Source of the DNA: a virus
DNA length: 42,524 nt
Virus record (IMG/VR): IMGVR_UViG_3300021440_000052
Coordinates: 1 to 42,524 of that record
Strand: one strand, 5' to 3'
Shown: positions 1-42,524 of the stretch, piece after piece
How the letters are laid out: the number at the start of each line of letters is the position of its first letter
How positions within the stretch are numbered: the stretch's first letter is position 1
Translations under genes and position numbers: made by a program
The notes under the pieces: generated by a model
What the model was told of the DNA's origin: nothing
Databases searched by the model: none
What the model saw: only the letters and a program-made list of their open reading frames with translations

Positions 1-30
1 CCACGGAATTAATGACAAGGAATAATCATC

Positions 31-444
31 ATGTCAGACGCACAACACAGGCAAGGCAAACGGGGCATCCGAAGAAGTGCGGCATCGCGCATCGCGTTGT
101 ATGCCTCCCTCCCTTCGCTCAACCCAGCTCCTCCCATGCCGAAGGATTACAACGCCGCCGACTACAAGAGTTGGTACCAGACCAAGTGGTGGTATCGCGC
201 TCGTGCGATCATGCGACGCGATCATCCGCTCTGCCAGATGTGCGCAGACCAAGGGAAGATCACTCCAATGAAGGTGGTCGATCACAAGGTGCCGCATCGA
301 GGCAATTCCATCCTTTTCTTCAACATGAGCAACTTGTGGTCGCTCTGCAAGTTCCACCACGACAGCGTCAAGGCCGCGCAAGAACAGCGCAGCATGGCCG
401 CCGACATCAATGGTAATCCGCTTGTGCCGAAGGAGGGATGGTGA
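31..444 (+). CDS. HNH endonuclease
   Basis: A 137-residue HNH nuclease. The zinc-binding and catalytic motif is readable: C68-x2-C71, D84-H85 in VVDHKVPH, N101, then C106 and H109-H110 in SLCKFHH. Phage HNH proteins next to terminases are known to assist cleavage of packaging concatemers, and this gene directly precedes both terminase subunits. The ATG at 31 has AAGGA about nine bases upstream. An internal ATG at 136 (MPKDYNAADY) begins the conserved part but has no obvious ribosome site, so the basic first 35 residues may be a variable extension. The stop overlaps the next gene. Confidence 0.9.
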   Translation: MSDAQHRQGKRGIRRSAASRIALYASLPSLNPAPPMPKDYNAADYKSWYQTKWWYRARAIMRRDHPLCQMCADQGKITPMKVVDHKVPHRGNSILFFNMSNLWSLCKFHHDSVKAAQEQRSMAADINGNPLVPKEGW

Positions 445-1316
445 TGACGATGCTAGACTTGACCAAGAAGCCTGACAAGCCGGAGGACTTCAAGGTCGTT
501 GTCCTCAAGGGCAAGGAGATCAGGAAGTGGGTCTGGAATGACATGGGAGGTCGCGACCTCAACCCAGAGTGGAAGAAGAACGAAGCTGCGATCATGAAGC
601 AGATCAAGGCTGAGCTCGCCAATCGTCGCAAGAACAAGGCGCAAGAGGTCGAGCAGTCGATCAAGGATCGCAAGCAGCGCAAGCGCGAAGCAGAGAAGGA
701 TCGCAAGCTTGCTGAGAAGAACCCGCATCCCCATCTGCTGCGGCCGCAAGCGCTTGCGCCAACATCCCTCTCCCCTCATGGCACGTACCAGCCGTGGATC
801 AGGCCACGTGATCCCGGCAAGCCTCTGTGCATCTTCGATGATCCGCCGACGATGTCTGATGGAGCACGTGAGGTTTTCGATAACCTGTCGCAGAAGATAC
901 CGGACCCTGATGCGCTTGGTCTGACGCCAGAGAAAATCTTCATGCTGGTCCGCTACTGCTACGTCCAAGCGAACCTTGTCAACAATCACTTCGATACCGT
1001 TCAACCGGAATGGGAGAAGTGGTCCACGAAGTTGGGTCATGCTGTCATGTATCCCAATCCTCAATTCAGCCAGTGGCTCGCGGCAAGCAAGCACATGACC
1101 TACCTTCATCATCAGCTGTTCGATAAGGATCATGCTCCCCTCCCCAAGGATGACGATGAGAACGGGAGCAAGGAAGATGAAGGCAAGGTAACGGCCAAGC
1201 ACTTCCCTGCCTCGATGCGAGATGCGGCGACGGCGGCTGCGCGCTTGACAGAGGGGCAGGACATCAGCAACTTGATGCCGTATGGCGTTCGCATTGGCGA
1301 CAAGATCAAGGAGTAG
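444..1316 (+). CDS. Terminase small subunit, P27-like (probable)
   Basis: About 290 residues. Residues 25-90 are very rich in Lys, Arg and Glu and look like a helical, coiled-coil, DNA-contacting arm. The C-terminal half has the P27-type feel (NPQFSQWLAASKHMTYLHH, compare the family's Asn-Pro plus helix pattern). It would recognise the packaging site and feed DNA to the large subunit encoded three bases downstream. The ATG at 444 overlaps the HNH stop (TGATG) and has AAGGAGG seven bases upstream; an in-frame ATG at 438 lies too close to that site. The assignment rests largely on position, and the protein is longer than many small subunits. Confidence 0.6.
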   Translation: MTMLDLTKKPDKPEDFKVVVLKGKEIRKWVWNDMGGRDLNPEWKKNEAAIMKQIKAELANRRKNKAQEVEQSIKDRKQRKREAEKDRKLAEKNPHPHLLRPQALAPTSLSPHGTYQPWIRPRDPGKPLCIFDDPPTMSDGAREVFDNLSQKIPDPDALGLTPEKIFMLVRYCYVQANLVNNHFDTVQPEWEKWSTKLGHAVMYPNPQFSQWLAASKHMTYLHHQLFDKDHAPLPKDDDENGSKEDEGKVTAKHFPASMRDAATAAARLTEGQDISNLMPYGVRIGDKIKE

Positions 1317-1319
1317 CAC

Positions 1320-2951
1320 GTGGCAAATGGATCAAGAAAGAAGGGCAACAAGAACTCGACCACGTTCAACGCAGCAGCCGTTATCGGTACTGCCAAGCGC
1401 ATCAACGCGCCAGCAGTGATCACCTATGAGGATGAGTATGCGCGCGCTGAGAGGGTGAAGGACTTCATCGAGAAGTTCTGCTTTGTGCCAGAGGGCAAGC
1501 TTGTTGGCCAGCCCTTCGTTCTCCTCCCATTTGAGCTTGAGTACATCCGCAACGTCTACAGGACGCGCAAGGGCAAGCGCATCGTCCGTCGCGCCATCCT
1601 CAGCATGGCCCGCAAGAACGGCAAGACGGCACTCATTGCCTGCCTTCTGCTCGTTCACCTAGTCGGCCCAGAGGCCGTCCCCAACACCCAGATGTATTCG
1701 ACCGCGCAGAGCAAGGAGCAGGCAGCGACTGTCTTCAAGCTCATGACCAAGATCATTCGCCAAAACCCGCTCCTTGTATCCAACACCTGGCTTCGCGACA
1801 TCCCCAAGCAAGCAGACGGTATCGGCCCGCAGACGACATACGCTGCCCTGTCATCGAACAGCGCGACAGCGTTTGGCCTCTCCCCTATCGTCGCCATCCA
1901 TGATGAGCTTGGGCAGGCTGGCGCCATCTGTCCGATCTACGATGCTGTTGAGACTGGTATGGGCGCGCATGAGGAACCCCTCTCCCTCATCATCAGCACG
2001 CAAGCTGCGGACGACACGGCCATCCTCAGCAACATCATTGACGATGCGATCAACGCTCCTGATGAGCGAACCTACCTCCAGCTGTACACAGGCAAGGAGG
2101 GATGCGACATCACCGACACAAAGGCGTGGGAGGCCGCCAATCCGGCGCTCGACCACTACAGGTCGCGTGATGATATCCAAGACCAAGCCGACCGTGTCCT
2201 GCGTATGCCGTCGCTTGAGCCTGCGTTCAGGAACCTGATCCTCAACCAGCGAGTGAACACCGTCCGTGTCTTCATCACGAAGAACGTATGGGACATGAAC
2301 TCTGCCAAGGCCGACATCGAGATGGTCAAGGGCAAGAAGGCATACGTTGCCATTGACCTTTCCTCCCGCATCGACTTGACAGCGATGATGGTTGCTGTGG
2401 AGATGGATGAGGGGAAGATTGCCCTGTTCTCCTACTGTTGGCTGCCTTCTCAAGGGATTGCCGACCGTGAGCTCAAGGACAGGGTGCCGTACCGCGCTTG
2501 GGTTGAACAGGGGTTCATCGACCTTTGCCCAGGGTCAACGATTGATTACAGGTGGGTTGTCGACAAGATCAAGGATGTGCTGAAGGACTTCGATGTTGTT
2601 GCTCTTGCCTTCGATCGATGGCGCATTGAGTTCCTCAAGAGCATGATGGATGCTGAGGGCCTCACCGTTCCCCTCCTCCCCTTCGGCCAAGGGTACAAGG
2701 ATATGGCCCCGGCGGTCGAGGCGACAGAGGGTCTTGCGCTTGAGAGCAAGCTGCTACACGGCAACAATCCTGTCTTGCGTTGGTGCTTGTCCAATACGCG
2801 CGTCCTGTCGGACCCTTCCGGCAATCGCAAGCTTGACAAGGCCCGCAGCATCAGCCGCATCGATCCTGTCGTTGCGATGGTTATGGCAATTGGCGCTATG
2901 AGCAAGCAGACGGACAGGCCGCTCGGTGAGCCTCAGCTTATCTTGATCTAG
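1320..2951 (+). CDS. terL: Terminase large subunit (HK97/Terminase_1 type)
   Basis: A 543-residue ATP-driven packaging motor and headful/cos nuclease. The Walker A motif is SMARKNGKT (about residues 95-103), the deviant form usual in this family. Walker B with the catalytic Glu is IVAIHDE (190-196). The RNase H-like nuclease domain supplies D346 (VAIDLSS), D432 (LAFDRW) and D515 (SRIDPVV) as metal ligands. It starts with GTG at 1320, three bases after the small subunit. The length is normal for the family. It docks on the portal encoded at 5376. Confidence 0.96.
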   Translation: MANGSRKKGNKNSTTFNAAAVIGTAKRINAPAVITYEDEYARAERVKDFIEKFCFVPEGKLVGQPFVLLPFELEYIRNVYRTRKGKRIVRRAILSMARKNGKTALIACLLLVHLVGPEAVPNTQMYSTAQSKEQAATVFKLMTKIIRQNPLLVSNTWLRDIPKQADGIGPQTTYAALSSNSATAFGLSPIVAIHDELGQAGAICPIYDAVETGMGAHEEPLSLIISTQAADDTAILSNIIDDAINAPDERTYLQLYTGKEGCDITDTKAWEAANPALDHYRSRDDIQDQADRVLRMPSLEPAFRNLILNQRVNTVRVFITKNVWDMNSAKADIEMVKGKKAYVAIDLSSRIDLTAMMVAVEMDEGKIALFSYCWLPSQGIADRELKDRVPYRAWVEQGFIDLCPGSTIDYRWVVDKIKDVLKDFDVVALAFDRWRIEFLKSMMDAEGLTVPLLPFGQGYKDMAPAVEATEGLALESKLLHGNNPVLRWCLSNTRVLSDPSGNRKLDKARSISRIDPVVAMVMAIGAMSKQTDRPLGEPQLILI

Positions 2952-2956
2952 CTGAA

Positions 2957-3013
2957 AGCGTTTTCTCTTTACTGTCATTCGTTTTCCCCTAGAGTTTTCT
3001 AGGAAGCTCTAGG
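2957..3013 (+). promoter_or_regulatory. Leader with CTTTACTG motif and alternative hairpins before the head operon
   Basis: The gap between terL and the protease holds AGCGTTTTCTCTTTACTG (2957-2974), nearly the same as a sequence upstream of the candidate RNA at 21.6 kb. It is followed by CCTAGAG (2988-2994), which can pair either with TCTAGG (2998-3003) or with CTCTAGG (3007-3013). The two hairpins exclude each other. Promoter activity is inferred; no convincing -10 box is placed. Confidence 0.35.
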
Positions 3014-3046
3014 AGGAAAGGGGCTAACGGTTTTCAGGAGGTCGCT

Positions 3047-3673
3047 ATGAATCGAAACAAGCCCAACTTGGGCGCGCTGCTCTTCCGCAGCGGCATCATG
3101 AAGGTGGAGGACGGTGAAACCCGTTCGGCCACCTTCATTGCGTCTAGCGAGGACACTGATCGCTATGGCGACATCATCCGCGCGGATGGCTGGGAGTTGG
3201 ACAACTTCAAGAAGAACCCTGTCCTGCTTTTCGGCCACAACAGCCGCGACCTTCCGATTGGCAAGGTCAGCAACATCGCCGTCAACGCCAGCAAGCAGCT
3301 GATCGCTGATGTTGAGTTCGCCGCCAAGGAAGTCAGCGAGTTTGCCGACAGCGTCTACAAGATGGTGAAGGCTGGCTTCCTCAACGCAGTGTCCGTCGGC
3401 TTCAAGCCGACCAAGATGCCCAACGAGATCAAGGACCCTGCCACCAACGCTTGGACTGGTGGCTTCGAGTTCATCGGTCAGGAGCTTCTGGAACTCTCTG
3501 TTGTTCCGGTTCCTGCCCTTCCCGGCGCATTGGCCATCGCTCGCTCCCTGTCTGTGGATGAGCGTCATGTCCTTCGCGTCATGCCTGACGTACTCAACGT
3601 GGACAACGGCGCGTCAGCCTTCCACGCTGCTCGTCAGCGCCAGATCGCAATGCTGCGATCGACTTACATCTAA
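3047..3673 (+). CDS. HK97-family prohead protease (peptidase S78)
   Basis: A 208-residue serine protease that trims the capsid protein and scaffold inside the prohead. The catalytic His is H64 in LLFGHN and the nucleophile S116 in NAVSVGF; the family signature LELSVVPVPALPGA follows. It directly precedes the capsid gene, the standard order. AGGAGG lies seven bases before the ATG. The last 35 residues after ALAIARSL are probably a linker or self-cleaved tail. Confidence 0.95.
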   Translation: MNRNKPNLGALLFRSGIMKVEDGETRSATFIASSEDTDRYGDIIRADGWELDNFKKNPVLLFGHNSRDLPIGKVSNIAVNASKQLIADVEFAAKEVSEFADSVYKMVKAGFLNAVSVGFKPTKMPNEIKDPATNAWTGGFEFIGQELLELSVVPVPALPGALAIARSLSVDERHVLRVMPDVLNVDNGASAFHAARQRQIAMLRSTYI

Positions 3674-3686
3674 GGAGTGACAAGTC

Positions 3687-5060
3687 ATGAAGATCAATGA
3701 GCGAATCAAGGCGCTGAAGAAGCAACGCGCCGACATCCTCGCCAAGAGCGAGGAACTGTCCAACAAGGCCGCCAACGAGACGCGCCTGTTCACCGAAGAT
3801 GAGCAGCGCTCCTTCGATGGCTTCCTGACCGAAGTGCGCGCCATCGACAAGAACATCGAGGGCCTGCTGGAGCAGGAGCGCCTGCTGGCGTCGAGCATCG
3901 ACCCTGCGCCGCTTCCGGGTGATGCGCCGCGCGCCACGCCTGGTGTCGAGGTCAAGGCGTTCAAGACGTTCCCTGGCCAGTCGTTCACGCGTCTGGTGCA
4001 GGCGACGATCATCAGCAAGGGCAACATGGGCACCGCTGCTGACTACGCCATGCGCTGGAAGGACCAGACGCCGGAAGTCGAGACTGTGCTGCGCGCCATC
4101 GCTCGCTCCGGTCAGCATCCGTCGGAAGTGCTGCGTGCGGCCGTCGCCGCCGGCAACACCACCGACAGCACGTGGGCTGGTCCGCTGGTCTATGCGCAGA
4201 ACATGGCCAGCGAGTTCATCGAGCTGCTGAAGAACGCCACCATCGTCGGCAAGCTGAACCTCCGTCCGGTTCCGTTCAACATCCGCATCCCGCGCCAGAC
4301 GGGCGCTGCGGCTGTCGGCTGGGTCGGTGAGGGCATGAGCAAGCCGGTGACCAAGCCGTCTTTCGACAGCGTCACGATCCCGTGGGCCAAGATGGCGGCC
4401 ATCGTCGTCATCACCGATGAGCTTGCGCGCTTCAGCAATCCCGCTGCGGAGATGCTGGTGCGTGACGATCTGATCACGAGCATCGCCCAGTACCGTGACC
4501 AGCAGTTCATCGATCCGGCGGTTGCCGCTTCGGCTGCGCTGCGCCCTGGCTCGATCACCAATGGCGTGACGCCGCATGCCTCGACCGGCGCCACCGTCGC
4601 CGCCATCGATGCCGATGTCGGCTTCCTGCTCAAGCAGATGGCCGCTGCGAACATGGACATGACCGGCCTGGTCTGGATCATGACTCCGTCGGCGCGCATC
4701 ACGCTCCAGATGCTGCGCACGACGCAGGACTATGTGGCCTACCCGGAAGTCCAGAACATGATGTTCAAGGGCTACCCCATCGTGGAGAGCAACAGCGTGC
4801 CGACCGCCGGCACGACCACGCTCACCACCGAGCTGGTACTGGTCCAGCCGTCGGAAATCTTCCATGCTGAGGACGCTGCCATCGACATCGCTACGTCGAA
4901 TGAGGCGAGCCTCCAGATGGACAGCGCTCCGGCGACGCCTGCCACGCCGCTGGTGTCCATGTTCCAGCAGAACATGACCGCCATCAAGGCTGAGCAGTAC
5001 CAGTACTGGCTGCGCCGTCGTCTGGCCGCTGTCCAGTACATCAGCGGCTTCGTCGTCTGA
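3687..5060 (+). CDS. Major capsid protein, HK97 fold
   Basis: A 457-residue shell protein. Residues 1-70 form a charged helical delta domain (KINERIKALKKQRADILAK) that serves as an internal scaffold and is normally cut off by the protease encoded just upstream. The rest carries HK97-like sequence such as VGWVGEGMSKP and KMAAIVVITDELARFS. Codon use favours CTG and GCC more strongly than most neighbours, fitting very high expression. AAGGAG lies about ten bases before the ATG. A strong GCAA-loop hairpin follows the stop. Confidence 0.96.
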   Translation: MKINERIKALKKQRADILAKSEELSNKAANETRLFTEDEQRSFDGFLTEVRAIDKNIEGLLEQERLLASSIDPAPLPGDAPRATPGVEVKAFKTFPGQSFTRLVQATIISKGNMGTAADYAMRWKDQTPEVETVLRAIARSGQHPSEVLRAAVAAGNTTDSTWAGPLVYAQNMASEFIELLKNATIVGKLNLRPVPFNIRIPRQTGAAAVGWVGEGMSKPVTKPSFDSVTIPWAKMAAIVVITDELARFSNPAAEMLVRDDLITSIAQYRDQQFIDPAVAASAALRPGSITNGVTPHASTGATVAAIDADVGFLLKQMAAANMDMTGLVWIMTPSARITLQMLRTTQDYVAYPEVQNMMFKGYPIVESNSVPTAGTTTLTTELVLVQPSEIFHAEDAAIDIATSNEASLQMDSAPATPATPLVSMFQQNMTAIKAEQYQYWLRRRLAAVQYISGFVV

Positions 5061-5070
5061 TCGAATGGGA

Positions 5071-5092
5071 GGAGGGCGAGCAATCGCCCTCC
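5071..5092 (+). terminator. Hairpin after the capsid gene
   Basis: A perfect 9-bp stem, GGAGGGCGA against TCGCCCTCC, capped by the GNRA-type tetraloop GCAA. Only ACCTTTCC follows rather than a real U run, so it may stabilise the 3' end of the capsid message or slow RNA polymerase rather than terminate fully. Confidence 0.55.
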
Positions 5093-5103
5093 ACCTTTCC
5101 ACT

Positions 5104-5132
5104 TGCAGACGGGCCGCGACGGCCCCTCTGCA
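5104..5132 (+). repeat. 29-bp palindrome, copy 1 (intergenic)
   Basis: The arms TGCAGA-c-GGGCCG and CGGCCC-c-TCTGCA flank a CGA centre, with one C:C mismatch per arm. All 29 bases recur exactly at 26296-26324 inside the ParB-like gene. With the hairpin at 5071 it forms a tandem of two stem-loops after the capsid gene. Confidence 0.9.
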
Positions 5133-5149
5133 CATGAATGGAGGATCAG

Positions 5150-5371
5150 ATGTTGGTAGTTGCTGCGGGTCACTTCAAGCACAACGGCAAGGATTACAAG
5201 CCGCGTGACATGGTCGATATGGACGACCAAACGGCGGCTGACATGCTCGCACTTCGGCAAGTCCGTGTGCCGCATGATGAGGAGGTCGCCGCCCACAACA
5301 AGGGCGATGTCGGCACCTACAATCGTCGCGACATGACCGCTGAGAAGCGCGGTGGAAAGGGCCGCAGGTGA
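5150..5371 (+). CDS. Small conserved-type head protein of unknown function
   Basis: A 73-residue protein starting MLVVAAGHFKHNGK and ending in a basic tail (EKRGGKGRR). The pattern of a short beta-rich region with 'GHF..nGK.Y..gD.v..dd..A..ml.l..v' occurs in small proteins found between capsid and portal genes of other siphoviruses, whose role is not settled. The ATG at 5150 is chosen because GGAGG lies at 5140-5144; the in-frame ATG at 5138 overlaps that site. The stop lies five bases before the portal start. Confidence 0.75.
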   Translation: MLVVAAGHFKHNGKDYKPRDMVDMDDQTAADMLALRQVRVPHDEEVAAHNKGDVGTYNRRDMTAEKRGGKGRR

Positions 5372-5375
5372 TAGC

Positions 5376-6797
5376 ATGGCCCTCCTCCCCTTCCTCCAAC
5401 GGGCGCTGACGGCACTCAAGAAGTCCCTGCCCAATGCCGTCCACGTCACGTGGCCAGGAGGCTTCAGTGGCTCCGGCGACATGGGGCCTCCCGGTGAGTG
5501 GCAGATGCGCCAGCGCTCCTTTTCGACGGATGCGCTGGCTTCGTTTTCGGCTGTGTATGCTTGCGTCCAGATCATCTCTGAGGACCTGAGCAAGTTGCCG
5601 ATCAACTTCTATGATCTGCTGCCGGACGGAACGCGCAAGATCAACTCGCGCTATCCCACCAACGCTCTGATGCGGAAGCCTAACCCGTACCAGAACAGGA
5701 TCCAATTTGTTCAGAACTTCGTCGTGTCGTACCTGATGAAGGGCAACACGTTCGTACTCCTCCGGTACGACAACAGGAACCTTGTGACGCGAATGGACAT
5801 CCTCGACCCTGACAAGGTCACGATGTACATCGCACAAGATGGATCCATTTTCTACAAGATTGGCATCCAGCCGCTGGCTGGCATCAATGAGAGCATTACC
5901 GTTCCGGCGCGGTACATTCTCCATCATCGCCTGATCATGTCTCCTTCCTACCCAATGGTTGGCGTTACGCCCATCTATGCCGCAGCGGCATCGACGCAGA
6001 ACGGCCAGCAGATACTGTCCAACTCGCAGCAGTTCTTCGGCAATGCTGCGCGCCCTGGTGGATACCTGACCGCGCCGCAACGCATCAGTGATGAGACGGC
6101 CAATCGTCTGCGCAATGACTGGGACAGCTCATACTCCTCCGGTCGCGCTGGCAAAACGGCTGTGCTCGGTGAGGGCTTGGAGTTCAAGCCTGTCACGATG
6201 ACGTATGTCGACAGCCAGCTCATTGAGCAGCTGCGCTGGAGCATCGAGGATGTGGCGCGCGTTTTCCGCGTCCCTCCCTTCATGATTGGTGACCTCAGCA
6301 AGACTTCGTTCCGTAACACGGAGCAGCTGACGCGCACCTATCTGAACGGCTGCTTGTCGTACCACATCGAGTCAATCGAGGCGAGCTTCGATGACGTGTT
6401 TGAATTCGATGGTACGATGGAGACGGAGTTTGACCTTGATGAGCTGCTGCGCTCTGAGATGGACTTGCGGTATGAAGCGTACAGCAAGGCCCTGCTCGGT
6501 GGCTGGCAGACCATCAACGAAGTCCGTCTCAAGGAAGGCATGCAGCCGATTGAGAATGGCGATGAGCCGCTTGTCCAATCTCAGCTGCGTCCTCTCTCTG
6601 TCGTTGCTGAGATGGAAGAGCAGCCGACCGTACCCGCCGCGACGGCGGGAACGCCAAGTGACGCGCCAGATCAGCCGGACACGACTGATCCTGCCGACAC
6701 GGAAGATGATCAAGAGGAAACGAGCATTGACGCTGAACGTCTGCGCCGACTTCTCAACAACAAGCTCAGGATGAAGGGGATTGCTCATGCCGCGTGA
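5376..6797 (+). CDS. Portal protein (HK97 gp3-like)
   Basis: About 473 residues. It forms the dodecameric ring through which DNA enters and leaves the head. Family features include AVYACVQIISEDLSKLP near residue 55, the PNPYQ segment and VARVFRVPPFMIGDLSKTSFRNTEQ. The C-terminal 60 residues are low-complexity and rich in Pro, Thr, Asp and Glu; they contain a GC-rich palindrome at the DNA level. The start at 5376 gives MALLPFLQ; an in-frame GTG at 5352 overlaps the previous gene and looks less likely. Confidence 0.95.
   Translation: MALLPFLQRALTALKKSLPNAVHVTWPGGFSGSGDMGPPGEWQMRQRSFSTDALASFSAVYACVQIISEDLSKLPINFYDLLPDGTRKINSRYPTNALMRKPNPYQNRIQFVQNFVVSYLMKGNTFVLLRYDNRNLVTRMDILDPDKVTMYIAQDGSIFYKIGIQPLAGINESITVPARYILHHRLIMSPSYPMVGVTPIYAAAASTQNGQQILSNSQQFFGNAARPGGYLTAPQRISDETANRLRNDWDSSYSSGRAGKTAVLGEGLEFKPVTMTYVDSQLIEQLRWSIEDVARVFRVPPFMIGDLSKTSFRNTEQLTRTYLNGCLSYHIESIEASFDDVFEFDGTMETEFDLDELLRSEMDLRYEAYSKALLGGWQTINEVRLKEGMQPIENGDEPLVQSQLRPLSVVAEMEEQPTVPAATAGTPSDAPDQPDTTDPADTEDDQEETSIDAERLRRLLNNKLRMKGIAHAA
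6633..6649 (+). repeat. 17-bp palindrome within the portal gene
   Basis: CCCGCCG and CGGCGGG flank a CGA centre. Its exact reverse complement occurs at 39290-39306. It shares the core GCCGCGACGGC with the 29-bp palindromes at 5104 and 26296. It falls in the unstructured C-terminal tail, residues 420-425. Confidence 0.7.
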
Positions 6798-7224
6798 CAA
6801 CGACAAGCTCGTGCGGTCAATCGAGGACATCGTGTCCTCGATCCTCGCTGATCACCTCGAAGCGGCGGTGAACTCTCTCAAGAGCCGCATCGAGGAAGGC
6901 ATCAGGGAGGTCGCACGCACGACACTCATCTATCGTGAGGTGTGGCGCAACGATGTCTCATACAAGCGTGATGAGATCGTCACGCACGAAGGTGGCGTGT
7001 GGCTATCCCTCAAGGACAGCACCGACATCCGGCCTGGCACGGACCCTGCTTGGCGTCTTATCGTCAAGCGCGGTGAGCGTGGCCTCTCCCCCTCCATCAA
7101 GATTGATCTGGACGGTCTGCTGACCGCTCACTATCCTGATGGCACGAAGCAGGACGTTGGGTCGATCAAGGAGCTTGTCAAGTCGCTCCTGATCGAGCAC
7201 GGCGCCATTCCCAAGGGAGACTGA
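6787..7224 (+). CDS. Small protein with a CBM5/12-like module
   Basis: About 145 residues. Residues 1-45 look helical. The middle, YREVWRNDVSYKRDEIVTHE then GGVWLSLKDSTDIRPGTD and AWRLI, has the pattern of a carbohydrate-binding family 5/12 module (a short three-strand fold with spaced Trp and Tyr). Such modules are usually seen in tail or head decoration proteins, so an accessory virion role is inferred. AAGGGG lies seven bases before the ATG. It overlaps the portal stop and sits before the connector genes. Confidence 0.75.
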   Translation: MPRDNDKLVRSIEDIVSSILADHLEAAVNSLKSRIEEGIREVARTTLIYREVWRNDVSYKRDEIVTHEGGVWLSLKDSTDIRPGTDPAWRLIVKRGERGLSPSIKIDLDGLLTAHYPDGTKQDVGSIKELVKSLLIEHGAIPKGD

Positions 7225-7226
7225 TC

Positions 7227-7973
7227 GTGACGCAGTACCCAACGTTTGACCTCGACACGATCAAGGATGACCTTGGCATTCCTGTCAGCGACACTACGCT
7301 TGATGCGTGGCTGACGCGACGTTGCGAGGCCATTTGGTCTGCGTTCCGTAAGTACACTGGTCAGTGGCTGTCGCCCAAGGCGACGTTCATCGATGACTGG
7401 CGCAACGCGAGGGACGCGCGCTATGCTGTGTCGTATCCTCCCGGTGATCCGCGCAACTCTGTGTACCTGACGCAGCTGCCTGTCGTCGCCATCACGAAGT
7501 GCGAGTTGCCGAATGGATTTGAGCTTGACGTCACGCGCGTCATCTATGACCCGCGCACCGGTGAGCTCAAGAATGGCGACATCTCTGCTGTGTCGCTGAT
7601 CGATGCGATGGTGACTTATGAGGCTGGCAACGATGCCATCCCGTCCGATCTGTATGATGCGATGATCGGCATCCTCACGCAGATGTATGGCGCACGCCAG
7701 CAAGTCCAGTCCGGTATCGGCGGAATGGGCATCGACACGATCAACGTTCAGGATGTTGGCCTGATCAAGGTGCGCTCCTCATCCTTCGGCTTCGACGACA
7801 AGGTCAACTCGACCGCGACGATGGACCCTCTGCTTGGCCCCTACACCGCCACGCTCGAAGGGTACAAGGACTGGCGCAACAAGCTTGGCCTCGCTGGCCT
7901 TCCTATCCACTCTGTCGTGGAGCCTCCTCCTGCCCCGCTCAAGAATGAGGCTCTGGTCGGAGGTGATCGATGA
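7227..7973 (+). CDS. Head-tail adaptor/connector protein (probable)
   Basis: A 248-residue protein in the position of gp6-like adaptors, which bind beneath the portal. Its N-terminus (TIKDDLGIPVSDTTLDAWL with a following helix) and the central segment DAMVTYEAGNDAIPSDLYDA resemble the helical adaptor core, where a Y.AG...P.DL motif is common. The C-terminus is longer than in the smallest family members. It starts with GTG, with AAGGGAGA about seven bases upstream. The stop overlaps the next ATG. Confidence 0.75.
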   Translation: MTQYPTFDLDTIKDDLGIPVSDTTLDAWLTRRCEAIWSAFRKYTGQWLSPKATFIDDWRNARDARYAVSYPPGDPRNSVYLTQLPVVAITKCELPNGFELDVTRVIYDPRTGELKNGDISAVSLIDAMVTYEAGNDAIPSDLYDAMIGILTQMYGARQQVQSGIGGMGIDTINVQDVGLIKVRSSSFGFDDKVNSTATMDPLLGPYTATLEGYKDWRNKLGLAGLPIHSVVEPPPAPLKNEALVGGDR

Positions 7974-8317
7974 ACATCGTCAACAGCATCTCCCAGCCGA
8001 TGCGAACGGTGTTCGCGTCCTTTGCTCGTGACGTCACCTATCGCCTCCACACTGGCGAGACGGCAACGGTGAAGGCGTTCATCCGTGGCATCAAGGAAGA
8101 TGACCTGTTTGCTGGGGCCATGCAGCAGGATCAAGTCGCACAAGTGGATGCTGTCGTGTGGAAGGCTGCCTTCCCCTCCCGCCAGCAGCCCCAGCGCTAT
8201 GATCGAATCATCACGCCAGCGAATGGACAGACGTTTGCTGTTGAGTCATTCCGTGGCGCGCCAAACGATGGTGAGCCTGTCTTCTTCAAGTTGCTTCTGC
8301 GAGGAGGCCAGCAGTGA
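7970..8317 (+). CDS. Head closure / head-tail joining protein (probable)
   Basis: A 115-residue beta-rich protein. Segments such as PQRYDRIITPANGQTFAVES and the ending VFFKLLLRGGQQ match the usual 'd.v...G..y.v......g.....v.l.r' pattern of gp7/FII-like stoppers that seal the connector and receive the tail. Position supports this: it follows the adaptor with an ATGA overlap and is itself overlapped by the tail terminator gene. Confidence 0.7.
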   Translation: MNIVNSISQPMRTVFASFARDVTYRLHTGETATVKAFIRGIKEDDLFAGAMQQDQVAQVDAVVWKAAFPSRQQPQRYDRIITPANGQTFAVESFRGAPNDGEPVFFKLLLRGGQQ

Positions 8318-8754
8318 GTGCCCTCTCCATCTTCGTTGCCCAATGGAACGCCTCTGGCATCGCCATCCCGTATGTCGAGACAGCCAACACGCCTGTGGAC
8401 ACCAATGAGCTTCCTGACAAGTGGGGTTCTGCCGTCCAGCAAGCCGACACGTCCAATGATGTGACGATGGGATCGCAGCCGCAGGTCGAGGAGACGGGCC
8501 AGATACTCGTTGGCCTGTTCAGCCGGTCTGGTGCTGGAGCCTACGATCTTGACGCTGACATCCAAGCCATCAAGACGGCCTTCATGGGCTTCGCCAAGAA
8601 CGGCCTTGAGATCATCTCTGTGGCAGGTCCATTCGATATGGACCAAGATCAAGAGGGCGAGTGGTGGCGCGTAGGGGTCAGCTGCGAGTACAAGTTCTAT
8701 TCCGTGCGCAACGCGACTGGCCCCGGCTTCGGTGATTGGGTAGGCTTCCCATGA
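8314..8754 (+). CDS. Tail terminator protein (probable)
   Basis: A 146-residue protein with features of DUF4128/gpU-like terminators: an early I.YVETANTPVDTNELP region, a central 'E.GQILVGLFSRSGAG' strand and the ending W.RVGVSCEYKFYSVR. Such proteins cap the tail tube and join it to the head. GTG start with GAGGAGG six bases upstream; GTGA overlap with the previous gene and ATGA overlap with the next. Confidence 0.7.
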   Translation: MSALSIFVAQWNASGIAIPYVETANTPVDTNELPDKWGSAVQQADTSNDVTMGSQPQVEETGQILVGLFSRSGAGAYDLDADIQAIKTAFMGFAKNGLEIISVAGPFDMDQDQEGEWWRVGVSCEYKFYSVRNATGPGFGDWVGFP

Positions 8755-9347
8755 GCAGCAAGTTTGAAATCAAGGGCCTGCGCGAGGTCGCACAGAACAT
8801 CGCAACTCTTGAGACTGCGATCAAGACGGACATCGCACGCACCTCTCTCCGTAGTGGCGCACTCAAGATACTTGATCGAATCAAGGCTGCGACCTACACG
8901 ACGTTCAATCGTCTTGATGGGATGATCCTGAGCGGCTTCCAAGTTCGTGTCGGCGCAGCAGCAAAGGGAGATGTTCTCAGCTCTGTCATCGTACAGAGGG
9001 AGCAGCAGCTGAAGGGAGTTCAGTTCAAGGCTGTGCGCGCTCGACTGCGCCGCCCTGGCAAGAAGCGTGGCCCCTCCCGTGCTGTTGCGTTCTGGTGGCG
9101 CTTCCTAGAGTTTGGTACCAAGCCACGTGGCAATGTGCGTGGCGAACGTATCAAGGTGAGCAAGAAGGGACAACGCAGCAAGTGGAAGTCCCTTCAGAGC
9201 ACTGGCTCCAATCGTGGAGCAGTATCGCCGCGCAAATGGGTGAGACCGTCACTTCAGGTAGCCGCGTCAGGCGCAATCGTCGAAGTGAGTAACACGATGA
9301 GCAGGCGTATCAGCGAGGAAGCAAGCAAGCTTCCTAAGACCATTTAA
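8751..9347 (+). CDS. HK97 gp10-like tail component
   Basis: A 198-residue basic protein. FWWRFLEFGTKP followed later by SPRKWVRPSLQ matches the HK97 gp10 signature (LEfGT... P...RP). It also has the typical N-terminus KFEIKGLREVAQNI. It probably belongs to the head-tail interface or tail completion set. The start ATG overlaps the terminator gene's TGA. A stretch of about 40 residues after the LEFGT motif is unusually Lys, Arg, Gly and Ser rich. Confidence 0.85.
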   Translation: MSSKFEIKGLREVAQNIATLETAIKTDIARTSLRSGALKILDRIKAATYTTFNRLDGMILSGFQVRVGAAAKGDVLSSVIVQREQQLKGVQFKAVRARLRRPGKKRGPSRAVAFWWRFLEFGTKPRGNVRGERIKVSKKGQRSKWKSLQSTGSNRGAVSPRKWVRPSLQVAASGAIVEVSNTMSRRISEEASKLPKTI

Positions 9348-9358
9348 GAGGTGAGCAA

Positions 9359-10000
9359 ATGAGCCGTATTTCTTCCCAAGGCACCGTCGTGATGATCCAG
9401 AATGGCGATGCCACCGCTGGTGAGACGATCACCGCCGTCACCAAGGCCAAGCCTGCTGTGCTGACTGTCACGGGCACGACCGCTGCCAAGGGCGACATCG
9501 TTGTCCCGCAAGGCACCGGCTTCGCATCCATCGACGGTCGGCCCTTCAAGGTGTCCGCCGTCGCGACCGGAAGCGTGACGCTGGAAGACAGCGACACTTC
9601 CAATGAGCAGGGCACCGCTACCAGCGGCACGCTGGAGAAGCCTCCCCTCACGGAGCTGTGCCGCTCCACGTTCACGGTCAACCAGCCTGCTGGTGCGACC
9701 ATCGACGTCACCACGCTCTGCGATGAAGCCCATCGCATCGTCAGCGGTCTGCCGGCTATCGCCACGTGGCAGGCCAATGGCTTCTATGACTACTCTGACG
9801 CTGCGATGCTCGCTGCTCGCGATGCCTACCGCAGCGGCGACTTCGTGGTGTTCACGGTGACGTTCCGTGATGGCTCTGGTCTCGCCTTCATCGGCAACGT
9901 CAACGTGTTCGACATCGCTGCCGGCATCAACGCTGCCGTCACCAACAACGTCGGTGGCAACATCGATGGACAGGTCGCTCTGTTCTCGCCCACGGCCTGA
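9359..10000 (+). CDS. Major tail tube protein
   Basis: A 213-residue beta-rich protein with Thr, Gly and Ala rich strands, in the standard place between tail completion and chaperone genes. It would stack as rings around the tape measure. Residues 85-130 (LEKPPLTELCRSTFTVNQPA then TIDVTTLCDEAHR) resemble the tube domain 'P.ie.tt..d' region. Codon use is biased toward common codons as in the capsid gene. A 9-bp hairpin follows the stop. Confidence 0.85.
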   Translation: MSRISSQGTVVMIQNGDATAGETITAVTKAKPAVLTVTGTTAAKGDIVVPQGTGFASIDGRPFKVSAVATGSVTLEDSDTSNEQGTATSGTLEKPPLTELCRSTFTVNQPAGATIDVTTLCDEAHRIVSGLPAIATWQANGFYDYSDAAMLAARDAYRSGDFVVFTVTFRDGSGLAFIGNVNVFDIAAGINAAVTNNVGGNIDGQVALFSPTA

Positions 10001-10017
10001 TCGACCTCGACGCAATG

Positions 10018-10040
10018 CCCCTGCTCGTTGTGAGCAGGGG
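10018..10040 (+). terminator. Hairpin after the tail tube gene
   Basis: A perfect 9-bp stem (CCCCTGCTC/GAGCAGGGG) with loop GTTGT. No U run follows, so partial termination or transcript stabilisation is as likely as true termination. It parallels the hairpin after the capsid gene. Confidence 0.5.
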
Positions 10041-10084
10041 TCCCTGCGACGGCGCGTCTGCCGATCGCAAACATGGAGATGATG

Positions 10085-10360
10085 ATGATCAAGTGGAATG
10101 ACAGGGAAGTCTACGTCAAGGAGTTCACGATCAAGGAGATGAAGCCTGTTCGTGAGGCGTTTGCCGCCGACAATGAGAATGGGATGTGGTACGTTCTCAG
10201 CCTGACTGTCCGATACAAGGACGATGACACGCAGGTGTTCCCGTCCGTCGATGACGTTCTGGCTCTCCCTGCCAAGTACATCCTTCGCCTGACGCGCCTC
10301 GCGCAAGAGGCGATGAAGGTGAACGGCATCATCGAGGATGAGGCCAGCCCTTTGTCCTGA
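10085..10360 (+). CDS. Tail assembly chaperone G-like protein
   Basis: The short, unshifted product (about 91 residues, starting MIKWNDREVYVKEF). Four in-frame ATGs occur at 10073, 10079, 10082 and 10085; the last has TGGAG at the best distance. In lambda-like phages G and GT guide tube polymerisation around the tape measure. The gene lies directly before the tape measure gene. Its 3' end holds the slippery heptamer CCCTTTG from which the longer product is made. Confidence 0.85.
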   Translation: MIKWNDREVYVKEFTIKEMKPVREAFAADNENGMWYVLSLTVRYKDDDTQVFPSVDDVLALPAKYILRLTRLAQEAMKVNGIIEDEASPLS

Positions 10361-10677
10361 CGCCAGACGACAAGTTCATCTGTCGGCTAGGTCTGGCGCT
10401 TGGAAAGACAGTTGGTGAGCTAGAGAGAACGCTCACCATGAGAGAATATGTAATGTGGCGGAAGTTCAACTCTGAGCATCCGTTCCCATTTGAGCTGATA
10501 GACCTTCATGGAGCGATGCTCTGCTCAGTCGTCTTGAACTTGGTGAGGTCGGCAGATAGCCCTCCCCACGATATGCGCAAGTTCCTCCTCCTCGACCGTC
10601 CCAAGGTTGAGGAAGATGATGGGGCAGACGGAGGGATGTCAGAGGCGAGCAAGTTTGCTGTTGCGATTGGGAGATAA
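10085..10677 (+). CDS. Tail assembly chaperone GT fusion (by -1 frameshift)
   Basis: The reading frame passes from codon TTG at 10352 to GTC at 10354. The extension VLTPDDKFICRLGLALGKTV, then LERTLTMREYVMWRKFNSEH, resembles the T domain of tail chaperones. It has no credible start of its own near the junction: the first in-frame ATG (10438) lies inside the conserved part and lacks a ribosome site. The extension adds about 107 residues, giving roughly 197 in total. Its acidic middle (KVEEDDGADGG) is typical of a linker. It ends three bases before the tape measure ATG. Confidence 0.8.
10348..10354 (+). promoter_or_regulatory. -1 ribosomal frameshift site
   Basis: C-CCT-TTG fits the X-XXY-YYZ rule: the tRNAs on CCT and TTG slip to CCC and TTT. 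It sits between the last stop of the -1 frame (10339-10341) and the stop of the zero frame (10358-10360), a window of only 16 bases, so shifting must occur here to make a fused product. Confidence 0.85.
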
Positions 10678-10679
10678 TA

Positions 10680-12899
10680 ATGGCTGTTGCTGGTGACGTT
10701 CTTATCCGCTTCGCAGCAGACTTCGCTGAGCTCAAGATCGGCCTTGACCAAGTCAAGGGCAAGATGAATGAGTTCGGCAACCAGATGAAGTCTGTCGGCA
10801 ATCAAGTCGAGGGAGCGATTGGATCGTGGGTCGGCAGGTTTGTGGCCCTCCTCTCCATCGAGCGCATCCATGCGTTCACAGAGGAGATCAAGACCTTTGC
10901 CGACAATCTCTCTGATGCGGCAGAGAACCTCAAGCTGACGGCTGAGCAGCTCCAGATACTCCAAGGTGCCGGCCTCCTGTCCGGTCAGGCAGTTGAGTCT
11001 GTCAACGCAGCGCTTGGCAAGTTCAATGTCTTCATCGGCAACGCGATGCGAGGCAACAAGGAGCAGATCGACACGCTCAATGAGCTTGGCATCAAGATAC
11101 TCGACGCCAATGGCAAGGAGCGCCAGCGAGCTGACATCCTCAAGGAAGTCGCCACAGCCCTCAAGAACATCGAGGAGGGCGCCAAGCGTTCTGCCTATGA
11201 AGTGGCCGTGTTTGGCCGAAGTGGCCAGGCCGTCTCTGCCATCATCGAGCAATGGGCCAAGGGCCTCGACCAACTTGGTGAAGAGCTTGTCCAAGAAGGC
11301 TTGCTGTTTGACAAGGAACTCATCGAGAAGATGGCCAAGGTGAAGGATGAAGCTGACAAGCTCTATCGCCAGAACCAAGTCTTGTTCACTACCATCTGGA
11401 CGCCAGTTGAGAACTGGGGCCTGAAGATTTTGAACACACTCCTTCGGGAGATCAGCGAATACCTCATCATCATCAAGGGCAACGTTGACATCCTCGACAA
11501 GATCGGGATGTTCATGAATATCATCTCTGGCGGCGTTGCTTCTGCCGTCACCGGATGGAGCGCCCTCTCCCATGAGCAGCAGCGGCTGACGGACCTCTCC
11601 TCCAAGTATGTGGAGAAGCAGCACGAGTTGAAGCGCATCGAGAATGATCGCTTCACCGGCCCGCAGAGCTTGCCTGCCAATAGGCTCCGCAAGGAGCTTG
11701 AAGAGATCAATGCGCAGATCGAGGACAGCAAGAAGAAGATCGACACTCTCACTGCGAAGCCTGCTCCAACTGGTGGCCCTCCCGGTCCTCCGGGTGCTGG
11801 CAATCCTTCAGTCAAGGACGCTGGCAAGAGCTTCCTTGATGAGCTCACCAAGCTCTGGGGAGAGGAGCAGGCTGCGAAGGCAGCGCTTGAGAATATCCTC
11901 AACGCTGACAAGGACAAGTTCGCAGACGACATCATCAAGGACGCAGAGCGTCAGCGCAAGATCACTGAAGCCATCGCTGATGTCGCACGCAAGGAAGGTT
12001 CTGGCCCTTACGTCAAGCAGCTGACTGCGCAGATCGAAGCGACGCACGCCGCCAAGAATGCGCTGGAGGACTACACAAAGACATTCACTCAAGCCGAAGC
12101 CGATCAGCGCAAGTATGGCAACGGCATGGAGAACTATCGCAAGCGGATGTCAGACCTGAACAAGGAGCTTGCGACAGGCCGCATTCGCCAAGAGGCGTAT
12201 GACGCCGCAGTACAAGAGGCCACTGAGTCCCAGAAGGCTCAAGCTGACCAGCTGGCTCGTACCAAGGGCGGAATGGACGGTTTCGAGGCTGGCGTCAGCA
12301 ATGCTGCGCGAGCGTATGAGAAGGCACATGATGCCTTCTCTATGGGACAGCAAGCGTTCACCGGTCTGGCGAATGCGATGTCTGAGGGGCTTGATGCGCT
12401 GCTTGGCCATAGTCAAAAGACATTCGGTGAGATTGCTGCTAGCTTCGCCAAGATGCTCGCCAACATGGCCCTCCAAGCTGCGCTCTCGCAAGTGTTTAAG
12501 ATCATCTTCGGTTCGCTGGGCTTCGGCGGCTCAACTGGCGGCGGCCAGATGTACGGTCCTCCCGCTCCTGCTACCAATGCTGTTGGTGGAGAGGGTCGAG
12601 CGATTGGTGGTCCTGTCCGGCCTGATTCGTGGTACATGGTTGGCGAGCACGGGCCTGAGAGGTTTGTTCCCAACGTTGCTGGCCAGATCGTTCCGATGAG
12701 CAAGGGCGACGGACTCAACGTGACAGTCAACAACAACGCTCCGGGTGTGCGCGTGTCCACAGAGCGAAGCAGCAATGGTGATCTACTCTTTACCATCGAG
12801 AAGGTACGGCAAGCGCTGTCGCGAGATGTACAGCGCGGCGGCAACATCTTCTCCAAGTCGCTTGAGGGTGCGTATGGCGTTAGCAGGGGAGGCGCGTAA
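10680..12899 (+). CDS. Tape measure protein
   Basis: A 739-residue, mostly helical protein that sets tail length and is ejected with DNA. There are long coiled-coil regions, a hydrophobic segment near residues 275-300 (FMNIISGGVASAVTGW), a Pro/Gly linker (APTGGPPGPPG), and a late FAKMLANMALQAALSQVFKI helix typical of the family. The C-terminus SWYMVGEHGPERFVPN is the usual conserved 'GE.GPE' motif. At about 0.15 nm per residue the tail would be near 110 nm. The stop overlaps the next start. Confidence 0.95.
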   Translation: MAVAGDVLIRFAADFAELKIGLDQVKGKMNEFGNQMKSVGNQVEGAIGSWVGRFVALLSIERIHAFTEEIKTFADNLSDAAENLKLTAEQLQILQGAGLLSGQAVESVNAALGKFNVFIGNAMRGNKEQIDTLNELGIKILDANGKERQRADILKEVATALKNIEEGAKRSAYEVAVFGRSGQAVSAIIEQWAKGLDQLGEELVQEGLLFDKELIEKMAKVKDEADKLYRQNQVLFTTIWTPVENWGLKILNTLLREISEYLIIIKGNVDILDKIGMFMNIISGGVASAVTGWSALSHEQQRLTDLSSKYVEKQHELKRIENDRFTGPQSLPANRLRKELEEINAQIEDSKKKIDTLTAKPAPTGGPPGPPGAGNPSVKDAGKSFLDELTKLWGEEQAAKAALENILNADKDKFADDIIKDAERQRKITEAIADVARKEGSGPYVKQLTAQIEATHAAKNALEDYTKTFTQAEADQRKYGNGMENYRKRMSDLNKELATGRIRQEAYDAAVQEATESQKAQADQLARTKGGMDGFEAGVSNAARAYEKAHDAFSMGQQAFTGLANAMSEGLDALLGHSQKTFGEIAASFAKMLANMALQAALSQVFKIIFGSLGFGGSTGGGQMYGPPAPATNAVGGEGRAIGGPVRPDSWYMVGEHGPERFVPNVAGQIVPMSKGDGLNVTVNNNAPGVRVSTERSSNGDLLFTIEKVRQALSRDVQRGGNIFSKSLEGAYGVSRGGA

Positions 12900-13399
12900 T
12901 GCCTATCAGTGAGCAACTCAAGAAGGTCTATGCCAGCGCGCCTGCTGGGCAGACGTATGTTGAGACCCTCTCCCTTTCGCACTCTGCGTTCCCGCAGACG
13001 TTCTACATCAACAATGCGATGAAGCTCTGGAACTTCCAGCTGAGTGCCGGAGTGTACCAAGACTTCATCCCTGTCCCGTTCCGCATCGTCATGCCGACCG
13101 TCGATGGCAAGGGACAGCAAGACATGAACCTTGTTATCGACAACGTCGGCCGCGATGCGATGGATGCGATTGAGGCTGCTGCTCTGAAGCCGCAAGAGAA
13201 CATCGTTGTTGTCTGTCGCATCTACCTCAACAGTGCCGGTTCCCTGCCGCAGAACGATCCGCCGCTGACGTTGTCGTTGTCTCAGATCGAGGTCACGAAG
13301 GAAGCCATCAGCGGAGTTGCTACAAGGGCCGACGTTCTCAACAAGACGTTCCCAAGCTTCATCTATCGCACCGACTACTTCCCAGGACTTGACCGATGA
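12899..13399 (+). CDS. Minor tail protein, DUF1833-like
   Basis: A 166-residue protein with the DUF1833 pattern: YVETLSLSHSAFPQTFYINN near the start, a central FRIVMPTVDGKGQQDMNLVI strand, and YRTDYFPGL at the end. Such proteins lie between tape measure and tip genes and are thought to form part of the distal tail. TAATG overlap with the tape measure stop; ATGA overlap with the next gene. Confidence 0.8.
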   Translation: MPISEQLKKVYASAPAGQTYVETLSLSHSAFPQTFYINNAMKLWNFQLSAGVYQDFIPVPFRIVMPTVDGKGQQDMNLVIDNVGRDAMDAIEAAALKPQENIVVVCRIYLNSAGSLPQNDPPLTLSLSQIEVTKEAISGVATRADVLNKTFPSFIYRTDYFPGLDR

Positions 13400-13815
13400 T
13401 TGATGATTGGGTCAACGACTACGTTGGCGTACCTTACTTGGTCAACGGTAGGGATCGTGACGGCTGGGATTGCTGGGGCCTTGTCATGGCCGTGTACCAG
13501 GAACGCCTTGGCATCTCCCTCCCTGACTGGCGCGTTGACCTTCCTGCGATCGGCCTCATTGATCCTTCCGCGTCTGCGGACAAGATCACGGAGGCCGTCG
13601 CGACTGAGAGCAAGAAGTCTGTTCAACTTATGCTCCCTGCTCCTTGGTCTATCGCTGTCGTGCGTAGGCATCGACTTGCCTACCACGTTGGCGTTGTGAC
13701 AGAGGGAGGGAAGATGCTTCATTGCTCCATCCATTCTCGCGGAACGTCTTGCCAATCGCTGGCCCAGTTTCTCCGTGAGTTCCCCAACACTACCTTCTGG
13801 CAATGGAACGGTTGA
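13396..13815 (+). CDS. NlpC/P60-family tail tip peptidase
   Basis: A 139-residue cysteine peptidase of the lambda K type. The catalytic Cys lies in GWDCWGLV (C32), the His in AYHVGVV, and the helix after the Cys is characteristic. It would cleave peptidoglycan cross-links locally during DNA entry, or act as a tail assembly component. It sits directly between the minor tail and the J-like genes, as in lambda-like phages. The DxDGWDC run suggests the active site is intact. Confidence 0.9.
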   Translation: MIDDWVNDYVGVPYLVNGRDRDGWDCWGLVMAVYQERLGISLPDWRVDLPAIGLIDPSASADKITEAVATESKKSVQLMLPAPWSIAVVRRHRLAYHVGVVTEGGKMLHCSIHSRGTSCQSLAQFLREFPNTTFWQWNG

Positions 13816-13817
13816 TC

Positions 13818-16049
13818 ATGCCGACAATCCAAATCTTCCGAAACCCGCTCAACGCCTCTGACAAGGAAACGGTTGACATGCGCGAAGGTCAGCGCGTGAT
13901 CGACTATCTGACTGAGAACTATCCCAACGGCTGCGGCGGCTCCGTTCGCTTCTTGATCAACGGAAGGGAGCACACGCTGGACGATTTGGATTATCTCCCG
14001 AAAGATGATGATGTCATTACGCTCATCATCTGCCCTGCTGGCATCGAGACAATCCTGATCTCAATTGCTGTGTCGATGGTTCTGACGGCTATCTCCTATG
14101 GCCTCCAGATGCTGTTCAAGAAGCCTGAGCCTCCGGCATTCGCTCGACCGGATTTGGGTGAGACCTCTCCTGTGTACAGCGTTCGCATGAGCCAGAACTC
14201 TGCGCGCCTTGGTGCTCCTGTCCCTGTTGTCTATGGGAGCGTGCTCCATACGCCTGACTTGTGCGCCCAGCCGTATCGCTTCAGCTATGGTCCGCAAGAT
14301 GAGTATGCGGACATGCTGCTCTGTATTGGCATGGGTGAGTTCCAAGTCGATGAGGTGCTGCTGGGAGATACGCCTGTGCAGAACCTCGACCCTGGCACGA
14401 TGTGGTACAGCGTTATCCGTCCTGTCACTCATCAACAAAGGATGGGCAACATCGCGCCAGCACTCAACTGGACCCCTCCATTCTATGAGAACATGTTTGT
14501 GTCGCCTGAGGTTGGTGAGCAGGAGTTTGTCAACCTGAATGATACTGCTGGATGGTTCCGTCTCGGCAAGGCAGGACAGAAGGGGTCCAATCTGTTCTTC
14601 GATGTGCTGTGGCCGCAAGGCCTGTACCAGATGATGGACCAAGGCGACATCACAGCCACCAGCGTCACCGTGCGCTGCTCGTTTGTGGAGACTGATGAAG
14701 ATGGAACGATCATCAGCGCTCCCGTCGATCAAGACTACCAAGTGACAACGACGGCTGCTGGGCGCAATCCCGCTCGACTGACCATCGCTGTTCCTACTGG
14801 CAAGTCCTCCTATTGGGCTGCGCGCATGTCGCGCACGACGGTTGCGGAGCCGAATGGCAATGAAGTCAATCGCTGGATTTGGACCGGATTGCGCATGTGG
14901 GTCGATGCGACTGATCAGCCTGTCTATGGGAACAGCACGCTGCTTGCTGTCCGCATCCACGCCACGAAGATGGCCGCTGAGGCAGAGCGGCTGATCAAGG
15001 TGCGCTTGCGCCGCTCCCTCCCGAAGTTGGGCCAAGGTCCGGGCGTCATCACGAACGATCCGGCAGATGCGTTCGTTGACATCATGATCAATCCTGACTA
15101 TGGCGCACAACGTCCTTTGTCTGAGGTCGATACGCAACGCCTTGCCCAACTGTCTCAATATTGGCAGTCTGGTGGATACAACTACTCCTTCAACGCGGTC
15201 TACACGAACAGGTCTACCGTTTGGGAGGCCCTTACTCAATGCTTGACGCCGCTCGCTGCTGCGCCTCTGCCGCTGGGAGGCTTCATGAGTGCCGCCCAAG
15301 ACGGCATCAAGTCCTCGCGCACGATGCTCTTCACAGAGCAGAACATCGCACAGGATACGTTCAAGTTGTCGTATTCATTCGATGACCTTGGTGCACCAGA
15401 TGGTGTTGAGATTGAGTACCGTGACCCTGTGACGTTCGCTCCAGCGTATGTCAAGACCCCTTCCATCTCTGTTGACCCTGATCGTGTCGTCCTGTTCGGC
15501 TGTACAGACAAGACGCACGCGACGCAGTACGCCAAGCTCATGTGGCAGCGTCGAGGAGGGAACAGGAGGACGTTGTCGTTTGACACGGAGATGGAAGGGT
15601 TGATCCCAACGCTTGGTGACCGTGTGGCAGTCCAGCATACCCTCCCTCGCTGGGGCCAGTCCGGCTTTGTTGTTGGTGTCGAGCAAGACAGGGTTACGAT
15701 CACTCTTGACAGGAACCTGAAGTGGGCCGACGTTACAGGTCCATACTTCATGGCCTTCCGCTCTGACACCGGCGGCATATCGAATGTCGTTGAGGTTGTG
15801 AGAGGAGCGGCAGATGATGTCGCTGTGCTCTTGTCTGATCCTTGGTCTGGCACGAGCGGCGGCTGGGCCCTCTCCCTCAGAGAGGAGATTACGCACTTCA
15901 CTTGGGGCGATGGATCGAGGGTGCTGAAGGACTTCATCCTCACATCGCTGTCGCCGCAGAGCAGTTCCCTGATAACGATCAATGGGGTGTACTATGATCC
16001 TTCGGTCTATGACGACACTCTCGCATTCCTGATCAACCCGGTGCCATAA
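13818..16049 (+). CDS. Tail tip attachment protein J-like with I-like N-terminal domain
   Basis: About 743 residues. Residues 1-75 (IQIFRNPLNASDKETVDMRE to YLPKDDDVITLI) look like a ubiquitin-like beta-grasp domain as in lambda gpI. A hydrophobic segment (ILISIAVSMVLTAISYGLQM) follows, and then the J-type body with the segments GAPVPVVYGSVLHTP and GIGxGE-like LCIGMGEFQVDEVLLGDTPV. It forms the tail hub that holds the receptor-binding fibre. The ATG at 13818 is preferred over 13803 because it begins with the conserved strand; neither has a strong ribosome site. Confidence 0.88.
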   Translation: MPTIQIFRNPLNASDKETVDMREGQRVIDYLTENYPNGCGGSVRFLINGREHTLDDLDYLPKDDDVITLIICPAGIETILISIAVSMVLTAISYGLQMLFKKPEPPAFARPDLGETSPVYSVRMSQNSARLGAPVPVVYGSVLHTPDLCAQPYRFSYGPQDEYADMLLCIGMGEFQVDEVLLGDTPVQNLDPGTMWYSVIRPVTHQQRMGNIAPALNWTPPFYENMFVSPEVGEQEFVNLNDTAGWFRLGKAGQKGSNLFFDVLWPQGLYQMMDQGDITATSVTVRCSFVETDEDGTIISAPVDQDYQVTTTAAGRNPARLTIAVPTGKSSYWAARMSRTTVAEPNGNEVNRWIWTGLRMWVDATDQPVYGNSTLLAVRIHATKMAAEAERLIKVRLRRSLPKLGQGPGVITNDPADAFVDIMINPDYGAQRPLSEVDTQRLAQLSQYWQSGGYNYSFNAVYTNRSTVWEALTQCLTPLAAAPLPLGGFMSAAQDGIKSSRTMLFTEQNIAQDTFKLSYSFDDLGAPDGVEIEYRDPVTFAPAYVKTPSISVDPDRVVLFGCTDKTHATQYAKLMWQRRGGNRRTLSFDTEMEGLIPTLGDRVAVQHTLPRWGQSGFVVGVEQDRVTITLDRNLKWADVTGPYFMAFRSDTGGISNVVEVVRGAADDVAVLLSDPWSGTSGGWALSLREEITHFTWGDGSRVLKDFILTSLSPQSSSLITINGVYYDPSVYDDTLAFLINPVP

Positions 16050-16050
16050 C

Positions 16051-16572
16051 ATGCCTGAATCATATCCCAGCTCGTTTCCCTGCCCGAAGTTGTCGCCCTA
16101 CTCGTGGTCTGTCAACGTTGGGTTGCTGCGCACTCCTATGGACGGAGGACTGAGCCGACAGCGCCGCCTGTTCGATGTCATGCCGCATAACTTCCAGTTG
16201 GAGTTCACGATGCCTCTGTCGCTGCTGTACAGCTGGCAGAATTGGGTGAACAAATTCGGCTATGACTACTTCGAGATGGAGATGACATCGTGGCTGTCGT
16301 CGCAGGCAGGCCAGTCTACGTCGCTCCACTTTGTCCGCTTCACCAGCGACTTGTCGATGTCCTACACCGACAAGAACGTCGTCACCATCGCTGTGACGGC
16401 AGAGCTGTCGCCTGCCCAAGTCTCCAACTACTCGCCTCCTGCTGGTGACAATTGGATCTTGGGAGGGACACCGTCCAATCCGTCTGTCGGCAATCCGGTT
16501 GTCGCAGGCTCCCCTCCCTCCCCATCGCCTGACATCATCATCGCAGGCTCTCCTTCGGCTCCGTCCCTCTGA
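16051..16572 (+). CDS. Minor tail protein of unknown function
   Basis: A 173-residue protein. The N-terminal two thirds contain aromatic-rich strands (LFDVMPHNFQLEFTMPLS, SWQNWVNKFGYDYFEME). The C-terminal 40 residues are a Pro, Ser and Gly rich tail with repeats of the type AGSPSxPS. Genes of this kind are common between J-like and fibre genes and presumably encode a tip accessory or fibre adaptor. One base separates it from the J-like stop. Confidence 0.75.
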   Translation: MPESYPSSFPCPKLSPYSWSVNVGLLRTPMDGGLSRQRRLFDVMPHNFQLEFTMPLSLLYSWQNWVNKFGYDYFEMEMTSWLSSQAGQSTSLHFVRFTSDLSMSYTDKNVVTIAVTAELSPAQVSNYSPPAGDNWILGGTPSNPSVGNPVVAGSPPSPSPDIIIAGSPSAPSL

Positions 16573-16580
16573 GGCTGACA

Positions 16581-18611
16581 ATGACCAATGTCTATTCGAG
16601 AATGCGCCAGCTCATCGGCACTACCGCCGAATGGGCCGCTGATGATCTGATCCTTGAGAATGGAGAGATTGGTATTGAGGTCATTGGCGCCTCGACCTAC
16701 AAGCTCAAGGTTGGCGATGGCACTCGCAAGTTCAGCGAGCTTCCCTATGCCGCAGCTCAGGGAGACATCACCAGCGTCTCTGCTGGCAGTGGCTTGTCTG
16801 GGGGAGGAACTGAAGGGGATGTCTCGCTGGCGGTCAACTTCGGTGTTGTTGCGCCGCTCGCCTCGCCTGCGTTCACTGGCACACCGACTGCGCCGACACC
16901 GGATGTCTCTGACAACTCGACGCATCTGTCCACGACTGCTTGGACACGCAGCTATGTTGGTGGGTACGCCGCAGCCTACCTCCCCCTGACTGGTGGGACG
17001 ATCACTGGTGGCTTGACAGTCAACGGCGCGTTCCAGATTGCGCCGGGAGGAAGTGCGCAAGTCCCGACGATGCCAACGACTGATGTCTCAACTCATGCCG
17101 CTACCACGGCATGGGTTCGTGACATGCTTGCTGTTCGCGGTCGCTCTGGTGCTAAGTGGAACTATGGTAGTGCGAATGCCGCTGTCGATCCCGGCGCAGG
17201 CAACATCGCTGTTCAGATAGGCACGGGCCAGAACCGCACCATTGCTATGAGCAAGACGGATGCGACAGGAACGCAACGCTACCTGTTGCTTCTACAGCCG
17301 GGTGATGACATTGTCATTTCGGTGCCTGCCGACAGCGCTCAGCCCATTACTGGCTTCGCTCGTTACGACATCGTCGGCCAGCTTGCTGATCATGGCACTT
17401 GGGTTTCATTCCCGGCTCACCTTATTGATACCTCTGGAGACGGGACGCCGCCTGCTGTCGGAACGCCAATGCTCGTCACTGGCTTCCTCAATACAGCTAC
17501 TGGTGATGGCCCGATCACCGGAGTGTCGGCTGGCTACGGCATCACTGGTGGTGGCGCGAGCGGCGTTGTTGAAGTTGCCATCGACACGTCTATTGTCGCA
17601 GAGCTGTCCGACCTCGCTGCGTATCTCCCCCTTTCTGGTGGCGTCATCAGCGGTGCCCTTACTGTCACAGGCGCACTCAACGTCCAAGGTGGATACTACT
17701 TCGGCGCAGGCGATGCCGCGCATCCCATGCTTCGCCGCAACGGCAACGCTGTCGAAGTCGTCACAGGCGACCAATCGGCCTATGCGCCGATCAACGCGAG
17801 TGATGGCACGTTCTACGGAAGTGTCAGCGTTCAAGGGGCTGCGTTTGCTACGAACTTTGCCATTGGTACTGGCGCTCCTGAGAATGCTGGCACTACCGGA
17901 TTTGGTACGACAGCGAATGGTCCGTACATCACCTATTGGGGCAACGGCTCTGCTGGTGCTGGTCGGATGGACTTTACTGTTGGTGGTGCCGTTCGTGGAT
18001 CCATTGACAGTGGTACCGGCGAGTTCAACTGGAACGCCGCCATCAACGTCCCGAAGCCTGCTGCTGGCGAAAACAGCACGAAGGTCGCAACGACCAATTG
18101 GGTGCGCGACCAGATCGCATCTAGCGGCTTCACTGCTGGCGATGTCAAGACGACTGCCTCCCCTCTTGACCAGCCGGGGTGGTACTCCTGCGATGGCTCC
18201 ATCAAGAGCAAGACGACAGACGCCGCTCTGTATGCCGCCATTGGTGATACGTTCGCCATTGGAGGGGAAGGGCCGGATGAGTTCCGCGTTCCTGACATCG
18301 ACGGTCGCACGGTGTATGGACCGGACAACGGCAAGGGTCGCTTGGGCAACGGTCGATCTGGAGGCTTCACTGGTGCTGCTGTTCTTGGTGCGACAGGCGG
18401 CCAGCAGTCCCATACCCTCGCCAAATCTGAGGTCCCTCCTCCCGGTGCCGCATTCGATGTTGGCTCCTTCCTGACGTATGAGGCATATGGCCCCAGCTCT
18501 GGCGCTGCTGGCGCAGCGTCCAACGTCTACAACGCCAGCGTTGGCTTCGGTGGACAAGCGCACAACACGACCTCTCCGGGCATCGTGCTGCGCTACCTGA
18601 TCAAGCGATAA
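16581..18611 (+). CDS. Tail fibre protein with C-terminal collar domain
   Basis: A 676-residue receptor-binding fibre. Residues 15-60 (LILENGEIGIEVIGASTYKL then KVGDGTRKFSELPY) match the N-terminal virion-binding repeat seen in many fibres. Three imperfect fibre repeats of the form 'T.DVS..TT.W.R' occur near residues 112, 170 and 505. The end, from GDVKTTASPLDQPGWYSCDG through FRVPDIDGRTVYG, is a Phage Tail Collar domain (PF07484 type). Glycine-rich distal sequence may carry host specificity. Confidence 0.93.
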   Translation: MTNVYSRMRQLIGTTAEWAADDLILENGEIGIEVIGASTYKLKVGDGTRKFSELPYAAAQGDITSVSAGSGLSGGGTEGDVSLAVNFGVVAPLASPAFTGTPTAPTPDVSDNSTHLSTTAWTRSYVGGYAAAYLPLTGGTITGGLTVNGAFQIAPGGSAQVPTMPTTDVSTHAATTAWVRDMLAVRGRSGAKWNYGSANAAVDPGAGNIAVQIGTGQNRTIAMSKTDATGTQRYLLLLQPGDDIVISVPADSAQPITGFARYDIVGQLADHGTWVSFPAHLIDTSGDGTPPAVGTPMLVTGFLNTATGDGPITGVSAGYGITGGGASGVVEVAIDTSIVAELSDLAAYLPLSGGVISGALTVTGALNVQGGYYFGAGDAAHPMLRRNGNAVEVVTGDQSAYAPINASDGTFYGSVSVQGAAFATNFAIGTGAPENAGTTGFGTTANGPYITYWGNGSAGAGRMDFTVGGAVRGSIDSGTGEFNWNAAINVPKPAAGENSTKVATTNWVRDQIASSGFTAGDVKTTASPLDQPGWYSCDGSIKSKTTDAALYAAIGDTFAIGGEGPDEFRVPDIDGRTVYGPDNGKGRLGNGRSGGFTGAAVLGATGGQQSHTLAKSEVPPPGAAFDVGSFLTYEAYGPSSGAAGAASNVYNASVGFGGQAHNTTSPGIVLRYLIKR

Positions 18612-18621
18612 GGAGACAGAG

Positions 18622-18885
18622 ATGGAAACCACTTGGAAGATCATTGGCACAGAGGGGCAATTTGCCGTTGTCGAGTACATGCGTGACGGCAAGTCGATCA
18701 TTCTCCAAATCCTTCCTCCAACGCCATTGGAGGAGGAGACGGAGGAGCAAGCGCTTGAGAAGCGGATCAACGCTCACATGCCGACGGTCGAGCAGTTTGC
18801 TGGTGCTGCCACCAACGATCCTTCGCGCCTTGTCGGTATCGCAGGGCCGCAAGTCGCGCCCTCCCCTCGCCCTGCCAAGATGTGA
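18622..18885 (+). CDS. Small protein after the fibre, possible fibre chaperone
   Basis: An 87-residue protein starting METTWKIIGTEGQFAVVEYM, with an acidic helix (PLEEETEEQALEKRI) and a Pro-rich basic end. The N-terminal strands are typical of short proteins encoded after collar-domain fibres, which are often assembly factors. No motif is diagnostic. AAGGAG lies about ten bases before the ATG, ten bases after the fibre stop. Confidence 0.65.
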   Translation: METTWKIIGTEGQFAVVEYMRDGKSIILQILPPTPLEEETEEQALEKRINAHMPTVEQFAGAATNDPSRLVGIAGPQVAPSPRPAKM

Positions 18886-18896
18886 GATGTAGAAAC

Positions 18897-18929
18897 AGCT
18901 TCCTGTTGTCGCTCGAAACCCGCTAGGCT
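18897..18929 (+). promoter_or_regulatory. Putative promoter before the signal-peptide genes
   Basis: AGCTTCCTGTTGT (18897-18909) matches 12 of 13 bases of the sequence at 29949-29961. CTGTTG and TAGGCT lie 15 bp apart. This is a weak sigma70-like pair; the support is that the same block occurs in a second large intergenic gap. Confidence 0.35.
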
Positions 18930-18995
18930 TTTTAGGTCCCGCTGAGTTTAGGGGTGGGATTGTTACTCAAGTTGATCAACATAGGAGACTTCAAG

Positions 18996-19406
18996 ATGAA
19001 CGCTATCAAGTACGTTGCGCTGGCGCTGGCTGGCATCTTCGCGGCTGGCGCGGTCCATGCGGCCTCGCTGACCATCGGCACCGGCCAGACCGGCGCTGTG
19101 TCGGGTGGCCAGACCACCTCGCAGTCGGGTTCCGTGTCGGGTGCCGCTCTGGTCGGCATCAGCGCTGGCCAGACCAGCGGTCGCTCGGTGAGCGGCGGTG
19201 TCGCTGGTGCGTCCAACTCGACCACTCCGGGCGCCAACACCTCGACGGCCGGCAATCTCCAGGGCAGCGCGACCCAGACCAACACCGCCTCCGGTGCGCT
19301 GGGCCTCGCGGCCACCGGCAACGCCTCGACCGCCAACGCCAACCAGATCAGCGGCGGCATCGCGGCTGGTCAGTACGGCACGCTGGTTCTGTCGCCGCTG
19401 CCGTAA
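18996..19406 (+). CDS. Secreted Ser/Thr/Gly/Ala-rich repetitive protein
   Basis: A 136-residue protein with a clear Sec signal peptide (MNAIKYVALALAGIFAAGAV, cleavage near HA-ASL). The mature part is low-complexity, with GQT, SGS and GVAGASN repeats and no Cys, Trp or Phe, as in adhesin or amyloid-like surface proteins. A role in the host envelope late in infection is inferred. The ATG has AGGAG eight bases upstream; an in-frame GTG at 18954 would spoil the signal peptide. Codon use is GC-biased like the capsid gene, suggesting high expression. Confidence 0.8.
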   Translation: MNAIKYVALALAGIFAAGAVHAASLTIGTGQTGAVSGGQTTSQSGSVSGAALVGISAGQTSGRSVSGGVAGASNSTTPGANTSTAGNLQGSATQTNTASGALGLAATGNASTANANQISGGIAAGQYGTLVLSPLP

Positions 19407-19428
19407 GGCAACACAACACGGTCGGTGG

Positions 19429-19573
19429 GTTGGGCCTACCTTCCCCACTGACATAGTGGCTCGCCTGTCTTCGCAACCTCACGCACCCCAAGGCGTGTAG
19501 GCCCCACACCACCCCGCGAAGGCAGGCGGGTTTCTCTTCAAGGTAGGATTAATCCAACACAAGCATAGGTAGG
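19429..19573 (+). promoter_or_regulatory. Structured leader/terminator region with possible ribosome-site pairing
   Basis: Nested helices are visible. GTTGG (19429) pairs with CCAAC (19554). CCTACCTT (19435-19442) pairs with AAGGTAGG (19540-19547). A 13-bp near-perfect stem joins 19462-19474 to 19516-19528. CACGC and GCGTG form an inner hairpin. AGGTAGGAT (19541-19549) is repeated exactly at the ribosome site of the next gene (19567-19575), so the CCTACC strand could instead cover that ribosome site. A terminator-like CCCGC/GCGGG hairpin followed by TTTCTCTT is embedded. Confidence 0.5.
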
Positions 19574-19576
19574 ATC

Positions 19577-20278
19577 ATGAAGCGTTTCAATATGGTGAGC
19601 TTCGCGCTTGCCGCCCTCCTCGCCTCCTCGCTGGCCATGAAGGTCGAGGCGCAGACCGCCAACAGCGCCAGTGGCGCGGCGTCCAACTCCAACTCCAACT
19701 CTGGCGCCAATTCGTTCAGCGCGTCTGGTGCGACTGGCGGCAATGCCGCTGCGATCAATGGTGCCTCGACTGGCGCGTCCAGCGTCACGTTCAACAGCGG
19801 CAACAACAGCCCCTACTCGGTCAACAATCCCAACGATGTGACCATCCGCAGCGCGCCGCAAATCTACGTTCCGTCCGTGATCACGGGCAACGTCTGCGCC
19901 CTCGGCGCCAGCGCTGGTGCGTCGTGGCTGGGAGCGGGCTTCGCCGTCGGCACCAGCTGGGAGAGCGCCCAGTGCGAGAACCGCCACCGTGTCGCCCTCC
20001 TCTACAACATGGGCGAGAAGGCTGCCGCCAAGGAAGTCCTCTGCGACACCAAGGAGGTCTATGAGGGCTTCAAGCGCACCGGCAATCCGTGTGTCGTTCG
20101 CCCCCAGTGGGAGCCGAAGGAGAACGTGAGCCAGCTTCCGGCCAAGCCTGTCGTGCCTGTCGCTGCTCCTGCGCCGCGAATGGCGTTCAACGCTTCGATG
20201 TACGCCACTGGCGCCGACTGCCTCAATGCCGCTTCGGCGGCTGGCGCCTCCCTCAGCGAGTGCGCCGGCAAGCGCTAG
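19577..20278 (+). CDS. Secreted Cys-containing protein of unknown function
   Basis: A 233-residue protein with a signal peptide (MVSFALAALLASSLAMKVEA) and a mature start rich in Asn and Ser. The core, SWESAQCENRHRVALLY then GEKAAAKEVLCDTKEVYEGF, resembles a family seen near lysis or tail genes of several phages (C..R..A..L...G...A...LC). Six Cys in the mature part could form disulfides in the periplasm. It lies between the fibre and lysis genes and probably acts at the envelope. GC-biased codons suggest high expression. Confidence 0.8.
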   Translation: MKRFNMVSFALAALLASSLAMKVEAQTANSASGAASNSNSNSGANSFSASGATGGNAAAINGASTGASSVTFNSGNNSPYSVNNPNDVTIRSAPQIYVPSVITGNVCALGASAGASWLGAGFAVGTSWESAQCENRHRVALLYNMGEKAAAKEVLCDTKEVYEGFKRTGNPCVVRPQWEPKENVSQLPAKPVVPVAAPAPRMAFNASMYATGADCLNAASAAGASLSECAGKR

Positions 20279-20317
20279 AGAGTTAGCAGCCAACTGTCTT
20301 AGCAGTTGGGACTAGGT

Positions 20318-20356
20318 GGGCGGCTCAAGGACATCCTTGGGTCGCCCGCTCTTTTT
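20318..20356 (+). terminator. Rho-independent terminator after the secreted protein genes
   Basis: A 14-bp stem, GGGCGGCTCAAGGA against TCCTTGGGTCGCCC with two G-U pairs, is followed by GCTCTTTTTG. This is the most canonical terminator in the window. A smaller hairpin, CCAACTG/CAGTTGG, precedes it at 20290-20309. Confidence 0.85.
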
Positions 20357-20374
20357 GTTCAATAGGAGGAGAGA

Positions 20375-20737
20375 ATGCCAGCCACTGATCTGACGACTGC
20401 CATCTTGGCCATGGGCCAGTTCTACACCAATGATGGCGCAGCGATGCTCGGCAACCTTGGAGAGGTCGCCACCCATCAGCAGAACGACATCGTGTCGATC
20501 GAGGCGATGCGTGCGCGCTTCATCGAGCTTGGCCACACGACTGGACTCAATGAGCTGGACGCGATCATCCTCAAGTTCCAGTCCGGTGAGTTGGTCGATG
20601 CCTGCTCCAACATCAACTGGTTCTCCTTGCTGATGAATGAGATTGGCTTCAATCTCACCCAGTACGGTGAGCTGCTGGAGGGGATTGAGCCTGAGCCGTC
20701 GCCTACCGCGAAGAAGGTCGCCCCAAAGAAGGGGTGA
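20375..20737 (+). CDS. Hypothetical protein at the head of the lysis cassette
   Basis: A 120-residue, mostly helical, acidic protein with a Lys/Pro-rich end (SPTAKKVAPKKG). No signal peptide or membrane segment is seen. AGGAGGAG precedes the ATG, and the stop overlaps the holin-like start (TGATG), suggesting translational coupling with the lysis genes. Function is unknown; a virion or lysis accessory role is possible. Confidence 0.75.
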   Translation: MPATDLTTAILAMGQFYTNDGAAMLGNLGEVATHQQNDIVSIEAMRARFIELGHTTGLNELDAIILKFQSGELVDACSNINWFSLLMNEIGFNLTQYGELLEGIEPEPSPTAKKVAPKKG

Positions 20738-20970
20738 TGGACAAGGGCCCAGAATTTGATCGGGTGAAGGCGGCATTCTACCTTGTCGCCTTTGTCATCT
20801 CTGTTCAGTGCTTTGTTGTGCTGATAGGAGTCATAGCTTGCGTCTGGCACGCGCCAGAGATCATCGCAGGCAAGGCCCAGTGTAATGCCAAGGAGCAGCT
20901 CATTGAGCTACTCGCCCAAGCGATGACGGCAGCAATGGCGTTCGCCGGGGGATACTCAAGGAAGGATTGA
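20737..20970 (+). CDS. Holin-like small membrane protein
   Basis: A 77-residue protein. One strong membrane segment (FYLVAFVISVQCFVVLIGVI) follows a short charged N-terminus. A second, weak hydrophobic stretch (AQAMTAAMAFAGGY) lies near the C-terminus. Size, topology and its place directly before the endolysin support a holin role: opening the inner membrane at a set time. ATG at 20737 has GAAGGGG upstream; an in-frame GTG at 20734 overlaps the previous stop. Confidence 0.65.
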   Translation: MDKGPEFDRVKAAFYLVAFVISVQCFVVLIGVIACVWHAPEIIAGKAQCNAKEQLIELLAQAMTAAMAFAGGYSRKD

Positions 20971-20972
20971 TC

Positions 20973-21404
20973 ATGAAATTGACGCCGCATTTCTCGTTGG
21001 AGGAGTTTACGCATTCCGATACCGCCGTGTCGCGCGGCATCAACAACTCCCCTCCCCATGACGTCGAGCTCAACATCAAGTTCCTCGCAGAGTTCATGGA
21101 GAAGGTCCGCGAAGTCCTCGGCAACAATCCCATCGTCATCACCAGCGGCTATCGCTCGCCAGCCGTCAACGCGGCTGTCGGCGGATCGTCCACGAGCCAG
21201 CACCTCAGTGGATTGGCGTGCGACTTCACATGTCCTGCCTTCGGCGCTCCCATCGACATCTGTAAGGCAATCATGGCCTCTGGTCTCAAGTATGACCAGC
21301 TCATCCATGAACATCATTCGTGGGTTCACATCAGCATTGCCAAGGAGCCTCGCATGATGGCTCTTACCATCGACAACAACGGCACGCGGCACGGCATCGC
21401 GTGA
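20973..21404 (+). CDS. Endolysin, peptidase M15 family (PF08291 type)
   Basis: A 143-residue zinc carboxy/endopeptidase that cuts peptidoglycan cross-bridges. The metal and catalytic residues are readable: SQHLSGLACDF (H and D ligands), a helix with YDQLIHEH, and SWVHIS with the last His. FSLEEFTHS at the start and ITSGYRSPAVNAAVGGSSTS are family features. There is no signal peptide, so release needs the holin. AAGGA precedes the ATG. Confidence 0.93.
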   Translation: MKLTPHFSLEEFTHSDTAVSRGINNSPPHDVELNIKFLAEFMEKVREVLGNNPIVITSGYRSPAVNAAVGGSSTSQHLSGLACDFTCPAFGAPIDICKAIMASGLKYDQLIHEHHSWVHISIAKEPRMMALTIDNNGTRHGIA

Positions 21405-21550
21405 ACGTCTCAACAATCATTGCGATTGTTGCTAGCATCTTGATGATCATCTTGTTGTTGATGATCTTCGGAGGAGAGAAGCAAGTGAAGCACTCTCCTC
21501 CTCTGAGGCCCTCGATGGGACTTCTCGTTTCTAACCACATAACGGGTTAG
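21401..21550 (+). CDS. Small membrane protein at the end of the lysis cassette
   Basis: A 49-residue protein starting at GTG within the endolysin stop (GTGA overlap). Residues 4-23 (STIIAIVASILMIILLLMIF) form one membrane anchor, followed by a short basic, Pro-containing tail. Position suggests a spanin-like, second holin or antiholin function, but it lacks a lipobox and a coiled coil, so no role is firm. The coding end overlaps the left arm of a hairpin. Confidence 0.55.
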   Translation: MNVSTIIAIVASILMIILLLMIFGGEKQVKHSPPLRPSMGLLVSNHITG

Positions 21551-21567
21551 AAACACAACACTGTTTT
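21527..21567 (+). terminator. Terminator-like hairpin after the lysis genes
   Basis: A perfect 10-bp stem (GTTTCTAACC/GGTTAGAAAC, 21527-21536 with 21545-21554), then ACAACACTGTTTTT. The T run is nine bases away, so termination is probable but not textbook. It overlaps the last codons of the small membrane protein. Confidence 0.55.
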
Positions 21568-21605
21568 TATGATGATTTCAGTGCTGTGAATAGAAATGTG
21601 CCAGT

Positions 21606-21655
21606 CTTTACTGGTGAAAAGAGCGCTTTTCTTTACTGGGTTCTGGGGCGATAAT
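21606..21655 (+). promoter_or_regulatory. Promoter region of the candidate large RNA
   Basis: CTTTACTGG occurs twice, 25 bp apart (21606-21614 and 21631-21639). GATAAT (21650-21655) is a good -10 box, with TTTTCT 17 bp upstream as a weak -35. AGCGCTTTTCTTTACTG (21622-21638) matches the sequence before the protease gene. The expected start, near 21662, coincides with the first base of a perfect hairpin. Confidence 0.5.
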
Positions 21656-21702
21656 CGGCTTCCCTAGTCGAGCGATTGACTAGGGCCGTCGCCCAGTGTC
21701 CT

Positions 21703-21921
21703 CAGCGCTCCTTGTAGCCAGTGACCGCGCGGTGTTCGGTGAAGGGTCCACGATCCTCCGACAAGAAACGGAGGCCGCCATCAAGACCAAGGCGCGGCGA
21801 CCACTTCTAAAACCCCGGCGGTAAGAGGCCAGGACCCGTAGCTCAGCGCTCCTCGTAGCCACGCTCAGCGTCCCGTCGCTTACAAGCTTTATCCCTCCCG
21901 GCCAAGCGCTCATCGTAGCCA
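21703..21921 (+). repeat. Three copies of an 18-nt motif
   Basis: CAGCGCTCCTTGTAGCCA at 21703-21720, CAGCGCTCCTCGTAGCCA at 21844-21861 and AAGCGCTCATCGTAGCCA at 21904-21921. The first two differ by one base; the third by three. Spacing is irregular (141 and 60 bases), which argues against a simple tandem repeat and for a recurring structural or protein-binding element. Confidence 0.8.
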
Positions 21922-22125
21922 GCGCCAGAGGACCCAGTAGCGTCCGCAAAAGCGGAAAGAGCGAACGGTCAACTCGGAGGAGTAGCGAAAGGGGTTCAGG
22001 GCAGAGGGGAGGAAACGCAGCCGCAAGCCGAAAGCGCCTCCATCTGTTACCTGTAAAATTGGAAAGCAAATACCCTGTGAGTATTGCCGTTGAGGGAGAC
22101 GGAGTAGCGACCGTGTCCCGATACG

Positions 22126-22175
22126 CCAGCACTCAGCTGGACGATGATCACGCCGTGACATCGAATAACGTCAAG
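22126..22175 (+). repeat. Cassette leader element, copy A
   Basis: CCAGC...GCTGG hairpin followed by GGACGATGATCACG and a second hairpin, GACAT-CGAATA-ACGTC. Nearly the same element precedes the gene at 23716, and a diverged form the gene at 23340. It sits directly before the ribosome site of the gene at 22191. Confidence 0.65.
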
Positions 22176-22190
22176 TGAAGGAATAGAACA

Positions 22191-22559
22191 ATGTCTGCTA
22201 AGAAGATCACGAAGAAGGTCGCCATCAAGTCCATCGTTTCGACCGTCAAGAACGGCAAGCATGGCGTCAAGGTTCTGCCCGCCAAGAACATCGATGTTGT
22301 CGTCAAGGCCATCGCCAAGAGCAAGGCCAAGACCAAGAAGGAGCGCAAGTCCATCCTCAAGGATGCGATGGACAAGCGTCTGGTCCTCAAGAAGGCCATC
22401 GATGAGAGCAAGACGCAAGATGGCTCGCAGCGCTACAAGGCGCTCAAGGCCATCAGCGCCGCTGGCAAGAAGGGTCTGAGCGTTGCGACGTTCGTGGAGA
22501 AGAACCCTCCCTATCTGGTTCGCTATCTCACGGGCCACGGCCTTGTGACCATTCACTAA
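22191..22559 (+). CDS. Small basic protein, paralogue family member 1
   Basis: A 122-residue, very Lys-rich protein (MSAKKITKKVAIK). Residues 60-122 (DKRLVLKKAIDESKTQDGSQ through KGLSVATFVEKNPPYLVRYL) are about 80% identical to the protein at 23340, and more distantly like the C-terminus of the protein at 25241. The shared part looks like a small helical or winged-helix domain, so nucleic-acid binding is inferred. It is the first gene after the candidate RNA. Confidence 0.8.
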   Translation: MSAKKITKKVAIKSIVSTVKNGKHGVKVLPAKNIDVVVKAIAKSKAKTKKERKSILKDAMDKRLVLKKAIDESKTQDGSQRYKALKAISAAGKKGLSVATFVEKNPPYLVRYLTGHGLVTIH

Positions 22560-22563
22560 GTGT

Positions 22564-22606
22564 TGCGCATGAGGGGAGGGGCTACGGCTCCTCCCCTCTC
22601 CCCAGC
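22564..22606 (+). repeat. Cassette hairpin repeat, copy B
   Basis: TGCGCATGA, then a 12-bp stem (GAGGGGAGGGGC with GCTCCTCCCCTC, one G-U pair, loop TACG) and CTCCCCAGC. It occurs three times after small early genes (also 23240 and 23613). It works plausibly as a terminator or processing hairpin between cassettes. Confidence 0.85.
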
Positions 22607-22636
22607 ATTTGGACTGGACAACGAAGGAGAAAGACA

Positions 22637-22861
22637 ATGGCTGCTATCGAGAACAAGACCTACTACACCATCGCCATCCGTCGCGACGACGGCAAGTGGT
22701 ATCCCGAGTTCGGTGACTATGACCGTGAGGTCGTTGCCGATGAGCGTGCGGACATCCTCCATGGAGCAGAGGTGACCGCCAAGAACGTCAAGATCATTCG
22801 CAGCAACCACGCACAGGCGGACATCGATGCCGCCATCGCCAAGCTCAACAACACCAACTGA
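22637..22861 (+). CDS. Small hypothetical early protein
   Basis: A 74-residue protein (MAAIENKTYYTIAIRRDDGK) with a beta-rich N-terminus resembling a small 'response to D-G-K-W' fold and a helical end (QADIDAAIAKLNNTN). No family recognised. AAGGAG lies before the ATG in the shared GGAGAAAGACAATGGCTGC start region, found also before the genes at 23340 and 23716. Confidence 0.8.
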   Translation: MAAIENKTYYTIAIRRDDGKWYPEFGDYDREVVADERADILHGAEVTAKNVKIIRSNHAQADIDAAIAKLNNTN

Positions 22862-22872
22862 GGAGAGAGACC

Positions 22873-23052
22873 ATGTCGAAGTCGATGTTCAAGGACCCCA
22901 AGGCATACGCCCAGCAATTGCTCACCATCGCTTGCGGGCGCAAGGACGTTGCGCAGAACTTCGTGATCTGCGCGGCACGTGAGTTCCCCCTCTGCCCGGC
23001 CACATTCTTGGTCGATGTGATGAAGGAGCTTCTCAAGGATGAGGGCAAGTAA
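22873..23052 (+). CDS. Small hypothetical protein
   Basis: A 59-residue protein: MSKSMFKDPKAYAQQLLTIA, then CGRKDVAQNFVICAAREF and an acidic-basic end (MKELLKDEGK). It looks like a compact three-helix protein. AGGAGAG lies before the ATG and the spacing to its neighbours is short, so it is part of the same transcription unit. Function unknown. Confidence 0.7.
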   Translation: MSKSMFKDPKAYAQQLLTIACGRKDVAQNFVICAAREFPLCPATFLVDVMKELLKDEGK

Positions 23053-23053
23053 C

Positions 23054-23230
23054 ATGATCCACGATCCAATCAAGATCGCAAACATGAGCGATGCGGAGTT
23101 GAAGGCCGCTGTCATGCGGTTGACGCTCCAAGGACGGTCGCCCAGCGACTTGCGCAAGGTGACCAAGCCCTACCTCGATGAGGTCAAGAAGCGCATCACA
23201 CAGCGAACCGGACACAAGTTCAAGAGCTAG
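23054..23230 (+). CDS. Small basic hypothetical protein
   Basis: A 58-residue, helical protein (MIHDPIKIANMSDAELKAAV) with a basic C-terminus (KKRITQRTGHKFKS). It starts one base after the previous stop. 'MSDAELKAAVMRLTLQGRSP' suggests a small helical DNA-binding or scaffold module, but there is no clear family. Confidence 0.7.
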   Translation: MIHDPIKIANMSDAELKAAVMRLTLQGRSPSDLRKVTKPYLDEVKKRITQRTGHKFKS

Positions 23231-23239
23231 AGGAAGCAT

Positions 23240-23334
23240 TGCGCATGAGGGGGAGGGGCTGTGGCTCCTCCCCTTCTCCCCAGCGCTTCCGCTGGACATG
23301 ACCGCGATGCGGCATGGTATCATGACTAGGAGAA
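23240..23334 (+). repeat. Cassette repeat, copy C (hairpin plus leader element)
   Basis: The TGCGCATGAGGGGG hairpin unit (23240-23284, loop TGTG) runs into CCAGCG-CTTC-CGCTGG and then GCATG-GTAT-CATGA. The loop and stem bases differ from copies A and D while pairing is kept, which favours selection on RNA or operator structure. Confidence 0.8.
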
Positions 23335-23339
23335 AGACA

Positions 23340-23597
23340 ATGGCTGCGAAGAAGAACACCAAGAAGGTCACGAAGGTCGAGCGCAACAACGTGCTGGCCA
23401 ACAATCGCGACAAGCGACTGATCCTTGCCAAGGCCATCGAGGAGGCCAAGACGCAGGACGGCTCGCAGCGCTTCAAGGCACTCAAGGCCATCAGCGCCGC
23501 TGGCAAGAAGGGCCTCCCCATCGCCACGTTCGTGGAGAAGAACCCGCCCTATCTGGTCCGCTATCTGACCAACCACGGCCTCGCCAAGATCGTGTGA
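23340..23597 (+). CDS. Small basic protein, paralogue family member 2
   Basis: An 85-residue paralogue of the protein at 22191. Residues 23-85 align with its C-terminal half without gaps (KTQDGSQRFKALKAISAAGK, FVEKNPPYLVRYLTNHGL). The N-terminal Lys-rich stretch is shorter. The two copies share their leader sequence too, so a whole cassette was duplicated. Possible winged-helix DNA-binding protein; function unknown. Confidence 0.8.
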   Translation: MAAKKNTKKVTKVERNNVLANNRDKRLILAKAIEEAKTQDGSQRFKALKAISAAGKKGLPIATFVEKNPPYLVRYLTNHGLAKIV

Positions 23598-23612
23598 GGC
23601 CAAGAACGGTTC

Positions 23613-23703
23613 TGCGCATGAGGGGGAGGGGCTACGGCTCCTCCCCTTCTCCCCAGCACCGTTGCTGGACGATGATCGCGACGCGACATCGTGTAATGTC
23701 AAG
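23613..23703 (+). repeat. Cassette repeat, copy D (hairpin plus leader element)
   Basis: Hairpin unit 23613-23657 is almost identical to copy C (loop TACG). The following leader element (23653-23703) has CCAGC/GCTGG and a perfect GACAT-CGTGTA-ATGTC hairpin and matches copy A closely. Confidence 0.85.
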
Positions 23704-23715
23704 AGGAGAAAGACA

Positions 23716-23910
23716 ATGGCTGCTAAGAATGGCAAGAGCTTCGCTCACACCTACAAGTATGAGCGTGAGACCAAGGGCACGTGGGTCTACACCCTCTCCC
23801 TGCCGGACGGTGAGCGTGCGTCGGGCACCAACGCGGTCTACTTGCTCAAGAGCGAGTACAAGACCAAGCCCGGTGAGACGATCACCGTCACCTACCAGAT
23901 CAACGCCTAA
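23716..23910 (+). CDS. Small hypothetical early protein
   Basis: A 64-residue, beta-rich protein (MAAKNGKSFAHTYKYERETK, ending KPGETITVTYQINA). It uses the shared start region GGAGAAAGACAATGGCTGCT. Although its leader is duplicated from the same cassette as the gene at 23340, the coding sequence is unrelated, so the leader travels separately from the gene. Confidence 0.78.
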   Translation: MAAKNGKSFAHTYKYERETKGTWVYTLSLPDGERASGTNAVYLLKSEYKTKPGETITVTYQINA

Positions 23911-23925
23911 TCGGAGGGCGCAGTC

Positions 23926-24126
23926 ATGACGATGATGAACCACGTTGAGATCAACGTGTCGCATTTCGGCAAGCACTTCTTCGCTACGCATCCGCGCAGC
24001 GGCACCGATCTGAACAAGATCAAGGAAGTGCTCTGCGAGATCAGGAAGAAGTTTCCTCCCAGAGAGGGATACGAAGTCACGGCCACCTACTGGCAAGCCT
24101 CTGGTAGGAAGTTCATCGAGTCATGA
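23926..24126 (+). CDS. Small hypothetical protein
   Basis: A 66-residue protein (MNHVEINVSHFGKHFFATHP) with a mixed fold and a basic centre (EIRKKFPPREGYEVTATYWQ). It overlaps the next gene by ATGA. No family is recognised. Confidence 0.72.
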   Translation: MTMMNHVEINVSHFGKHFFATHPRSGTDLNKIKEVLCEIRKKFPPREGYEVTATYWQASGRKFIES

Positions 24127-24326
24127 TGTTCTGGATCATGGGAGCGCTCTTGCTCCCGATCATCGTGGGGTCCGTCCGATCAGTCGGATGGGCCCCTTCC
24201 ATAATCATCGTCGGCCTTGTGCTCATCACAGGTGCCATGGCGTTGATGGGCGATACGATCCTCACGGTTGCCCCGTGGACTATCGCTCTGCTGTTGTCGT
24301 TTGCCGCCACGAAGCGGCCCTTGTAA
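24123..24326 (+). CDS. Small membrane protein
   Basis: A 67-residue protein made almost entirely of three hydrophobic segments: MFWIMGALLLPIIVGSV, SIIIVGLVLITGAMALM and APWTIALLLSFAATK. Very few charges. Located among early genes rather than lysis genes, so an inner-membrane role such as superinfection exclusion is conceivable but unsupported. Start overlaps the previous stop. Confidence 0.7.
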   Translation: MMFWIMGALLLPIIVGSVRSVGWAPSIIIVGLVLITGAMALMGDTILTVAPWTIALLLSFAATKRPL

Positions 24327-24337
24327 GGAGAAGAAAG

Positions 24338-25156
24338 ATGTCTGCTGTTCGTGTTCTGGATGACGCTGATCTGCGTCGCATGGCTCCCGCTATCTTCACG
24401 ATGGAGCCTCACATCTATCGAAGCGACAAGTATCGCTTCGTGCCGACCATCGATGTGGTCAACAAGCTTCGCACCGAAGGCTTCCTCCCTGTCCAGGCAG
24501 GTCAGGGGAAGTCCCGTGGCCAAGGCACGGCTCAGTACGCTCGCCACGTGATCCGCTTCCGCAGGGAGAAGGATGTCGTGATGCGCAAGCGTGTCGTTGG
24601 GGAGGAGGTCCCTGAGATCGTCCTCCTCAACTCCCACAACGGAGGAGCGAGCTACCAATTGCTTGCTGGACTGTTCCGCTTGGTCTGCTCCAACGGCATG
24701 GTCGTCTCCTCCTCCAACTTCGGCTCCTTGCGCTTCAAGCACAAGGGTGATGAGGACCTTCCCTCCAAGATCATCGAGGCTTCCTATGAGATCATCGAGG
24801 AGGTCCCCAAGGTCATGGAGCAAGTCGATGCGATGAAGTCCGTGCTGGTGTCTCCTCGCCAGCAGGCTGCGTTCGCCACGGCCGCCATCGAGTTGCGCAA
24901 GACGGCTCTGGACATTGAGCCTGTCCGTCTGCTTGAGGCACGTCGCAGCGAGGATCAGCCGGAAGGTCGCAATGGCGAGCGCTCTGTGTGGCGCACGTTC
25001 AACGTTGTTCAGGAGAACCTGACCAAGGGTGGCGTCGAGGGGAGGAGCAGCCGTGGCACGCGCCGCCTCGGCGCCATCAGCAATCTCTCTGACGATGCGC
25101 TGCTCAACAAGGCTCTGTGGACGCTCGCTGACGAGCTTCGCAAGGCCGCAGCGTAG
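24338..25156 (+). CDS. DUF932-family protein
   Basis: A 272-residue protein. Family features include the N-terminal VPTIDVVNKLRTEGFLPVQA, the central YARHVIRFRR, LLNSHNGGASYQLLAGLFRL and VCSNGMVVSSSNFGSLRFKH, and the late RTFNVVQENLTKGG. DUF932 proteins are common on plasmids and phages; their biochemical role is not established. AAGGAGAAG precedes the ATG. A hairpin lies after the stop. Confidence 0.9.
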   Translation: MSAVRVLDDADLRRMAPAIFTMEPHIYRSDKYRFVPTIDVVNKLRTEGFLPVQAGQGKSRGQGTAQYARHVIRFRREKDVVMRKRVVGEEVPEIVLLNSHNGGASYQLLAGLFRLVCSNGMVVSSSNFGSLRFKHKGDEDLPSKIIEASYEIIEEVPKVMEQVDAMKSVLVSPRQQAAFATAAIELRKTALDIEPVRLLEARRSEDQPEGRNGERSVWRTFNVVQENLTKGGVEGRSSRGTRRLGAISNLSDDALLNKALWTLADELRKAAA

Positions 25157-25174
25157 CACGGCAGTTGGACAATG

Positions 25175-25205
25175 GAGGAAGCGCACACCGCGCTTCCTCT
25201 GTCGT
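25175..25205 (+). terminator. Terminator-like hairpin
   Basis: GAGGAAGCG (25175-25183) pairs perfectly with CGCTTCCTC (25191-25199) over a 7-base loop; TGTCGTTCCTTTT follows. The T run is a little distant, so termination may be partial. Confidence 0.55.
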
Positions 25206-25240
25206 TCCTTTTCAGGTCTAATTCGATTGAGGAGTGAGAG

Positions 25241-25843
25241 ATGGCTAGGGATACGCGACTGCTGGGATTGGTTCTGTCTGGGAAGGCCCAGCACACGGTG
25301 ATCGTGTTCAAGGACATGAAGACTGCCCGTGGAGCGGGCAACGGATTTGCGCTGTTCAAGAGCGCTGAAGAGATTGCTGGTGACTTCCGCAAGGTGACGG
25401 TGGAAGACATCATGGAGATGCGGAACAAGATCGTTCCGCCGAAGGATCGTTGGTCGAGCACCAACGATATCAAGACCAGAGTTGAAGGGGCATGGCAACT
25501 CTGGGCTGATGCTATGGACATCCTGCCCGTGACTGAAGAAGTGGAGACTGTGATGGCTAAGAAGGCAGAAGTGAAGGCGAAGAAGGCCACCAAGGGTGCT
25601 GAGGAGCCGAAGGAGCGCAAGCAGCGCGCCAACGACTACGAAGGCAAGACCATCTTCGCTGCGAGCAACTACGATGAGCTTCCCTCCCTCCGTGAGGGCA
25701 GCACGCGTCATGAGGCGATGGCCTCCGTGCTCGCTGGCGGCAAGAAGGGCATCAAGGTGGACACCTGGCTCTCCAAGGGGGAGCCGTGCGGCGTCTCCAT
25801 GCTCACCAAGCTGATCGGCTGGGGGCGAGTGGAGGTGCGCTGA
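25241..25843 (+). CDS. Hypothetical protein with KKG winged-helix-like C-terminus
   Basis: A 200-residue protein. The N-terminal 100 residues are unlike anything I recognise (LLGLVLSGKAQHTVIVFKDM). A Lys/Glu-rich linker (VKAKKATKGAEEPKERKQ) joins a C-terminal domain, HEAMASVLAGGKKGIKVDTW through TKLIGWGRVEVR, that resembles the domain of the proteins at 22191 and 23340 (AGKKG..v.tf). It is probably a distant paralogue with an added N-terminal domain. Confidence 0.78.
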   Translation: MARDTRLLGLVLSGKAQHTVIVFKDMKTARGAGNGFALFKSAEEIAGDFRKVTVEDIMEMRNKIVPPKDRWSSTNDIKTRVEGAWQLWADAMDILPVTEEVETVMAKKAEVKAKKATKGAEEPKERKQRANDYEGKTIFAASNYDELPSLREGSTRHEAMASVLAGGKKGIKVDTWLSKGEPCGVSMLTKLIGWGRVEVR

Positions 25844-25864
25844 TCGGCGCCACCATCGACTGAA

Positions 25865-25897
25865 GAAGGGGAGGGCAATTGTCCTCCCCTTCGCATT
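25865..25897 (+). terminator. Rho-independent-type terminator
   Basis: A perfect 10-bp stem, GAAGGGGAGG with CCTCCCCTTC, around GCAATTGT, followed by GCATTTCTC. Same GGGGAGG/CCTCCCC style as the other early-region terminators. Confidence 0.65.
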
Positions 25898-25925
25898 TCT
25901 CATCCATTCAGACGGGAGTTAAATC

Positions 25926-26972
25926 ATGGAGATCAAGCCCCTCAACATCAAGGATGGAAGCAAGTACAAGCTCCATCCTCTTTGTGAGATGCTTCCAACG
26001 ATGGACGACGATGGGCTCAAGAAGCTCACCGCCGACATCAAGGCCAATGGGCTCATGGAGCCTATCGTCATCTTCCAGGGCCGCATCCTCGATGGTCGTC
26101 ACCGTCATGCCGCGTGCATGAAGGCGAAGGTCAAGCCTGTCTTCGAGGAGCTGGTTGGTGAGTCGCTGGAGGCTTGGACCTACATCTTGTCCAAGAACCT
26201 TCATCGCCGCCACCTGACCAAGAGCCAGATTGCTGCTCTGGTCGGCGCTACGCCTGCTGTGCTCAAGGCGGGGGGAACTGGAGCCAACCAGCACGTGCAG
26301 ACGGGCCGCGACGGCCCCTCTGCAAAAGATGATGTCACGACGCAGGCCGTTGCCGACAAAGTCGGCATCAGCAAGCGCACCCTCAAGAAGGGCCGTCAGC
26401 TGAACAAGGACGGTGAAGAGGAAGTTGTCAAGGCTGTCAGGGATGGCAAGCTCACCATCGATGAGGGCCTTGAGGTCGCCTCCCTCCCCAAGGGCGAGCA
26501 GAAGGAAGTGCTTGAGGAGAAGGTCGCTGAGAAGGCCACTCCTAAGAAGCGTGAGAAGCCTCCCAAGCCGGAGGTCAAGACCTATGATGTGGTGTACGTC
26601 TCCGTTGAGTCGTTCACCAGCAAGCAGCTGTCTGACTGGGAGACGCACGCGCCCAAGCGTGGTCATCTCGGCTACATCCGCTGCCATCCGTCCGAAGCGC
26701 AGCGCGCTTTCGATCTGGCCAATGCGTGGGGTCGTCAGGTGGTCTCCGTCCTGATGATCAAGCGCAACAAGGCCAACGTCGATAACGTCACGCGCGGCGA
26801 CCACGACATCTGCCTCATCGTCGCGAATGACGATGACATCAGCATTCCTCTCAAGGAGCGGCCCAACAACTGCCTCTCTGAGACGGAGTTCACCAAGCAC
26901 CTCAAGTCGAGGGAAGGCAAGGACAACCTTCTGCTTGGTGACGCGAGGATGGACGGCTGGGAGAAGTCCTAG
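25926..26972 (+). CDS. ParB-like domain fused to a degenerate MT-A70-like domain
   Basis: A 348-residue protein. Residues 1-90 form a ParB/sulfiredoxin-type domain (LTADIKANGLMEPIVIFQGR, then LDGRHRHAACMKA). Two helix-turn-helix segments follow (KSQIAALVGATPAV; QAVADKVGISKRTLKKGRQL). After a basic linker, residues 219-348 align with MT-A70 adenine methyltransferases: YDVVYV, FDLANAWGRQVVSVLMIKRN, TRGDHDICLIV, CLSETEFTKHL and GDARMDGWEKS. The catalytic DPPW expected after YDVVYV is replaced by SVES, so methylation is unlikely. It probably binds DNA as a regulator or partition-like factor. Confidence 0.85.
   Translation: MEIKPLNIKDGSKYKLHPLCEMLPTMDDDGLKKLTADIKANGLMEPIVIFQGRILDGRHRHAACMKAKVKPVFEELVGESLEAWTYILSKNLHRRHLTKSQIAALVGATPAVLKAGGTGANQHVQTGRDGPSAKDDVTTQAVADKVGISKRTLKKGRQLNKDGEEEVVKAVRDGKLTIDEGLEVASLPKGEQKEVLEEKVAEKATPKKREKPPKPEVKTYDVVYVSVESFTSKQLSDWETHAPKRGHLGYIRCHPSEAQRAFDLANAWGRQVVSVLMIKRNKANVDNVTRGDHDICLIVANDDDISIPLKERPNNCLSETEFTKHLKSREGKDNLLLGDARMDGWEKS
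26296..26324 (+). repeat. 29-bp palindrome, copy 2 (inside the ParB-like gene)
   Basis: Identical at all 29 bases to 5104-5132. It encodes about residues 124-133 (VQTGRDGPSA) in the linker between the two helix-turn-helix segments, a site that is variable and Gly/Ser/Gln rich in relatives. An in-frame insertion is the simplest reading. Confidence 0.9.
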
Positions 26973-26988
26973 CATCCATCTGTCTGTT

Positions 26989-27014
26989 GGGGAGGCTTCG
27001 GCCTCCCCTTCTCT
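26989..27014 (+). terminator. Terminator with UUCG tetraloop
   Basis: GGGGAGGC-TTCG-GCCTCCCC, a perfect 8-bp stem with the extra-stable cUUCGg loop, then TTCTCT. Confidence 0.7.
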
Positions 27015-27037
27015 ATCATCAACGCAAGGATAAAAGC

Positions 27038-27232
27038 ATGTCTGCTAAGAGTATCAAGATCAAGTCCATCGATGACCTCGCTAAAGCGATGATGGATAAC
27101 AATCATGCATCCGTCACCGTCAAGGATATGAGCTTCGATGAAGGTGGCTTGTCCATCAACATCAACGTTCGTGTCAGCTATTTGAGCAAGAGCCAGCGCG
27201 CCCTGCTCGCCGTTATCGCGAAGGTGAAGTAG
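27038..27232 (+). CDS. Small hypothetical early protein
   Basis: A 64-residue protein (MSAKSIKIKSIDDLAKAMMD) with a Lys-rich start, a beta hairpin (GGLSININVRVSYLS) and a basic helix at the end. It begins with the recurrent ATGTCTGCTAAGA start. AAGGA lies eight bases upstream. It is separated from the next gene by one base. Function unknown. Confidence 0.75.
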   Translation: MSAKSIKIKSIDDLAKAMMDNNHASVTVKDMSFDEGGLSININVRVSYLSKSQRALLAVIAKVK

Positions 27233-27233
27233 C

Positions 27234-27782
27234 ATGTCTGCTAAGAAGAAGTACAAGGTGCCTGCGGGCCGTCCGCGTTCTACTCCTCCGTCTGAGAAGA
27301 TGAACATGACGGGCATTCGCTACGATGATCATCCGTTCGTGCCGGATGGTGTCCCGTTCCCTGGTCGCAAGTCCAGCAGCTCCTACGGTCAGGCCATCAA
27401 CAAGATCCACGATGAGTACCAGAAGGAGAAGGGCCTGTCCGGTCCCATCTCCCTCCCTGGTCCGTGGATCATGTTCGGTGAGTTGCGTCGTCGTCTCAAC
27501 TGTAGCAGCCAGACGTTGACGCACATCTCCCGGTCGATGACCAAGAGTGGGCGTTACGAAGTTGACGACAATCGCTTCCGGGCGACCAAGCCCGTCAAGT
27601 GCGTCTACAATCGTGGCGTCAGCAAGAAGGAGAAGGTCGCCGCTGCGGATGATCCTGTGCGTGACTTCCTTGAGGCCCTTCGCCAGAAGGTGGTCGAGGA
27701 GACGGACATCGATGTGACTGTGGAGCAAGCCGTCAGCTGGTTCCGCAACAAGCTCAAGGCTCATCCTGAGCTCATGTTCTAG
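27234..27782 (+). CDS. Hypothetical basic protein, possible DNA-binding
   Basis: A 182-residue protein with a disordered, basic N-terminus (MSAKKKYKVPAGRPRSTPPS). The middle FGELRRRLNCSSQTLTHISR has a helix-turn-helix look, and SMTKSGRYEVDDNRFRATKP could be its wing. The C-terminus is acidic and helical. A role as a transcriptional regulator of phage or host genes is inferred only. It starts with the recurrent ATGTCTGCTAAGA. Confidence 0.78.
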   Translation: MSAKKKYKVPAGRPRSTPPSEKMNMTGIRYDDHPFVPDGVPFPGRKSSSSYGQAINKIHDEYQKEKGLSGPISLPGPWIMFGELRRRLNCSSQTLTHISRSMTKSGRYEVDDNRFRATKPVKCVYNRGVSKKEKVAAADDPVRDFLEALRQKVVEETDIDVTVEQAVSWFRNKLKAHPELMF

Positions 27783-27795
27783 TAGGACTGCGATC

Positions 27796-27827
27796 AAAGG
27801 GGAGGCCGTCGTGCCTCCCCTTTTCTC
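27796..27827 (+). terminator. Rho-independent terminator
   Basis: A perfect 11-bp stem, AAAGGGGAGGC with GCCTCCCCTTT, loop CGTCGT, followed by TTCTC; the final stem T's extend into a TTTT run. It closes the early gene cluster. Confidence 0.75.
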
Positions 27828-27853
27828 ATGTCCGCATTTCAGAGGAGCAGAAT

Positions 27854-28006
27854 ATGGAGATTGTGAAGAGGATCATCAGGGAGATTGGGTTCTACATCTC
27901 CATCATCCTCGCTCTAGTGGCAGCGTTCGCCATCATGGCAGCGTTCGCCCCAGAGAAGCCGGGCCATCCTCCCGGCGCAACGTATCGTCCAAGAGGAGAC
28001 AGGTAG
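27854..28006 (+). CDS. Short single-span membrane protein
   Basis: A 50-residue protein. An amphipathic basic start (MEIVKRIIREIG) leads into one membrane segment (FYISIILALVAAFAIMAAFA) and a Pro/Gly/Arg tail. AGAGGAG lies before the ATG. It stands between a terminator and the helicase gene, one base from the latter. Function unknown. Confidence 0.65.
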   Translation: MEIVKRIIREIGFYISIILALVAAFAIMAAFAPEKPGHPPGATYRPRGDR

Positions 28007-28007
28007 C

Positions 28008-29660
28008 ATGAACATCTACATCAACGGCAACATCGCTGTTGCTCCTGTGCGGCTGGACGATGTATCCATCAGCGTCCTCCCTCGCATCGAGGGGAAGAAG
28101 AAGTGGGTCATGAACGGCCTCCAGTTTGAGGCGACCAAGTTCAATCTACGCTTGTTCAAGGACCATCTGGGAGCGAAGATCATCGACAACCGTCAGGGAG
28201 AGGACGGTGATGAGAACTACAAGATCAAGTACAAGTCCAAGACCCCTCCCCTCAAGCACCAGTCTGAGGCTCTCAAGAAGGCTGTGAAGCTGCCGCACTT
28301 CGCTCTGTGGATGGACGTTGGCACGGGCAAGTCGTGGCTTGCGATCTACCTGATGGGCCTCCGTTACGTCAACAAGCTCATCACCGGCGCCATCATCATC
28401 AGTCCGAAGGGCGTCAACTACCAGTGGATCAACGAGCAGATACCGGAGCACATCAGCCCTAGCATCGACTGGATCGGTCATGTGTGGGAGAAGAAGGTGT
28501 CTGTGATGGATGAGATACTGAAGCCTCGCAAGGGGAAGCTCGACATCCTCAGCATCCACATCGATGCCCTCGATCAAGAGAAGGGCAACGAGACGATCTG
28601 GAGCTTCATACGCAAGCACGAAGGGAAGCTCATGATCATCTTCGATGAGGCCGACCTCATCAAGAACTACAAGGCCATCAGGACGCGCCGTGCGATGGAG
28701 TTCCGTGATGAGGCGCGCTTCCGGCTGGAGATGACAGGCACACCCTCTCCCAAGAACCTTGAGGATGTGTGGAGCGAGTTCAATTGGCTTGACCCTGACA
28801 TCTTCGGCATCAAGTATGTGACTGCCTTCCGTCGTGAGTTCTGTATCATGGGAGGCTTCCAAGGCCGACAGATCACCGGCTATCGCGATGTGGAGCGCTT
28901 CAAGTCGATCATCGACCCCTACATCTATGCTGTCAAGAGTGAGGATGTGGGCGTCCTCCCTCCAGCGTACACACGTTGGCGCTTCGACATGACCAAGCCC
29001 CAGCGCAAGGTCTATGATGACATCATGGAGCAGTTGGAGCATGAGATTGAGGAGGGGAAGTTGCTGACCGTCCCTGACACAGCGGTCAAGTTCCTCAAGC
29101 TCCAGCAGATCACATCTGGCTTCCTCATCGACACCAACGACAAGGAAGCCAAGCAGAAGCCTCTCTACAAATTCGACAATCCACGACTGGAGGCCCTGCT
29201 ACAGTTGATCGAGGCGCGCAATCCTACCAAGGCTGCCATCTGGTGCCGCTTCCATTATGACCTCGATCAAATCATGGGTGCCCTCCCCAAGGGCAGCGCG
29301 GTCGAGTACAGCGGCCGCATCAGGGACAGCGAGCGTGAGGTTGCCAAGCGGCGCTTCCTCGACACCAAGAGCGGCGTGCGCTTCTTTGTCGCTACTCCGG
29401 GCAGCGGTGGCGTTGGGCTCAATCTACAAGGGGAGGCGCGTCTGGCCGTCTACTACAGCAACAACTACAAGGCGCGTGAGCGCTGGCAGAGCGAGGGGAG
29501 GCTCAATCGTCTAGGCGCGCATGGTCAAGTTGAGATCGTTGATCTGATCTGTAAGGGATCGACTGACGCTGGGATCTTGGCCAACTTGAGGAGGAAGAAA
29601 AACGTCCAAGACCTAGCGAAGGGAGACATCATGCGCATTCTGAAGGGAGAGGAGGAATGA
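28008..29660 (+). CDS. SNF2-type superfamily 2 helicase/ATPase
   Basis: A 550-residue DNA translocase. After an 80-residue N-terminal region, motif I is MDVGTGKS (102-109), motif II IIFDEAD (211-216) and motif III LEMTGTPSPKN. The second lobe holds FVATPGSGGVGLNLQGE (motif V) and the SNF2-like SEGRLNRLGAHGQVEIVDLI (motif VI). Phage SNF2 proteins are thought to act in replication or recombination. The short gene downstream overlaps its stop (ATGA). Confidence 0.93.
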   Translation: MNIYINGNIAVAPVRLDDVSISVLPRIEGKKKWVMNGLQFEATKFNLRLFKDHLGAKIIDNRQGEDGDENYKIKYKSKTPPLKHQSEALKKAVKLPHFALWMDVGTGKSWLAIYLMGLRYVNKLITGAIIISPKGVNYQWINEQIPEHISPSIDWIGHVWEKKVSVMDEILKPRKGKLDILSIHIDALDQEKGNETIWSFIRKHEGKLMIIFDEADLIKNYKAIRTRRAMEFRDEARFRLEMTGTPSPKNLEDVWSEFNWLDPDIFGIKYVTAFRREFCIMGGFQGRQITGYRDVERFKSIIDPYIYAVKSEDVGVLPPAYTRWRFDMTKPQRKVYDDIMEQLEHEIEEGKLLTVPDTAVKFLKLQQITSGFLIDTNDKEAKQKPLYKFDNPRLEALLQLIEARNPTKAAIWCRFHYDLDQIMGALPKGSAVEYSGRIRDSEREVAKRRFLDTKSGVRFFVATPGSGGVGLNLQGEARLAVYYSNNYKARERWQSEGRLNRLGAHGQVEIVDLICKGSTDAGILANLRRKKNVQDLAKGDIMRILKGEEE

Positions 29661-29950
29661 AGGGAGAGAATGTCTACATCACGCCAACTGAGCGTCGGCT
29701 GATCGAGATCATCAAGAGCAAGCTCAAGAAGTCCTCGCATATCTTGATCAAGGCTGACGACCTGTTCAAGGAGATGTGGGATGGTAGAGACGACAATGAT
29801 GAGTATGACTATGAGCGCTATCGTCGCATGATGATCAACAACATGCGATACGTTCGTGTCAAGCTCCTCCTTGCGAAGCTCTATCGCATCGAGCGAGCTT
29901 CCAAACTTGGACCAGGAAGGAGGGCCGTCTATCGTGTAGAGAAGTTTTAG
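29657..29950 (+). CDS. Hypothetical winged-helix-like protein
   Basis: A 97-residue protein coupled to the helicase gene. ITPTERRLIEIIKSKLKKSS, the helix RMMINNMRYVRVKL and the ending RRAVYRVEKF suggest a winged-helix of the response-regulator effector type (a conserved final strand after the recognition helix). It may help load or steer the helicase, but this is inference. Confidence 0.75.
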   Translation: MKGENVYITPTERRLIEIIKSKLKKSSHILIKADDLFKEMWDGRDDNDEYDYERYRRMMINNMRYVRVKLLLAKLYRIERASKLGPGRRAVYRVEKF

Positions 29951-29981
29951 CTTCTTGTTGTTCGCTCTTTCGAGCGATAAT
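29949..29981 (+). promoter_or_regulatory. Putative promoter before the replication block
   Basis: TTGTTG (29955-29960) and GATAAT (29976-29981) lie 15 bp apart, with the perfect inverted repeat CGCTC-TTTC-GAGCG between and touching the -10 box, as an operator would. AGCTTCTTGTTGT matches 12 of 13 bases of 18897-18909. This is one of the few sizeable gaps in the right half. Confidence 0.45.
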
Positions 29982-30048
29982 CTAACCTGTGTTGCGAATG
30001 TCGAGGGGATGGACCCTTCGTAGCGCTTCACATCTAGGAGAAGTTCAA

Positions 30049-30909
30049 ATGGCTAAGGCAAACGTCAAGAGTGTTGTGAAGAAGGCAGCTGTGCCAGCGA
30101 AGCGTTCCGCTACGGAAGTGGCGGAGTATGACGACAGCTTCGAGCAGTACGCTGGCGAAGGTCTGGAGAAGGTTGGTGCACGGGACGTTCTCATCCCGCG
30201 CCTCGGCATCCTTCAGGCTCTGTCGCCGCAGGTCAAGAAGCAGCGGCCTGAGTACATCGAAGGCGCCAAGGAAGGTCTCATCTGCGACCTTGGTACGCGC
30301 GACCTGATCGGAGAGCAGCTCCACTTCCTCCCGGTCATGTACAACAAGGTCTGGGTCGAGTGGGCACCGCGTGAGAGCAAGCGCGGCATCGTTCGCATCC
30401 ACAACGATGATGGCATCCTCGCTCGTTGCGGCGTCAACGACCGCAATCAGCCCATCACGGAGGACGGCAATCTCATCGCTGAGACTGCGCAGTTCTTCGG
30501 CTTCAACATCGACCGCGACATGCGCAGGAGCTTCCTGCCGATGGCGAGCACCCAGCTCAAGATCGCACGCCAGTGGATGACGCTCGCCACTGGTGAAAAG
30601 CTCCGTCGCGCCGACGGCACCACGTACCAAGCTCCCATCTTCTATCGCTCGTGGGAGTTGAGCACGGTGCCGACCAGCGATGGCGACAACGACTGGTACC
30701 TGTGGAAGGTGGAGCCGGGTCCCTCCCTCCCTGAGCTGTTCCCTGATCGTGAGCTCATGCGCTCGATCATGGAAGAGTGCCGGCTGTTCAAGCAGCAGCT
30801 GGACCAGGGCGACAAGCGTGGTGATCTGTCCGGCTTGGAGCAGCCGGAGGAGCAGACCGCGCGTCGCAGCAATCGTCGCGGTCCTGTGACCGATGCGGAG
30901 GAGATGTAG
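30049..30909 (+). CDS. Probable phage ssDNA-binding protein
   Basis: A 286-residue protein with a Lys-rich disordered start and a beta-rich core: DVLIPRLGILQALSPQVKK, EYIEGAKEGLICDLGTRDLI, HFLPVMYNKVWVEWAPRE. Proteins of this type are often annotated as ssDNA-binding or annealing proteins in phages; I judge by resemblance only. The C-terminal tail is acidic and mixed. It is encoded with the helicase and before the recombination-like genes. AGGAGAAG lies before the ATG; the preceding gap has a promoter-like site. Confidence 0.85.
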   Translation: MAKANVKSVVKKAAVPAKRSATEVAEYDDSFEQYAGEGLEKVGARDVLIPRLGILQALSPQVKKQRPEYIEGAKEGLICDLGTRDLIGEQLHFLPVMYNKVWVEWAPRESKRGIVRIHNDDGILARCGVNDRNQPITEDGNLIAETAQFFGFNIDRDMRRSFLPMASTQLKIARQWMTLATGEKLRRADGTTYQAPIFYRSWELSTVPTSDGDNDWYLWKVEPGPSLPELFPDRELMRSIMEECRLFKQQLDQGDKRGDLSGLEQPEEQTARRSNRRGPVTDAEEM

Positions 30910-30913
30910 TCAC

Positions 30914-31504
30914 ATGGCCAAGCGCGCCAAGCAAAGCACGCGTGGCGAGTTTGAGATGGGGGAGGCTGACGCCTCCCCTATCGCTCTTGAGAAGGCCAAG
31001 AGCCTTGCGCAAGAGTGCCTGACGGCTCAAGCTCGCATCGAGCGTCTTGCTGCAGAGGAGCAGCTGCTGAAGGGGAGGGTCAACCATCTCAAGACCGTCG
31101 CCATTCCAGATGCTCTCAAGCAGGCAGGCATCTCCTCCTTCACGGCCGGTGAGCAAACGGTTGTGATGGAGGACTTCGTTGCTGGTACCCTCCCCAAGGA
31201 GGAGAAGGCACGACAGAAGGCACTCGACCTGTTTGAGAAGTATGGCGGTGGCGGTCTGATCCGTACCATCATCACCATCGACTTCGCCAAGGAGGATCAC
31301 GACAAGGCTGTGAAGCTCTACAAGGAGCTTCGCAAGAACAACGCTCTCAACATCGAGTTGAAGAGTGACATCCACAACCAGACCTACCTTGCCTTCATCC
31401 GCGAGCGTCTGGAAGGTGGCAAGAAGCTCGATGCCAAGACCCTCAATGTCTTCATCGGCAACACGACCAAGTTCAAGACTGACAAGAAAGGGAAGAAGAA
31501 GTGA
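30914..31504 (+). CDS. Coiled-coil protein of unknown function
   Basis: A 196-residue protein. Residues 25-60 (IALEKAKSLAQECLTAQARI to EEQLLKGRVNHLKTVAIPDA) form a coiled coil. Then come GISSFTAGEQTVVMEDFVAG and KYGGGGLIRTIITIDFAKED, and the end is strongly basic (KTDKKGKKK). Similar proteins follow ssDNA-binding proteins in several phages; a recombination role akin to Gam-like proteins is possible but not shown. Its stop overlaps the next start (GTGA). Confidence 0.8.
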   Translation: MAKRAKQSTRGEFEMGEADASPIALEKAKSLAQECLTAQARIERLAAEEQLLKGRVNHLKTVAIPDALKQAGISSFTAGEQTVVMEDFVAGTLPKEEKARQKALDLFEKYGGGGLIRTIITIDFAKEDHDKAVKLYKELRKNNALNIELKSDIHNQTYLAFIRERLEGGKKLDAKTLNVFIGNTTKFKTDKKGKKK

Positions 31505-32490
31505 GCATCACCATCATTGGAGCCGGGATGGCGGGGCTGCTGGCGGCGCACATGCTGCGCCGTCCGGTCAGCATCGTTGAAGCCGCAGCGAAGCTCCCTA
31601 ACAACCATAAGGCGTTGCTGCGCTTCCGCACCAGCGCTGTTGGCGACCTTTGCGGCGTGCCCTTCCAGAAGGTCAAGGTGCTGAAGTGCGTCGCAAGCGA
31701 CAACAACGACGCAGCGTCTGCGATGGAGTATGCGAGGAAGGTCACAGGCGAGTACAGCCTGCGCTCCCTCTCCTCCTCCTTCACCACGGAGATTGTCGAG
31801 CGCTTCATCGCGCCTGACGATTGCATCGAGCGCATGGGCCAGCCTCTTGTTGCTGGCTTCTCCGTCGCGTTCGCCACTGATGTGACGGAGATCAGCAGCG
31901 GTCATCTCCAGATCACTGACCTTGAGTCCGCTCCTCCTTCGGGGCGAACTGTCCAGCGCAACGGGCCGATCATCAGCACGATGCCGATGCCGAAGCTCAT
32001 GGACCTCCTCCAGTACCAAGGGGAGCGCCCCAAGTTCCGCTACCGCAGCGGCTTCACCGTTCGCTTCAACGTCAAGAATGCGAACGCTCATGCGACGGTC
32101 TACATCCCGTCGCGTCACGTTCAGGCCTACCGCGCCTCGATCACCGGCAACCATGTCATGATCGAGTATGCGTGCGACCTCTTTGGCGCTGACCTCGATG
32201 TAATCGACAACGCCATCGAGATTGCCGATGAGTACCTTGGTATCAGCCCGCACGACATCGATGGTGCTGTGCTGATTCATCCGTACCACTACGCCAAGAT
32301 CGCACCCATTGATGAGGACCTGCGCCGGTCCTTCATCGTCTGGGCGTCGATGCACTACAACGTCTACAGTCTGGGTCGCTTTGCCACTTGGCGTCCCGGT
32401 CTGTTGATGGACGATGTCGTGAACGATGTTCGCGTCATCGACCGTCTGATTAGTGGCAACAACGTCTACGAACATCTGCTGAGGAGCTAA
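31501..32490 (+). CDS. FAD-dependent oxidoreductase-like protein
   Basis: A 329-residue Rossmann-fold flavoprotein. The dinucleotide-binding motif is complete: ITIIGAGMAGLLAAHMLRR with G7, G9 and G12, and E27 at the end of the second strand (VSIVEAAA). The family usually has an amine oxidase or mutase-like arrangement; substrate residues cannot be assigned. It starts with GTG inside the preceding stop and lies five bases before the ThyX-like gene, itself a flavin enzyme, suggesting a shared function in nucleotide metabolism. Confidence 0.85.
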   Translation: MSITIIGAGMAGLLAAHMLRRPVSIVEAAAKLPNNHKALLRFRTSAVGDLCGVPFQKVKVLKCVASDNNDAASAMEYARKVTGEYSLRSLSSSFTTEIVERFIAPDDCIERMGQPLVAGFSVAFATDVTEISSGHLQITDLESAPPSGRTVQRNGPIISTMPMPKLMDLLQYQGERPKFRYRSGFTVRFNVKNANAHATVYIPSRHVQAYRASITGNHVMIEYACDLFGADLDVIDNAIEIADEYLGISPHDIDGAVLIHPYHYAKIAPIDEDLRRSFIVWASMHYNVYSLGRFATWRPGLLMDDVVNDVRVIDRLISGNNVYEHLLRS

Positions 32491-32495
32491 GAGCT

Positions 32496-33248
32496 ATGAA
32501 GGTCATTCTCATGGACTACACGGGTGCGGGCAATCTGTCTGATCCGTGGTACGCCGCGCGTCTCCTGATCTACGCGAAGAACACGCGTCTGGAGCAGTCG
32601 CCTGCCAACTGGGAGAAGCTCAAGAAGCTCACTCTCAGCGACATGGAGCCGGATTTGCTTGCGATCAGCAAGACGCTTCGCAGCAGCTGGGAGTTCATCG
32701 ACTTCACCTTCCAGATCGTCGATGTGACGCGCGCCTTCACGCACCAGTTGGTTCGCACGCGCACGGCCAGCTATGCGCAGCAGGCGCAGCGTGTCGTGAA
32801 CATGACCGGCTTCCGCACGCTCGTGCCGGAGACGGTTCAGGGAGCCGGGATGGAGGACCAGTGGGAACTCCACATGGCCCACACGTCGGACTTCTACAGG
32901 GCGATGATGGAGCGTGGCGTGCCTGCGCAGGATTGCCGTGGCGTCCTGCCAACGAACGTCTACACCAACATCTTGGTGAAGATGAACCTTCGGACGTTTG
33001 CTGATCTGGTCGGCAAGCGTGAGAACCTCCGTGCTCAGGGAGAGTACGCTGATGTGGTGCGGCTGATGAAGCAGGAGGCGTTGGATGTCATGCCGTGGCT
33101 CCCTCCCTTCCTGAACCCTGAGCGCACCAAGACGCCTGCCCTCGACCACCTCATGAAGGTGATGCTGGGTGATCGTTCGCCGGCTGAGGTCCCTGAGCTC
33201 AACGATGCGCTCAAGGAACTCGACCTGCTCAAGGGGACTTGGGGATGA
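32496..33248 (+). CDS. Divergent ThyX-like flavin-dependent thymidylate synthase
   Basis: A 250-residue protein. The fold is recognised by WEFIDFTFQIVDVTRAFTHQ before the signature, VYTNILVKMNLRTF and KRENLRAQGEYADVVRLM after it. The signature RHRxxSxNxxSxRY reads RTRTASYAQQAQRV (87-100), so R87, R89, S92 and R99 are kept but H, N, S and Y are T88, A94, A97 and V100. The usual upstream active-site His is replaced by Arg (R62). ThyX methylates dUMP with folate, NADPH and FAD; whether this one does is open. Confidence 0.85.
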   Translation: MKVILMDYTGAGNLSDPWYAARLLIYAKNTRLEQSPANWEKLKKLTLSDMEPDLLAISKTLRSSWEFIDFTFQIVDVTRAFTHQLVRTRTASYAQQAQRVVNMTGFRTLVPETVQGAGMEDQWELHMAHTSDFYRAMMERGVPAQDCRGVLPTNVYTNILVKMNLRTFADLVGKRENLRAQGEYADVVRLMKQEALDVMPWLPPFLNPERTKTPALDHLMKVMLGDRSPAEVPELNDALKELDLLKGTWG

Positions 33249-33358
33249 CGCAGGCACAGGTCCGCGCCGCACGGCGCAAGATGAAACACGATCCGCGCTT
33301 CAAGGCCAAGAGTGCCAAGGGAGCGCACACGATCAAGATCAAGTCCAAGAAGAAGTGA
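33245..33358 (+). CDS. Very small, highly basic protein
   Basis: A 37-residue protein (MTQAQVRAARRKMKHDPRFK, ending TIKIKSKKK) with some 15 basic residues and almost no acidic ones. The ATG overlaps the ThyX stop (ATGA) and codon use is ordinary for this phage. Nucleic-acid binding or a membrane-active role is possible. It is short enough to be chance, but the tight coupling argues for a gene. Confidence 0.55.
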   Translation: MTQAQVRAARRKMKHDPRFKAKSAKGAHTIKIKSKKK

Positions 33359-33368
33359 GGTAGCAACT

Positions 33369-33797
33369 ATGCCTGTTCGCACTCTCCCCTACATCCATGA
33401 TCGCGACTACAACGTCGTGATCGATGCGGGGTCGCATCTGACGACCCTGTGCCATACCGCCAGTCATCTCGCTGGATGGTGGACGGACAAGAACGGCAAC
33501 GACATCCGTCACAACACGGAAGTCCTCGATGCGCTCGTGCCGACCAAGCTCATGCTGATCGTGAGCGAGGTGGCTGAAGGCATGGAGGGCCATCGCAAGG
33601 GGAAGGATGATGATCACCTGCCCCATCGATCGATGATCGAGGTGGAGTTGGCCGATGCTGCCATCCGCATCTTCGATCTTGCTGGTGCTCTGGGCTTCGA
33701 TCTTGGCGCTGCCATCGCTGAGAAGCTCCAGTACAACGCCAATCGTCCCGACCACAAGGCCGCTGCTCGCAGCAGCGAAGGAGGCAAGCGCTATTGA
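33369..33797 (+). CDS. MazG-like nucleotide pyrophosphohydrolase
   Basis: A 142-residue all-alpha NTP pyrophosphatase-type protein. The metal-binding pattern EVAEGMEG...EVELADAAIRIFD gives the E-x3-E and E-x3-D pairs of the family. It may alter ppGpp or remove non-canonical dNTPs, helping phage DNA synthesis. It is located between ThyX and the DUF1599-like gene. A 134-base structured gap follows its stop. Confidence 0.82.
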   Translation: MPVRTLPYIHDRDYNVVIDAGSHLTTLCHTASHLAGWWTDKNGNDIRHNTEVLDALVPTKLMLIVSEVAEGMEGHRKGKDDDHLPHRSMIEVELADAAIRIFDLAGALGFDLGAAIAEKLQYNANRPDHKAAARSSEGGKRY

Positions 33798-33802
33798 TCG
33801 AG

Positions 33803-33892
33803 TTGACGCTGTGCTAGCCATACGAGGGGGCTTGGTGCGACTAGCATGGCGTTGAGGGTGTTCCCTTCCCAGTTGATCCCCCGTCGCTGGGG
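33803..33892 (+). promoter_or_regulatory. Structured RNA leader
   Basis: A 15-bp RNA stem, TTGACGCTGTGCTAG (33803-33817) with CTAGCATGGCGTTGA (33841-33855). All 15 positions pair if four G-U wobbles are allowed, and the loop is 23 bases. CCCC-GTCGCT-GGGG (33879-33892) follows. G-U pairs at DNA mismatches favour an RNA role over a DNA operator. It lies before the gene at 33932. Confidence 0.5.
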
Positions 33893-33931
33893 AGGGGACA
33901 TTCCTTCTTCCACATCAACAAGGAGCTATCA

Positions 33932-34240
33932 ATGAGTGATCAATACGTTCCAGATCAGTTGCGGACCAAGGCTGAGTTGTATGCCATCCGCAACACGCTC
34001 TACAAGGACAACTACAAGCGCTTCGGCGCTGCGATGGTCGAGATGCTCGGCGCCATCGAGCTCAAGACGCCTGCCGACTACAACCGCATGGGGCTGCTGG
34101 TCCAGATCGTCAACAAGGTCAGCCGCTACGCGCAGATGTTCAAAGAGGGCGGTCATGACGACAGCCTCGATGATCTCAGCGTCTATGCGATGATGCTGAA
34201 GGAAATCGACAACGACATCAAGAGCGAAAGGATCATCTGA
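33932..34240 (+). CDS. DUF1599-like (nucleotide-modification-associated) protein
   Basis: A 102-residue helical protein. IRNTLYKDNYKRFGAAMVEM, then VQIVNKVSRYAQMFKEGGHD and LDDLSVYAMMLKEID match the pattern of DUF1599/MazG-related phage proteins. A nucleotide-pool role next to MazG is inferred. AAGGAG lies before the ATG, and the stop overlaps the next gene (TGATG). Confidence 0.75.
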   Translation: MSDQYVPDQLRTKAELYAIRNTLYKDNYKRFGAAMVEMLGAIELKTPADYNRMGLLVQIVNKVSRYAQMFKEGGHDDSLDDLSVYAMMLKEIDNDIKSERII

Positions 34241-34743
34241 TGGCCATCGATCGCAAGAAGCTCGCCAAGCTCTGCGAGATGTTCCGTTCTGATCAGGACG
34301 GAGAGGTAGCGACCGCTGCGCGCAAGGCGACGGAGATGCTGACCAAGGCAGGCGTCACTTGGAGCATCTTCCTCACTGGCAGCAGCGAGGGCTTCCATGA
34401 GACGGAGACGCAGCGTCCCCAGAACCAGCGCACCAACTACTACACCGGCACCGAAGGTCAGCCTGACCAGAGGGGAGACAAGCGCTGGGATGACTTCAGC
34501 AAGAAGGAGCCTGAGCGCGCCGCGTGGATCGCAAACAGCAAGCCCACTTTCGAGTTTGCTGAGAGCCTGTACCATGCTGTGCGCAAGTATGGTCGGCTGA
34601 CGGAGAGGCAGGCTGCTGCCGTTGATCGTTGTATCGCTCGTGATGAGCAGCGCGACAACGACAATGAGTCGCAGACCTCCTCCCAGCGTGCGCGCGGCGG
34701 CTCCCGTCGCAGCAGCGATGACGATGACAACGTCCCCTACTAG
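34240..34743 (+). CDS. Hypothetical protein with DUF2786-like start and acidic tail
   Basis: A 167-residue protein. KKLAKLCEMFRSDQDGEVAT then AARKATEMLTKAGVTW resembles DUF2786. A middle segment (FAESLYHAVRKYGRLTERQA) is shared by related phage proteins. The very end, SSDDDDNVPY, resembles the acidic C-terminal tail of bacterial SSB (DDDIPF), which recruits replication proteins. Function unknown; a replication accessory role is suggested by context. Confidence 0.78.
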   Translation: MAIDRKKLAKLCEMFRSDQDGEVATAARKATEMLTKAGVTWSIFLTGSSEGFHETETQRPQNQRTNYYTGTEGQPDQRGDKRWDDFSKKEPERAAWIANSKPTFEFAESLYHAVRKYGRLTERQAAAVDRCIARDEQRDNDNESQTSSQRARGGSRRSSDDDDNVPY

Positions 34744-34754
34744 GAGCACAGCCT

Positions 34755-34982
34755 GTGTACCTCTCCCTCCTCGATGTCGTCGTGATTGGCGACACTCCGT
34801 TCAGCGTTGTTGGCATCTCGCACGACGCTGAGATCAAGTATGACCTGCTTGCTGCCGACGGTCGGCACATCAAGGGTCAGCCGTATGCCGATGAATGGGT
34901 CCCCATCTATCGCCACAGCGGTTCCGTCGATGGCTGCCGCCTCCAGTCATTCGGTGATCGTCCGCAGAGGCTTGACAACTAG
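34755..34982 (+). CDS. Small hypothetical protein
   Basis: A 75-residue, beta-rich protein (MYLSLLDVVVIGDTPFSVVG). GTG start with AGGAG about eight bases upstream, 12 bases after the previous stop. Codon use is ordinary. No family recognised; it looks like a small SH3-like or OB-like barrel. Confidence 0.68.
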   Translation: MYLSLLDVVVIGDTPFSVVGISHDAEIKYDLLAADGRHIKGQPYADEWVPIYRHSGSVDGCRLQSFGDRPQRLDN

Positions 34983-34999
34983 GAAGAAGGAACAAGTCA

Positions 35000-35182
35000 A
35001 TGAACGACAACAAGTCTGCTAACATCGACCGCATCGAGATCAACAAGGTGAAGGGAGGCTACATCATTCGCACGTGGCCGCAGGGCGCTGATCGTCTCAG
35101 CCTCCCCTCCGTCGATGTCGTTGTTCCGCTCCCTGATCTGGTCGAGAAGGTCGTGGAGCATTTCCAATGGGAGTTCAAGTGA
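35000..35182 (+). CDS. Small hypothetical protein
   Basis: A 60-residue protein (MNDNKSANIDRIEINKVKGG) with a Trp-containing C-terminus (VVEHFQWEFK). It overlaps the next start by TGATG. AGGAAGAAGGA precedes its ATG. Unknown function. Confidence 0.7.
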   Translation: MNDNKSANIDRIEINKVKGGYIIRTWPQGADRLSLPSVDVVVPLPDLVEKVVEHFQWEFK

Positions 35183-35454
35183 TGCCTACGTCAGACTTCA
35201 TCCAACGCCTTGAGAGCGAGGCCCGCAACACGGAGATGAAGCTTGAGCTTCCGCTCCGCAACCCGGTCTGTATCAAGATCGAACAGCTGTTGCTGGCCAT
35301 CATCGAGCAGCAGGACGGAGGCAAGTCCAACTTCTTCATCGACTGCCAGAAGGAGTTTGGTGCGTCCCTTGCGCACTCGCTGTCTGTTGCGGCCGACGAT
35401 GAGCGCAGGAAGCTCGCCTACATGCGCAAGATCGAACAGGAGAAGCAACTGTGA
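35182..35454 (+). CDS. Small helical hypothetical protein
   Basis: A 90-residue, mostly helical protein. The centre, VCIKIEQLLLAIIEQQDGGK, has an amphipathic helix, and the C-terminus is charged (DDERRKLAYMRKIEQEKQL). It is coupled to neighbours on both sides by stop/start overlaps. No family recognised. Confidence 0.72.
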   Translation: MPTSDFIQRLESEARNTEMKLELPLRNPVCIKIEQLLLAIIEQQDGGKSNFFIDCQKEFGASLAHSLSVAADDERRKLAYMRKIEQEKQL

Positions 35455-35654
35455 CTGAAGCAATCATTGGGCTCTGCTTGCTTGTGGTCGCGGCGTTGCT
35501 GTGCATTCTCTGGCTGCTACAACTCATCGGCAGCTCAAGCATGTACACATCGTACATGGACCCAAGCGAGGGACAAATGCGCTTCACGATCAAGGCTTGC
35601 CTTGTAGTGCTTGTCGCAGGGATCATCACGATCATCTACGGAGTAGTCAAGTGA
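35451..35654 (+). CDS. Two-span membrane protein
   Basis: A 67-residue protein with a membrane segment at each end (IIGLCLLVVAALLCILWLLQ and ACLVVLVAGIITIIYGVV) and a short polar loop. It starts with GTG inside the previous stop and ends inside the exonuclease start. A membrane protein embedded in a replication operon is unusual; it may anchor something or modify the host envelope. Confidence 0.68.
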   Translation: MTEAIIGLCLLVVAALLCILWLLQLIGSSSMYTSYMDPSEGQMRFTIKACLVVLVAGIITIIYGVVK

Positions 35655-36184
35655 TCCATCTTGTGTTTGATACGGAGACGACGGGCCTGCTTATGAACTC
35701 CGCAGTCGATGTCAAGCGACAGCCGAAGGTCATTGAGGCGTGTCTCCTCTCCTTCAACGACAAGGGCAAGATCGTGTCGAAGGTCGATGAGCTCATCTAT
35801 CCGGGCGAACCGATCAGCGAGAAGATCACAGCCATCACCAACATCACGAACGATGACCTCAAGGGGAAGCCTCCCTTCAAGGCCGTTGCTCCCAAGATCG
35901 TCGCCGCCATCGAGAAGGCAGATGTGGTCGTCGCCCACAACCTGACCTTCGACATGTCGATGATCGACAATGAGCTCAAGCGCATCGGCCAGAAGGTCAA
36001 GTGGCCGAAGCGTCGCATCTGTACAGTCGAGCAGACCCAGCACCTGAAGGGATTCAATCTCAACCTGGGCCTACTCCACGAGCATCTGTTTGGCGCTCCG
36101 CACGAAGGAGCGCACCGTGCTGAGGCCGACGTCATGGCCCTTGCGCGTTGCTATTTCGAGTTGATCAAGAAGGGAGAGCTGTGA
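35651..36184 (+). CDS. DnaQ-like 3'-5' exonuclease (epsilon-type)
   Basis: A 177-residue DEDDh exonuclease. Exo I is VFDTETTG, Exo II VVAHNLTFDMSMID and Exo III HEGAHRAEADVMALA, including the His five residues before the last Asp. It would proofread in trans for the polymerase III alpha-type enzyme at 36381, as epsilon does in bacteria. GTG start in the previous stop, and an ATG overlap with the next gene. Confidence 0.93.
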   Translation: MIHLVFDTETTGLLMNSAVDVKRQPKVIEACLLSFNDKGKIVSKVDELIYPGEPISEKITAITNITNDDLKGKPPFKAVAPKIVAAIEKADVVVAHNLTFDMSMIDNELKRIGQKVKWPKRRICTVEQTQHLKGFNLNLGLLHEHLFGAPHEGAHRAEADVMALARCYFELIKKGEL

Positions 36185-36369
36185 TGAATGCGTTGGACTT
36201 GGTATGGGCCCTCAGGAAGATCGGCTCACCAATCGACGTTCACAAGTGCTACTGGCATGTTGTGCGCGATGCTGAGTCGAGGGGCTACGTCTCTGTGGCC
36301 CCTGTTCGTATCGCACTCCATGGCATCGACTACGTTCGTGTGACGATTGTCGCACGGATGTTCAACTGA
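36184..36369 (+). CDS. Small hypothetical protein between exonuclease and polymerase
   Basis: A 61-residue protein (MNALDLVWALRKIGSPIDVH) with a helix followed by strands (SVAPVRIALHGIDYVRVTIV), perhaps a winged-helix. It overlaps the exonuclease stop and lies 11 bases before the polymerase. Its position suggests a replisome accessory, but nothing in it proves that. Confidence 0.7.
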   Translation: MNALDLVWALRKIGSPIDVHKCYWHVVRDAESRGYVSVAPVRIALHGIDYVRVTIVARMFN

Positions 36370-36380
36370 GGGAGGGAAGG

Positions 36381-39284
36381 ATGATCCGCGTTAGGACATC
36401 GTACAGCTTCAGGCAAGCTGCTGGCAAGATCGATGATGTCATGATGGCCCTTCAAGAGAAGGGCTACAGCATCGCTCCGATCACTGATCGTGCGTCTGCC
36501 TTCGGCTGGGCCAAGTGGACCAAGCTCAGCGAGAAGCTCAACATGCGTCCCGTCTATGGTGTCGAGCTGGCCGTGACCGATCAGACACCTGAGGTGCGCG
36601 CTGAGCGCAAGGAACGTCGGCTCAATGCCGACCACTTCACGTTCATCGCCAAGGATAGCCTTGTGCCCGTCAACAAGCTCATCACCGATGCGACGGAGAT
36701 CAGTTGGTATGAGCCCATCGTCTACTATCACCAGCTCAAGAACATCGACCTGTGGAAGGTCGCAGGCAACGCCACGAAGCTCGACCTGATCAACGTGAAG
36801 GACCCCAACACCTTCGTGTCCCTCTCCCCTTCCTCTCCAGTCGGCCACATCAAGCGTGCCATCGAGAAAGGGTTCAAGTTGGTCGCTGCCTTCGACAATC
36901 GCTATCCAAGGGATGGCGACAAGTCGTTGTATGAGGTCGTGTGCGGCAAGAACGCGCGCCTTCAGTCCTACCCTCAGTGGATCATCAGCATCGATGAATG
37001 GAAGGAGGCCGTTGCGCACATCGCTCCAGCGAAGGAGATCAAGAAGGCCATCACCAACGCACAGATGATCCTCGACAACTCCACAGCCCTCCTCCCCCAA
37101 GGTGAGCTTCTCCATCCCCAGAGGCCGAAGGGAGGCTTGCGTGCGTTGTGCGTCGCTGGCGCCAAGAAGCTCGGCATCAACCTCAACGACAAGCAGTACA
37201 GCTCTCGACTGGAGCGTGAGTTGAAGCTCATCGCTGAGAAGAAGTTTGAGGATTACTTCTACATCATCGCTGACATGGTCGCTTGGGCCAGGCAGCACAT
37301 GCTCGTTGGTCCTGCGCGCGGCTCCTCCTGTGGCTCGCTCGTTTGCTACCTCACAGGCATCACCACCGTTGACCCGCTCAAGTATGACCTGCTGTTTGAG
37401 CGCTTCATCGACATCAATCGTATGGACCTTCCTGACATCGACATCGACTTCAGCGATGTGCAGAGGGAGAAGGTTTTCAAGTACATGAAGGACAAGTATG
37501 GCGAGGATCGTGTTGCTAGGCTTGGTACTGTTGCTGTGTATCGTCCTCGAAGCGCACTGGCAGAGGCTGCTGAGAGCTTCGGCATCCCTCGCTGGCGCAC
37601 AGACCGTGTGGCAGAAGCGTTGATCGTTCGCTCCTCCGCAGACAGCCGTGCGCTCGACACGCTGGAGGATACGCTGAGGGCGAGCGATGCGGGCAAGAAG
37701 CTGCTGGCCGATCATCCAGAGATGATCATCTCCACGCGCATGGAAGGCCATCCACGTCACAGCAGCCAGCACGCAGCCGGCATTCTCATTACAGAGAAGC
37801 CCATCGACCAGTATCTCCCCATCAGCTTCGACAGCAAGGCCGTCCACGCTGACAAGAAGGATGCTGAGGCCCTCGGCCTCCTCAAGATCGATGCGCTGGG
37901 CCTTACGCAGTTGTCCATCTTTGAGGACGTTCTGCGCATGCTGGGGAAGGGATACGACTACATCTACAACATCCCGTTGGACGATGTGGCAGCCGTCGAG
38001 TGTATCAACCAGCGCAAGTTCGCTGGCATCTTCCAGTTCAATGGCATCGCCCTCCAGTCGTTGAGCAAGGTCGTTCATGTCGATGGCCTCGATGATCTCA
38101 TCACGATCACGGCCCTCGCTCGACCGGGACCTATGGCTTCAGGAGGAGCCAGCACTTGGGTCCGCCGCAAGAACGGCAATGAGCCTGTTAGCTATCCGCA
38201 CAAGGCGTTTGAGCCGTACCTCAAGGACACGATGGGCATCGTCACCTACCAAGAGCAGGTGATGACGATTGGTCGCGAGATTGGCGACCTGAGCTGGGAG
38301 GACGTCACGAAGCTCCGCAAGGCCATGAGTGCGTCGCTGGGCGTTGAATACTTCAACCAGTTTGGCGACCGCTGGAAGGCTGGTGCGAGGAAGAAGGGCC
38401 TTGACCCTTCGGTGCTGGACAAGATTTGGGACGACATGTGCGCCTATGGCTCGTGGGCGTTCAACAAGTCGCACTCCGTCGCCTATGGCATCATCAGCTA
38501 CTGGTGCTGCTGGCTCAAGACGTACCACCCCTATGAGTTCGCAGCGGCGACCCTCTCCCACGAGCACGATGAGGACAAGCAGCTCAAGACCCTCCGTGAG
38601 CTCGATGATGAAGGGATCAAGTTCATCCCCTTCGACAAGCACAAGTCCACCGACAAGTGGACCGTCATCAAGGACAAGGGAGAGAAGAAGCTGCTTGGCC
38701 CTCTCACTATCGTCCGTGGTATCGGCCCTGCCGCCGTCGATGAGATCATGGCGCATCGTCGCAGGCCGAAGGAAGTCAAGTTGTCGCAGAAGGTCGAGAA
38801 GCTCATGGACAGCGCGCGTGTTGAGCTCTCCTCCCTCTGGCCCATCCGTGATGCGTTCAAGAGGGAGAGGCAATCGCTGATCGACAAGCGCATCGTCAGT
38901 GAGCCGCGCGCCATCGGCAGCATCACAGAGGAGGACCATGAGTCAGAGTTGGTCGTGTTCTGCGTGCTCAGCAAGATCGACCTCAAGGATGAGAACGAAG
39001 CTGTGAAGGTCGCACAACGTGGCGGCAAGGTCATCACAGGAGAGCCGACTGCGAGCCTCAATCTGTTCCTCAAGGACGATACAGGGATCATGTTCGGCAA
39101 GATCACTCGCTGGGACCACGAACGGATGGGCGTGCCGATTGTTGAGAGGGGAGGGCCCAACAAGCATCTCTACGTCGCCAAGGGTATCATGAAGGTGAGC
39201 GGCGACTTCACAATGATGCTCATCAGGGGCATCCGCTACATCGGCCCATACGCAGCCGACAGCAAGGAGAAGAAGGCAGCATAA
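36381..39284 (+). CDS. DNA polymerase III alpha-subunit-type polymerase
   Basis: A 967-residue C-family replicative polymerase. The N-terminal PHP domain lacks the first metal-binding histidines (RVRTSYSFRQAAG in place of HxH...D), so its own exonuclease is probably dead. The palm has GPARGSSCGSLVCYLTGITT (from residue 310) and PDIDIDF, with D352 and D354 as catalytic carboxylates. RHSSQHAAGILIT, FQFNG and WAFNKSHSVAYG are further family motifs. The C-terminus has an OB-like region and lacks the long tau-binding end of the 1160-residue E. coli protein. Confidence 0.96.
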   Translation: MIRVRTSYSFRQAAGKIDDVMMALQEKGYSIAPITDRASAFGWAKWTKLSEKLNMRPVYGVELAVTDQTPEVRAERKERRLNADHFTFIAKDSLVPVNKLITDATEISWYEPIVYYHQLKNIDLWKVAGNATKLDLINVKDPNTFVSLSPSSPVGHIKRAIEKGFKLVAAFDNRYPRDGDKSLYEVVCGKNARLQSYPQWIISIDEWKEAVAHIAPAKEIKKAITNAQMILDNSTALLPQGELLHPQRPKGGLRALCVAGAKKLGINLNDKQYSSRLERELKLIAEKKFEDYFYIIADMVAWARQHMLVGPARGSSCGSLVCYLTGITTVDPLKYDLLFERFIDINRMDLPDIDIDFSDVQREKVFKYMKDKYGEDRVARLGTVAVYRPRSALAEAAESFGIPRWRTDRVAEALIVRSSADSRALDTLEDTLRASDAGKKLLADHPEMIISTRMEGHPRHSSQHAAGILITEKPIDQYLPISFDSKAVHADKKDAEALGLLKIDALGLTQLSIFEDVLRMLGKGYDYIYNIPLDDVAAVECINQRKFAGIFQFNGIALQSLSKVVHVDGLDDLITITALARPGPMASGGASTWVRRKNGNEPVSYPHKAFEPYLKDTMGIVTYQEQVMTIGREIGDLSWEDVTKLRKAMSASLGVEYFNQFGDRWKAGARKKGLDPSVLDKIWDDMCAYGSWAFNKSHSVAYGIISYWCCWLKTYHPYEFAAATLSHEHDEDKQLKTLRELDDEGIKFIPFDKHKSTDKWTVIKDKGEKKLLGPLTIVRGIGPAAVDEIMAHRRRPKEVKLSQKVEKLMDSARVELSSLWPIRDAFKRERQSLIDKRIVSEPRAIGSITEEDHESELVVFCVLSKIDLKDENEAVKVAQRGGKVITGEPTASLNLFLKDDTGIMFGKITRWDHERMGVPIVERGGPNKHLYVAKGIMKVSGDFTMMLIRGIRYIGPYAADSKEKKAA

Positions 39285-39289
39285 GCGTT

Positions 39290-39306
39290 CCCGCCGTCGC
39301 GGCGGG
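39290..39306 (+). repeat. 17-bp palindrome after the polymerase gene
   Basis: CCCGCCG-TCG-CGGCGGG, the exact reverse complement of 6633-6649, flanked by GCATA and TATGC that can extend the stem. It may end or attenuate the polymerase transcript; no U run follows. Confidence 0.65.
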
Positions 39307-39342
39307 TATGCTCAAGTGTACACATCGTTGGGAGTAGTCAAT

Positions 39343-41649
39343 ATGGCCAAGGCAGCGAAGAAGGATCGTCCATCTCAGAAGGAGAAGGCATCCAGTGTTA
39401 CGCATTTCCTGATCCAGTTCAGCTCTGTGCGCGACTACCTCGCGAGGATCGGCGCTGAGCCTCGCTCGATCAGGAGTGCCATCGTCAAGGAACACAGTGG
39501 CGTCTACTACAAGGACAGGTCGATCATCCGCTTCAGCAAGCAAGGTGAAGTGACGGCTGAGGAGAAGTATGCGCCCACTGAGAATGAGCGCGCTAGGATC
39601 AGCGCTGAGTTGAGCGGCGTGGTGTGGCCGGAGCCTGTGCCTACCAAGACGATCAAGAACCCCCATCCTCACTTCGCTGGAACGAAGGACAAGGACATGT
39701 TCATCTTCTATGACGATGAAGGGTTCATCACGATGATCCAACGTCGCTTCGAGGATGAGCACGGCAAGGGCTATGCGTCCTACACCTACTGGAACACCGA
39801 CCAGTGGTTGATGATCGAGCCTGAAGAGAACCTCCCCATCTGGGGCACGCACCTCTACAAGGGACAGAAGGTCGCATTCCTCCACGAAGGAGCCAAGGCC
39901 GCGCGCTACGTCACGGACATGATTGAGAACGGGACGATTGGCGAGCATCCTTGGGGAGAGGATATGCTGGACGCTGTACATCTTGGCTGGGTCGGAGGAG
40001 CGATGAACCCCCAGCGCACGAACTGGAAGTGGCTCAAGGACAAGGGCATCAAGTTGGTCTACATCATCGCTGACAACGATGACAACGGCCGGGATGCCCT
40101 CCCCTCCATCAGCAAGGCGATCAACCTGCCTTGCGTCGCGGTCATGTTTGATGAACGCTTCCCTGTATCGTTTGACATCGCTGATCCCTTCCCCAAGGAG
40201 TTCTTCGGTGAGCTCGATGGGATCAAGTTCTACAACGGCCCGTCGATGAGCGCGATGTCGATGCCCTACACGTGGCTCACGGACGTTTGGACCGCCAACG
40301 TCAACGCTGGTCAGAGGGGGAGGCCCGCACAAGGCTACCGCCTGCGTGAGCACGCTGTCAATGACATCTTCTACATCGAGGACATCGACAGGTTCATGGT
40401 CCGCAAGAAGCCGGACGTCCAGTACACGGCTGATCATTTCAATCGCGCCGTCAAGAAGGTCAGCGACAGCTGGGACACCGCCAAGCTCGTGCTACAGGAG
40501 GATCGCAAGTTCGCAGCCCGCATCACCTACGATCCGGGCAAGCCTGATCTGTTCATTGATGAGTCGTCTGAGTGTAAGGTCTACAACACCTACCGTCCCA
40601 CGCACATCAAGCCCCTGAAGGGTCCTGTTACGATCTGGAAGGACTTCATGCGCTACCTTGTGCCTGATGAGGAGGAGGCCGACCAGCTTATGCGTTGGTG
40701 CGCTACGCTCATCGCTCGACCGGACTTGAGGATGAGGTATGCTGTGCTGCTGATCTCTGAGAAGACAGGCGTTGGCAAGACGACGCTGATCAACTCTATC
40801 CTCGCTCCTCTTGTTGGGAAGATGAACGTCAGCTACCCCAACGAGCGTCGCATTGGTAGCGAGTTCAACGATTGGGTGGGAGCGAAGCGCTTGGCCTACA
40901 TCGCTGAGATTTACCAAGGGCACGATTTCAAGGTGACCAACGCTCTCAAGGATGCGATCAGCGACGACAGCGTCACGATCAACGAGAAGTACAAGGCACC
41001 CTACAACGCGCCCAACTGGATCCACATCATTGCTTCTAGCAACTCGATGCGCGCGCTCAAGCTTGACCTTGAGGATCGTCGCTGGTTCATCCCGACTGTG
41101 ACGGAGCAGAGGTGGCCTGACAAGAGGTTCATCGACCTTCACAAATGGCTGAAGGGAGGAGGTCTAAAGTTCATCCACCAGTGGGCGAAGGATTTTGAGG
41201 ATGAGTCCGGCCTCAGCTATGTGGGGACGGAGGAACATGCGCCCATGACAACTCGCAAGAGGGAGGTCATCGATGAAGGAAAGAGTGAGTACATGCTGCT
41301 TGCTGAGTATGTGATCGAGGCGATTGCCAACTCTGACAAGCCTCTCGCGATCACGCCTGCTGATGTGTATACGAGTGTGACAACGACGCAGAACCAGCGG
41401 CGCTTCGGTCGCCTCTTTGACTCTGTGCGCGATGTACGCAAGCGTATGCTGGAGATGGGTCTTGTTGAGGTCAAGATTCAAGGCTCTGAGGCTCAGGGAA
41501 GGGTACGTGTTAGAGGGAAGCTCACGCCTATTCTCGCCAACTATGAGGGCGCGAAGCTGCTGAAGGAGGAGCCTACAAGGGAGGTATTCGCCCGCATCGA
41601 CGCTTTCGGAACCGATCTGTACAAGGAAGCACTCGCTGAGGACATGTGA
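39343..41649 (+). CDS. Primase-helicase (TOPRIM-like plus SF3/D5-type helicase)
   Basis: A 768-residue bifunctional replication protein. Residues 150-270 hold a TOPRIM-like segment: FLHEGAKAARYV with the catalytic Glu, then YIIADNDDNGRDA as the DxD part. The helicase has Walker A SEKTGVGKTT (472-481), LAYIAEI as Walker B, and IIASSNSMRA with DRRWFIP as the SF3 motif C and arginine finger region. A C-terminal winged helix of about 100 residues follows. It would unwind DNA and make primers. GGGAG lies eight bases before the ATG. Confidence 0.9.
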   Translation: MAKAAKKDRPSQKEKASSVTHFLIQFSSVRDYLARIGAEPRSIRSAIVKEHSGVYYKDRSIIRFSKQGEVTAEEKYAPTENERARISAELSGVVWPEPVPTKTIKNPHPHFAGTKDKDMFIFYDDEGFITMIQRRFEDEHGKGYASYTYWNTDQWLMIEPEENLPIWGTHLYKGQKVAFLHEGAKAARYVTDMIENGTIGEHPWGEDMLDAVHLGWVGGAMNPQRTNWKWLKDKGIKLVYIIADNDDNGRDALPSISKAINLPCVAVMFDERFPVSFDIADPFPKEFFGELDGIKFYNGPSMSAMSMPYTWLTDVWTANVNAGQRGRPAQGYRLREHAVNDIFYIEDIDRFMVRKKPDVQYTADHFNRAVKKVSDSWDTAKLVLQEDRKFAARITYDPGKPDLFIDESSECKVYNTYRPTHIKPLKGPVTIWKDFMRYLVPDEEEADQLMRWCATLIARPDLRMRYAVLLISEKTGVGKTTLINSILAPLVGKMNVSYPNERRIGSEFNDWVGAKRLAYIAEIYQGHDFKVTNALKDAISDDSVTINEKYKAPYNAPNWIHIIASSNSMRALKLDLEDRRWFIPTVTEQRWPDKRFIDLHKWLKGGGLKFIHQWAKDFEDESGLSYVGTEEHAPMTTRKREVIDEGKSEYMLLAEYVIEAIANSDKPLAITPADVYTSVTTTQNQRRFGRLFDSVRDVRKRMLEMGLVEVKIQGSEAQGRVRVRGKLTPILANYEGAKLLKEEPTREVFARIDAFGTDLYKEALAEDM

Positions 41650-41700
41650 TAGCAGTAGTCACTTGCTACACGTTTCCACAGGAACGATGCTGTGACAGAC

Positions 41701-41806
41701 GTTCTAAGTTCTAGGGACCCCCCTACTCGTATTCGGCAACTGAATAAATCAGAGAGTATTTATCTTCCTAAGAAGTGCAGAACGGGGGGTCAGTAGAACT
41801 TAGAAC
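41701..41806 (+). repeat. Long inverted repeat, candidate origin or operator
   Basis: Left arm 41701-41723 (GTTCTAAGTTCTAGGGACCC plus CCC) and right arm 41784-41806 match at 21 of 23 positions around a 60-base AT-rich loop. Within the loop ATAAAT and ATTTAT form a smaller repeat, and each arm contains a TTCTAAGTTCTA direct repeat. It fills the only large gap in the right 8 kb. Confidence 0.85.
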
Positions 41807-41829
41807 TGACGGCTGCTTAACGATACAAT
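41800..41829 (+). promoter_or_regulatory. Putative promoter overlapping the right arm
   Basis: TTAGAA (41800-41805), inside the right arm of the inverted repeat, and TACAAT (41824-41829) are 18 bp apart. TACAAT is a good -10 box. A protein bound to the arm would cover the -35, so repression by binding is plausible. Confidence 0.4.
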
Positions 41830-41868
41830 GACAGGGCAGGCGATGTCCCTCCCCTGAGAGAGGCAAAC

Positions 41869-42297
41869 ATGACAACGACGTTTCGTGAGAGTGATGTACG
41901 CAAATGGATACGCAAGACGTGGAAGCACGGCATTCACTTCATTGAGTACGCTCAAGGTGGAGATGCCGGCAATCCTGATTGCCATCTTGTTCAGAGACGA
42001 CGCCTTGTGCCGTGTGAGTTGAAGGTAGCAACGTACACGAATGGACGTTATGCGTTCAAGTTACGTCGCGCTCAATATGACTATCACAAGGAGTGCTATG
42101 ACTACGGCATCCCAACGATCTTCGTTATTGGCTTCCAGCGAACGTATGTATGTGCTGCTGGGCCAAGCATCGAGTATGCCGACAAGATGGGCATCGTTGC
42201 TTCGAGTAAGTGCCGTGAGGTTACTCATCATGATGACCTCGCAGAGGCTATCGATGACGCTGTCAAGATTGCCAACCAACTCCGTCTGGTAGGATAG
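41869..42297 (+). CDS. PD-(D/E)XK nuclease, VRR-NUC/resolvase-like
   Basis: A 142-residue nuclease. The active site reads GDAGNPDCHLV then RRLVPCELKVA: an invariant Asp and the E-x-K pair, after an N-terminal helix with RKWIRKTW. C-terminal elements GRYAFKLRRAQYDYH and FVIGFQRTYV fit a VRR-NUC or Holliday-junction resolvase fold. It would debranch DNA before packaging. GAGAGG precedes the ATG. Confidence 0.88.
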   Translation: MTTTFRESDVRKWIRKTWKHGIHFIEYAQGGDAGNPDCHLVQRRRLVPCELKVATYTNGRYAFKLRRAQYDYHKECYDYGIPTIFVIGFQRTYVCAAGPSIEYADKMGIVASSKCREVTHHDDLAEAIDDAVKIANQLRLVG

Positions 42298-42301
42298 CGT
42301 C

Positions 42302-42520
42302 ATGCTCAGTCGCTATATCCGAAAGGGAATAACGCCTGCCCTAGACATTGAGGCCCTAGCGGCCTCGCCTAGCGCAGGTGTTCGCTTCAGTACCAAGCCC
42401 CATGGTACGAACTTCGTTGTGTTGCCTTGGGCCTCCTATGGCCTGCTGCATGCGCGAGGAGGGGATGGGGTCGGCCTGACTGGTGGGGGGGTATGCACAA
42501 AGGTTTCCCCACATGATTGA
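42302..42520 (+). CDS. Possible small protein at the window end
   Basis: A 72-residue reading frame (MLSRYIRKGITPALDIEALA) with AGGA seven bases before the ATG and a stop four bases from the window end. It is rich in Gly, Ala, Ser and Val and resembles nothing known. It fully contains a strong nested hairpin (42335-42378), so the frame may instead be a by-product of a packaging or regulatory site. Confidence 0.4.
   Translation: MLSRYIRKGITPALDIEALAASPSAGVRFSTKPHGTNFVVLPWASYGLLHARGGDGVGLTGGGVCTKVSPHD
42335..42378 (+). repeat. Nested hairpin near the genome end
   Basis: The outer arms CCTGCCCTAG (42335-42344) and CTAGCGCAGG (42369-42378) match in 9 of 10 positions, enclosing the perfect GAGGCC-CTAGC-GGCCTC. 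It lies about 150 bases from the window end, next to where packaging starts if the ends are natural. Confidence 0.6.
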
Positions 42521-42524
42521 AAAC

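Follow-up and report, generated by a model that had tools for sequence, protein, structure and literature searches.

An orphan candidate leader RNA upstream of the early genes of an uncultured tailed phage

A non-coding gap between late and early genes

What does the only large internal non-coding gap of an uncultured phage genome encode, and does it act as RNA or as DNA? The window, i.e., the whole stretch of DNA that was analysed (42,524 nucleotides), is a 42.5-kb virus record from IMG/VR. It represents a tailed phage: HK97-type terminase, portal, and capsid genes occupy the left part, those for replication (DnaE-type polymerase, helicase, primase) the right part, and practically every gene is on the + strand. 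Its nearest relatives are distant, with at most about 46–54% amino-acid identity (capsid or polymerase); the terminase, of HK97 type, gives 46% to HK97. The original prediction had placed a large structured RNA in a 640-base gap located between the late and early gene blocks and bordered by the following genes:

20973–21404: endolysin
21401–21550, + strand: small ORF of 49 aa with a hydrophobic N-terminus, overlapping the endolysin stop (codon score 0.23)
22191–22559, + strand: first early gene, encoding a lysine-rich protein of 122 aa

Codon statistics in the six frames bear out the gap at 21551–22190. Codon scores inside it are negative in 6/6 frames, the 3′ edge excepted, and a conserved reading frame, which had been named as evidence against an RNA, was found neither by codon score nor by family; on these two grounds, coding on either strand is ruled out. 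When + strand ORFs of ≥40 aa are counted only above a cut-off for codon use, the stretch lacking coding-like ORFs covers 786 nt (21405–22190) and is exceeded in length only by the contig end (41650–42524). We take 21551–22190 as the secure gap because the score of the 49-aa ORF is borderline (typical genes, 0.3–0.6); this ORF has no family match and its coding status is uncertain. Perfect hairpins of 8, 7, 9, and 10 bp lie at 21411–21554, within this ORF and at its stop, and 21404–21550 has a folding z of −4.36. As for the right end of the contig (875 nt), its coding signal is weak or absent, and it may hold a packaging site or more non-coding sequence.

The gap was also said to contain an 18-nt motif in three copies and seven GTAGC words, and both are real. 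The motif CAGCGCTCCTTGTAGCCA starts at 21703, 21844, and 21904 with 0, 1, and 3 mismatches, respectively, against an expectation of 0.06 copies; three copies were reached in no shuffle. The repeat lengthens to 20 nt, as follows:

21701–21720, + strand: repeat copy 1
21842–21861, + strand: repeat copy 2
21902–21921, + strand: repeat copy 3, divergent

The seven GTAGC words are all on the + strand (21714, 21838, 21855, 21915, 21937, 21982, and 22104), while some 40 would be expected in the 42.5 kb, counting both strands. Six or more within 450 nt occurred in none of the related loci screened, and the hexamers showing the strongest enrichment here over the genome as a whole are GTAGCC, TAGCCA, AGTAGC, and CGTAGC.

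Repeats of this kind could act at the DNA level. The gap may be a replication origin or another DNA-level control region, in which the 20-bp repeats would be iteron-like protein sites and the RNA folds incidental. We consider this somewhat unlikely; it is a serious rival because the repeats adjoin the 120-nt segment with the highest AT content of the genome, which could serve for unwinding, and because the cumulative GC skew has its minimum at 21926:

21521–21640, unstranded: 120-nt segment with the lowest GC content of the genome (39% versus 58%)

The location of the gap, alone of its size inside the genome and between two gene blocks, would also suit an origin. However, the skew swing (−134 to 150) is within the size of a random walk, the copies are irregularly spaced (141 and 60) with the third one divergent, and AGCGCT is frequent throughout the genome (36 sites). 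Furthermore, an origin leaves unexplained the well-defined fold and the strand-specific GNRA loop described below.

RNA folding and the candidate promoter

The folding energy of 21655–22190, essentially the extent originally given for the RNA, is ordinary (z −0.97), in a genome where 13% of the 200-nt windows have z below −3. On adding upstream sequence, z becomes −2.30 for 21606–22180 and −3.5 to −3.8 for 21619–21853. The predicted elements are:

21606–21860, + strand: 5′ RNA domain with a well-defined fold, judged by energy and entropy against shuffles
21621–21627/21845–21851, 21638–21645/21830–21837, 21646–21651/21689–21694, and 21724–21728/21818–21822: helices of the 5′ domain
21663–21684 (hairpin with a GCGA loop) and 21756–21773: further elements of the 5′ domain
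21634–21650, + strand: putative switch strand UACUGGGUUCUGGGGCG, an inverted repeat with competing partners at 21830–21840 and 21923–21939
21861–22125, + strand: 3′ body, of less certain fold, with purine-rich loops
21943–21956, 22001–22047, and 22094–22119 (loop AGUAGCGA), + strand: hairpins of the 3′ body, with helix probability >0.9

The 5′ domain combines an MFE z of −3.1 with a positional entropy of 0.33 bits, compared with 0.98 bits in shuffles; 0/60 shuffles were as low in energy and 0/60 in entropy, and only 3 of the 530 genome windows did better on both measures. Its pair probabilities are mostly >0.9. Since the reverse strand is almost equally stable, the strand is argued mainly from the GCGA tetraloop and the gene direction. 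The perfect hairpin predicted at the 5′ end, CCCTAGTC/GACTAGGG, was confirmed and grows to about 10 pairs closed by this GCGA (GNRA) loop. The several more perfect stems said to follow it are present, but such stems also appear in shuffles. Taken whole, 21854–22125 is unremarkable (z −0.33).

The switch strand 21634–21650 has nearly equal duplex energies with its two partners (−31.1 and −30.6 kcal/mol, computed with the surrounding 37 nt), against a background of −19.6 (sd 4.0, minimum −33.8 in 400 draws). Both partner sites contain GGACCC(A)GTAGC, as would be expected of a duplicated module. A switch between two states, in which 21634–21650 would exchange partners, is possible on these modelled energies.

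The 5′ domain also holds the candidate promoter:

21627–21655, + strand: candidate sigma70 promoter, TTTTCT-17-GATAAT

With an approximate sigma70 matrix, this site ranks fifth among all + strand positions of the genome; a stricter scan, for 9 of 12 consensus bases, did not report a promoter at this site. GATAAT is indeed present, at 21650–21655, six rather than seven bases before the hairpin. The proposed promoter and RNA 5′ end are nonetheless doubtful: the −35 and −10 overlap the best-defined fold, which also draws on sequence upstream of them. The 5′ domain begins upstream of the candidate promoter and holds its −10 within a helix stack, so that the two readings conflict: an RNA that starts upstream of ~21606 would form the domain, whereas one that starts at ~21662 would lack it.

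The second start is that of a stand-alone, trans-acting RNA, transcribed from the GATAAT promoter with the GCGA-capped hairpin at 21662 first and processed off upstream of 22191. This RNA would have one of the better-ranked promoter candidates of the + strand and would begin, as stable RNAs usually do, with a stable hairpin. However, a start at 21662 discards the best-supported helices and leaves the segment with the ordinary z of 21655–22190, and no terminator is found at the 3′ end. We regard a stand-alone RNA as unlikely.

The end module and the early-gene cassettes

The last 65 nt of the gap recur before other early genes of the same genome:

22126–22190, + strand: two-hairpin leader module adjacent to the Shine–Dalgarno (SD) sequence
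23274–23345, + strand: sister leader before 23340 (module copy 23280–23339), with UUCUCC predicted to pair with the SD GGAGAA
23647–23721, + strand: sister leader before 23716 (module copy 23653–23715), with the same predicted UUCUCC–GGAGAA pairing

Comparison of the genome with itself gives three full copies of this module and a shortened fourth one before 22637. Among the four, 5 base pairs are changed on both sides, a number reached in 2/500 shuffles, and pairing falls from 92% to 25–55% when the partners are slid by 1–3 columns. A covariance model in which all four copies were included scores the three full copies at 76–99 bits and the truncated one at 36. These comparisons point to a conserved secondary structure with compensatory changes at the ribosome-binding site. 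The covariation evidence covers the last 65 nt and stems from four paralogues of one genome; 21551–22125 is without covariation because no homologue was found. The leader of 22191 differs from its sisters in that the UUCUCC partner is absent, with the long element in its place, and its SD is only partly paired, a result that depends on the assumed 5′ end.

The early genes at 22126–23930 form tandem paralogous cassettes, each consisting of a two-hairpin leader, a small gene, and a GC-rich hairpin; the latter has a UACG or UGUG loop (about 22570–22600, 23245–23275, and 23618–23650). The product of 22191 has a C-terminal paralogue encoded at 23340–23597 (68% identical) and has no above-threshold match in PHROG or Pfam. 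Searches of IMG/VR, GTDB, and phages with this protein and with its paralogue recovered no relatives, and two weak profile matches (relatives of ~42 kb) were unconvincing as homologues. Elsewhere in the genome, a 33-bp hairpin sequence with TGCAGACGGGCCGCGACGGCCCCTCTGCA occurs at 5100–5132, after the capsid gene, and at 26292–26324, inside a ParB-like gene (97% identical).

The cassette hairpins offer the stand-alone RNA a possible target, as the hairpins with UACG loops downstream of early genes (22580 and 23630) contain GGCUACG, the complement of the loop sequence CGUAGCC. This complementarity spans only 7 nt and does not extend to the third sister hairpin (GGGGCUGUGGCUCC), and we rejected a kissing interaction of this kind.

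The original prediction had left open whether the element is a stand-alone RNA or a long leader of 22191. We favour the leader, because no terminator-like site lies between the element and this gene and because the element ends in a 65-nt leader module that also precedes other early genes. Our preferred, still tentative, reading is that the region constitutes a long structured 5′ leader (about 520–590 nt) of the early operon. It would consist of the folded 5′ domain and the looser 3′ body, followed by the two-hairpin module at the ribosome-binding site of 22191, and would be transcribed together with this gene. The end module may limit access to the SD, as predicted for the two sister leaders, while the large domain might tune early transcription or translation through partner exchange of 21634–21650, which would alternate between 21830–21840 and 21923–21939. 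The repeated CNUYGUAGCC and AGUAGCG could be protein or tertiary contact sites. The leader reading is favoured by the non-coding character of the gap, the repeats beyond chance, the low energy and entropy of the 5′ domain, the recurring end module, and the near-equal alternative partners; against it count the searches that found no homologue of 21551–22125, the ordinary z of −0.97 in a genome where low z values are frequent, the stable reverse strand, and the sister leaders, which do without the 500-nt extension.

Relatives and comparison with known RNAs

The original prediction had likened the element to GOLLD and ROOL and pointed to Rfam and to homologous gaps in related phages, neither of which yielded a counterpart. 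Rfam cmscan of the region gave no family match at the gathering score or even at E ≤ 10; the best sub-threshold matches, to trypanosome, ciliate, and archaeal snoRNAs, were regarded as chance. BLAST against 50,697 phage records returned only short chance matches at E ≤ 10 and no nucleotide homologue, the 99 records behind the relatives contained no convincing one, and nhmmer found none over 1.7 Mb of related loci. No gap comparable to 21551–22190 follows the endolysin relatives in two annotated Achromobacter phages and seven IMG/VR loci; in one of the relatives (L018), an ordinary gene lies downstream. An exact single-motif scan of IMG/VR gave 13 matches with no common context, taken as chance, and the motif pair occurred in neither IMG/VR nor the GTDB genomes (0 in each). 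A looser triple-motif scan returned at least 119 stretches; among the matches listed, most were codon-phase spaced in an open frame and the remaining ones were unrelated sequence or hairpin arrays, none of them an nhmmer relative. Exact-pattern scans miss diverged copies, and the absence of homologues is therefore not established.

Two other IMG/VR contigs, L224 (about 6960–7340, reverse strand) and L258 (3064–4233), carry non-coding arrays of ~65-nt units, TCGTAGCCAxCC...GGxTGGCC, each unit being a hairpin. The word TCGTAGCCA is common to these arrays and the element; the search pattern required it, which is probably the sole reason.

The gap could also be an ordinary spacer with no specific RNA function, in which hairpins at the 3′ ends of late genes are combined with a promoter and with sequence that has decayed or been duplicated. 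The early cassettes arose by local duplication, which can leave remnants, the folding of 21854–22125 is unremarkable, and no homologue was found that would show conservation. Such a spacer would nevertheless have to accommodate, outside any coding sequence, seven GTAGC words and three repeats of 20 nt, as well as the low entropy of the 5′ domain, and compact phage genomes such as this one seldom retain 600 nt of spacer. We consider this explanation quite improbable. A more ambitious proposal sees in the element a large ornate phage RNA of a new class, with no relation to GOLLD or ROOL. It would head the early operon as a switch with two states, 21634–21650 exchanging between two duplicated partner modules and so controlling early gene expression, with GUAGC-containing loops as contacts; this we consider unlikely.

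What stands of the original prediction is a structured non-coding element upstream of a small basic protein, and we describe it as an orphan candidate leader RNA rather than a demonstrated RNA class. If real, it would place a long structured RNA without known relatives where the late and early genes of an uncultured phage meet, and a compact phage would devote >1% of its genome to a leader RNA. The repeated leader module, for its part, would be a small regulatory element that is directly testable.

GOLLD RNAs, many of which are longer than 800 nt, and ROOL RNAs often occur close to tRNA islands (PMC12286853), a location that is typical of GOLLD rather than strictly defining; ROOL RNA assembles into a homo-octameric cage. 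The element shares with GOLLD that it is a large phage-borne non-coding RNA candidate with one half less defined than the other, and with ROOL, which is encoded by phages or prophages and has no known function, a similar size class. The likeness is one of size and phage location only: the element has no Rfam match, no tRNA island accompanies it, and it sits at the leader position of an early operon. Membership in either family is unsupported because the genome has no tRNAs; ARAGORN found neither tRNA nor tmRNA across the 42.5-kb window. The put RNA of HK022 is a cis element in early phage transcripts that promotes anti-pausing and antitermination by direct contact with RNA polymerase (PMC9378689). 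The element lies upstream of the first early gene, a functional analogy by position only, and the phage has a terminase of HK97 type; the element is much larger, and the early cassettes lack clear U-tailed terminators for read-through. Compared with iteron-type origins, the direct repeats do adjoin the most AT-rich segment of the genome, but there are only three, irregularly spaced (141 and 60) and partly divergent, and no initiator protein was identified. Finally, as in mRNA leaders that sequester the SD, the module at 22126–22190 and its copies set two hairpins against the SD, which is predicted to be paired in two of the copies; compared with such autogenous or riboregulatory leaders, it is the 500-nt upstream domain that makes this element unusual.
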